Assembly: GCA_019112765.1 (NCBI GenBank)
Contig: DXIU01000008.1
Span: 1-37,213 of the forward strand
Length of the DNA stretch: 37,213 nucleotides
DNA from: Candidatus Mediterraneibacter norwichensis
Lineage (GTDB): Bacteria; Bacillota; Clostridia; Lachnospirales; Lachnospiraceae
Direction of reading: 5' to 3'
Shown: in pieces, positions 1-37,213 of the stretch
How the letters are laid out: each line of letters begins with the position of its first letter
Numbering within the stretch: position 1 is the stretch's first letter
Made by a program: the position numbers and the translations under genes
The notes under the pieces: model-generated
Seen by the model: the letters and a program-made list of their open reading frames with translations, nothing else
Databases searched by the model: none
What the model was told of the DNA's origin: nothing

Positions 1-262
1 GATCAACTACTAGCTAATCCTTTTCCCTTTACTGTGTTTGGTTCCGCTTCGACCGCTCCCGAGCTCGAAACAAAGCTTCTCGCTTCGTTGGCTCCGCCAA
101 TGCTCGCCCGCGTTGTTTCCGAAAAATAAATTCTCCGGACCATCGCCGTGCTCGCGCGATCTCCGCTGTTCGAAAAATTTTCTCTTCAAAGAAATTTTCA
201 AGGGTTGTTGTCTATTGTTCAGTTATCAAGGTTCCTGTCGTTCTTTTCTCGCGACAGCTTCG
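1..262 (-). other. Transcribed leader of a probable rRNA operon running off the left edge
   Basis: No protein gene is supported in the first 584 bases. Read on the minus strand, the DNA from about 262 down to 1 lies just downstream of two tandem strong promoters. It contains a CTTGATAACTGAACAATAG stretch (about 212-232) of the kind often seen in clostridial rRNA leaders and spacers, and a boxA-like TTTCTTTGAAGAG near 182-195. Bases 40-130 are GC-rich and full of short inverted words such as GGCGGAGCC. No 16S sequence is reached, so the rRNA identity is inferred from promoter strength and these motifs; another stable-RNA operon is possible. Confidence 0.45.
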
Positions 263-264
263 AT

Positions 265-293
265 ATTATACCAAATCCGTTTCGCTTTGTCAA
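265..293 (-). promoter_or_regulatory. Consensus sigma-70/sigma-A promoter (proximal of two)
   Basis: On the minus strand a perfect TTGACA (288-293) is separated by exactly 17 bases from a perfect TATAAT (265-270). Upstream of the -35 the minus strand is a run of A-rich sequence (about 294-330), like an UP element. A fully consensus promoter with an UP-like tract is typical of rRNA operons. Confidence 0.8.
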
Positions 294-346
294 GAACTTT
301 TTTATTTTTCTTTTGTTTTTGCTGTCCCTCACGAGTCAGCTTAAAT

Positions 347-376
347 ATAATACCACTCAGCATCGTCATATGTCAA
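347..376 (-). promoter_or_regulatory. Second tandem promoter (distal)
   Basis: On the minus strand TTGACA (371-376) precedes TATTAT (347-352) with an 18-base spacer, about 80 bases upstream of the proximal promoter and facing the same way. Tandem P1/P2 promoters are usual for rRNA operons. Between 377 and about 530 I see only AT-rich sequence with no gene or further element. Confidence 0.65.
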
Positions 377-530
377 CCATTTTTTACAAGTTTTTTAAAC
401 TTTTTCCAGAAAGACATTCCAACACCATATATGGTACTTTACATGATGTTATCACACAATTAACACGCGCTATGCATTCATATATGCGTCCCAGCCTTCC
501 ATAATGGAAGCAGCAAGAGCTTTCATCAAT

Positions 531-564
531 GGGAAAATAAAAACTATCGGACCGATCCGATAGT
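531..564 (-). terminator. Rho-independent terminator of the tRNA-Ser pair
   Basis: The hairpin at 543-564 has arms ACTATCGG/CCGATAGT. It is followed on the minus strand by a T-rich tail (TTTTTATTTT, 533-542). It lies about 20 bases downstream of the last tRNA and separates the tRNA unit from the promoters to the left. Confidence 0.85.
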
Positions 565-584
565 CTTTATGGATAACATCTAAC

Positions 585-673
585 GGAGAAGGAGGGATTT
601 GAACCCTCGCGCCGCTACTAACGACCTACTCCCTTTCCAGGGGAGCCCCTTCGGCCAGCTTGGGTACTTCTCC
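585..673 (-). tRNA. tRNA-Ser (anticodon GGA)
   Basis: The reverse complement gives an 89-nt class II tRNA with acceptor arms GGAGAAG/CTTCTCC, a long variable arm, a T-loop GTTCAAATC, and an anticodon loop CTGGAAA, giving GGA (reads UCC/UCU serine codons). CCA is not encoded. It sits 5 bases downstream of the next tRNA-Ser and is co-transcribed with it. Confidence 0.95.
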
Positions 674-678
674 AAAGC

Positions 679-763
679 GGAGAGGGTGGGATTCGAACCC
701 ACGCGCCCTTTCGGACAAACGGTTTTCAAGACCGCCTCGTTATGACCACTTCGATACCTCTCC
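679..763 (-). tRNA. tRNA-Ser (anticodon UGA)
   Basis: The reverse complement is an 85-nt class II tRNA with acceptor arms GGAGAGG/CCTCTCC, a long variable arm, a T-loop GTTCGAATC, and an anticodon loop CTTGAAA, giving UGA (reads UCA/UCG and probably other UCN serine codons). CCA is not encoded. It is first in a two-tRNA serine unit. Confidence 0.95.
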
Positions 764-848
764 ATATACTCGCCGTTAATACAACGATATTCGATTTTTA
801 CCGCATATCAGGAAACAGTCTTCCGCGTCTCCTCATGCGACGTGGACT

Positions 849-878
849 ATTCTATCACATATGTAAAATGCATGTCAA
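849..878 (-). promoter_or_regulatory. Promoter of the tRNA-Ser pair, overlapping the ispD stop
   Basis: On the minus strand TTGACA (873-878) precedes TAGAAT (849-854) with an 18-base spacer. The TGA stop codon of ispD (875-877) lies inside the -35 hexamer, so the tRNA promoter starts exactly where the protein operon ends. Confidence 0.75.
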
Positions 879-1576
879 GACTTTCTTTTCAAAAATACGT
901 CTGCGATTTCAAGATCTTCCGGCGTTGTGATCTTGATGTTCTCATAGGAACCGTAAAACAGCCGGATCGGATAACCGACCATCTGTTCCACCACCATGGC
1001 GTCGTCCGTCACAGCGATCTGCTCTTTCTTCATGAGCAGGGCATACGCTTTCCGTATAAGCGCTGTGTCAAATACCTGCGGCGTCTGTACGATCCAGACT
1101 CTGCTGCGGTCAGGCGTTTCTGTCACCACGCTGTCAGGATCTGCGATCTTGACCGTATCTTTAGACGGCATCCCAGCCACACATGCCTGGTACTCCGAGA
1201 CGCATTCATACGCCCGCTCTATCATTTCTCCATCGACGAACGGCCGCGCGCCATCATGGATATAGACATACCCGTCCTTTGTCTCCTGGAGTCCGTTCCA
1301 GACAGAGTGATATCTCTCGGCTCCTCCGGAAATGATCTTACGTACTTTAGATATTCCATACTTTTCCACGATTTCCCGGCGGCAGTATTCTTCTTCCCCG
1401 GTGCCGCATACAAGAATGATCTCATCGATCCGCCGGGAAGCTTCAAACGCGCGCAGGGAATAATACAGCACAGGCTTTCCTCCCATGAGCAGATACTGCT
1501 TATGTACTTTTGTTCCCATCCGCTTTCCGCTTCCTGCCGCAAGCACGATCGCAGTACAGTACTTTTTCTTCTCCAT
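875..1576 (-). CDS. ispD: 2-C-methyl-D-erythritol 4-phosphate cytidylyltransferase
   Basis: IspD joins CTP and MEP to make CDP-ME in the cytosolic non-mevalonate isoprenoid pathway. The 233-residue product has the N-terminal nucleotide-binding signature AIVLAAGSGKRMG (about 8-20) followed by KQYLLMGGKPVL, then HDGARPFV, SKDTVKIAD and WIVQTPQVF, all typical of the family, and the length is normal. The frame is open another 54 codons upstream. The chosen ATG at 1576 starts just before the conserved domain and has an AGAGGA ribosome site. It is the last gene of the long minus-strand run, 88 bases after tsaD. The serine tRNA promoter overlaps its stop. Confidence 0.95.
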   Translation of the reverse strand: MEKKKYCTAIVLAAGSGKRMGTKVHKQYLLMGGKPVLYYSLRAFEASRRIDEIILVCGTGEEEYCRREIVEKYGISKVRKIISGGAERYHSVWNGLQETKDGYVYIHDGARPFVDGEMIERAYECVSEYQACVAGMPSKDTVKIADPDSVVTETPDRSRVWIVQTPQVFDTALIRKAYALLMKKEQIAVTDDAMVVEQMVGYPIRLFYGSYENIKITTPEDLEIADVFLKRKS

Positions 1577-1664
1577 ATCCGTTCCTCTGATTTCACATAT
1601 TTGCAGCCTGACTTGCGCAGACGGCATTTCGCTCCGGTTATTTCTCCGCCTCACCGCAGCCTTC

Positions 1665-2693
1665 TTATCGTTCTCCCAGCTTAAGGTTCGGCACTGCATT
1701 GAGATCCCACCCGTGCCGTGTCCCGGCAAGGTATTCATAAAACGCCGCAGCTCCGATCATCGCCGCATTATCCGTACAGTAGATCGGCGACGGATGATAG
1801 AACTTCACGCCTTTTTCTTCGCATGCCTGCTTCATGGCCGCACGAAGCGCCGTGTTGGATGCCACGCCGCCGGCAATGGCGAATTTGTACATGCCGTAAT
1901 CTTCCACTGCTTTCATCGAATTTTCCACCAATACTTCTACCACCGCTTTCTGGAAAGAAGCCGCGATATCCGCAGGGTCAAAGCTCTCGCCTTTCATCTT
2001 GCATCCGTTGATATAATTAAGCACCGCCGACTTCAGGCCACTGAAGCTGAAATCATACTCCGCGCCGTCGATATGTGCTTTTGGGAACTTTATAGCATCT
2101 GGATTTCCCTCTTTCGCGATACGGTCGATCTTCGGCCCGCCCGGATATCCCAGTCCGATCGCGCGCGCCACCTTGTCATATGCTTCGCCTGCCGCGTCGT
2201 CTCTTGTACGCCCGAGGATCTCGTACTTCCCGTATTCCCGCACGCAGACCAGATGTGTATGTCCGCCTGATGCTACGAGACACAGAAACGGCGGCTCCAG
2301 ATCCGGATGCTCGATATAATTTGCCGAAATATGGCCCTCGATATGATGCACCCCCACAAGCGGCAGATTTCTGGCATATGCGATAGCCTTCGCCTCAGCG
2401 ACGCCTACCAGAAGAGCGCCTACCAGCCCGGGGCCGTAGGTCACTCCGACTACGTCAATATCATCCAGCGTCACATCCGCCTCTTTCAGTGCTTCTTCGA
2501 TAACCTGATTGATCTTCTCGATATGTTTCCTCGATGCGATCTCCGGGACCACCCCGCCGTACAGCTTATGCAGGTCGATCTGGGATGAAATGATATTCGA
2601 CAGCACTTCTCTGCCGTTGTGAACGACCGCAGCCGCCGTCTCATCACAGGAGCTCTCGATCGCAAGGATATTCAGATCTCTGATTTCTTTCAT
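1665..2693 (-). CDS. tsaD: tRNA N6-threonylcarbamoyltransferase TsaD
   Basis: TsaD transfers the threonylcarbamoyl group to A37 of ANN-reading tRNAs (t6A), working with TsaB and TsaE. The 342-residue protein shows the ASKHA start [11 protein letters not shown] (9-19), [14 protein letters not shown] (about 84-97), the metal-binding H-x3-H in HHIEGH (His117/His121), SGGHTHL, and a late GGVASN. Length is normal. A TTG at 2714 is in frame, but the ATG at 2693 has a GAGAGG ribosome site at good spacing and does not overlap rnz, so it is preferred. It follows rnz by 10 bases. TsaB and TsaE lie in the same run, so the bacterial t6A machinery is largely in one operon (TsaC is not in the window). Confidence 0.96.
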
Positions 2694-2703
2694 GTCACGC
2701 CTC

Positions 2704-3612
2704 TCAATCTTCAAACATCAGTTCCGCCGACATTCCGTCTTTTCCCGCCTTCGCCGCCGGAAATATCTTCCGCACATCGTCCATATACGGCTCCGGCCTT
2801 GTCAGGGACGGGCTGTAATGTGTCAGCCACATCTCTTTCACCTGCGCCGAGCACGCAAGCTCCGCCGCTTCGTAAAACGTCATATGCTTATACTCCGACG
2901 CCTTTGCAGCTTTATCTTTCTCCCCATACATGCCCTCGCAGATAAACAGATCCGACTTCTCTGCATTTCTCCGAATGGACTCTGTGGGACGTGTGTCTGT
3001 TGTATATGTCAGTTTTATCCCTTTCCTGGGAGGACCTAATACCATATCCGGAGTGAAATGCCCGTCTTCGCTGTCGATCGTCACGCCGCCCTGCAGACGG
3101 CTCCAGTATTTCAGCGGGATATCCTGTTCTTTCGCTTTTGCGGCGTCGAACTTGCCTGCCCGGTCGATCTCCATCGTATACCCGTAGCACAGTACATTGT
3201 GATTGACACGGAACGCTTTGATCCGGTAACCGTTCATCTCAAACGTCTCCTCCGCGCCCTGGATCTCTTTATATATGATCGGAAACGGAAGCTCCGGTGC
3301 GATCACGCGAAGGCATCCCACAACACGCTCCAGACCTTTGGGTCCGATCATCGTCAGGGGCTCGGTCCTGTCCGCATTCCCCATGGTAAGGAGCAGACCG
3401 GGGAGTCCGCTGATATGATCTCCGTGATAATGGGTAAAACAGATCACGTCGATCGGCTTGAAGCTCCATCCTTTTTCTTTTATCGCAATCTGGGTGCCCT
3501 CGCCGCAGTCAATGAGCATGCTGCTGCCGTTAAAACGGGTCATCAGCGCTGTGAGCCAGCGGTAAGGGAGCGGCATCATGCCTCCGCACCCAAGCAAACA
3601 AACGTCTAACAT
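2704..3612 (-). CDS. rnz: Ribonuclease Z (tRNA 3' endonuclease)
   Basis: RNase Z removes the 3' trailer from tRNA precursors that lack an encoded CCA. The 302-residue protein has the metallo-beta-lactamase motif [14 protein letters not shown], giving His61, His63, Asp65 and His66 as zinc ligands, an N-terminal LLGCGG strand, a late TYTTDTRP, and a C-terminal WLTHYSPS. Length fits the short bacterial form. All three tRNA genes in this window lack an encoded CCA, so an RNase Z substrate class exists locally. It sits between a small zinc-ribbon gene (14 bases upstream) and tsaD (10 bases downstream), in an operon otherwise rich in tRNA modification genes. Confidence 0.95.
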
Positions 3613-3626
3613 ATCTCTCCTCTGCC

Positions 3627-3860
3627 TTATTCCTCAATATCTGCCGGCAGCCGAAAGGAAGAGAGAAGCTTGTCATAGCACGACTCACACAGATCGAAAC
3701 TGTGTTTCTCTCCGTCTTTGTCCGAAAAATATCCCCACGTATAATCCACGCTGAAAACACCTTCTCTGGGGGTTCCGTCTACAACATTGATCTCTTTCCC
3801 GCACTGATTGCAGATGATCTTATTTATTTCTTTTGTCTCTTTTAATTGATACTGGCGCAT
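3627..3860 (-). CDS. Small zinc-ribbon-like protein of unknown function
   Basis: I do not recognise a named family. The 77-residue product has two CxxC pairs, Cys17/Cys20 (CNQCGKEI) and Cys58/Cys61 (CESCYDKL), spaced like a four-cysteine zinc site, with an aromatic middle segment. The frame is open 17 codons further upstream, but the ATG at 3860 has a very strong AGGAGGAG site 5 bases away, so this start is chosen. It lies between the tsaB-rimI fusion (130-base gap) and rnz (14-base gap). Position suggests a role near tRNA processing or translation, but that is only inference. It could also be an unrelated passenger gene. Confidence 0.75.
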   Translation of the reverse strand: MRQYQLKETKEINKIICNQCGKEINVVDGTPREGVFSVDYTWGYFSDKDGEKHSFDLCESCYDKLLSSFRLPADIEE

Positions 3861-3990
3861 ACAATCTCCTCCTGCGTCTCTGTCTGTCCCGGCAAGGACT
3901 CCGGACAGCAACAGACAGTTTTTTTCTTTTTGTCACGCCTATATTATATCGGAGCGGCAGATTGTTTCCTAGTGGGAACTGCTGCCGCTG

Positions 3991-5178
3991 TTATGCGTTG
4001 ATTTCCAGTTCTCTGCTCATAAGGATCGCATCTTCCGCCGGATCTTCATAAAACCTCTGACGGATACCGTCCTCCTTAAAGCCCGCCGCCTCATAGAGCG
4101 CCCTTGCCGCTTTATTCCCGCAGCGAACATCCAGAAGGATCTTTCTGATCCCTTCCGATCCGCAGACGGATTCCAATTCCGTGAGCAGCGCACGGGCCGC
4201 CCCCTGCCTCTGCAGTTCTTTTACAACTGCGATCCTTGCGATCTCGGCTTCATCCGCCGCAGTATATGCAAGAAGATACCCCGCCGTACGTCCTGCCTTT
4301 TCCGCGATCAGGCAGACAGTATTCGGCTGGTCCAGCGTCTCCAGTATCGCTTTCTCACTCCAGGCATCCGGGAATAGCTGATGCTCCATCTCCGCAACCG
4401 CAGCGCCGTCTTCCATGGTCATCCTGCGCACTTTGGGAACAGCATTTTTCTCCCGCTCAGCCCTCTCCCGCTCAGCCTGTGATTTTCTCAGATACTCAGG
4501 CTTAAACTCAGCAGCCGTCTCATATCTGCCCGCCTCGTAATAGCGGATCCCAAGAGCGCCGACCGCCGCCGCTCTCTGCCGGTTCATAAAGGACGGGGCA
4601 AAGGAGTAAGGCACCTTAAGTCCTTCTGCCAGCATTTCCTTATATACAGGCACGCCGTCTCCCAGGAATACGACCCGCCGTCTGTAAACATTCAGATGAC
4701 GGATCAGTTCCTCCACCGGAACCGCCATCTGCATCCTGAGCACCTGAAATACAGGCTCGTCATACAGTCCGCCATCTTCATTCTTCTTATGGGAAAATGA
4801 ATAAAGCCCGGTATATACCTGCTTTCTCCTTGCATCCATGATCGGGCAGATGATATCCTCGCATCCGTACATGCTGTATGCCAGGGCATCCACAGTAGGC
4901 ACATGGATGAGCGGCTTGTCAAGAGCAAGCCCCAGCCCCTTCGCCGTAGCAGAGCCGATCCTCAGCCCGGTAAATGATCCCGGGCCGCCCGCGACTGCGA
5001 TAGCGTCTATCTCTTTCAGATCTGCATCGACCATCCTGACCATCTCATCGATCATGGGGAGCAGTGTCTGTGAATGTGTCTTTTTATAATTTGTCGTATA
5101 TTCCGCGATCGTCTGCTCATCCTCAACGATCGCCACCGTGGCTGTCAGCCCTGAGCTGTCTATCGCCAAAACTTTCAT
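3991..5178 (-). CDS. tsaB-rimI: TsaB-RimI fusion (t6A subunit plus N-acetyltransferase)
   Basis: One 395-residue frame carries two proteins that are separate in many bacteria. Residues 1 to about 235 are TsaB, the TsaD partner: VLAIDSSG (3-10) and GGPGSFTGLRIG (64-75) are its ASKHA-like signatures. After a charged linker (about 222-245, many Glu/Arg) comes a GNAT domain of RimI type, which acetylates the N-terminus of ribosomal protein S18 (some homologues have wider targets). It shows IARIAVVKELQRQGAARALL with the acetyl-CoA QRQGAA loop, and NKAARALYEAAGF near the end. Both halves look intact, so this is a true fusion and not a decayed pair. It is 89 bases downstream of tsaE. Confidence 0.93.
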   Translation of the reverse strand: MKVLAIDSSGLTATVAIVEDEQTIAEYTTNYKKTHSQTLLPMIDEMVRMVDADLKEIDAIAVAGGPGSFTGLRIGSATAKGLGLALDKPLIHVPTVDALAYSMYGCEDIICPIMDARRKQVYTGLYSFSHKKNEDGGLYDEPVFQVLRMQMAVPVEELIRHLNVYRRRVVFLGDGVPVYKEMLAEGLKVPYSFAPSFMNRQRAAAVGALGIRYYEAGRYETAAEFKPEYLRKSQAERERAEREKNAVPKVRRMTMEDGAAVAEMEHQLFPDAWSEKAILETLDQPNTVCLIAEKAGRTAGYLLAYTAADEAEIARIAVVKELQRQGAARALLTELESVCGSEGIRKILLDVRCGNKAARALYEAAGFKEDGIRQRFYEDPAEDAILMSRELEINA

Positions 5179-5267
5179 AATCTGTCCTGCTTTCTGTGAT
5201 CCGCCGCCCCGCCTTATCCGCCGGAGCGCTCATATGATCTTTATCCCCTGCCTCATACATGGGCATC

Positions 5268-5702
5268 TTATTGGTTATCTACGTCAAGGATCGTGATCTT
5301 CCGGTAGTCAAATCCCTGCTCCAGATCCTTCTCGATCAGGATCTCCGTCCGCTTCTCCGGAAGGATCTCTTCGATCAGGTTCGCCCACTCGATCAGGGAA
5401 ACCCCGTCTCCCATGATGTAGTCTTCAAACCCGACTTCTTCCATCTCTTCCACATCACCGATCCGGTACACGTCAAAATGATAGAAGGGAAGCCTTCCCT
5501 CCTCATAGACCTGTACGATCGTAAATGTGGGACTGTTGACCGGTTCTTCTATCCCCAGTCCTTTCGCCAGTCCCTGCGTAAATACGGTTTTCCCCACGCC
5601 AAGATCCCCGGTCAGGGTAAATACCTGCCCGGGAATCGCATGTTCTCCAAGTCTTTTTCCTACGTTAAATGTCTCTTCAGGACTTCTCGTCTCCAATACC
5701 AT
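5268..5702 (-). CDS. tsaE: tRNA threonylcarbamoyladenosine ATPase TsaE
   Basis: TsaE is the small P-loop ATPase that drives turnover of the TsaB-TsaD complex in t6A synthesis. The 144-residue protein has the Walker A GDLGVGKT (32-39), the family's SPTFTIVQVY (about 60-69) and FYHFDVYRI, and LIEWANLI. Length is normal. The frame extends 31 codons upstream into the AICAR transformylase gene. The ATG at 5702 has an AGAGGA site and begins right before conserved sequence, leaving a 35-base gap to the upstream gene, so it is preferred. Confidence 0.95.
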   Translation of the reverse strand: MVLETRSPEETFNVGKRLGEHAIPGQVFTLTGDLGVGKTVFTQGLAKGLGIEEPVNSPTFTIVQVYEEGRLPFYHFDVYRIGDVEEMEEVGFEDYIMGDGVSLIEWANLIEEILPEKRTEILIEKDLEQGFDYRKITILDVDNQ

Positions 5703-5737
5703 AAAGACATCCTCTTTCTTCTGCACCGCAGCTTCAA

Positions 5738-6916
5738 TCAGTGGTGGAACAGGCGGATACCTGTAAACGCCATGACCATGCCGTACTTGTTGCATGTTGC
5801 AATGACATTGTCGTCTCTCACCGAACCGCCCGGCTGTGCGATGTATTTCACACCGCTCTTATGCGCGCGCTCGATATTGTCCCCGAACGGGAAGAACGCA
5901 TCAGATCCAAGGGATACGTCTGTCATCTTGTCAAGCCATGCTCTCTTCTCCTCGCGCGTAAATACTTCCGGCTTCTCTGTAAAGATATTCTCCCACGCTC
6001 CATCCGCGAGCACATCCATGTATTCCTCGCCGATGTACAGGTCGATCGCATTGTCCCTGTCCTCACGCTTGATGCCGTCTTTGAACGGCAGCTCCATTAC
6101 CTTCGGGCACTGTCTGAGCCACCAGTTGTCTGCCTTCTGTCCTGCAAGGCGTGTGCAGTGGATACGGGACTGCTGTCCTGCGCCGATACCGATCGCCTGT
6201 CCGTCCTTTACATAGCAGACGGAATTGGACTGGGTATATTTCAGAGTGATCATGGAGATCGCCAGATCCATCTTTGCCGCGTCTGTAAGTTCTTTATTCT
6301 CTGTTACCACATTAGAGAAGAAATCCTTGTCGATATTGAGCTCATTTCTTCCCTGCTCGAATGTGATGCCGTACACTTCCTTGTGCTCCAGCGGTGCCGG
6401 CACATAGTCCGGATCGATCTGGATCACATTGTAGTTTCCTTTTTTCTTCTGTTTTAAGAGTTCCAGCGCCTCCGGCTCATACCCCGGCGCGATGACGCCG
6501 TCGGATACCTCTCTCTTAATGAGTCTCGCCGTATCCACGTCGCAGACGTCAGAGAGCGCAATGAAGTCGCCGAAAGACGACATACGGTCCGCGCCTCTCG
6601 CCCTCGCATATGCGCTGGCAAGCGGGGATAATTCTCCCAGATCATCCACCCAGTAGATCTTCGCAAGAGTCTCTGACAGCGGAAGCCCCACCGCCGCGCC
6701 GGCGGGAGATACATGCTTAAATGACGTAGCCGCCGGAAGACCGGTCGCTTTCTTAAGCTCAGATACAAGCTGCCAGCCGTTGAACGCATCGAGGAAATTG
6801 ATATATCCCGGGCGTCCGCACAGCACTGTGATCGGCAGTTCACTTCCGTCGCTCATGTAGATCTTTGACGGTTTCTGATTCGGGTTGCATCCGTATTTCA
6901 GTTCTAATTCTTTCAT
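5738..6916 (-). CDS. purH: Stand-alone AICAR formyltransferase (no IMP cyclohydrolase domain)
   Basis: This enzyme formylates AICAR with 10-formyl-THF in the penultimate step of de novo purine synthesis. Usual bacterial PurH is about 510-530 residues with an N-terminal MGS-like IMP cyclohydrolase domain. This 392-residue protein has only the transformylase part. It starts LELKYGCNPNQKPSK, carries the catalytic Lys67-His68 in SFKHVSPAG, then SDGVIAPGYEPEAL, the late SLGSDAFFPF, and the final DNVIATCNKYGMVM. The start has a strong AGGAGG site, so it is not a truncated PurH. The missing cyclohydrolase step is supplied by the gene 36 bases upstream (purO). Confidence 0.94.
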   Translation of the reverse strand: MKELELKYGCNPNQKPSKIYMSDGSELPITVLCGRPGYINFLDAFNGWQLVSELKKATGLPAATSFKHVSPAGAAVGLPLSETLAKIYWVDDLGELSPLASAYARARGADRMSSFGDFIALSDVCDVDTARLIKREVSDGVIAPGYEPEALELLKQKKKGNYNVIQIDPDYVPAPLEHKEVYGITFEQGRNELNIDKDFFSNVVTENKELTDAAKMDLAISMITLKYTQSNSVCYVKDGQAIGIGAGQQSRIHCTRLAGQKADNWWLRQCPKVMELPFKDGIKREDRDNAIDLYIGEEYMDVLADGAWENIFTEKPEVFTREEKRAWLDKMTDVSLGSDAFFPFGDNIERAHKSGVKYIAQPGGSVRDDNVIATCNKYGMVMAFTGIRLFHH

Positions 6917-6952
6917 CTTTACCTCCTGTGCCGCACTTGGAAAGCGGTATAA

Positions 6953-7666
6953 TCAATGATTTTTGTTAACAATTCTGGTCTCGTATTTTCCTGTCTCAAT
7001 ATCAATATAGCGAACGAAAAGGGATACTTTGTTGTCTTCGTTCAGGCTGTTCCACAGAAGCTCTGTAAAGCTGTCCATATCATCCGGAATACCGATCCGT
7101 TTCGGTTCCCCTTCAAAACTGGGAAGCGGATCACCATCACACATATAAGTATGAATAAAACGTCCCTCTCCTGCAGAAGGATTTTCGTAGGCAAATGTAT
7201 ATCTGCTGCATCCATCCGGTCTGCCGTTGTCGCTTTTCAGAATCGACATGGCAAAATTATAGGTGCCGTTTTCGATATGCATGATGCCTGAAATACGCGG
7301 CGTATAGTTGGGGCCGTCCGGCTCAAACTCCCGGCTGCGCAGAGACTGCTCAAATGTAAGCTGTTTATCCATTCCCTCGTAAATCGTATCGGTCTGATCT
7401 CCGTTTGTCACAATGGTTTTATTGCCCAGCACCCGCACCGGCGCGTAGATAATCAGACTGGGGTCTGTCAGCTTCGACGGATCAAAAGCCTGTGTACGGA
7501 TTCCTTCACCGTCCTCCACAAAAATACGGTTGCGGCTGTTCTCACTGCGTCCCATGATAAAATAGGCAGTGACGGCTTTCTTTCCATCCGGTGTTCTGCC
7601 GATAATAATCCCTCTTCCGGGATAGGAATTGTTCCTTAATTCTTCTTCAATAGACAGCTTTTTCAT
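6953..7666 (-). CDS. purO: Archaeal-type IMP cyclohydrolase (PurO family)
   Basis: This protein should close the FAICAR ring to IMP, the last purine step. The 237-residue product begins with SYPGRGIIIGRTPDGKKAV (about 14-32) and continues with AYFIMGRSENSRNR, matching the PurO pattern of a Y-x-GR start and a serine/arginine/asparagine block. It has no MGS fold signature of PurH. The frame is open for 34 basic codons upstream inside the preceding gene. The ATG at 7666 directly follows that gene's stop (TAAAATG) with a GGAG site, so translation is probably coupled. Pairing with the stand-alone transformylase 36 bases downstream strongly supports the call. Confidence 0.88.
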   Translation of the reverse strand: MKKLSIEEELRNNSYPGRGIIIGRTPDGKKAVTAYFIMGRSENSRNRIFVEDGEGIRTQAFDPSKLTDPSLIIYAPVRVLGNKTIVTNGDQTDTIYEGMDKQLTFEQSLRSREFEPDGPNYTPRISGIMHIENGTYNFAMSILKSDNGRPDGCSRYTFAYENPSAGEGRFIHTYMCDGDPLPSFEGEPKRIGIPDDMDSFTELLWNSLNEDNKVSLFVRYIDIETGKYETRIVNKNH

Positions 7667-7667
7667 T

Positions 7668-9071
7668 TTACTGTGTCTCCTTTCCGCTTTTTTCCTCTTC
7701 TTCCGTTTCACGCCGCTTTTTCTTTCCGCCTCCGGAGTCCTCTTCCTCTTCTTCCGGCTGCGGCTCAATCTGCAGCTCCACTCTGGTAATACGGTTATCT
7801 TTCACTTCCATAACGGTAAATACAAGGTTGTCCTCCCGGATCACATCCCGGTCCTCTTTTGCCGGAATATGCCCCAGCTGTTCGATCAGGTAGCCGGAAA
7901 GCGTATCATAATTTTCTGTTTCCAGCTTCAGCCCCAGCTCTTCATTCAGATCCTCAATCAGAATTCCTCCGTCCAGAACATATTCATTTTCACTGACTGC
8001 CTCGATCTCAGGAACGACTTCCTCATATTCTTCATTTATATCACCCATGATCTCCTCAACAAGGTCTTCGATTGTCACAATTCCGGAAAAGCCGCCGTAC
8101 TCATCTACCAGTATGGCCATGTGATGCCGCTCGGCCTGCATGGTGCGGAACAGTTCATCTGCTTCTTTCGTCTCAGGCACAAAAAACGGCTTGTGCAGCA
8201 TTTCCCTTATGTTTATCTTGTCAAGGCCGGATTTTCTCAGCTCAATCATCACGTCTTTTACGTGAAGTACGCCGATAATATTGTCTATACTCTCTTCATA
8301 GACCGGAATTCTGTTGTGTCTTGTCTCAAGAATCTCATCAATCAGCTCGTCGAAGGGCTCGTCGATATCAATCGTCACCACGTCGCGTCTGGGAACCATA
8401 ACCTCTCTGGCCGTTCTGTCGTCAAAGGCAAACACGGAGTCGATCATTTCCCGCTCCTCATCATCAAAAGCACCACTTTCATTTCCCATCTTCAGAAGTG
8501 CCTTGATCTCCTCCTCCGTTACTGCTTCTTCCTGATCCTCTGTCTTCATTCCAAGAATTCTGAGCACCAGTTTTGTAGATACGGAAAGCAGTTTAATAAA
8601 TGGTGAAAGTATAATGGAAACATAGTGAATGGGCATTACTGTCATCATACAGAACGATTCCGCCTTCTGAAGCGCGATCCGCTTCGGCACAAGCTCGCCG
8701 AATACAAGATTGAAAAACATCAGAATAAGCGTCACCCCGTTGTGTGCGATCTGCTGGCTGTACGGGATGTTAAATCCCCTCATCCACTCCGCCAGCACCG
8801 GCGATATGCCTGCCGCCGCAGACGCTGATGAATAGAAGCCCGCAAATGTAATAGCTATCTGAATCGTAGAAAGAAACTTTGTAGAATCATCAAAAAGCTT
8901 CTCGATCACCTTCGCCTTTTTATTGCCCTCCTGGGCGAGACTGCGGATCCGGTTCTTATTCACCGATACGACCGCCATCTCCGCGCCGGCAAAAAAAGCG
9001 TTCATGAGAGTAAAAAACAATAAAAGCAGCAAATCAAATAAAATTGAGTTCCCCGCAGGGTCTGCGTCCAT
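7668..9071 (-). CDS. CNNM/CorC-type membrane protein (hemolysin-family, CBS domains)
   Basis: This is an integral membrane protein of the DUF21-CBS-CorC family, linked in studied members to magnesium/divalent-cation transport or homeostasis; the 'hemolysin' name is historical. The 467 residues hold an N-terminal DUF21 part with about four hydrophobic segments (8-185, including FFTLMNAFFAGAEMAVVSVNK), a paired CBS region (about 215-335, with EVMVPRRDVVTID and FSGIVTIEDLVEEIMGDI), and a CorC_HlyC domain (about 350-430). The last 35 residues are a highly charged tail of Glu and Lys/Arg runs, likely disordered. It lies between a CarD-like regulator (50 bases upstream) and purO (1 base downstream). 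Confidence 0.92.
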   Translation of the reverse strand: MDADPAGNSILFDLLLLLFFTLMNAFFAGAEMAVVSVNKNRIRSLAQEGNKKAKVIEKLFDDSTKFLSTIQIAITFAGFYSSASAAAGISPVLAEWMRGFNIPYSQQIAHNGVTLILMFFNLVFGELVPKRIALQKAESFCMMTVMPIHYVSIILSPFIKLLSVSTKLVLRILGMKTEDQEEAVTEEEIKALLKMGNESGAFDDEEREMIDSVFAFDDRTAREVMVPRRDVVTIDIDEPFDELIDEILETRHNRIPVYEESIDNIIGVLHVKDVMIELRKSGLDKINIREMLHKPFFVPETKEADELFRTMQAERHHMAILVDEYGGFSGIVTIEDLVEEIMGDINEEYEEVVPEIEAVSENEYVLDGGILIEDLNEELGLKLETENYDTLSGYLIEQLGHIPAKEDRDVIREDNLVFTVMEVKDNRITRVELQIEPQPEEEEEDSGGGKKKRRETEEEEKSGKETQ

Positions 9072-9121
9072 AAAAAATAACTCCTCCTAAATAAAATATT
9101 CAGGAGAAGTATATCATGCAC

Positions 9122-9613
9122 TCAGTTTTTTCGCAATACATGTTCCTCAATAAACTGCGTCATCTGACCTGCCGGGATTCCGAGAACGAAAGAAAATTCA
9201 CTGTACAGCGCATGTTCAAGAAGCATCTGATATTTCCGGTCAACACTGGTAATGCTGCCTCTGCTCTTGGTCCTCTTGTATGTTGTCTTAAGCACCTTCA
9301 CCCAGTTTTCCGGGCAGTAATCAGCAATACAGTCTTTGTATTCCTGTTCCCGCAGTTTCTCATTTTTCACCTTCAGCACTTCAATATCCGGCATCCGGTC
9401 GATCAGATTCAGCGCCTCTTCCCTGCTGACAGGCTTCCTGATATTTGACTCATCATCCGTAGGCACATACGCACGGTCTCTTTCATCTTCCACAGACTGA
9501 AGCGTATAATATTTCTTCTTTCTGTCAGCAAAAGAAAAATCCAGTGTGCCGATATCTTCTACTTTGTACAGTCCTCTGCACTTGTAAACAACCGCATCTC
9601 CTCTATTGAGCAT
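9122..9613 (-). CDS. CarD/CdnL-type RNA polymerase-binding regulator
   Basis: CarD-family proteins bind the RNA polymerase beta subunit and stabilise open complexes at promoters. The 163-residue protein opens with the CarD/TRCF Tudor-like domain (NRGDAVVYKCRGLYKVEDIG, residues 3-22; domain to about 55), followed by a helical C-terminal domain with basic stretches, as in full-length CarD/CdnL. The frame extends 8 codons upstream, but the ATG at 9613 has AGGAGGAATTGG before it. It is the first gene of the long minus-strand run. The sequence does not say whether it acts locally or globally; global action is usual. Confidence 0.88.
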   Translation of the reverse strand: MLNRGDAVVYKCRGLYKVEDIGTLDFSFADRKKKYYTLQSVEDERDRAYVPTDDESNIRKPVSREEALNLIDRMPDIEVLKVKNEKLREQEYKDCIADYCPENWVKVLKTTYKRTKSRGSITSVDRKYQMLLEHALYSEFSFVLGIPAGQMTQFIEEHVLRKN

Positions 9614-9669
9614 CCAATTCCTCCTTTCCAGGAACACTCTTCTCCTTCCACTTCTGATCTGATAGTATA

Positions 9670-9697
9670 AGTATAGCCAAAGAAAGACCGGTACAAC
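9670..9697 (-). promoter_or_regulatory. Possible promoter of the carD-led operon
   Basis: On the minus strand GTTGTA (9692-9697) and TATACT (9670-9675) are 16 bases apart, about 55 bases before the CarD start. Only the -10 is a good match, so this is tentative. It lies in an intergenic stretch (9614-9831) that is otherwise AT-rich and empty. Confidence 0.4.
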
Positions 9698-9831
9698 GCT
9701 GTAACGGCCTTTTTCTGCGGTCTCACTGTGAGTATTTTAACACAATTTTAATCCTAAAGTAAGATATTCTGACAATTTTCACACATTTTTGTGAATATCT
9801 GCTAATTGACACACGGATTTTTTTATATATT

Positions 9832-9862
9832 TTTCTGAAAAACCAGCCCCTCAGGGCTGGTT
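9832..9862 (-). terminator. Rho-independent terminator after xpt
   Basis: The hairpin at 9841-9862 (arms AACCAGCCC/GGGCTGGTT) begins 5 bases past the xpt stop. It is followed on the minus strand by TTTTTCAGAAAAAT, a typical intrinsic terminator. Confidence 0.9.
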
Positions 9863-9866
9863 CCAA

Positions 9867-10538
9867 TCAATCAAGTGTTGAACTTCTGCATACACACTCT
9901 TCTGGTTTAAGTACACTGTCTGCAGTCTTATCTTTCTTTCCATTCTGCCTGCTGTCTTTCTGCGGACGAAATTCTATATGACCGGTCGCCGCATCCATGC
10001 CGTCTACGATAGCCAGTGACTCCAGCTGAAAGCCCAGGTTTCTTATTATCCTTCCGCCGGACTGGAATCCTTTTTCTATGGCAATTCCAATCCCCTCGAC
10101 TGTCGCGCCTGCAGACTGAACAATCTGAATCAGTCCCTGAAGAGCGCATCCGTTAGCCAGAAAGTCATCAATAATCAGCACGTGATCTTCCGGTGTAAGG
10201 AATTTTTTCGCCACAATAACATGGTTAATACATTTATGGGTAAATGATTCCACTTCCGCGACATACATCTCTCCGTCCAGATTAATGCTCTGGGACTTCT
10301 TCGCAAATACAACCGGCACATTGAAATGCTGAGCCGCGATACAGGCAATTCCGATTCCCGATGCTTCGATGGTAAGGATCTTGTTGATCGGCTTTCCCGC
10401 GAATCTGCGTTTAAACTCCGCGCCCATCTCGTTCAGCAGTCCGATATCCATCTGATGATTCAGAAAGCTGTCCACTTTAAGCACATTTCCTTCTTTTACA
10501 ACTCCGTCTCTTACAATTCGCTCTTCCAGAAAATTCAT
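9867..10538 (-). CDS. xpt: Xanthine phosphoribosyltransferase
   Basis: Xpt converts xanthine and PRPP to XMP in purine salvage. The 223-residue protein starts [14 protein letters not shown] and [12 protein letters not shown], as in Bacillus-type Xpt, and has the PRPP-binding loop [13 protein letters not shown] (about 129-141) plus the late [12 protein letters not shown]. Family members are usually near 190 residues. This one has an extra C-terminal tail of about 30 mostly polar residues with two late cysteines. The ATG has an AGAAGGAG site. A minus-strand hairpin with arms GCGGAUGG/CCAUCUGC lies 18-45 bases upstream. I could not find a purine riboswitch in the leader. Confidence 0.93.
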
Positions 10539-10685
10539 CTTTCTCCTTCTTTCCGCAGATGGAGGATGTTTCCCCCATCCGCATTTTGTCCTCTTATGAC
10601 AGATTACAGGTTCCGTCTTTTTCTGTAAATCAGCTACACTGCCACCAGCGCTGTCAGCATTGCCGCTGCCGCCGCAACCGGCTTT

Positions 10686-11360
10686 TTACTTGTTTTCCTC
10701 CGTACTTTTCCCCTTTTCCCCCGCTTCTATATCATCCTCGTTCTGTTCAAAAACTGTAAACACTCTTCTGAGCAGATAAGAATTAATCCATGCAATCAGT
10801 GATACCATAAACAGGAACCACAAAGGCAGGGCTATCATCAGCATCATCGTGTTCCACAGTGACGCAAGAACTGCCACAACTACAACAGCCACCATAAGGA
10901 GTGTATACGGCAGTTTTGCAATCGTAAGAATCAGCGCGTTTTTTAATGTCGCGGATATCTTGTTCTCATAGCGCGCCGTCAGCGGAAATACGTATATTGT
11001 GACAGACAGGAGCAGAAAGGCCACGATCAGGAAAATAATCCGAAGCACTTCACCTACTCCGGCCCCCATCATGCCTGCAATTCTGAAATCAACCCACCAG
11101 ACCACACTGAAAGCCGCGATAATCAGCCAGATCAGCGTACTCTGTTTGAAATTCTCTTTAAACGCCCGGAAAAAGCTTCGGAAAATATAGCCTTCTTCAT
11201 TCCGGACGAGCTTCAGCATAACCGTATACAAAGCGGTTGTGGAAGCTCCGATTGTCACAATCGGGATAGAGCAGATCACCCACAGTACATTAAGAAACAC
11301 CATGTCGCAGATCTTGCTCAGAGCACGCATTACAACGTTGTCCATCAAATTAAATCTCAT
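10686..11360 (-). CDS. YesL/DUF624-family membrane protein
   Basis: The 224-residue integral membrane protein has about five hydrophobic segments (about 20-42, 75-95, 105-127, 143-165, 170-190). It begins with the family-like pattern of a short amphipathic start, then WVICSIPIVTIGASTTALYTVMLKLVRNEEGYIFRSFFRAFK, which matches YesL/DUF624. Family members often lie near sugar-transport genes, and their molecular role is unclear. Here it sits upstream of xpt instead (147-base gap). The C-terminus is a charged cytosolic tail. The ATG has a GAGAGGAT site. Confidence 0.85.
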   Translation of the reverse strand: MRFNLMDNVVMRALSKICDMVFLNVLWVICSIPIVTIGASTTALYTVMLKLVRNEEGYIFRSFFRAFKENFKQSTLIWLIIAAFSVVWWVDFRIAGMMGAGVGEVLRIIFLIVAFLLLSVTIYVFPLTARYENKISATLKNALILTIAKLPYTLLMVAVVVVAVLASLWNTMMLMIALPLWFLFMVSLIAWINSYLLRRVFTVFEQNEDDIEAGEKGKSTEENK

Positions 11361-11782
11361 AACAATCCTCTCACTTTTTCTGATACATATTTTTTCCAGT
11401 ATAACACAGATATCTGGTGAAATGAAGCTTGAGTTCGGATTCGTGTGAATGTGAAATCCGGAATTATCGAAATGAACTTAAATTAAGAAATACCGGAAGA
11501 TATTTGGAATTTCCTGGATAGAATGGGACGGAGATGCCGGATATGGCTATAGCCGGGGAAGTTTCCCGGATTTTCTCTTTATGAGGATTTATGAAAGAGA
11601 CCTGTACTTTGGAAACAACCGAAAATGTTCCGGTTTTCCGTTTTTCTTTATCTGCGGAACGGAAACAAAAGCACACATCCCTCATTTCCAGATCCGATTA
11701 TCCAGCCTCCTGGTATCCAGGTGTTTTCGGACGCCTCTCCACTCACAGTTCACCGACAAATCCGGATTTCGGGCACAAAAAA
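11361..11782. other. Gene-free interval before tRNA-Gly
   Basis: I see no convincing gene here; the open frames are short and lack ribosome sites. For the YesL gene there is a minus-strand TATACT (11398-11403). Its weak -35 candidate TTCATT lies 17 bases upstream, and a 10-bp perfect palindrome CAGATATCTG (11407-11416) occupies the spacer and could be an operator. The rest (11420-11782) has several short inverted repeats but nothing I can name. Confidence 0.4.
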
Positions 11783-11853
11783 AGCGGGTGATGGGAATCG
11801 AACCCACGTATCCAGCTTGGAAGGCTGGTGTTCTACCATTGAACTACACCCGC
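11783..11853 (-). tRNA. tRNA-Gly (anticodon UCC)
   Basis: The reverse complement forms a 71-nt tRNA with acceptor arms GCGGGTG/CACCCGC, discriminator T, T-loop GTTCGATTC and anticodon loop CTTCCAA, giving UCC (reads GGA/GGG). CCA is not encoded. A T-run begins directly at the 3' end of the tRNA on the minus strand and may help end transcription. Confidence 0.95.
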
Positions 11854-11874
11854 ATCATCTCTGACACGAGTGAT

Positions 11875-11903
11875 ATATTACCACAGCGGCAGAAAGAATG
11901 CAA
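11875..11903 (-). promoter_or_regulatory. Promoter of tRNA-Gly
   Basis: On the minus strand TTGCAT (11898-11903) and TAATAT (11875-11880) are separated by 17 bases, about 22 bases upstream of the tRNA 5' end. It is back to back with the plus-strand promoter at 11942. Confidence 0.7.
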
Positions 11904-11941
11904 GCTTTTTTTATATTTTTACTCAACCTTTTTACTTTTGC

Positions 11942-11970
11942 TTGTCAAACACCGGCCTTCCGAATATGAT
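11942..11970 (+). promoter_or_regulatory. Promoter of the small gene at 12027
   Basis: TTGTCA (11942-11947) and TATGAT (11965-11970) are spaced by 17 bases and lie about 57 bases upstream of the start codon. Confidence 0.7.
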
Positions 11971-12026
11971 AGATAAGAACATCCTGTGAAATCATTACGC
12001 TTCAGGACGGAAGGAGGCTAAATACT

Positions 12027-12263
12027 ATGAACATCTCTCAGCTTGCCAGACTTCAGAGTCTGAGAAAGCATCTGGAAGTATTTCAGAAAAACCACCCGAA
12101 ATTCCAGCATTTTCTAAATGCCGTCTCCAGAGACGCTGTCAAGGAAGGCACTGTCATAGAAATCAGTGTCACACCCCCTGAAGGGAAAACATATGTTACT
12201 AATCTTAAGCTCCAGAAAGATGATCTGGATTTTCTGCAGGCACTGCAGCAGCTCAGGCGCTGA
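12027..12263 (+). CDS. Small protein of unknown function
   Basis: I do not recognise a family. The 78-residue product has no membrane segment or cysteines. The N-terminal half is predicted helical and basic (SQLARLQSLRKHLEVF, then NHPKFQHFLNAV), followed by a beta-like part (GTVIEISVTPPEGKTY) and a final helix rich in Leu and Gln. The GGAAGGAGG site before the ATG is strong and the gene has its own promoter, so it is a real gene. It may be a small DNA- or protein-binding protein, but nothing seen decides this. The next gene, a ferredoxin-type protein, has a separate promoter. Confidence 0.75.
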   Translation: MNISQLARLQSLRKHLEVFQKNHPKFQHFLNAVSRDAVKEGTVIEISVTPPEGKTYVTNLKLQKDDLDFLQALQQLRR

Positions 12264-12335
12264 ATTGCCGCCGTTCTGCAGTTATCCGCAGGCGCCCGGA
12301 GCCGCCTGATGAAAATATCGGGTTCTTTCTCTTTT

Positions 12336-12378
12336 TGTTGTTATTACAACATATTGTCTCTGCCAGGTATATTACAAT
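12336..12378 (+). promoter_or_regulatory. Activator-type promoter with a Crp/Fnr-like inverted repeat
   Basis: A perfect inverted repeat TGTTGT-TATT-ACAACA lies at 12336-12351. A -10 candidate TACAAT is at 12373-12378, giving a predicted start near 12385. The repeat centre is then at about -41.5, the classic class II activator position. The -35 slot (CATATT, 12350-12355) is poor, as expected for an activator-dependent promoter. The regulator identity (Crp/Fnr family, for instance HcpR-like) is inference. Confidence 0.5.
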
Positions 12379-12416
12379 ACCAGTGAAACCTGAAGAGAAA
12401 GCGAGGATAATACAAG

Positions 12417-13130
12417 ATGATAAGAAAAATAATTCATATTGATGAGCAGCGCTGCAACGGCTGCGGCCTCTGTGCTTCTGCCTGTCACGAAGGAGCTATC
12501 GGAATGGTGAATGGAAAAGCCAGACTCTTAAGGGAGGACTATTGTGACGGCCTCGGCGACTGTCTGCCCGCCTGTCCGGTAAACGCGATCTCTTTCGTAG
12601 AAAAAGAGGCTGCCGCTTACGACGCAGAAGCGGCAGAAAAAAACAAACGGGAAAAATTGCAGAACAGCAAAGCTCCTGTTCATACCTGTCCCGGAAGCAT
12701 GTTTAAAACACTTGAACAGCCGGATTCTTCGGACACGCCTTATCCCTCAGAGCAGTCCGCGTCTCCGCGCTCCATGCTCGGCCAGTGGCCGGCCCAGATC
12801 AGACTCATGCCGACCGGAGCGCCCTGTTTCGAAAATGCGTCTCTGCTCATTGCGGCAGACTGTACAGCTTATGCGTATGCCCGTTTCCACGAAGAATTCA
12901 TGCGCGGGAAAGTCACTCTGATCGGATGTCCGAAACTGGATGATACTGACTACTCTGAAAAACTGACTGCTATTATAAAGGAGAATTCTATCCAAAACGT
13001 AACCGTGGCGCGGATGGAGGTCCCCTGCTGCGGCGGACTGGAAGCCGCAGTAAAAAAGGCTCTTAAAGACAGCGGAAAATTTATTCCCTGGCAGGTGGTA
13101 ACTATCTCAATTAGCGGAAAAATTCTGTAA
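12417..13130 (+). CDS. Ferredoxin-type 4Fe-4S protein with cysteine-rich C-terminal domain
   Basis: The 237-residue soluble iron-sulfur protein should carry electrons. Motif one is complete: Cys13, Cys16, Cys19, Cys23 (CNGCGLCASACHEG). Motif two, CDGLGDCLPACP, has Cys43, Cys49 and Cys53-Pro but Leu46 where a second cysteine would be expected, so one cluster lacks a usual ligand. A polar linker (about 65-125) leads to a C-terminal domain with IGCPKLDD (around 174) and VPCCGGL (around 200). From memory this architecture is common in Clostridia, often near hybrid-cluster protein or redox-stress genes; no hcp gene is in this window. Its promoter carries an activator-type palindrome. A strong terminator follows 13 bases after the stop. 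Confidence 0.85.
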   Translation: MIRKIIHIDEQRCNGCGLCASACHEGAIGMVNGKARLLREDYCDGLGDCLPACPVNAISFVEKEAAAYDAEAAEKNKREKLQNSKAPVHTCPGSMFKTLEQPDSSDTPYPSEQSASPRSMLGQWPAQIRLMPTGAPCFENASLLIAADCTAYAYARFHEEFMRGKVTLIGCPKLDDTDYSEKLTAIIKENSIQNVTVARMEVPCCGGLEAAVKKALKDSGKFIPWQVVTISISGKIL

Positions 13131-13143
13131 ATTACACAAAATA

Positions 13144-13201
13144 ACTGACAGCTTGACCAAAAGGGGTCAGACCCCTTTTGGTCAAGCTGTCAGTCTTTTT
13201 T
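13144..13201. terminator. Long palindromic terminator between convergent genes
   Basis: A perfect 25-bp inverted repeat (13144-13168 and 13170-13194) has a single central base, so the whole 51 bases are palindromic around GGGGTCAGACCCC. It is followed on the plus strand by a TTTTTT run (13196-13201). It ends the ferredoxin gene. The minus-strand gene stops 8 bases beyond, so it probably serves both directions. Its A4-G4...C4-T4 core resembles the hairpin at 26953-26995. Confidence 0.9.
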
Positions 13202-13208
13202 CTGCGTT

Positions 13209-13484
13209 TTATACAACTTTCTTCTTTTTGTTTTTATTGTCTGTCCCGAACAGAAATGTTGTTTTGTTCTCGGACCTTAGTTTTTCCTGTTTGAAATATC
13301 TTGCGCTGTGCAGCGTATCTGCCAGCATCATCTGCCAGGCTCTTACTCTCGAGGACAGTCTGGGTTTTCTGATTTCGTCTTCCATGCTGTGCTCATTTGT
13401 ATAAATCTGATACTGAGTCACTACCCAGCAGATGAGAAGAAAGGTAAACGCCATCAAAAATGTTGCAATAAAAACCTTTGTCAT
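13209..13484 (-). CDS. Small single-pass membrane protein of unknown function
   Basis: The 91-residue protein has one N-terminal hydrophobic helix (about 4-24, VFIATFLMAFTFLLICWVV) after a Lys, then a polar, basic remainder ending in a run of five lysines. It could be membrane-anchored with a cytosolic basic tail, or a cleavable export signal, but no clear cleavage site follows. The start has a GAGAGGAT ribosome site and its own near-consensus promoter 33-61 bases upstream, so it is expressed alone. No family recognised. Confidence 0.65.
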   Translation of the reverse strand: MTKVFIATFLMAFTFLLICWVVTQYQIYTNEHSMEDEIRKPRLSSRVRAWQMMLADTLHSARYFKQEKLRSENKTTFLFGTDNKNKKKKVV

Positions 13485-13516
13485 AAGATCCTCTCCTCTC
13501 TGTTCTATATATTCAA

Positions 13517-13545
13517 ATTTTAGAACTTTTCCGTTGAGTAGTCAA
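13517..13545 (-). promoter_or_regulatory. Promoter of the small membrane protein gene
   Basis: On the minus strand TTGACT (13540-13545) and TAAAAT (13517-13522) are 17 bases apart, inside the AT-rich gap after nth. Confidence 0.7.
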
Positions 13546-13601
13546 TATTTTCAGAACTTTTATTTAATTTTTATTTGTTTTCAAATTATAATCTGCTGAT
13601 T

Positions 13602-14240
13602 TTATTCCACTCCGGCCTTTTTGCATATATCCGCAAGGCAGCATCGGTCACAGTGAGGCTTTGTTCTCGCAGTACATACGTCCCGCCCATGATATACAAG
13701 TCTGTGACAGAAATCGCTCCCTTCCTCAGGAGGAATAATCTTCCACAGCGCCATTTCTACTTTCTTCGGTTCTTTTATACCGTCTACAAGCCCCATCCGG
13801 TTGACAAGCCGGATACAGTGCGTATCGGTGACAATGGCCGGTTTTCCGAACACATCTCCCATAATCAGATTAGCGCTTTTCCGCCCCACTCCGGGCAGTT
13901 TCAGCAGAGCATCAAAGTCATCCGGCACTTTTCCTCCGTATTCATCCCGGAGTATTTTCATGCAGGCGCTGATATCTCTTGCCTTGCTTGCCCCCAGTCC
14001 GCAGGGTCTTACAATCTCTTCTATGTCCCTGACATCCGCACTGGCAAGTGCGTCTACATCCGGATATTTTTCATACAGGCCTTCTACAACTACATTCACT
14101 CTGGCATCTGTACACTGTGCCGCCAGTCTGACACTTACAAGCAGTTTCCATGCCTGATCATAATCGAGAGTGCACCCTGCATCCGGATATTCTTTTTTCA
14201 GGCGCTCAATAATTTCCAGCGCGCGCTGTTTCTTTGTCAT
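13602..14240 (-). CDS. nth: Endonuclease III (DNA glycosylase/AP lyase)
   Basis: Nth removes oxidised pyrimidines in base-excision repair and cuts the abasic site. The 212-residue protein has the helix-hairpin-helix LPGVGRKSANLI (115-126) with catalytic Lys121, the catalytic Asp139 in VTDTH, and Gln42 in the AAQCTD segment. Four C-terminal cysteines (189, 197, 200, 206) can hold the 4Fe-4S cluster, but the first spacing is x7 instead of the usual x6. The frame starts 11 codons earlier, but the ATG at 14240 has an AGAAGGAG site and avoids overlap with the upstream gene. It lies 19 bases after a PF06541-like membrane gene. Confidence 0.95.
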   Translation of the reverse strand: MTKKQRALEIIERLKKEYPDAGCTLDYDQAWKLLVSVRLAAQCTDARVNVVVEGLYEKYPDVDALASADVRDIEEIVRPCGLGASKARDISACMKILRDEYGGKVPDDFDALLKLPGVGRKSANLIMGDVFGKPAIVTDTHCIRLVNRMGLVDGIKEPKKVEMALWKIIPPEEGSDFCHRLVYHGRDVCTARTKPHCDRCCLADICKKAGVE

Positions 14241-14259
14241 GTATATTCTCCTTCTGTCT

Positions 14260-15228
14260 CTATTGTTTTCCATTTATTATCTTTTTCAGTTCGTCCAGCG
14301 TCTCCTTGAATTTTCCGGAAACCGCCGTGGGATTTCTCCTCAGCATCTGTGCGATGTGCAGATAACGCCTGTCTGAACGTTCGTTCATTTTCTGGAACTC
14401 ACGGAAAATGTTTTCTTTTATTTCTGCAAGATCCTGCCTCCATTTTTCAGCTGCCCGCCCGCTCAGTTTCGGCGGAAGGCTGCCCTTTATTACCGTCTCA
14501 ATTTTTGCCGACAACTCTTCCAGATGCTTTGCACGCATACGGCGGCCGGTCCGGATCTTCTCCAGATAAGCAGCTCTGCCGAATAATTTCTTTTCCATTC
14601 TTTTATCCGGATGGACTTTATCCATTACGGTCATCCCGCCCGCAGCCTGGTAAAGTTTATCCTGCAGTCTTCGGAACTGCTGCCTGGTTTTCTCAACCTG
14701 CGCGAGAAGCTGTTTCATATCCAGAGCCTCCCGGAAAGATAAAATAAAGTCAGCCGCTGTTCCCACGGTCAATACCGCAGCGGCCGCGGCAGCCGCGCGC
14801 TCTGGCAGCATAAGTACCGCCGATTGAACCGGAGGGTGAACGACATATACCATAAATACAGAAAAGCACCCCCAGCACAACGAGGCTGCAGGGCAGATGT
14901 AGCCTTTCAGATTCAGTTTCTGATGGCTGTAGTCCCAGTATTTCACATGAAAAATACTTTCCATCACAACTCCTGTAACAAATTCCAGAGCTGTAGCTCC
15001 CGCCATGCCAAGAAGAAACACCAGAACAACATGATCCTGTACTGTCATTGTACAGAACAGAACTATCACAGCCCCCGAACCATAGAGAGGAAGAAAAGGG
15101 CCGTGCATAAATCCCCGGTTTACCAGCCGGCGTTCTTTAAGCGAGACGTAACAGCTCTCCCACACCCAGCCCATAAAACTATATAAGAAGAAAAACAATA
15201 TCCACTGTGAAGCAAAATATAAATGCAT
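14260..15228 (-). CDS. PF06541-type membrane protein with helical cytosolic tail
   Basis: The N-terminal ~160 residues match the family annotated as 'putative ABC transporter permease' (formerly DUF1113): about five hydrophobic segments and the pattern GWVWESCYVSLKERRLVNRG (20-39), FMHGPFLPLYGSGA and YWDYS. The remaining ~150 residues are highly charged helix, probably coiled coil, rich in Lys/Arg/Glu. Transport function is not proven for the family. A short overlapping frame (MTEDAF...) begins upstream, right after an AGGAGGAT, and overlaps this start in another frame. The ribosome site for this ATG is therefore either AGGAGG at a long 12-base spacing or an overly close GAGG. Confidence 0.8.
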   Translation of the reverse strand: MHLYFASQWILFFFLYSFMGWVWESCYVSLKERRLVNRGFMHGPFLPLYGSGAVIVLFCTMTVQDHVVLVFLLGMAGATALEFVTGVVMESIFHVKYWDYSHQKLNLKGYICPAASLCWGCFSVFMVYVVHPPVQSAVLMLPERAAAAAAAVLTVGTAADFILSFREALDMKQLLAQVEKTRQQFRRLQDKLYQAAGGMTVMDKVHPDKRMEKKLFGRAAYLEKIRTGRRMRAKHLEELSAKIETVIKGSLPPKLSGRAAEKWRQDLAEIKENIFREFQKMNERSDRRYLHIAQMLRRNPTAVSGKFKETLDELKKIINGKQ

Positions 15229-15317
15229 CCTCTGTCATATCCTCCTGTCAGATACCCCGCTTTCCATATCCTTCTGCGAAATACTGCAATCCCGGATATT
15301 CCTCTGGCAGCAGCGGG

Positions 15318-15770
15318 CTATTTTTCTTTATTTCTTCTCTCAATGTCCATAATCAGATCCACTCTCCGCTGATGTCTGCCGCCTTCAAACTCTGTATTCA
15401 GCCAGGTATCGACAATCATCTTGGCAAGCTCCGCTCCTACAACTCTGGCGCCGAATGCCAGAATATTACAGTCATTGTGGGCTCTGGACATTTTTGCAGT
15501 AAATGGTTCGCTGCATACAACAGCCCGGATTCCCTCAACTTTATTGGCTGCAAGAGAAATGCCCAGTCCTGTGCCGCAGATCAGAATTCCCTTTTCCACT
15601 TCGCCTGCCGCCACAGCCCGGGCCACTTTTTCTCCGTATATGGGATAATCGCAGCTTTCCGGTGAATTTGTTCCGTAATCCACCACCTCATGTCCTTTTT
15701 CTTTCAGGAAATCAATAATTTCCGCTTTCAGCTCCAGAGCTGAATGATCGTTTCCTATACCGATCTTCAT
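15318..15770 (-). CDS. rpiB: Ribose-5-phosphate isomerase B (RpiB/LacAB family)
   Basis: RpiB interconverts ribose-5-phosphate and ribulose-5-phosphate in the pentose phosphate pathway. The 150-residue product shows IGNDHSALELK (5-15), catalytic Cys65 in ILICGTGLGIS, the AHNDCNILAFGAR segment and GGRHQRRV near the end. Length is normal. Members of the family can also act on other sugar phosphates such as allose-6-phosphate, but the RpiB pattern fits best. It has its own promoter about 130 bases upstream and a GGAGG ribosome site. Confidence 0.94.
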   Translation of the reverse strand: MKIGIGNDHSALELKAEIIDFLKEKGHEVVDYGTNSPESCDYPIYGEKVARAVAAGEVEKGILICGTGLGISLAANKVEGIRAVVCSEPFTAKMSRAHNDCNILAFGARVVGAELAKMIVDTWLNTEFEGGRHQRRVDLIMDIERRNKEK

Positions 15771-15899
15771 ATTTCACAACCTCCGTATCCAGGTCAGGCC
15801 CTGCCTCTTTGCAGCAAAACATCATGTAAGCGCAGAGCTGTCCGGCCTTATTTTTCTGTTGCTTCTGTATATGAAACAGATGCGTTCTCTCTGTGAAAT

Positions 15900-15928
15900 A
15901 TCATAACAAATTCCTCTTATAAACGCAA
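15900..15928 (-). promoter_or_regulatory. Promoter of rpiB
   Basis: On the minus strand TTGCGT (15923-15928) and TATGAT (15900-15905) have a 17-base spacer. The leader to rpiB would be about 120 nt; I see no known riboswitch in it. Confidence 0.55.
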
Positions 15929-15967
15929 TAAAAAGGACATATTGAACAAAAATTTCCGGTTCCGGCC

Positions 15968-15995
15968 GGAAAAAGGCGCCGTTTTTCACGGCGCC
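15968..15995 (-). terminator. Rho-independent terminator after gatB
   Basis: Arms GGCGCCG/CGGCGCC (15975-15981 and 15989-15995) are followed on the minus strand by TTTTT, 26 bases past the gatB stop. It ends the aspS-gatCAB operon. Confidence 0.92.
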
Positions 15996-16020
15996 CTGTT
16001 TCTCTGTATCTGTACTGACT

Positions 16021-17457
16021 CTACTGTTCCTCCAGAAGTTCCTTTATCATCTTTGTCACAGACGCCGGGTCTGCTTTTCCCTTCAGAGCCCGCATGGACT
16101 GTCCCATAAGCGCGCCGAAAGCTTTCTGCTTTCCGCCCTTATAGTCAGCCACAGCCTGCGGATTATCAGCAAGCACCTTCTCAACCGCTTCTTTTAAGGC
16201 GCCTTCATCATTTACAGTCTTAAGGCCCTGTTCTTCCACGTATTTTTCCGGGTCCACATTATCTGTGAAGATCTTCTCAAATACTTTTTTCGCCACAGAA
16301 CTGCTGATCGTTCCCTCATCTGCCAGATCGATCAGCTTTGCCAGATTCTCCGGGGAAAATGCCAGCTCCTCCGCCTCCATTCCCCTCTCCTTCATCAGGC
16401 GGAACATTTCTCCCATAATCCAGTTGGATACCTTCTTCGGTTTGCCGCAAAGTTCCACGGTCTTTTCGAAAAGATCCGCAACTTTCTTGGATTCGGTAAT
16501 CAGCTCCGCATCATACCGGGGAATATCAAACTCCCTGCTGTATCTTTCCAGCTTTTCCGGGCGCAGTTCCGGCTGCCGTGCCTTCACTTCACGAATCCAT
16601 TCATCGGAAATTACGACAGGCACCAGATCCGGTTCCGGAAAATAACGGTAATCCTGGGCGTCTTCCTTGGAGCGCATCGCATAGGAGCTTTCTTTATTAT
16701 CATCCCAGCGCCTGGTCTCCTGCACGACTTCTTTTCCTGCTTCCAGAAGTTCAATCTGACGGGCCCTTTCTCCTTCAATGGCATGGGCAATGGCTTTAAA
16801 TGAGTTCAGGTTTTTCATCTCAGTTCTTGTGCCCAGTTCCTCTGTGCCGGCTCTGCGCACCGAAAGGTTTACATCCGCCCTCATAGATCCTTCCTGCAGC
16901 TTGCAGTCCGATACGCCCAGGTACTGAGCAGTCATCCGCAGTTTTTCCAGGTATGCGATTACTTCGTCAGAGGAACGCATATCCGGCTCTGACACAATCT
17001 CAACCAGGGGCACGCCGCTGCGGTTATAATCTACAAGGGAGGTGTCATCCCACTCATCATGGACCAGTTTTCCGGCGTCCTCTTCCATATGCATTTCATG
17101 AATCCGCACACTCTTCTTCCCTGCCGCCGTCTCAATTTCTACGAAACCGTCTCTTGCGATGGGGAGATAGAGCTGCGAGATCTGATAGTTCTGGGGATTA
17201 TCCGGATAGAAATAGTTCTTCCGGTCAAACTTGCACACCTGTGTTATTCTGCAGTTTGTGGCAAGTCCCAGCGCCATGGCATATTCCACCACTTTTTTAT
17301 TCAGCACCGGAAGGGAGCCCGGCATACCCGTACACACCGGACAGGTGTGGGTATTCGGCGCGCTTCCGAATTCTGTACTGCAGCCGCAGAAGATTTTTGT
17401 CTTTGTCGCCAGCTCGATATGAACTTCAAGTCCGATCACGGTCTCATACTGTGCCAT
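16021..17457 (-). CDS. gatB: Asp/Glu-tRNA amidotransferase subunit B
   Basis: GatB binds mis-acylated Asp-tRNA(Asn) or Glu-tRNA(Gln) and activates it before amide transfer. The 478-residue protein has ETVIGLEVHIEL at the start, a zinc-type C-x-C...C-x2-C set (Cys24/26/39/42), RVGSMRADVNLSVR-like GSMRADVNLSVR, and the C-terminal GatB/YqeY helical domain ending in KGKADPASV. Length is normal. The gene begins 2 bases after the gatA stop and its GGAGGTGG ribosome site lies inside gatA, so expression is coupled. With the archaeal-type AspRS at the head of the operon, Asn-tRNA synthesis is at least one role. Confidence 0.97.
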   Translation of the reverse strand: MAQYETVIGLEVHIELATKTKIFCGCSTEFGSAPNTHTCPVCTGMPGSLPVLNKKVVEYAMALGLATNCRITQVCKFDRKNYFYPDNPQNYQISQLYLPIARDGFVEIETAAGKKSVRIHEMHMEEDAGKLVHDEWDDTSLVDYNRSGVPLVEIVSEPDMRSSDEVIAYLEKLRMTAQYLGVSDCKLQEGSMRADVNLSVRRAGTEELGTRTEMKNLNSFKAIAHAIEGERARQIELLEAGKEVVQETRRWDDNKESSYAMRSKEDAQDYRYFPEPDLVPVVISDEWIREVKARQPELRPEKLERYSREFDIPRYDAELITESKKVADLFEKTVELCGKPKKVSNWIMGEMFRLMKERGMEAEELAFSPENLAKLIDLADEGTISSSVAKKVFEKIFTDNVDPEKYVEEQGLKTVNDEGALKEAVEKVLADNPQAVADYKGGKQKAFGALMGQSMRALKGKADPASVTKMIKELLEEQ

Positions 17458-17459
17458 GA

Positions 17460-18956
17460 TCAGCCCACCTCCTTTCCGGTCTCCATGGCCGCTCTGATAT
17501 CTGCCATCTTTTCATACTGTTTGCCTGTCGCGCACTCATAAGTGTATGCTGCGCGGATCAGGGTTTTCTCATCAAATGCATTTCCGATCAGCTGCATGCC
17601 AATGGGCAGTCCTTCTTTATCTTTCCCGACAGGTATGGTCATGCCCGGCAGCCCGGCAAGATTTACGGAAATGGTGTAAATATCTCCCAGGTACATTTTC
17701 AGCGGATCGCTCAGACTCTCTCCCAGCTTCGGTGCTGTGGTGGGAGCCGCCGGTCCGAGAATCAGATCGTATTTCTCAAAAGCCTTGTCAAACTCCTTTT
17801 TTATCAGGGCTTTTGTCCGGAGCGCTTTCAGATAATATGCATCATAATATCCGGAACTCAGGACAAAGGAGCCCAGCATAATCCGCCGCTTCACCTCCGG
17901 ACCGAACCCTTCTGACCGGGTCTTTTTATACATATTGTGCAGCCCTTCGTAGTTTTCTGTCCGGTATCCGTATTTTACGCCGTCAAACCGTTCCAGGTTG
18001 GAACTCGCCTCCGCTGAGGCAATGGTATAGTAGGCCGGAATCGCATATTTTACAAGTCCAAGATCGAACGTCTCTACAGATGCGCCCTTTTCTTCCAGAA
18101 CTTTTGCCGCGTCCTGCACCGCCTGACGCACTTCCGGATCCAGGCCTTCCCCGATATAATCTCCCGGGATTCCGATCTTCAGCTCTTTGACGTCCTCTGT
18201 CAGGGCGCTCATGAAATCGCAGTCTTTTCTCTCAACAGATGTACTGTCCTTCGGGTCGTGGGAGGCAATCGCCTCAAGAAACGCCGCGCAGTCCGATACA
18301 TCCTTCGCAACCGGACCGATCTGATCCAGTGAGGATCCGTATGCAATCAGTCCGTATCTGGAAACCGTTCCGTATGTGGGTTTCAGGCCCACTACGCCGC
18401 AGAAGGAACTTGGCTGCCTTATTGAGCCGCCGGTGTCAGATCCCAGCGCGCCGAAACACTCGCCTGCCGCCACTGCCGCACAGGATCCGCCGGATGATCC
18501 CCCCGGAACATGTTCCGTATTGTGGGGATTTCTTGTAGGGCCGTAATAAGAAGTCTCTGTAGTACTTCCCATGGCAAATTCATCCATATTTGTCTTGCCC
18601 AGGATCACTGCTCCTGCCTTCCGCAGATTCTCAACTGCCTGCGCCGTGTATGTGGGTCTGAATCCGGAAAGAATCCGGGAACTGCAGGTGGTAAGCTGGC
18701 CCTTAATGCACATATTGTCTTTTATGGCTACCGGCACACCTGCCAGCGGACCGGTCAGCTCTCCCGCATCAATCTTTTTCTGGACTTCTTCCGCCTGCGC
18801 GTATGCTCCTTCCTCGTCCAGCGTTACATAACTGTTTATTGCCGGTTCCGCCTCTTTTGCCCGGTCAAGCGCCGCTTTTACGGCATCTTTTACCTTGATC
18901 TCCCCGGCTTTTATTTTTTCTGACAGCTCTAAGGCTGTAAGTTCTAATATTTTCAT
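17460..18956 (-). CDS. gatA: Asp/Glu-tRNA amidotransferase subunit A
   Basis: GatA hydrolyses glutamine and passes ammonia to GatB. The 498-residue amidase shows the Ser-cisSer-Lys triad in canonical places: Lys79 in PVAIKDNMCIKG, Ser154 in PGGSSGGS, and Ser178 in SDTGGSIRQP. Length is normal and no residue is missing. It is 35 bases downstream of gatC and abuts gatB. The ATG at 18956 has an AAAGGCGG site about 8 bases away. Confidence 0.97.
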   Translation of the reverse strand: MKILELTALELSEKIKAGEIKVKDAVKAALDRAKEAEPAINSYVTLDEEGAYAQAEEVQKKIDAGELTGPLAGVPVAIKDNMCIKGQLTTCSSRILSGFRPTYTAQAVENLRKAGAVILGKTNMDEFAMGSTTETSYYGPTRNPHNTEHVPGGSSGGSCAAVAAGECFGALGSDTGGSIRQPSSFCGVVGLKPTYGTVSRYGLIAYGSSLDQIGPVAKDVSDCAAFLEAIASHDPKDSTSVERKDCDFMSALTEDVKELKIGIPGDYIGEGLDPEVRQAVQDAAKVLEEKGASVETFDLGLVKYAIPAYYTIASAEASSNLERFDGVKYGYRTENYEGLHNMYKKTRSEGFGPEVKRRIMLGSFVLSSGYYDAYYLKALRTKALIKKEFDKAFEKYDLILGPAAPTTAPKLGESLSDPLKMYLGDIYTISVNLAGLPGMTIPVGKDKEGLPIGMQLIGNAFDEKTLIRAAYTYECATGKQYEKMADIRAAMETGKEVG

Positions 18957-18991
18957 ATACCATGCCGCCTTTCCTGATATCTCTGCCCGCT

Positions 18992-19285
18992 TTATCCGAT
19001 CGTTCTCGGTACTTCGAAGCTGTCTTCCTTTCTCTGGGGCGCATTTGCCAGAGTTTCTTCTCTGCCGTCGCCGTTTGTCACCACATCCTCGCGGAACACA
19101 TTATTTACCGGAAACACGTGAGACATAGGTTCAATTCCGGTTGTATCCAGTTCATTTAATGTGTCGATATAATCCAGCATCTTTTCCATATCCGCTTTGG
19201 CTTCTTCTTTTTCTTCATCCGACAGCTCCAGCTTTGCAAGAATTCCCACGTATTCGATTGTCTCGTCTGATATTTTGTTTGCCAT
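18992..19285 (-). CDS. gatC: Asp/Glu-tRNA amidotransferase subunit C
   Basis: GatC is the small belt-like subunit that wraps GatA and stabilises the GatAB interface. The 97-residue protein starts [21 protein letters not shown] and ends with the typical [17 protein letters not shown] and FEVPRTIG. Two ATGs lie 6 bases apart. The second (19285) is at proper distance from GGAG, whereas the first is too close, so it is chosen. Order is aspS-gatC-gatA-gatB. Confidence 0.95.
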
Positions 19286-19345
19286 ATCCATCTCTCCTTA
19301 TCTGGCTGAACTTCTTTTACACATATGCCGGCTTTCACGCCCCTG

Positions 19346-20677
19346 TTATGGCTCCAGCCTGCTCATATCCCTCGGAAACAGTGTCGTTTCCCGGACATTA
19401 TCATCACCGGTCAGTTTCATGGTCAGACGCTCAAGGCCGATTCCCAGTCCTCCGTGAGGCGGCATGCCGTATTTGAATGCGCTCAGATACTGCTCCATTC
19501 CTTCGTCTGTCATTCCCCGCTGTTCCATTTTTTCCAGAAGGCTGCGGTAATCATGGATACGCTGGCCTCCTGTGGTGATCTCCATCCCCCGGAACAAAAG
19601 ATCAAAGCTCAGTGTGTATGTGGGATCCTCCGGATCGTCCATGGCATAGAACGGACGTTTTCTGGACGGATAATGTGTGACAAATACAAAGTCAGCATCC
19701 CACTTTTCCTTTGCATATCTGCTGATCAGCACTTCTTCCTCCGGCTCCAGATCATACGGGCTTCTTATCTTCCGTCCGTACTCTTCCGACACCAGACGTT
19801 TAATCTCATCAAACCGCACTGCCGGGATCTGGTCGGTTTTCGGAATCTCAACTCCCAGGATCCGCAGTTCCCGCGCGTATTCCTTTTCGAGAAGCGCCAT
19901 TGTGTACTGCAGATATCCGGTTTCCATTGCCATAATATCTTCAAAACTGTCAATATAGCCCATCTCAAAATCAAGGCTTGTATATTCATTCAGGTGTCTC
20001 TTTGTGTTGTGTTTCTCCGCCCGGAATACCGGCGCCGTCTCAAACACTCTGTCAAAGACTCCTACCATCATCTGTTTATAAAACTGAGGACTCTGCTGGA
20101 GAACCGCCGGTCTGTGGAAATACTCCAGACGGAACAGGTTCGCTCCTCCTTCCGCGCTCTTCGCGCCGATCTTCGGCGTGTGTATTTCTGTAAATCCTTC
20201 TCCGTACAGAAAATCCCGGAATCCTCTTACAAGTCCCTCCTGGATACGGAATCTTGCCCGCTCCCGGAGATTGCGAAGAGAAATGGGACGGTAGTTCAGC
20301 TTTGCCTCCAGAGAAGTGTTCATTTTCCATTTTGCAATGGGCAGAGGCATGGGCGCCGCAGGCTCGCTTAAAATACGGATTTCCCGCAGACGGATCTCAA
20401 TTCCGTGGGGCGCTTTTCCGGACGCCGCGACAACACCTGTTACTTCCACGGACGCAGCCTCTTTTACATCCTTCAGATCAAATCCCGCCTCGCCTTTCTC
20501 ATACACGCACTGTATGAGACCGTCCCGCCTGCGCAGGATCACAAAGGCTACGGTTCCCATGTCGCGGATTGTGTGCACCGCGCCGCTGACTTTTACGGTC
20601 TGCCCTTTTACCTCTTCCTTCAGCAGTTCATCAAGTTCCAGACATTCTGATTTTTTTACACCTTTTACGATTTCCAT
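19346..20677 (-). CDS. aspS: Archaeal-type (probably non-discriminating) aspartyl-tRNA synthetase
   Basis: The 443-residue class II synthetase lacks the bacterial GAD insertion (standard bacterial AspRS is about 590 residues) and so is the archaeal/eukaryotic form. It shows motif 2 (FRAEKHNTKRHLNEYTSLDF) and motif 3 (GGLGIGLERL) and an N-terminal OB anticodon domain. His35 (GAVHTIRD) and Pro90 (GKAPHGIEI) correspond, as I recall, to the His/Pro pair linked with relaxed tRNA recognition, so it probably charges both tRNA(Asp) and tRNA(Asn). Asp-tRNA(Asn) is then amidated by GatCAB, encoded next. A T-box leader precedes it. The frame extends 13 codons upstream, but the ATG at 20677 follows GGAGAAGG and starts the conserved part. 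Confidence 0.93.
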   Translation of the reverse strand: MEIVKGVKKSECLELDELLKEEVKGQTVKVSGAVHTIRDMGTVAFVILRRRDGLIQCVYEKGEAGFDLKDVKEAASVEVTGVVAASGKAPHGIEIRLREIRILSEPAAPMPLPIAKWKMNTSLEAKLNYRPISLRNLRERARFRIQEGLVRGFRDFLYGEGFTEIHTPKIGAKSAEGGANLFRLEYFHRPAVLQQSPQFYKQMMVGVFDRVFETAPVFRAEKHNTKRHLNEYTSLDFEMGYIDSFEDIMAMETGYLQYTMALLEKEYARELRILGVEIPKTDQIPAVRFDEIKRLVSEEYGRKIRSPYDLEPEEEVLISRYAKEKWDADFVFVTHYPSRKRPFYAMDDPEDPTYTLSFDLLFRGMEITTGGQRIHDYRSLLEKMEQRGMTDEGMEQYLSAFKYGMPPHGGLGIGLERLTMKLTGDDNVRETTLFPRDMSRLEP

Positions 20678-20760
20678 TTTTCCTTCTCCTTTCATCTGAC
20701 ACGCCGTACTTTCCACGGCACTATGATATACCCTTATGGTATTTCAGATGCGCATCCCGG

Positions 20761-20798
20761 GAAAAAGAAAGTCCCGGGATACTTAAGTATCCCGGGAC
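20761..20798 (-). terminator. T-box regulated terminator
   Basis: A 28-bp perfect palindrome at 20771-20798 (GTCCCGGGAT arms) is followed on the minus strand by TTTCTTTTTC. It is the OFF-state structure competing with the T-box antiterminator. Confidence 0.92.
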
Positions 20799-20860
20799 GG
20801 AAATTATCAAGATAAAATCCGCGGTACCACCCGCATTGAACCTTACGCGCCAGAGCCCGG

Positions 20861-20893
20861 CCTGCGCCTTACGGCTTGCTCTCGTCAAGTGCT
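20861..20893. repeat. 33-bp direct repeat, copy A (inside T-box leader)
   Basis: It is identical to 20984-21016 over 33 bases (starting CCTGCGCCTTACGGCTTGCT), at an offset of 123 bases. In the minus-strand RNA it contains a GCC-GTAA-GGC mini-hairpin with a GNRA tetraloop. Confidence 0.95.
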
Positions 20894-20905
20894 GTGCCCT
20901 GAGAA

Positions 20906-20963
20906 GTTCCGTTCGCTAACCTCAGGCTTCGCCTCCGGCTCGCCTTCGCTAATCTCACGGAAC
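20906..20963. repeat. Nested palindrome with 13-bp direct repeats between the 33-bp copies
   Basis: GTTCCG (20906-20911) pairs with CGGAAC (20958-20963). Inside are two near-identical 13-mers, TTCGCTAACCTCA (20912-20924) and TTCGCTAATCTCA (20945-20957), and GC-rich GGCTTCGCC/GGCTCGCC words. The structure is dense and hierarchical, unlike known T-box domains. Confidence 0.85.
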
Positions 20964-20983
20964 AACCTCGCACTAGGACTCGA

Positions 20984-21016
20984 CCTGCGCCTTACGGCTT
21001 GCTCTCGTCAAGTGCT
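20984..21016. repeat. 33-bp direct repeat, copy B (inside T-box leader)
   Basis: It is identical to copy A. On the RNA, AGUGC just after this copy (plus-strand 20970-20974) can pair with GCACU at its start, so this copy can close as its own hairpin. Copy A instead has GAGAGC...GCUCU pairing with its own flank. Confidence 0.95.
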
Positions 21017-21225
21017 TTCGGTTCCACTCTCTGCATGGTAACGGATGCTTCTCCGTACCGCCCTACTCAGGTTCAGGCGGTCAGCTCCCAAGTGTTCCCT
21101 TAGTTTCCTCCGCTGTCCGGCGCTCTCAGTCGGTGACGCCAACTTCCTGTCAGTTTCTGAAAACCAGAGTCTTGTTCCCAGCCTTTCGCTATTTCAACAC
21201 TTTAGTCTGTTAAAATATGTTTCCA

Positions 21226-21254
21226 ATATTACCACACCGTTCTTTATATTGCAA
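21226..21254 (-). promoter_or_regulatory. Promoter of the aspS-gatCAB operon
   Basis: On the minus strand TTGCAA (21249-21254) and TAATAT (21226-21231) are 17 bases apart, giving a start near 21219 at the beginning of the T-box leader. Confidence 0.75.
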
Positions 21255-21369
21255 GAACTTTTTCAACTTTTTATTTCCTTTTTGCAGTTCTGTTTTTAAT
21301 TTCCTGCAAAACTTCCCGACAAACTGTTATTTTATACTATTTTGCCCGGATATATTGATATGTATACAC

Positions 21370-21401
21370 AAACGTCCTGCAGAAATTTCTGCAGGACGTT
21401 T
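21370..21401. terminator. Palindromic terminator after the S41 protease gene
   Basis: A perfect 32-base palindrome (AAACGTCCTGCAGAAA and its complement) lies 9 bases past the stop of the protease gene. The T-tract after it on the minus strand is weak (TTTGTGTAT), so efficiency is uncertain. Confidence 0.7.
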
Positions 21402-21409
21402 TTCACGGC

Positions 21410-22702
21410 TTACTGTTTCAGCTGTTCGTTCAGAACTTCCACCGCTTTATCGAGCTGATTATCCGCCTCCGGATTCTTTTCGTCGTACTCATATTCAACT
21501 TCCACATCCGGGGTCACACCGGTACCGTTGATGCTCCTTCCGCTGGGAGTGTAGTATTCCGCAATAGTCACTTTCAGGCAGGTTCCGTCTCCCAGACTGA
21601 TCAGCTGCTGGACCACGCCCTTTCCATAAGTGGTAGTTCCCACAATCGTTCCTGTGCCATAATCCTGAACTGCGCCGCTGAAAATTTCCGAAGCGCTTGC
21701 ACTGTAACCATTTACAAGGACGGCTAACGGTTTGGTAAACTCATTTTCACCATCACATGTCATTTCCTCTGTATTTCCATTTTTATCTTTGATCGATATG
21801 ATCGGACCCTCCGGCAGAAGAAGTTTCAGCATATCTGTCACAGTATCCACATTTCCGCCGGGATTATTTCTCAGATCAATGATCAGACCCTGCATATCCT
21901 GTGCCTCCAGATCATCCAGCGCGGTTTTGAACTGATCGTAGGTCACATCATCAAATTCACTGACCGAAATATACCCCAGCTGTCCGTCCAGCATACGGTA
22001 CTCTACTGTCTGTACTTCTATCGTATCCCGCACGGCGGCCAGGTCAACTTCATCTCCGTCCCGAAGCACTGTCAGCGTAACTTCAGTCCCTCTCTCGCCT
22101 TTCACATAGGACACTACCGTATTCAGATCTTCCCCCTGAATATCTCTTCCGTCTACTTCCAGCAGGATGTCGTCCACCTGCATTCCCGCCTTATCCGCGG
22201 GGGAATCCTCGTAAATATTTGTTACAGTAATCGTACCGTCTGTACCCTGGCTCATAGTAACACCGATTCCACTGAACTCACCGCTGGTAGATTCGAAAAG
22301 AGCCTGGGTCTCCTCTTCATCATAATATTCGGTATAAGGGTCTCCCAGAGCCTCTGTATAACCGGAATATAATCCTTCTACCAGCGCGTCCCCGTCGATC
22401 TCATCTTCATAGAGATAATACTCTTCAATCAGGTTATCAATAACATCCAGTTTTTCCTCCACGCTTCCGGCCGAAGTACCTGAAGATCCCAGACCGATTC
22501 CGGGAATTGTCTCTGTAAGAAAACTTCTGATTCCCAGCACTGCTGCAAAGAGCACCACAGTCCCGGTTACACCTGCCAGCACACCTGCTCCGAACCGGCT
22601 GCCCCGCTTTCCGGCTCCGCGCCCGGAAACCGGAGGATCCGGCCGCAGGTCCTCCATGCTGTCCGTATCCGTTCTGTCTAAATCCCTTCTGTTTTCGTCC
22701 AT
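21410..22702 (-). CDS. S41-family C-terminal processing peptidase (CtpA/CtpB-like)
   Basis: This is a membrane-anchored serine protease acting outside the cytoplasmic membrane. The 430 residues comprise a charged cytosolic N-terminus (1-38), one membrane segment (about 40-60), a linker helix region, a PDZ domain (about 139-225, with GIGVTM and SPADKAGMQVDDILLEVDG), and the S41 core. Catalytic residues are Ser334 or Ser336 in NGYSASASE and Lys361 in TTYGKGVVQQ. The family includes CtpA and the sporulation protease CtpB. It follows ftsX by 165 bases, and FtsEX often pairs with cell-wall hydrolases, but a link to this protease is only suggested by position. Confidence 0.93.
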   Translation of the reverse strand: MDENRRDLDRTDTDSMEDLRPDPPVSGRGAGKRGSRFGAGVLAGVTGTVVLFAAVLGIRSFLTETIPGIGLGSSGTSAGSVEEKLDVIDNLIEEYYLYEDEIDGDALVEGLYSGYTEALGDPYTEYYDEEETQALFESTSGEFSGIGVTMSQGTDGTITVTNIYEDSPADKAGMQVDDILLEVDGRDIQGEDLNTVVSYVKGERGTEVTLTVLRDGDEVDLAAVRDTIEVQTVEYRMLDGQLGYISVSEFDDVTYDQFKTALDDLEAQDMQGLIIDLRNNPGGNVDTVTDMLKLLLPEGPIISIKDKNGNTEEMTCDGENEFTKPLAVLVNGYSASASEIFSGAVQDYGTGTIVGTTTYGKGVVQQLISLGDGTCLKVTIAEYYTPSGRSINGTGVTPDVEVEYEYDEKNPEADNQLDKAVEVLNEQLKQ

Positions 22703-22798
22703 TTTTTCATACCTTTCTCAACATCAGCTGTAAATATAAACAACCGGAAAAAGAAAGACAAAGCGGTTTGCTCCTTCCACTTTGTCCTCCCCATACTT

Positions 22799-22813
22799 TT
22801 ACACACTGTGTAA
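22799..22813. promoter_or_regulatory. Inverted repeat upstream of the S41 protease gene
   Basis: TTACACA-C-TGTGTAA is a perfect 7-bp inverted repeat, just downstream (minus-strand sense) of an AT-rich stretch with a TATAAT-like -10. It could be an operator for the protease gene; no regulator is known. Confidence 0.35.
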
Positions 22814-22867
22814 TGTGATGTAATAATTATATTATTCAGATTTGTTAAAAAACATTCTTTTATCCGC

Positions 22868-23818
22868 TTAAACTTTCAGATGCTTGCGCACAGTGAAGAA
22901 ACTTCCCAGGAAACCAATTCCGATTCCCATAAGCAGACCAATGGGCAGCAGATACTGGTATACCCTTGTCACCGGAAGGAAATCGATAATATTCTGGAGA
23001 ATGCTGAATTTTGTCATCACATACTCTACTGCACGCTCATACAGGAAGTAGAGCAGGACAAGCGGGATTGCAGCTCCGAAAATACCGATAATCAGACCTT
23101 CAAGCACAAACGGCGACCGAACCACAAAGTCTTTCGCGCCGATATATTTCATAATCGCAATCTCTTCTTTTCGCACTGTAATACCCATTGTTACCGTATT
23201 GCTGATCAGGAAGACCGATACTCCCAGAAGGATGGCGATAATCGCAATCGAAACATATGCCACCAGCATATTTACACTTGAAAGTGTCTTGGCAACTACA
23301 TCCGACTTATTAACCTCGCGCACGCCGTCCAGTCCCTGGGCAAATTCCACCAGCTCATTCTGAGTGGAGGAAAGAGAACGGCTCCGGGCAATCAGGTTCT
23401 CATTGTCATCCGTGGTTTCCATATAAACCTCGTAGTTATCAGAACTTGCCAGCGGGTTGTCATTTCTGAAGCCCTCAGCCAGTTCCGGATTATCTCCGAA
23501 GTACTGTTCCTGGAACTCTTCCCACGCCTCGTCCGCGGACACATAATGCACTCTGGATACGCCTTCATGCTCCTCCAGAGCCTGTCCTATGGCGTCTTTC
23601 TGCTCATCTGTAGCATCTTCGTCGAAAAATACTGTTATGGCAACGCCCTCTTCCGCTGTTCTTATAATATACTGAAAGTTTACAATAATCGCAAAAAATA
23701 ATCCAAACAGGAAGATACATGCTGACATCGTCGCAATGGATGCGAGAGAAAACATTTTGTTTCTCCAGATATTCTTGACTCCCTGTTTTCCAACGTATCC
23801 TAATGTACTAATCCTCAT
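22868..23818 (-). CDS. ftsX: Cell division ABC-type permease FtsX
   Basis: FtsX with FtsE couples the cytosolic ATPase to periplasmic/extracellular peptidoglycan hydrolases at division, and in sporulators can affect asymmetric septation. The 316-residue protein has a first membrane helix (about 23-48), a large external loop (about 50-170, Asp/Glu-rich), and three C-terminal helices (about 183-205, 230-255, 285-308). The family pattern is TLGYVGKQGVKNIWRNK at the start and RKEEIAIMKYIGAKDFVVRSPFVLEG in the cytosolic loop. It overlaps ftsE by 11 bases, with its GGTGGG ribosome site inside ftsE. Confidence 0.96.
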   Translation of the reverse strand: MRISTLGYVGKQGVKNIWRNKMFSLASIATMSACIFLFGLFFAIIVNFQYIIRTAEEGVAITVFFDEDATDEQKDAIGQALEEHEGVSRVHYVSADEAWEEFQEQYFGDNPELAEGFRNDNPLASSDNYEVYMETTDDNENLIARSRSLSSTQNELVEFAQGLDGVREVNKSDVVAKTLSSVNMLVAYVSIAIIAILLGVSVFLISNTVTMGITVRKEEIAIMKYIGAKDFVVRSPFVLEGLIIGIFGAAIPLVLLYFLYERAVEYVMTKFSILQNIIDFLPVTRVYQYLLPIGLLMGIGIGFLGSFFTVRKHLKV

Positions 23819-24494
23819 CTATATACCCACCTTTTTGTTCATCACTAACGATTACGCCCTGTTTCATCGTAATAACCCGTTCGTTCATCTCATTTACAAT
23901 TTCCTGGTTATGCGTAACAACAAGAACTGTTGTCCCCCTCTCATTTGCTTCCTTCAGAAGACTCATAATCTCCCAGGAATTTGTGGGGTCCAGGTTTCCG
24001 GTGGGCTCATCGGCCAGCAGTATGGCAGGTTCGTTTACAATAGCTCTTGCTATCGCAACACGCTGCTGCTCACCTCCGGATAACTCTTTCGGAAATGATT
24101 TGTATTTCTGCGCAAGGCCAACCAGAGAAAGCGCTGCCGGCACTTTCTTCTTAATCACTTTGGTCGGCGTTTCTGTTACGCGGAGTGCAAAAGCTATATT
24201 TTCATAAATATTTCTGTCTTTCAGGAGTCTGAAATCCTGGAAAACAACGCCTAATCCTCTTCTGTATTTTGCAATATTCCGGCGTTTCATCCGGTTCAGA
24301 TTCTGTCCGTTTACGATAATCGTACCCTCTGTCGGATTCAACTCCTTCATAATCAGACGGATCAGTGTAGATTTTCCCGATCCGCTGTCTCCGACGATGA
24401 AAACGAACTCTCCCCGTTCAATTCTCACGGACACTCCGTTCAGAGCAGCATTCCCCTTGGAGTATTCCTTCGTCACATTTCTTAATTCAATCAT
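23808..24494 (-). CDS. ftsE: Cell division ATP-binding protein FtsE
   Basis: FtsE is the ATPase partner of FtsX on the cytosolic face of the membrane. The 228-residue ABC protein has Walker A GDSGSGKST (35-43), a Q-loop region GVVFQDFRLL, signature LSGGEQQR, Walker B with AILLADEPTGNLDP, and H-loop VVTHN. Length is normal. It starts after an AGGAGG site, 144 bases downstream of a CdaR/PucR-type regulator gene, and overlaps ftsX. Confidence 0.97.
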   Translation of the reverse strand: MIELRNVTKEYSKGNAALNGVSVRIERGEFVFIVGDSGSGKSTLIRLIMKELNPTEGTIIVNGQNLNRMKRRNIAKYRRGLGVVFQDFRLLKDRNIYENIAFALRVTETPTKVIKKKVPAALSLVGLAQKYKSFPKELSGGEQQRVAIARAIVNEPAILLADEPTGNLDPTNSWEIMSLLKEANERGTTVLVVTHNQEIVNEMNERVITMKQGVIVSDEQKGGYIDED

Positions 24495-24638
24495 ATGTTC
24501 CTCCTAATTATTCATACTCCTGCGTATTTACAGGATCCCTGTGCCCCGCGCTTTCACCCTTGCGCCATGCAGTGCAGGCCTGTTCCGGAGTCTGTCCGGA
24601 TCCTTCTGTTCTGTAACCTGCGCATGGCTCAACAGGAA

Positions 24639-25730
24639 TCAATACTCCTGTGATTCCATGTATTTCATATATTTTACTACCATAAGGGCGATCTTGAATG
24701 TAATTGCGTCCTCAAACACACGAAGATCCAGACCCGTACTTTTCTGAAGCTTATCCAGTCTGTACACAAGAGTATTCCTGTGAATATAGAGCTGCCTGGA
24801 TGTCTCCGACACATTGAGACTGTTCTCAAAGAATTTATTGATCGTTGTCAGCGTCTCCTCGTCAAAGTCATCCGGAGATTTTCCCTCAAAAATCTCTTTG
24901 ATAAACATCTTGCACAGCGGAATAGGAAGCTGATAAATCAGTCGTCCGATTCCAAGTGTTGTGAACGCCACGATATCTTTGTCGTCAAAGAAAATTTTGC
25001 CCACGTCAAGAGCCAGCTTTGCCTCTTTGTAGGATTTTGAAACTTCTTTGATATCATTGACGATGGTTCCGTAGGCAATCCGGATCTGCTCCTCGCCTCC
25101 CTCACCGCGGAGCGTATCCAGCATATCTCTGGCCATCTTCTCCAGTTCCCGGTTTCCGTCCTTCTCAGTAAGTTCTTTTACAACAATGATATTCTTCTCA
25201 TCGACAGCGGTAATAAAATCTTTTGACTTTCCGCCGAGAAGCCCTCTCACATTTTCAAGGGCGGCATTATCCTTTTCGTGCGATGTTTCAATAATAAAGA
25301 TAACACGTTTTACTTCTGTGTCAATATGTAATTTTTTTGCGCGGTTATAAATATCCACCAGAAGCAGATTGTCCAGCAGAAGATTTTTGATGAAATTATC
25401 TTTATCAAAGCGTTCCTTGTAAGCGACCAGAAGGCTCTGAATCTGAAATGCCGCAATCTTTCCCAGCATGTACACATCTTCACTCTCCCCGTCTGCAAGG
25501 AGCACATATTCCAGTCTCTGTTCATCAAAAATTTTGAAAAACTGGCATCCCTGAATCACCTGGCTGTCCGCCGGAGACTCCACAAATGACAGCACTGCCT
25601 CACTGTAGTCATTCTCCGCATCAAATGTAGCTGCAAGCTCCTTTCCCTCCGTGTCAAGGACACAGAAATCAATACGGGAAATTCCTTTCAGTCCTTCTAT
25701 GGTGTTCTGCAGTATCTGATTTGAAATCAT
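24639..25730 (-). CDS. CdaR/PucR-family transcriptional regulator
   Basis: The 363-residue protein has an N-terminal sensor-like region (about 1-110, MISNQILQNTIEGLKGISRIDFCVLD), a central GGDEF-like degenerate domain (about 135-270), and a C-terminal PucR-type helix-turn-helix (about 300-360) with NVSETSRQLYIHRNTLVYRLDKLQKSTGLDLRVFEDA, close to the CdaR/PucR consensus. Such regulators usually respond to small molecules (sugar acids, purine-derived compounds), but the ligand here is unknown. It is upstream of ftsEX in the same direction with 144 bases between, so it may be co-transcribed with them. The ribosome site GGAGGAG is strong. Confidence 0.88.
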   Translation of the reverse strand: MISNQILQNTIEGLKGISRIDFCVLDTEGKELAATFDAENDYSEAVLSFVESPADSQVIQGCQFFKIFDEQRLEYVLLADGESEDVYMLGKIAAFQIQSLLVAYKERFDKDNFIKNLLLDNLLLVDIYNRAKKLHIDTEVKRVIFIIETSHEKDNAALENVRGLLGGKSKDFITAVDEKNIIVVKELTEKDGNRELEKMARDMLDTLRGEGGEEQIRIAYGTIVNDIKEVSKSYKEAKLALDVGKIFFDDKDIVAFTTLGIGRLIYQLPIPLCKMFIKEIFEGKSPDDFDEETLTTINKFFENSLNVSETSRQLYIHRNTLVYRLDKLQKSTGLDLRVFEDAITFKIALMVVKYMKYMESQEY

Positions 25731-25840
25731 ACCTTTTCTCCTCCACTCATCCGGGTATTCTCATGTACATTTTTCACAAATTTTTACCCGAAAAAACATT
25801 TCCGTTCACATACTCATGTATTATATTAATGCAAAACAGC

Positions 25841-25882
25841 AAAAAAAGAAAGAGGAAATCCATCTTTTTTATGCATTTCCTC
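25841..25882 (-). terminator. Rho-independent terminator after the WecG-like gene
   Basis: Arms GAGGAAAT/ATTTCCTC (25852-25859 and 25875-25882) are followed on the minus strand by TTTCTTTTTTTGC. It lies about 75 bases past the stop. Confidence 0.8.
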
Positions 25883-25956
25883 AAATCTTTTACAAAAAAT
25901 TCACAACTTCTGTAATTATACATAGTTCACAAAATAATATGTCCGCGCAGCCGGCC

Positions 25957-26631
25957 CTACTCTTCCCTGTTCTGACGCTCTACTCTGTACCAGAACAGTT
26001 TTTTCAGCAGAAAATGTTTGAATCTGCCCGATGGCCCCCTGTTTGTATACCGCTGCGCAAACGCCGCGCCGCAGCCAAGCCATACTCTTGCGTTGAGCAG
26101 CGCCCGGTTTCTGGATATAAATTCTTCCTGATAGGGAGTATGAAGCACGGAAAGGATACAGTCTGTCTCCGTCCCGTTAATATCGTTGATCACATTTTCC
26201 TCCCTTGCCTCCTGTGGGTCCAGAATGGAATGTCCGCTGAATCTTAGCCCGTGGTTTCTCTTTCGAAGTATATCTTCTGCCGCCAGATATTCCTCTTCAG
26301 ACTGCGCAAGCACATAGATATTTTTTCGTTTTTTCTCAAGGTACTTTATAAACATCTTCAGAAAAGTACCCTCCTCTGCCTCTTTCAGCTTCGTTCTGTC
26401 GCTGATATCGGCAGCTTTAAGTATCTCTGCTTCTCCCGGAATCAGCATGCCCAGTTCGGCTGTAAGCTTTCTCCACTGGTCATTATCCTGATACTCCATC
26501 AGAACATTCATAGATATAATCTCTATCGCGTCAAGAGATTCACTTTCAAGAAACTGTATAGCCTGTATCATAGCATCTTTGGCCGTAACACAGTCCAGAT
26601 CCAGATCCAGTATATTTATCTTTTCTTCCAT
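25957..26631 (-). CDS. Divergent WecG/TagA/CpsF-family glycosyltransferase-like protein
   Basis: The 224-residue protein has the overall GT26 pattern: INILDLDLDCVTAKDAM at the start, then IEIISMNVLMEY, a middle KYLEKKRKNIYVLAQSEEEY, a GLRFSGHS strand, ISRNRALLNARVWLGCGAAF, and a basic C-terminal tail with RYTNRGPSGRFKHFLLKKLFWYR that may bind membrane. In TagA a threonine and an aspartate in a conserved A/P-DG motif are thought catalytic. Here the matching places read ISMN (39-42) and PGE (65-67), so the aspartate is missing. It may be a non-catalytic or re-purposed member. I place it in the family by pattern, not by search. Confidence 0.7.
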   Translation of the reverse strand: MEEKINILDLDLDCVTAKDAMIQAIQFLESESLDAIEIISMNVLMEYQDNDQWRKLTAELGMLIPGEAEILKAADISDRTKLKEAEEGTFLKMFIKYLEKKRKNIYVLAQSEEEYLAAEDILRKRNHGLRFSGHSILDPQEAREENVINDINGTETDCILSVLHTPYQEEFISRNRALLNARVWLGCGAAFAQRYTNRGPSGRFKHFLLKKLFWYRVERQNREE

Positions 26632-26700
26632 AATAAATCACCCATAACATTCTCTGGCTGTACAATTGTACCAAAGACAACGGGTTTTGTAAAGATACCA

Positions 26701-26895
26701 TCAGATATCCTTCCCTGATCTTTTCCTTTTTGTAACCATACCGCCAATCCTGCCCGTTTCCTTCGAAGTCAGAGATTTCCAGCCCTGCTCCAGCACCTTG
26801 TCAAGCAGTCCCAGCTCCTCTGCAATCTCATATTTCGCCATTTCCTCCGGTTCCAGGTTAGCCAGATCGATCTTCTTTTCTTTCTTTCTTGCCAC
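26701..26895 (-). CDS. Small acid-soluble spore protein, alpha/beta type
   Basis: The 64-residue protein matches the SASP core: KYEIAEELGLLDKVLEQGWK (21-40), LTSKETGRIGGMVTKR (42-57). Such proteins coat and protect spore DNA. The ending is basic (RKRSGKDI). It starts with GTG at 26893-26895, supported by a GAAGGGG site 4 bases upstream; I found no better ATG in frame. It is a marker that the organism is a spore-former. Its start lies about 58 bases past a strong terminator hairpin, so it is probably transcribed on its own, perhaps from a forespore promoter I could not place. Confidence 0.85.
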   Translation of the reverse strand: MARKKEKKIDLANLEPEEMAKYEIAEELGLLDKVLEQGWKSLTSKETGRIGGMVTKRKRSGKDI

Positions 26896-26952
26896 AATAC
26901 CCCTTCTTTCTGTTTTTCAGGAGTATTTCCGGAAACTGTCAGAATATTCACC

Positions 26953-26995
26953 AAAAAGGGGACGGACCCTTTTGGAAAGGGGTCCGTCCCCTTTT
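26953..26995 (-). terminator. Rho-independent terminator after dapL
   Basis: 16-bp perfect arms (AAAAGGGGACGGACCC at 26954-26969 and its complement at 26980-26995) have a 10-base loop, 10 bases past the dapL stop. A TTTTT tract follows on the minus strand. The A4G4...C4T4 core resembles the palindrome at 13144-13194. Confidence 0.88.
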
Positions 26996-27005
26996 ATCAA
27001 AGTCG

Positions 27006-28208
27006 TCAGAAAAGTCTGTCAAATCTTTCCATTGCTTCTTTCGTCTTTTCATGTGTTCCGAATGATGTCAGACGGAAATGATTTTTTCCATTTACTCCAA
27101 AGCCGGCTCCCGGTGTTCCTACTACCTGGATATTTTCAAGCAGATAGTCGAAGAGATCCCAGGACTCCATCCCGCCGGGGCATTTAAACCAGATATACGG
27201 GGAGTTTACGCCGCCGGTAAACGGAATGTTCTTTTTCTTCAGTGTCTCCGCAATCACGCGGGCATTTTCCATATAATAGGCGATGTTCTCCATGCACTCT
27301 TTCATGCCCGCTTCTGTTAATACCTGAGCCGCCGCATACTGAATGATATACGGAGTTCCGTTGAATTTTGTGGACTGTCGTCTGTTCCACATATCATGAA
27401 GGCTCATCTGCCGTCCGTCAGACGCTGTGAATACCAGCTCTTTCGGAACAACCGTATAGGAAAAACGTGTCCCGGTAAATCCTGCCGTCTTGGACAGAGA
27501 GCAGAATTCTATGGCACATTTTTCTGCGCCTTCCACCTCATAGATGCTGCGTGGCAGCCCGGGCTCAGATACAAAGGCTTCATACGCGGAATCGAAGAGA
27601 ATGACCGCTTCGTTCGCGAGAGCATAGTCCACCCACGTCTTCAGCTGTTCCTTGCTGTAGCATGCTCCGGTGGGGTTATTCGGTGAACACAGGTAAATGA
27701 TATCCGCTTTTACAGAATCATCCGGCATGGGAAGGAAATTGTTCTCCTCTGTTCCGTTCATGTAAATAATCTTTTTCCCGTCCATCGTATTGGTATCCAC
27801 ATACACAGGGTATACCGGGTCCGGCACAAGAATTACATTGTCTTTCGCAAACAGTTCTGTAATATTTCCGGTGTCGCTCTTTGCTCCGTCCGAAATAAAT
27901 ACCGCATCCGGATCCACACTCACACCGTTTCTTTTATAATAATCTGACACTGCTTCCCGCACAAAAGCATATCCCTGCTCCGGACCGTATCCTTTGAATG
28001 TTTCAGACGCCGCCTGCTCGTCCACTGCTTTATGAAGTCCTTCTATAGCGCTCTTTGTCAGAGGACGGGTCACATCACCGATTCCCAGACGGATAATATT
28101 TCCGGCCTTGTCCGGATGATTCTCCTCATACACTTTCACGCGGCGTGCAATCTCCGCAAAAAGATAACTGTCCTGTACGTTCAGATAATTCTCATTTAAC
28201 TTTGGCAT
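27006..28208 (-). CDS. dapL: LL-diaminopimelate aminotransferase
   Basis: DapL converts tetrahydrodipicolinate to LL-DAP in one PLP-dependent step for lysine and peptidoglycan synthesis. The 400-residue fold type I aminotransferase has NENYLNVQDSYLF at the start, GIGDVTRPL, SPNNPTGA (175-182, Asn178), an ILFDSAYEAF segment, and PLP-lysine Lys240 in FCSLSKTAGFTGTR. Two ATGs are 6 bases apart. The second (28208) is 8 bases from AAAGGA and matches the usual family start, so it is used. The leader holds a terminator-like hairpin (see 28304-28368). Confidence 0.95.
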   Translation of the reverse strand: MPKLNENYLNVQDSYLFAEIARRVKVYEENHPDKAGNIIRLGIGDVTRPLTKSAIEGLHKAVDEQAASETFKGYGPEQGYAFVREAVSDYYKRNGVSVDPDAVFISDGAKSDTGNITELFAKDNVILVPDPVYPVYVDTNTMDGKKIIYMNGTEENNFLPMPDDSVKADIIYLCSPNNPTGACYSKEQLKTWVDYALANEAVILFDSAYEAFVSEPGLPRSIYEVEGAEKCAIEFCSLSKTAGFTGTRFSYTVVPKELVFTASDGRQMSLHDMWNRRQSTKFNGTPYIIQYAAAQVLTEAGMKECMENIAYYMENARVIAETLKKKNIPFTGGVNSPYIWFKCPGGMESWDLFDYLLENIQVVGTPGAGFGVNGKNHFRLTSFGTHEKTKEAMERFDRLF

Positions 28209-28303
28209 TTTCATCTTCCTTTCTATACCGCGCCGGATGGCTCCGGCTCTTTATTTATCTTTCCTCATGGCATCAGATAAGCTCCGACGCTGTTTATACA
28301 TGA

Positions 28304-28368
28304 GAAAAAAGCGGGATGGCCCTGCCGTGCCGCCCCATTGCGGCAGCGCAGAGCTCAAAGAGCCCGCT
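28304..28368 (-). terminator. Terminator-like hairpin in the dapL leader (possible attenuator)
   Basis: Outer arms AGCGGG/CCCGCT (28310-28315, 28363-28368) enclose an inner stem TGCCGC/GCGGCA (28328-28333, 28340-28345). A TTTTTT tract follows the structure on the minus strand (28305-28310). It lies between the predicted dapL promoter and start codon, which would make it an attenuator; alternatively it ends transcription from the upstream addBA-DUF1294 unit. A second small hairpin GCCGGA-GCCA-TCCGGC (about 28233-28248) sits near the ribosome site. Confidence 0.65.
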
Positions 28369-28386
28369 CTTTTTATCTGCATCACT

Positions 28387-28415
28387 ATATTAGCAGAAAC
28401 GCTCAGATTTTTAAA
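28387..28415 (-). promoter_or_regulatory. Possible dapL promoter (extended -10)
   Basis: On the minus strand TTTAAA (28410-28415) and TAATAT (28387-28392) have a 17-base spacer, with TGC before the -10 (extended -10). The start would be near 28380, upstream of the hairpin. I see nothing else in 28416-28530. Confidence 0.5.
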
Positions 28416-28530
28416 GCATCTGCTGTAAATTCTTTTGCGAAAAAACTTTTCCGTCCGTGCAGAAGCAAAATCCGTCCCTGATTTACATGCTGTATAAAAT
28501 AATTTCCCGCCGCAGCAGAGCTCCCGCGTC

Positions 28531-28806
28531 TTATCCCTGCAGCAGCTTTACCGCGGCAGCTGCCACAATCACACAGTGCGCTACGAACATTACCGGCACG
28601 CCCACTACAAATTTCGCTTTCTTTGTCTTATGCCGGAACATAAGCATAGCCGCCAGGGCGCCCAGGGAGCCTCCGGCCAGAGTCAGGAGAAGCAGCGTCC
28701 TCTCCGGAATCCGCCGCTTTCCCGATCTGGCTCTTCCTTTATCCAGCCCGTAAATCACCCATGTCGTAAAATTAATTACAGCCAGATAATATCCAAGAAA
28801 TCTCAT
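28531..28806 (-). CDS. DUF1294-family membrane protein
   Basis: The 91-residue protein has about three hydrophobic segments and the DUF1294 pattern: YGLDKGRARSGKRRIPERTL (18-37), GGSLGALAAMLMFRHKTKKAKF (45-66). The function of the family is unknown. It overlaps addA by 4 bases (ATGA), so it is translationally coupled as the last gene of the addB-addA operon. Confidence 0.88.
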   Translation of the reverse strand: MRFLGYYLAVINFTTWVIYGLDKGRARSGKRRIPERTLLLLTLAGGSLGALAAMLMFRHKTKKAKFVVGVPVMFVAHCVIVAAAAVKLLQG

Positions 28807-31800
28807 ACCGCAATCTCCTTTCTCAGGGTAAAGGAATATATGATCTTCTCCTTCACCGGTTTTTCTGTAAGCTGTTCCAGCGCCTGGGCATAATAGTCCA
28901 GCTGGGCATGGTATTTTTCTTTCAGTTCATCTGCCGTGCGGACCTGATCCGTCTTGTAATCCAGAACAACCAGACCGTCCGGCTCTTCAAAATACACATC
29001 AATAATTCCCTGTACCAATACCGTCTCCCCGGACTGGTCCTCCGGATAGATTTCCGCCGAAGGGACGCCCAGAACAAAAGGCTGCTCCCGGTACAGTCTG
29101 CCGTGCGCCGCAGCTTCCGCCATCCGGCGCCCGCTTTTGCATCCCAGAAAATAAAGAATGTCGTCTGTCCGGATACAGTCCGCCATCTCCTCTGTCAGTT
29201 TTCCCGCGGCTCTGTATTTTCCGACAGCCTGCGCCAGTCTTTCTTCATCATACTTTTCCGTAAAATCCAGAAGCTCCAGCAGCTTATGGTAGGCGCTTCC
29301 CCGGGAGGCTCCGGTGAGTGCCTCTTCCTCCGTCAGGAAGCGCGGAATCAAGGGGACAACATCCGGCTCCTGATACATCTCCTCCCCCGCCTCTTCACGA
29401 AGCGCAGTCCGTTTTTTCAGCTCGGATACAGTAAACTTCAGTTTCATCTGTCCCTCCGCTTCCCAGGGATAGGTATAATCCATCTGCTCCTTCAGACATT
29501 CCCCGTACTCCGGCGCATGATGCTTTGTACAGTCCCAGTGTTCCAGCGTATCCCGTGCCAGCACATCGGCTGTATGTTCCGCTTCCTTTTCATTCCGGAT
29601 ATCTTCTGCTGTAAAGAGGCGTACATCTATCGGACAGCCCTGCCGGATCTGTCCGTTTTCTCCGGAAAAGACCGCCGGAATGATCCAGTCCAGACAGGTT
29701 TTTGCCTCTTCCAGCCGGTAAAGCTCCATTTTATCCGGACTGTTTCCGCCCTTCGCGCCGCTTTTTTCTTCTGTCCGGCTGATCCGGATATTTTCTTTCA
29801 TGTTCTCCGGCAGTTCCCGCACACCTGTGAGGATCATTTTTTCCTTCGCCCTTGTCATAGCCACGTAAAGCACACGCATCTCCTCAGCCAGATTTTCCAG
29901 AGCGGACTCTTCCTGTATCATCTTTTTCAGAAATGTGGGCGCCTTTGTCCGCTGCTTAAGATCCACGGCATCCAGTCCGGCTCCCAGCTCCGGATGAAGA
30001 ATTACGCTGCCCCGCACATCCTGCATGTTAAATGCTTTTCCCATGCCTGCCGCAAATACAATGGGGAACTCCAGTCCCTTGCTTTTATGAATGCTCATAA
30101 TCCGCACCGTGTCCGCCTGCTCATCCAGAATACCTGCTTCCCCGTAATCTACGTCATATTTCCGGAGCTGTTCAATATAGCGGATAAAATTAAACAGCCC
30201 TTTATAGCTTGTCCCTTCAAATGCGGCGGCCTTTTCCATCAGCATCTCCACATTCGCCTGCCGCTGGGCGCCTCCCGGCATGGCGCTGATATAGGTGCCG
30301 TAACCGGTCCGGTCTGTAATCTCACCCAGCAGTTCATGAATTGGCGTATAGGGTACTTTTCTGCGGAAATATACCGTCTGTTCATAGAATGCCGCCAGCT
30401 TTGCGCCGGTGCCCGAATCATTCTCCGGCATTTCCTCTGCTTTCATATACTCTTCCGCATAACGCGCCGCTGCCGCATAAAAAGGAAGTCCGGGAAAAGC
30501 CAGCCTGATCCGCGCCAGTTCCTGTACGTCAAGTCCGCCAAAAGGAGAAGTGAGCACAGCGGCCAGAGGCAGATCCTGCCTGGCATTATCCAGGATCCGC
30601 AGGTAATCCATAAGCACACTCACTTCATAGGTCTCAAAATATCCCTCTCTGCTCACCGAGTATGCCGGAATTCCTTCTTCTGCCAGGACAGAGGAAAGGC
30701 TTTCCGCCCATCCTTTTATGCTCCGGGTAAGGATTACAATATCCCGGTACTGAACTCTCCGGTATGTCCCCCGAGCTCTGTCATATACCATCCCGCTGTC
30801 TGTCAGCTCCCTGATCCGGCGGGCAATCATCCGCGCCTCTGCCTTTTTTTCATCCCTGCTGCCGTCTGCATTCCGCACGGATGCATCTTTTTTATCCATC
30901 AGGAGAAACTCGGTCCGGTATGAAGATCCGCCGGCTGCATCTTCCGGCTCTGGCGGGAAATCCGCTCCCGCATAGAGCGCGGCATTATCGTCATATTCGA
31001 TTCCGCCGAAACCGCGCTGCATGATCTGTTCAAACAGATAATTCACACTTTCCAGCACCTCCGGGCGGCTTCGGAAATTTTTATGAAGATCCACTCTCTG
31101 GCAGGTGCTGTCTTCCGGCGTGTAAGTATCGTATTTTTCCATAAACAGCTCCGGCCGGGACAGGCGGAACCGGTAAATACTCTGCTTCACGTCTCCTACC
31201 ATAAAGATATTATTCTGTCCCCTTCCCATCCGGGAGACACTTGTAAGAATCGTCTCCTGAACCAGATTACTGTCCTGATACTCGTCGATCATGACTTCCT
31301 CAAACCGTTCCTGATATTCCTCCGCCACGCGCGAAGACGTCAGATGCCCGTCCTTTTCCTCTGTAAGAATGGAGAGAGCGAACTGCTCCATATCATTAAA
31401 GTCGATCATATTCCGGCTTCTTTTCTTCTCGCCAAGCAGCTTTGAGAACTTTTTTACCAGGCCGGAAAGTGTTTCCATGGAACCGGAAGCATCCTTCATA
31501 TCTTCCGCCCATTCCTGCCAGGGAGCGTAAAAGTACGCCGCCTGTATACCTTCCACAAGCTTCTTTGCCTGTTTCCGGAGTTTCTTTACCTCATCCTTTT
31601 TCTCCGCTGACACTGTCTCGTCTCTTTTCGTGGACAGTCTTTTCCAGGCAAATCCGTTTACTGCCTCATACATTGTTTCAAAATTTTCTGCTTTTACGAT
31701 CCGGTCCAGATATTTCCGGTCCGATTCGATCATGTCTGCGTACATATAAGGGCCGTCCGGTTCTTCACAGATCTTCAGAGCCCTGCTCAGAATTCCATCA

Positions 31801-32471
31801 ATATCCTGCCCGCGCCGGCGCGCCCGCAGTTCTGCGTTTTTCACAAATCCGGAGGAAAGCAGGTCCTCCCCCTTATATGCCAGGACACAGGAGTCCAGCC
31901 ATTTTCCGGGCTGGGGATAACTGCAGGAAAACTCATACAGTTTCAGGATCAGTTCCTCAATCTTCCTGTCATTTCTTCCCCTGCCGAATTTTTCGACGAA
32001 CGCAAGGAATCTCTCATCACCCTTTTCATAGCATTCTTCCAGCATTTCATCCAGAACATCCTGCCTGAGCAGCTTCAATTCCCCTTCTTCCACAATGCGG
32101 AATCCGGGGTCTATACCGATCACATGAAAATGATCTCTTATAACAGAAAGACAGAAGCTGTGAATTGTCGTTATGGGAGCCGTATGAATCAGCGCTGCCT
32201 GCCGCTCCAGTCTGTCATCTCCCGGGCGCTGTTCCAGCTGCTTTTCAATAGCAGCGGCAATCCGCTCTTTCATCTCTGAAGCCGCCGCCTCTGTAAAAGT
32301 CACAATAAGCATCCGGTCCACATCCACTGGTTCGCGGGCATCGGTTATCCTCTGAATAATACGCTCCACCAGCACTGCCGTCTTCCCTGACCCCGCTGCC
32401 GCGGACACCAGAATATTCCGGTTTCTCAGATCAATGACTTTCTGCTGCTCCGCTGTCCACACTGTTCCCAT
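28803..32471 (-). CDS. addA: ATP-dependent helicase/nuclease subunit A
   Basis: AddA is the helicase-nuclease that, with AddB, resects double-strand breaks for recombination. The 1222-residue protein has a UvrD-like helicase with Q-motif WTAEQQKVI (5-13), Walker A SAAAGSGKTAVL (23-34), DEYQDSN in motif II, SIHKSKGLEFPIV and the late MRVLYVAMTRAKEK, then a C-terminal RecB-type nuclease with LVVLDYKTDQV. The frame goes 22 codons upstream, but the ATG at 32471 follows a GGGGG-rich site and starts the conserved motif. It overlaps the end of addB by 41 bases. Confidence 0.95.
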   Translation of the reverse strand: MGTVWTAEQQKVIDLRNRNILVSAAAGSGKTAVLVERIIQRITDAREPVDVDRMLIVTFTEAAASEMKERIAAAIEKQLEQRPGDDRLERQAALIHTAPITTIHSFCLSVIRDHFHVIGIDPGFRIVEEGELKLLRQDVLDEMLEECYEKGDERFLAFVEKFGRGRNDRKIEELILKLYEFSCSYPQPGKWLDSCVLAYKGEDLLSSGFVKNAELRARRRGQDIDGILSRALKICEEPDGPYMYADMIESDRKYLDRIVKAENFETMYEAVNGFAWKRLSTKRDETVSAEKKDEVKKLRKQAKKLVEGIQAAYFYAPWQEWAEDMKDASGSMETLSGLVKKFSKLLGEKKRSRNMIDFNDMEQFALSILTEEKDGHLTSSRVAEEYQERFEEVMIDEYQDSNLVQETILTSVSRMGRGQNNIFMVGDVKQSIYRFRLSRPELFMEKYDTYTPEDSTCQRVDLHKNFRSRPEVLESVNYLFEQIMQRGFGGIEYDDNAALYAGADFPPEPEDAAGGSSYRTEFLLMDKKDASVRNADGSRDEKKAEARMIARRIRELTDSGMVYDRARGTYRRVQYRDIVILTRSIKGWAESLSSVLAEEGIPAYSVSREGYFETYEVSVLMDYLRILDNARQDLPLAAVLTSPFGGLDVQELARIRLAFPGLPFYAAAARYAEEYMKAEEMPENDSGTGAKLAAFYEQTVYFRRKVPYTPIHELLGEITDRTGYGTYISAMPGGAQRQANVEMLMEKAAAFEGTSYKGLFNFIRYIEQLRKYDVDYGEAGILDEQADTVRIMSIHKSKGLEFPIVFAAGMGKAFNMQDVRGSVILHPELGAGLDAVDLKQRTKAPTFLKKMIQEESALENLAEEMRVLYVAMTRAKEKMILTGVRELPENMKENIRISRTEEKSGAKGGNSPDKMELYRLEEAKTCLDWIIPAVFSGENGQIRQGCPIDVRLFTAEDIRNEKEAEHTADVLARDTLEHWDCTKHHAPEYGECLKEQMDYTYPWEAEGQMKLKFTVSELKKRTALREEAGEEMYQEPDVVPLIPRFLTEEEALTGASRGSAYHKLLELLDFTEKYDEERLAQAVGKYRAAGKLTEEMADCIRTDDILYFLGCKSGRRMAEAAAHGRLYREQPFVLGVPSAEIYPEDQSGETVLVQGIIDVYFEEPDGLVVLDYKTDQVRTADELKEKYHAQLDYYAQALEQLTEKPVKEKIIYSFTLRKEIAV

Positions 32472-35400
32472 GATCTGACGCCCCCTTTCTTTCCTTTTCC
32501 ACCCTGTCTTTTCCGGGATTCGCCGGTCTGCCGGCATCTTCCACGGGATCCCCTGTCTTAAGACGCATCATCTCCACGGCCTCTTCCAGAGAATACTTCT
32601 CCAGCTGTCTGTAGCGGCACCCGTCGATTCTGGGATCAAATCCGCAGATGTCTCTGCACTCGCAGTAATCACATCCTGTAGCGCCGTTCAGCTCATAGGG
32701 TTCTGCCTGCACTTCTCCCTCATACATTTTTTCCTTCAGTTCTGACTCCATAATCTTTGTGTAGGCCAGCATGGTCCGGAACTCTCCGGGGGTAAGTACG
32801 CGGGATGCCTTGCTCAGAGAACCGTCCTTATTCCTTCCCACAGGAAAGCGTACAGAGTTCCCCGACAGATCGTGTTCCAGATGATCTACCACCTGCGCGT
32901 CTCCGTTTACAAGTCCGTCCAGACGCAGCTCTTTCAGAATTCTGTTTTCCACTTCTTCCTCGGTATCCGCCCGGTTCACAAAGGGATCCTGTATACGGTA
33001 GTAGAAGATTCCCGCCGGACAGATCTCCCGGTCCGGATGCTTCTTTTCTTCGATTTCCATGGCCGCATTGAGATACACCGGAAGCTGAATCTGCAGGCCG
33101 TGATAAAACGCGGTAATATCAAAGCTTTTCATGCCCGTCTTATAATCCGTCACCTTCACATACACTCTGTCCTCATCTTCACAGGTATCAATCCGGTCAA
33201 TCTTTCCGCTTCCGAATTTCAGTTCATAGCCGCTGGGCACAAAATCTCCCTTTTCCAGCTGCCGGGTCAGCGCCCACACAGACCGGCGGATCAGCCGCTT
33301 TATCCGTTGAATCATATACTCGTTCCGAGCAGAACTGTAAAGTACCGTGTTCCCGTAATCCACAATACTTTCCTCCACACTTTCATCAATCAGCGCATCT
33401 CTCTTTTCTTCCGGCATCTCCACCCAGCTTAAATTTTCCCGGTCGGCTTTTCTGGAAAAACGCTCCAGCGCCTGGTGAGCAATATTCCCCAGATCCAGGG
33501 CCTCAAATCCATATTCCTCCCGATCCGAAAGCTTCAGCCCGTATCTCAGGAAATGGGCGCAGGCACAGGAGGCGAACTGCTCCAGTCTGGTCACGCTGAT
33601 CCGGTCCGGTTCCGGATAGAGCTGCTTTGCCGTCTCCGGTTCCAGGGGCTTTCTGTTGTTTCTTCTGAATCCCGCGCTGACAATCCGGCGAAGACCGGAA
33701 GCGCTCTCTTTGTCTGCCGCATACCAGGTATACAGTTCCTTCCATTCCCTGCTGACGCCGTACTGTCTGTCCCTGACACCCTGAGCCAGCCACTGCACGC
33801 CCGTCCTGCGGGTAAGCTCCCGCTCCGGCATCGCTTTTTTCTCTTCATCCTGTACGCAGATACGGGGGAACAGCCGCCGGATATCCTGAACCAGATAAGC
33901 CGGCCTTATGGTTTTCCCCTCCGCGGACACTCTGGACCAGGATACAGACAGATATTCCGATGGCTTCGTCAGATTAAGATACAGGTAAAATTTCTGAATA
34001 TAAATCTGCTCTTTCGCCCCCGGAGACAGAGCGATCTTCTCCGCCCGGAACTGATCCCTGTCCCGCTCTGACAGGAGCCCGCGTCCCCCTGCATTTCCCG
34101 GAAGCATCGTGTCATTGGCCCCTACAAAAAACAAAGCTCTGATATTTTTAATTCTGGTACGCTCCACGTCTCCGATAACAAGCTGATCCAGACTGGGAGG
34201 GATCACACCTACTTTCGCCTCTTCCAGCCCTGCATCCAGAAGTTCGCGGTATTCCTTTAATGAGATCGTCTCTCCGCCCAGAAGTTCTACAAATTTATCA
34301 AACAGATCCATGACAATTCTGTATACCTGGGCATACTCCTTCGCCAGCGCCAGTTCTCCCTGTTCCTGGAAATCCAGCTCCATTATTTTCAGTTTTTCCT
34401 GCAGCTTTTCCTGTACAAGATACTCATAAACTGCCAGCGTCACATCCCTGACCGTCTTTTTCCTCTGCTTTAAAATGCCCATGAGCCCGGCTGTCTTTTC
34501 CACAAAAATAACACGCAGGTGGTTCAGTTCTGCCAGTTCTTCCTCATCTGTATTCCCGGTACGGCGCACCCATGCCTGCTGCCATTTTCTGTATCCCTTA
34601 ATGCCCAGAGCAAGACAGTAATTTTCCAGCCGGTCCACCTCATCACAGTCAAAGCCGCACAGTCCTGTTCTCAGATGGCGGAAAACACTTTCATAAGTAA
34701 AATTCTGTTCTGCCATTTCCAGAAGACTCCGCAGATACTCTACAAAAGCATTGAGCAGAATGCTCTTTTTGTGATCCATAAAAACAGGAATATCATACAG
34801 ACTGCATGCCTTTTCAAGGGCATTGACATACACATCCATATCCGCGGCGATTACCGCAATCTCCCGGTAGCGAAGCCCTTTCTCCCGCACCAGCCGGCGG
34901 ATGCTCTCCGCGACATACCTGGCTTCTCCTCTGGGATTTCCGGCTTCATGAAGAGTAACCGCATCCTGCTCATCTGCAAATGATTTTCCCGAATACCGGA
35001 ACAGTTCAGATTCCAGAAAGGCCATTCCGGGATTGTTCCGGAACCGCCGCACAGGTTTTCCGTAAAGATACACAGGATCCTCCGTCTCCGCCCCTGCTTC
35101 CTGTGCCGTTTTCATCAGGGAAACCGTCATCTGCTTGCTCATGGCAAACATCTGATAAGGATGGCGGCAGACAAAGGGATCTTCCCGTTCATCCATCTCC
35201 ACCGTAATCATTACCTTTTCACACACTTTCAGCAGTTCTCCCATGAGACGGTTCTGCACAGGCGTAAATCCGGTAAAACCGTCAAGCGCTACAGTACTTC
35301 CCCGCAGAATCCCGGAAAACGGCACGGCGTCGCTGAGCACATCCAGCATTTCCTCTTTGGTAATGTATTTTTCACTCAGATAATCCTCAAATTTCTCATA

Positions 35401-35886
35401 AACTTTCCGGATATCTTTCAGTTTATAGTACAGATAACTTTCCGGATTCAGGGTATCCATAAATTCATCCAGCCGGTCAAAATCAACCCCGTACTGGGTA
35501 AATTCCGAAATCACGGACTTTACCTCACTGATATAGCCCTGTTTCTTCAGATTGCCTTTCAGCACCGTAAGCTCTTCTTCGCACTCTCCGGCAATCCTCC
35601 TGAGCACCAGATTCTTTCCTTCATCGTCAAGCACGGTCCGGTTGTCCTCCCCCAGCTCCTCAAAAACCCGGTGCGCCAGTCTTCCGAAACTCAGGACATC
35701 CACATTCATGATTCCTCCTCTGGGGTGAGCCATGCACAGATCTTTCTGGGTCTGCATGGTAAACTGCTCGGGCACAAGAACAAGATAATTCTTCTCCGGA
35801 TGCCTCACTGCTTCTTCCACAATATAATGATATAAATAATAGGACTTTCCGTTTCCGGAATTCCCGAAAATGAACTGTAAGGACAT
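32431..35886 (-). CDS. addB: ATP-dependent nuclease subunit B
   Basis: AddB pairs with AddA and has an inactive-helicase fold plus its own nuclease. The 1151-residue protein starts with Walker A FGNSGNGKS (7-15). The C-terminal half has the nuclease motif VTDYKTGMKSFDI and the cysteines of the 4Fe-4S staple: one in the ASCACAHFLRYG segment (about 805) and three in the CDYCECRDIC cluster (about 1095). No key residue looks lost. It is first in addB-addA-DUF1294, after a GGGAGGAAG ribosome site and a good promoter. Confidence 0.95.
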   Translation of the reverse strand: MSLQFIFGNSGNGKSYYLYHYIVEEAVRHPEKNYLVLVPEQFTMQTQKDLCMAHPRGGIMNVDVLSFGRLAHRVFEELGEDNRTVLDDEGKNLVLRRIAGECEEELTVLKGNLKKQGYISEVKSVISEFTQYGVDFDRLDEFMDTLNPESYLYYKLKDIRKVYEKFEDYLSEKYITKEEMLDVLSDAVPFSGILRGSTVALDGFTGFTPVQNRLMGELLKVCEKVMITVEMDEREDPFVCRHPYQMFAMSKQMTVSLMKTAQEAGAETEDPVYLYGKPVRRFRNNPGMAFLESELFRYSGKSFADEQDAVTLHEAGNPRGEARYVAESIRRLVREKGLRYREIAVIAADMDVYVNALEKACSLYDIPVFMDHKKSILLNAFVEYLRSLLEMAEQNFTYESVFRHLRTGLCGFDCDEVDRLENYCLALGIKGYRKWQQAWVRRTGNTDEEELAELNHLRVIFVEKTAGLMGILKQRKKTVRDVTLAVYEYLVQEKLQEKLKIMELDFQEQGELALAKEYAQVYRIVMDLFDKFVELLGGETISLKEYRELLDAGLEEAKVGVIPPSLDQLVIGDVERTRIKNIRALFFVGANDTMLPGNAGGRGLLSERDRDQFRAEKIALSPGAKEQIYIQKFYLYLNLTKPSEYLSVSWSRVSAEGKTIRPAYLVQDIRRLFPRICVQDEEKKAMPERELTRRTGVQWLAQGVRDRQYGVSREWKELYTWYAADKESASGLRRIVSAGFRRNNRKPLEPETAKQLYPEPDRISVTRLEQFASCACAHFLRYGLKLSDREEYGFEALDLGNIAHQALERFSRKADRENLSWVEMPEEKRDALIDESVEESIVDYGNTVLYSSARNEYMIQRIKRLIRRSVWALTRQLEKGDFVPSGYELKFGSGKIDRIDTCEDEDRVYVKVTDYKTGMKSFDITAFYHGLQIQLPVYLNAAMEIEEKKHPDREICPAGIFYYRIQDPFVNRADTEEEVENRILKELRLDGLVNGDAQVVDHLEHDLSGNSVRFPVGRNKDGSLSKASRVLTPGEFRTMLAYTKIMESELKEKMYEGEVQAEPYELNGATGCDYCECRDICGFDPRIDGCRYRQLEKYSLEEAVEMMRLKTGDPVEDAGRPANPGKDRVEKERKGASDHGNSVDSGAAESH

Positions 35887-35965
35887 ATCTTCCTCCCATC
35901 TGCCGATTTTCCGCTTCCTTCGGCCGCGCAGCGTTCAAAAAAAATTCTGTAAGTCATATGATATC

Positions 35966-35994
35966 ATTATACTATCCGGAAAATAAACGGACAA
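35966..35994 (-). promoter_or_regulatory. Promoter of addBA
   Basis: On the minus strand TTGTCC (35989-35994) and TATAAT (35966-35971) have a 17-base spacer, about 80 bases before addB. It is back to back with the plus-strand promoter at 36047. Confidence 0.7.
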
Positions 35995-36046
35995 CCCGCA
36001 AATATTCCCCTGCAGATTTCCTTTATTTTTCCGGAGCAGTACTGGT

Positions 36047-36076
36047 TTGACAGAACCTGTGTTCTGTCTTTATAAT
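36047..36076 (+). promoter_or_regulatory. Promoter with an SOS-box-like inverted repeat
   Basis: TTGACA (36047-36052) and TATAAT (36071-36076) are separated by 18 bases. A perfect 8-bp inverted repeat GACAGAAC-CTGT-GTTCTGTC (36049-36068) lies from the -35 through the spacer. Its core GAAC-N4-GTTC matches the core of the Firmicute LexA/DinR box, although the outer bases and inner R/Y pattern are not fully consensus. Confidence 0.65.
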
Positions 36077-36130
36077 AAATACGGGGAAATAAAGATTTAA
36101 GTTATTAAAGAAGAAAGAGAGGAACATATT

Positions 36131-36577
36131 ATGCAATGTCCAAACTGCGGCACTGAAGTAACCGGAAAATTCTGCCCTCAATGCGGGCAGTCCATGCCTG
36201 AAAACGCATCATACACGAATCCACCTTATGAGGATCCTTCCCAGGGAAACGGAGACAGTTATACAGGAAGCGCTCCGCAGCCGGATCCTTATGCTGCCCG
36301 GTATTACGCGCCGGCCGGCCCGTATTCCGTCCATATTCCGCCGGAATATAAGCCAATCTCCATGTGGGGATACTTCGGCTATCAGATTCTGTTTGCCATT
36401 CCGCTTATCGGATTTATCCTTCTGCTTGTTTTTGCCCTCGGCGGAACCCGCAATATCAATCTCAGAAATTTTGCCAGATCATATTTCTGTCTGCTGATCA
36501 TACTCGTTATACTTGTTCTGGTTGTATTTTCTCTTACGGCAGGTTTTGCCGGCCTTTCCGGTATAAGCGGCAATTGA
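36131..36577 (+). CDS. Zinc-ribbon membrane protein of unknown function
   Basis: The 148-residue protein starts with a rubredoxin-like zinc ribbon ([18 protein letters not shown], Cys3, Cys6, Cys15, Cys18). A Pro/Tyr/Gly/Ser-rich linker (about 20-75) follows, then two membrane segments (about 80-102 and 113-140) and a short Gly/Ser tail. Many Firmicutes have such zinc-ribbon/TM proteins with no known role. The promoter upstream has a LexA-like palindrome, so DNA-damage induction is possible. It is divergent from addBA and 118 bases upstream of thioredoxin, which has its own promoter. Confidence 0.8.
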
Positions 36578-36585
36578 TAATTATT

Positions 36586-36626
36586 TGTGATTTTGTCACA
36601 GAAAACTTTCTGTTATATGCTATACT
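36586..36626 (+). promoter_or_regulatory. trxA promoter with a TGTGA-N5-TCACA repeat
   Basis: An extended -10 (TGC-TATACT, 36618-36626) puts the start near 36633. An inverted repeat TGTGA-TTTTG-TCACA (36586-36600) is centred about 40 bases upstream. It resembles a Crp-type site but with N5 instead of N6 spacing, so regulator binding is uncertain. Confidence 0.45.
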
Positions 36627-36695
36627 AAAGACATCCCGGAAGGGAAATGATATAACTATCAGAAACTACTGAACTGTTTAAAGGAGGATTCAATT

Positions 36696-37004
36696 ATGGC
36701 AGTTATTAAATTAACAAAAGATAATTTTGACCAGGAGGTTATGCAGTCCGGCAAACCGGTCCTTATTGATTTCTATGCAGACTGGTGCGGACCCTGTAAA
36801 ATGATGAGCCCGGTTGTAGAAGAAGTGTCAGACGAAATGCCTGATGTAAAAGTATGCAAGATCAATATTGATGAAGAAATGGATCTGGCACAGAGATTCG
36901 GTGTGATGAGTATCCCGACATTCATCTCCTTTAATGGCGGAGAGATCAGAGGGAAACAGATCGGAGCGGTGCCGAAAAGCGCGCTGGTGGATCTGGTTAA
37001 ATAA
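36696..37004 (+). CDS. trxA: Thioredoxin
   Basis: Thioredoxin reduces protein disulfides in the cytosol. The 102-residue product has the active site WCGPC (30-34) with ADWCGPCKMM, the cis-proline loop SIPTF, and a late GGEIRGKQIGAVPKSAL. Length is normal and no residue is missing. The start has a strong AAAGGAGG site. No thioredoxin reductase is seen in the window. It is the last gene; structured non-coding DNA follows to the edge. Confidence 0.97.
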   Translation: MAVIKLTKDNFDQEVMQSGKPVLIDFYADWCGPCKMMSPVVEEVSDEMPDVKVCKINIDEEMDLAQRFGVMSIPTFISFNGGEIRGKQIGAVPKSALVDLVK

Positions 37005-37101
37005 CTTCGGATTTGCCGAAGGGACTTTCCGGACAGCAGACACAAACCGGAAGGGAAGGAAGTTTTTATAAGACGGATTCAGAAGAGGGGGACAGGGAAT
37101 T

Positions 37102-37149
37102 CTGATTCCGTTCCATGAGTTAAGAAAAATAACGGAACCTGGGAATCAG
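37102..37149 (+). repeat. Inverted repeat downstream of trxA
   Basis: CTGATTCC-GTTCC (37102-37114) pairs with GGAAC-CTG-GGAATCAG (37134-37149), leaving a 3-base bulge and a 19-base loop. No T-tract follows, so it is not a simple terminator. Confidence 0.6.
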
Positions 37150-37156
37150 CTAAAAG

Positions 37157-37213
37157 CAGGATTTGCAGCGGGCTAACTCGCATGCGCTCGGACAGAGCCC
37201 GCTGTAAATCCTG
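37157..37213. repeat. Long inverted repeat at the right edge (probable terminator, cut by the window end)
   Basis: 18-base arms at 37157-37174 and 37196-37213 pair with one G-T wobble around a 21-base loop containing the palindrome CGCATGCG. The left flank is AAAAG, so a CTTTT may follow beyond the edge, as in a bidirectional terminator. It could equally be one unit of a REP-like repeat. Confidence 0.6.

Follow-up and report, generated by a model that had tools for sequence, protein, structure and literature searches.

A two-codon Asp/Asn T-box is known from Clostridium. In T-box riboswitches, Stem III is defined by its flanks, in the order 5'-RRRxG-Stem III-AA-3', and forms one unit with the antiterminator; the F-box, of which CCGUCA is an example, belongs to the stem IIA/B pseudoknot (PMC7583486). 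Upstream of trp in pneumococci, two T-boxes have a BOX element between them, and these riboswitches were inferred to be functional (PMC3049150); the link between BOX and T-boxes is also mentioned in a review of MITEs (PMC10969869). Repeats of the REP type occur between co-directional genes and are regarded as transcribed RNA elements (PMC3733652). Further, thousands of candidate structured RNAs have been described from human microbiomes (PMC8040213).

The window analyzed in this report, i.e. the whole stretch of 37,213 nucleotides from Candidatus Mediterraneibacter norwichensis, is contig C29 of a genome assembly of 2.6 Mb in 137 contigs, and its AspS shares 92% identity with proteins from several members of Mediterraneibacter, M. 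catenae included. A block of repeats lies in the leader of its aspS-gatCAB operon. We think that an intergenic hairpin repeat, dispersed in Lachnospiraceae, has expanded locally in the Stem III loop of an Asn T-box to give this block, and we assign this reading a probability of about three in four.

The T-box of the aspS-gatCAB operon

The operon and the signals of its leader are as follows.

16021..19291, minus strand: gatC, gatA and gatB, Asp-tRNA(Asn) amidotransferase (NCBIfam TIGR00135, TIGR00132 and TIGR00133, above cut-offs)
19346..20677, minus strand: aspS, non-discriminating aspartate--tRNA(Asn) ligase (NCBIfam TIGR00458, 418 bits, cut-off 368.4)
20771..20798, minus strand: intrinsic terminator, with a perfect inverted repeat of 14 nt and a U-rich tail after it
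20790..21188, minus strand: T-box leader (RF00230) of aspS-gatC-gatA-gatB (cmscan 51.5 bits, E 3.1e-10)
20794..20835, minus strand: antiterminator, with the T-box bulge UGGUACC at 20829-20823
20837-20836, minus strand: conserved AA after Stem III
20842-20838, minus strand: 3' arm of Stem III, GGUUC
21024-21020, minus strand: 5' arm of the true Stem III, GAACC (flank definition of PMC7583486)
21029-21025, minus strand: purine string RRRxG, here GAGUG (definition of PMC7583486)
21039..21057, minus strand: stem IIA/B (F-box) hairpin UACGGAGAAGCAUCCGUUA, which carries CCGUUA (RF00230 alignment and the definition of the T-box review)
21094..21096, minus strand: putative specifier AAC (Asn), from alignment to the Rfam consensus

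By their family assignments, the non-discriminating AspRS and GatC, GatA and GatB jointly make Asn-tRNA(Asn). RF00230 is matched over its full length (model positions 1-219) on the minus strand from 21188 to 20790, and the T-box bulge UGGNACC, the antiterminator and a competing terminator were all found in the leader. The RRRxG-Stem III-AA arrangement with a paired foot is present as judged by sequence and covariation, although a fold of the single sequence with the block disagrees. The initial annotation had called a hairpin at 21038-21060 "Stem III-like"; it is really the F-box element of stem IIA/B. The block does lie inside the T-box leader, as had been claimed, but it is not a spacer placed after Stem III: its host is the loop of Stem III. 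A leader length of 459 nt, also proposed earlier, could not be confirmed because the promoter scan upstream of aspS gave none at the scanner's threshold. No other of the genome's 15 T-box matches (E<=10) is as long as the RF00230 match of this leader, which by itself covers 399 nt.

The score of the window's T-box, 51.5 bits, is below the Rfam gathering score of 93, which is a curation cut-off and no anatomical feature; five orthologous leaders that are free of the block (72.1-83.5 bits) fall below it likewise. Twelve aspS leaders were scanned and 11 gave a match (L022, L023, L025, L027, L031, L035, L050, L053, L056, L060 and L062), with scores of 51.5-68.1 bits in the five multi-hairpin leaders vs. 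68.6-83.5 bits in the six with at most one hairpin. Since all 11, block or no block, are under the gathering cut-off, automatic annotation may overlook this group of aspS T-boxes.

These scores also bear on the possibility that the T-box is degenerating, with Stem III disrupted by the block and the leader gradually losing control. The window has the lowest score of the 11 matching leaders, the G023 leader, which has two repeat units, had no RF00230 match at 1e-5, and RNAfold loses the Stem III foot when the block is included. Against such decay, the specifier, F-box, RRRxG, AA, T-box bulge, antiterminator and 14-nt terminator repeat are all present in the window, and G005, G023, G026 and L060 likewise retain CAATGCGGGTGGTACCGCG. 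We regard degeneration as quite improbable.

No known Rfam family accounts convincingly for the block. A low-threshold scan of 20600-21450 returned 18 matches, among which the T-box alone was accepted; those to NsiR1 (20763-20829) and STnc310 (21354-21410) are terminator-like hairpins outside the block. The weak match to STnc310 arises from a perfect 15+15-nt inverted repeat at 21371-21400, which is probably the terminator of an S41 peptidase gene.

Repeats and hairpins of the block

Within the Stem III loop, the following elements were delimited.

20843..21019, minus strand: 177-nt insert carried by Stem III in its terminal loop; no other hairpin stands between Stem III and the antiterminator (RF00230 alignment)
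20966..21018, minus strand: H1, a hairpin of the long-loop class with tandem G.A, which holds the 33-mer 20984-21016 (model R1, 17.7 bits, E 0.0026 in the window)
20906..20963, minus strand: H2, a GUUCCG/CGGAAC outer stem with a nested core hairpin (R1 match 20909-20959, 19.2 bits, E 0.00088)
20846..20893, minus strand: H3, the truncated start of a second 123-nt unit, which holds the 33-mer 20861-20893 (repeat comparison)

Repeat comparison bore out the earlier claim of two identical 33-bp direct repeats at an offset of 123: the 33-mers at 20861-20893 and 20984-21016 have no exact extension, and both lie inside a 48-nt direct repeat of 88% identity (20846-20893 and 20969-21016). The GTTCCG/CGGAAC hairpin (20963-20906) and its two near-identical 13-mers, GAGATTAGCGAAG and GAGGTTAGCGAAC, were found again by eye, and the outer stem of H2 has a pairing probability of 0.97-1.0 in RNAfold. 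Each 33-mer stands at the head of a copy of a 123-nt unit made of two hairpins, H1 and H2; one copy is full and the other truncated. H3 repeats the first part of H1 at the offset of 123 nt; its 3' half has diverged, and H3 therefore folds differently from H1. The covariance model R1, introduced below, has no match to H3 in the 37-kb window.

Similar units are present in relatives. G023 carries two complete H1+H2 units in tandem, 123 nt apart, and L060 has a unit pair at an offset of 120. The 33-nt stretches that we compared differ at one of 33 positions within each of the window genome, G023 and L060, the L060 pair has an ungapped identity of 23/33 to the window pair (a figure lowered by indels), and the unit copies of G000 and G023 are alike. 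The simplest reading is tandem duplication with homogenization. An assembly error that created the second copy in the window is unlikely, because near-identical copies with a period of 120-123 occur in three genomes.

The Stem III foot and its hypervariable loop

The first four pairs of the Stem III foot are all formed in 72 of 82 usable distinct leaders, a set that was reached from 99 leaders by removing three without the motif or F-box, five without GAGNGG and nine duplicates. L064, L072, L077 and L122 were dropped, as the T-box motif is lacking there, and so was the contig-edge leader of G013, with 23 of 24 kept. Across 40 distinct combinations of arms, 153 of 160 pairs are standard, as compared with 94.6 +/- 5.8 and a maximum of 119 in 2000 shuffles; divergent arms include GACAGGUGUA/UAUACCUGUU and GAAAAUGGC/GCCAUUUUU. 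By this covariation, Stem III is real, and its foot closes the loop that bears the repeats.

Loops of at least 100 nt are found in 10 of 30 Mediterraneibacter leaders vs. one of 52 others, where the genus was assigned by hand and the AspS tree puts one of the 30 (L070) outside Mediterraneibacter. Judged from these leaders, the Stem III loop is hypervariable while the landmarks of the T-box stay in place. A second variable site was noted in L038, L040, L041, L042, L043 and L050, in which the tip of stem II is lengthened (e.g. GAACAGATGCGGGAAATCCGGCATAAAGTAGG in G013).

A dispersed family of hairpins

Elsewhere in the genome of the window, the block has two matches, both in contig C70 and, by our reading, between pgk and tpiA; it also matches places in relatives. 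The hairpins have in common the core UURGC-GA-loop-GA-GCYUR, with a U.U mismatch and tandem G.A pairs. When 41 genomes of the genus were searched with the pattern TTRGCGAN{4,30}GAGCYTRG, 160 matches were obtained vs. 18 for the reversed control, and 37 of the 41 had at least one. An order-wide search of 295 genomes gave 176 matches vs. 20 controls (summed by hand) in 47 other genomes of the window's family, f1, which was taken as Lachnospiraceae. G068 leads these other family genomes with 38 matches vs. 0 for the control, and at least three matches are present in 16 of 48 family genomes, the window's own being counted. Outside the family, most genomes have 0 to 2 matches; G289 (8.8 Mb) has 19 vs. 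3 for the control.

Pairing was also assessed by position in 88 distinct short-loop hairpins. Columns 5/31, which lie beside the part fixed by the pattern, form standard pairs in 82 of the 88 (61.8 expected), and the R/Y pair, itself limited by the pattern, does so in 86 (71.5 expected). The signal fades outward, with 49 standard pairs at 4/32 (41.9 expected) and 42 at 3/33 (31.6 expected). In the long-loop class, the inner helix is left unfixed by the pattern, and compensatory changes occur in all four of its pairs. An alignment of 34 rows has 89.2% of its cells paired vs. 75.7% after shuffling, a level reached in none of 500 shuffles, with the proviso that the rows were picked by the pattern, with a GC..GC filter added for long loops, and thus lean to pairing in the outer and innermost helices. 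The excess of pairs with double changes is weak (8 vs. 5.7 shuffled; 15 of 500 as high), and the number of further pair types is not above that of the shuffles (20 vs. 19.5; 268 of 500 as high).

The covariance model, R1, was built from this alignment, in which the letters of the block were excluded and one row came from the genome's own pgk-tpiA gap. At E<=1, it matches only 20959-20909 (the core of H2) and 21018-20966 (H1) in the 37-kb window. Because a model without the letters of the block finds two of its three hairpins, the block's tie to the family is more than chance. Among the 41 genomes of the genus, including those that supplied rows of the model, R1 has 202 matches in 38 (E<=0.05 per genome; summed by hand), and the window's own genome has three. 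Thus, the expectation of many genomic copies held for the genus but not for the genome itself. The same hairpin recurs at multiple unrelated loci, as in a dispersed palindromic repeat.

These results can be set against the idea that the block is purely a local tandem duplication with no tie to any dispersed family. Its appeal lies in the within-genome copies, which are nearly identical and have a period of 120-123 in three genomes. Related hairpins nevertheless stand between unrelated genes across the genus, and R1 finds the block without having been given its letters; we consider this idea extremely improbable. Local tandem duplication may still be the means by which the loop grew. The initial annotation had suggested a small mobile palindrome or a local duplication: a palindromic repeat and a local duplication are indeed present, and the hairpins recur in the genus. 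Mobilization by a RAYT transposase was rejected, as there were no matches to Y1_Tnp (PF01797) in the window's genome at E<=0.001.

At aspS itself, R1 gave 33 matches (E<=0.1) in 70 loci, a scan that omitted, among others, L101-L131 and loci without a T-box motif. Of these matches, 28 fall in leaders (17 loci and 14 distinct leaders), all in the sense orientation by eye, and five fall outside the leader, in L089, L090, L095 and L096. Among the 14 other T-box loci of the genome, R1 had no match in the 11 that were searched (L017-L019 being left out).

Turnover of the loop among relatives

By eye, the leaders can be arranged in a growth series, from a single hairpin (G021 and L055) through three (the window, G005 and L060) to two full units (G023); R1 has no match at E<=0.1 in the leaders of G021 and L055. 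An AspS tree was made with 43 rows, which remained from 49 candidates once three duplicates, two rows that lacked an AspS match and the overly short G036 had been taken out. On this tree, loops of at least 100 nt (nine rows) need eight changes, seven of which are forced by strongly supported branches, and a single origin of the long loop is unsupported. Yet the scatter of the labels is no greater than chance: shuffled labels need 8.3 changes on average, and 247 of 500 shuffles are as low as eight.

On the tree, the window is sister to G022 and L058, which are apparently one genome and whose loop, 84 nt long, is unrelated; an R1 match is absent from the leaders of the sister rows L028/L058. M. 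catenae, with a loop of 27 nt, and G013, with one of 184 nt, are neighbors on the tree with support of 85/67. The tree and the differing loops of neighbors indicate, therefore, that the loop turns over between species. In G013, there are two different aspS leaders (L026 and L050), one of them cut by a contig end, which may represent two copies or a mixed assembly.

A new accessory RNA domain conserved at the aspS locus, the alternative offered in the initial annotation, is not supported by this variability between species and by the unrelated loop of the sister. We rejected it as a general description, given that loop content differs widely among leaders.

Folding and the state of the switch

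In RNAfold, the Stem III foot has a probability of 0.00 with the block vs. 0.98-1.00 when a GAAA loop is substituted for it. If the block is present, the 5' arm is instead predicted to pair with GGUU at 20967-20964 (probability 0.86-0.97). The GGG/CCC pairing of the antiterminator is absent from both predictions, with and without the block, and for this reason the folds say little on function; further, RNAfold has no tRNA in its model and handles large multiloops poorly. We take the predicted loss of the foot as a warning and not as a verdict. The earlier statement that insertion had occurred without breaking the riboswitch is consistent with the intact T-box landmarks, but not with a predicted fold in which the 5' arm of Stem III mispairs with the block. 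Weighing the landmarks against the fold, we think that the T-box probably still works despite the block.

The same predictions could be read to mean that the T-box is tuned by the block, acting as a functional accessory RNA domain. Either the pairing of the H1 foot with the 5' arm of Stem III, in competition with the true partner, or added transcription time before the antiterminator would then alter the balance between termination and read-through. RNAfold's competing AACC/GGUU pairing in the window would fit this idea, as would a like GAACC...GAGGTTGTTCC arrangement in the sequences of G005, G023 and L060 and the uniform sense orientation of the 28 leader matches at aspS (sorted by eye). Loop content, which is widely different among species and short in some close relatives, argues against it, as does the absence of the hairpin from the 11 other T-box loci that were searched in the genome. 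Such tuning seems unlikely to us.

We return to the local expansion of a dispersed repeat as the preferred reading. The repeats would have arrived by insertion or copying, and would then have grown through tandem duplication. Uncharged tRNA-Asn would pair with the AAC specifier and the UGGU bulge and stabilize the antiterminator, leading to transcription of aspS-gatCAB, whereas charged tRNA would allow the terminator to form. The Stem III loop may tolerate the repeats because the foot and the flanking purines hold the tRNA end, leaving the tip free to be long; we infer that the tip of Stem III is a harmless place for insertion.

Sites and orientation of other copies

Among the matches listed from the 160, 110 merged sites were classified with the aid of a simple codon-usage gene caller. 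Seventy-nine of the 110 are in the sense orientation between co-directional genes; the others comprise seven that are co-directional and antisense, four convergent, nine coding and 11 unassigned. Most of the nine coding-region sites look like chance pattern matches, at about the control rate, and the strong R1 match of L205 points to a true copy within what was called as a gene, perhaps wrongly.

The neighbors of the classified sites are mostly housekeeping genes. Those checked against NCBIfam/Pfam encode L11/L1, a phosphoglycerate kinase fragment/triose-phosphate isomerase, S8/L6, GroES/GroEL, GrpE/DnaK, L23/L2, SSB/S18, S10/L3, S13/S11, S12, an EF-type GTPase, S14/S8, thioredoxin, D-Ala ligase/Mur ligase, EF-Tu, ATP synthase D and S17; the remaining neighbors bear names that we presume from their protein ends. 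In L157-L266, the core hairpin lies in the sense orientation among ribosomal-protein, groESL, grpE-dnaK, pgk-tpiA, tuf, ddl-murF and other Mediterraneibacter clusters.

Counted by eye as distinct gaps among the matches listed, 22 are sense vs. three antisense (binomial p 1.6e-4), a count in which rplW-rplB stands in both classes and the rows are non-independent through shared ancestry. In the rplW-rplB gap, the hairpin is antisense in five genomes (L173, L212, L234, L244 and L252) and sense in other species. For G068, which belongs to another genus, 30 of the 38 copies were read by eye, and nine proved to be sense, nine antisense, nine convergent and three divergent. Some G068 copies (L277-L306) have the 24-nt core nested in a larger palindrome with the ends TTGCCAGGACA / TGTCCAGGCAA, as seen by eye. 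Thus, the family looks orientation-neutral in G068 and sense-biased in Mediterraneibacter.

The sense bias could stem from the replication strand, from selection against antisense hairpins or from an RNA function. The last of these might take the form of a functional cis-acting module of sense mRNA, rather than a mere parasite, marked by conserved tandem G.A pairs and a U.U mismatch and recognized as a target by some protein or nuclease; several genera of Lachnospiraceae would share it, and Mediterraneibacter would keep it between genes of its ribosomal, chaperone and glycolytic operons. We hold this to be doubtful. If true, repeated capture in Stem III would tie the sensing of Asn-tRNA to the post-transcriptional control exerted by the hairpin.

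Comparison with known systems

In the open literature, outside of which most subscription journals lie, we found no report on the hairpin family or on repeats inside Stem III. The hairpin could be among the candidate RNAs of PMC8040213. The locus differs from known cases in three respects: the repeat lies within Stem III of a single T-box, it recurs in several species, and the hairpin family is another one.

These features give the locus a wider interest. It offers a traceable insertion: at one orthologous T-box, a dispersed hairpin repeat recurs in the loop of Stem III. Relatives with and without the block amount to a natural experiment on how much RNA an aminoacylation-sensing domain tolerates, and a sense-biased family among core Mediterraneibacter operons is a testable candidate for a common element at the mRNA level.

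The leader belongs to the Stem II-containing, transcriptional type of T-box (RF00230), with specifier, F-box, RRRxG-Stem III-AA, bulge, antiterminator and terminator in the canonical order. Unlike in the usual RF00230 T-box, its Stem III loop measures 177 nt and is made of a dispersed repeat. By description, the pneumococcal BOX element is similar in being a modular, hairpin-forming intergenic repeat that is co-transcribed inside a T-box leader, but BOX separates two T-boxes, whereas the repeat in the window lies inside Stem III of a single T-box and recurs there in several species. With REP, ERIC and MITE elements, as portrayed in PMC3733652, PMC2267715 and PMC10969869, the family shares short palindromic units that are intergenic and often between co-directional genes, alternative complementary residues in the stem, and nested or clustered units. 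It differs from them in that the Mediterraneibacter family is low in copy number, strongly sense-biased and flanked by housekeeping genes, and in that no RAYT (Y1_Tnp) was found in the window's own genome. The block is best read as a repeat of the REP/BOX-like sort that is expanding in a riboswitch loop able to tolerate it.
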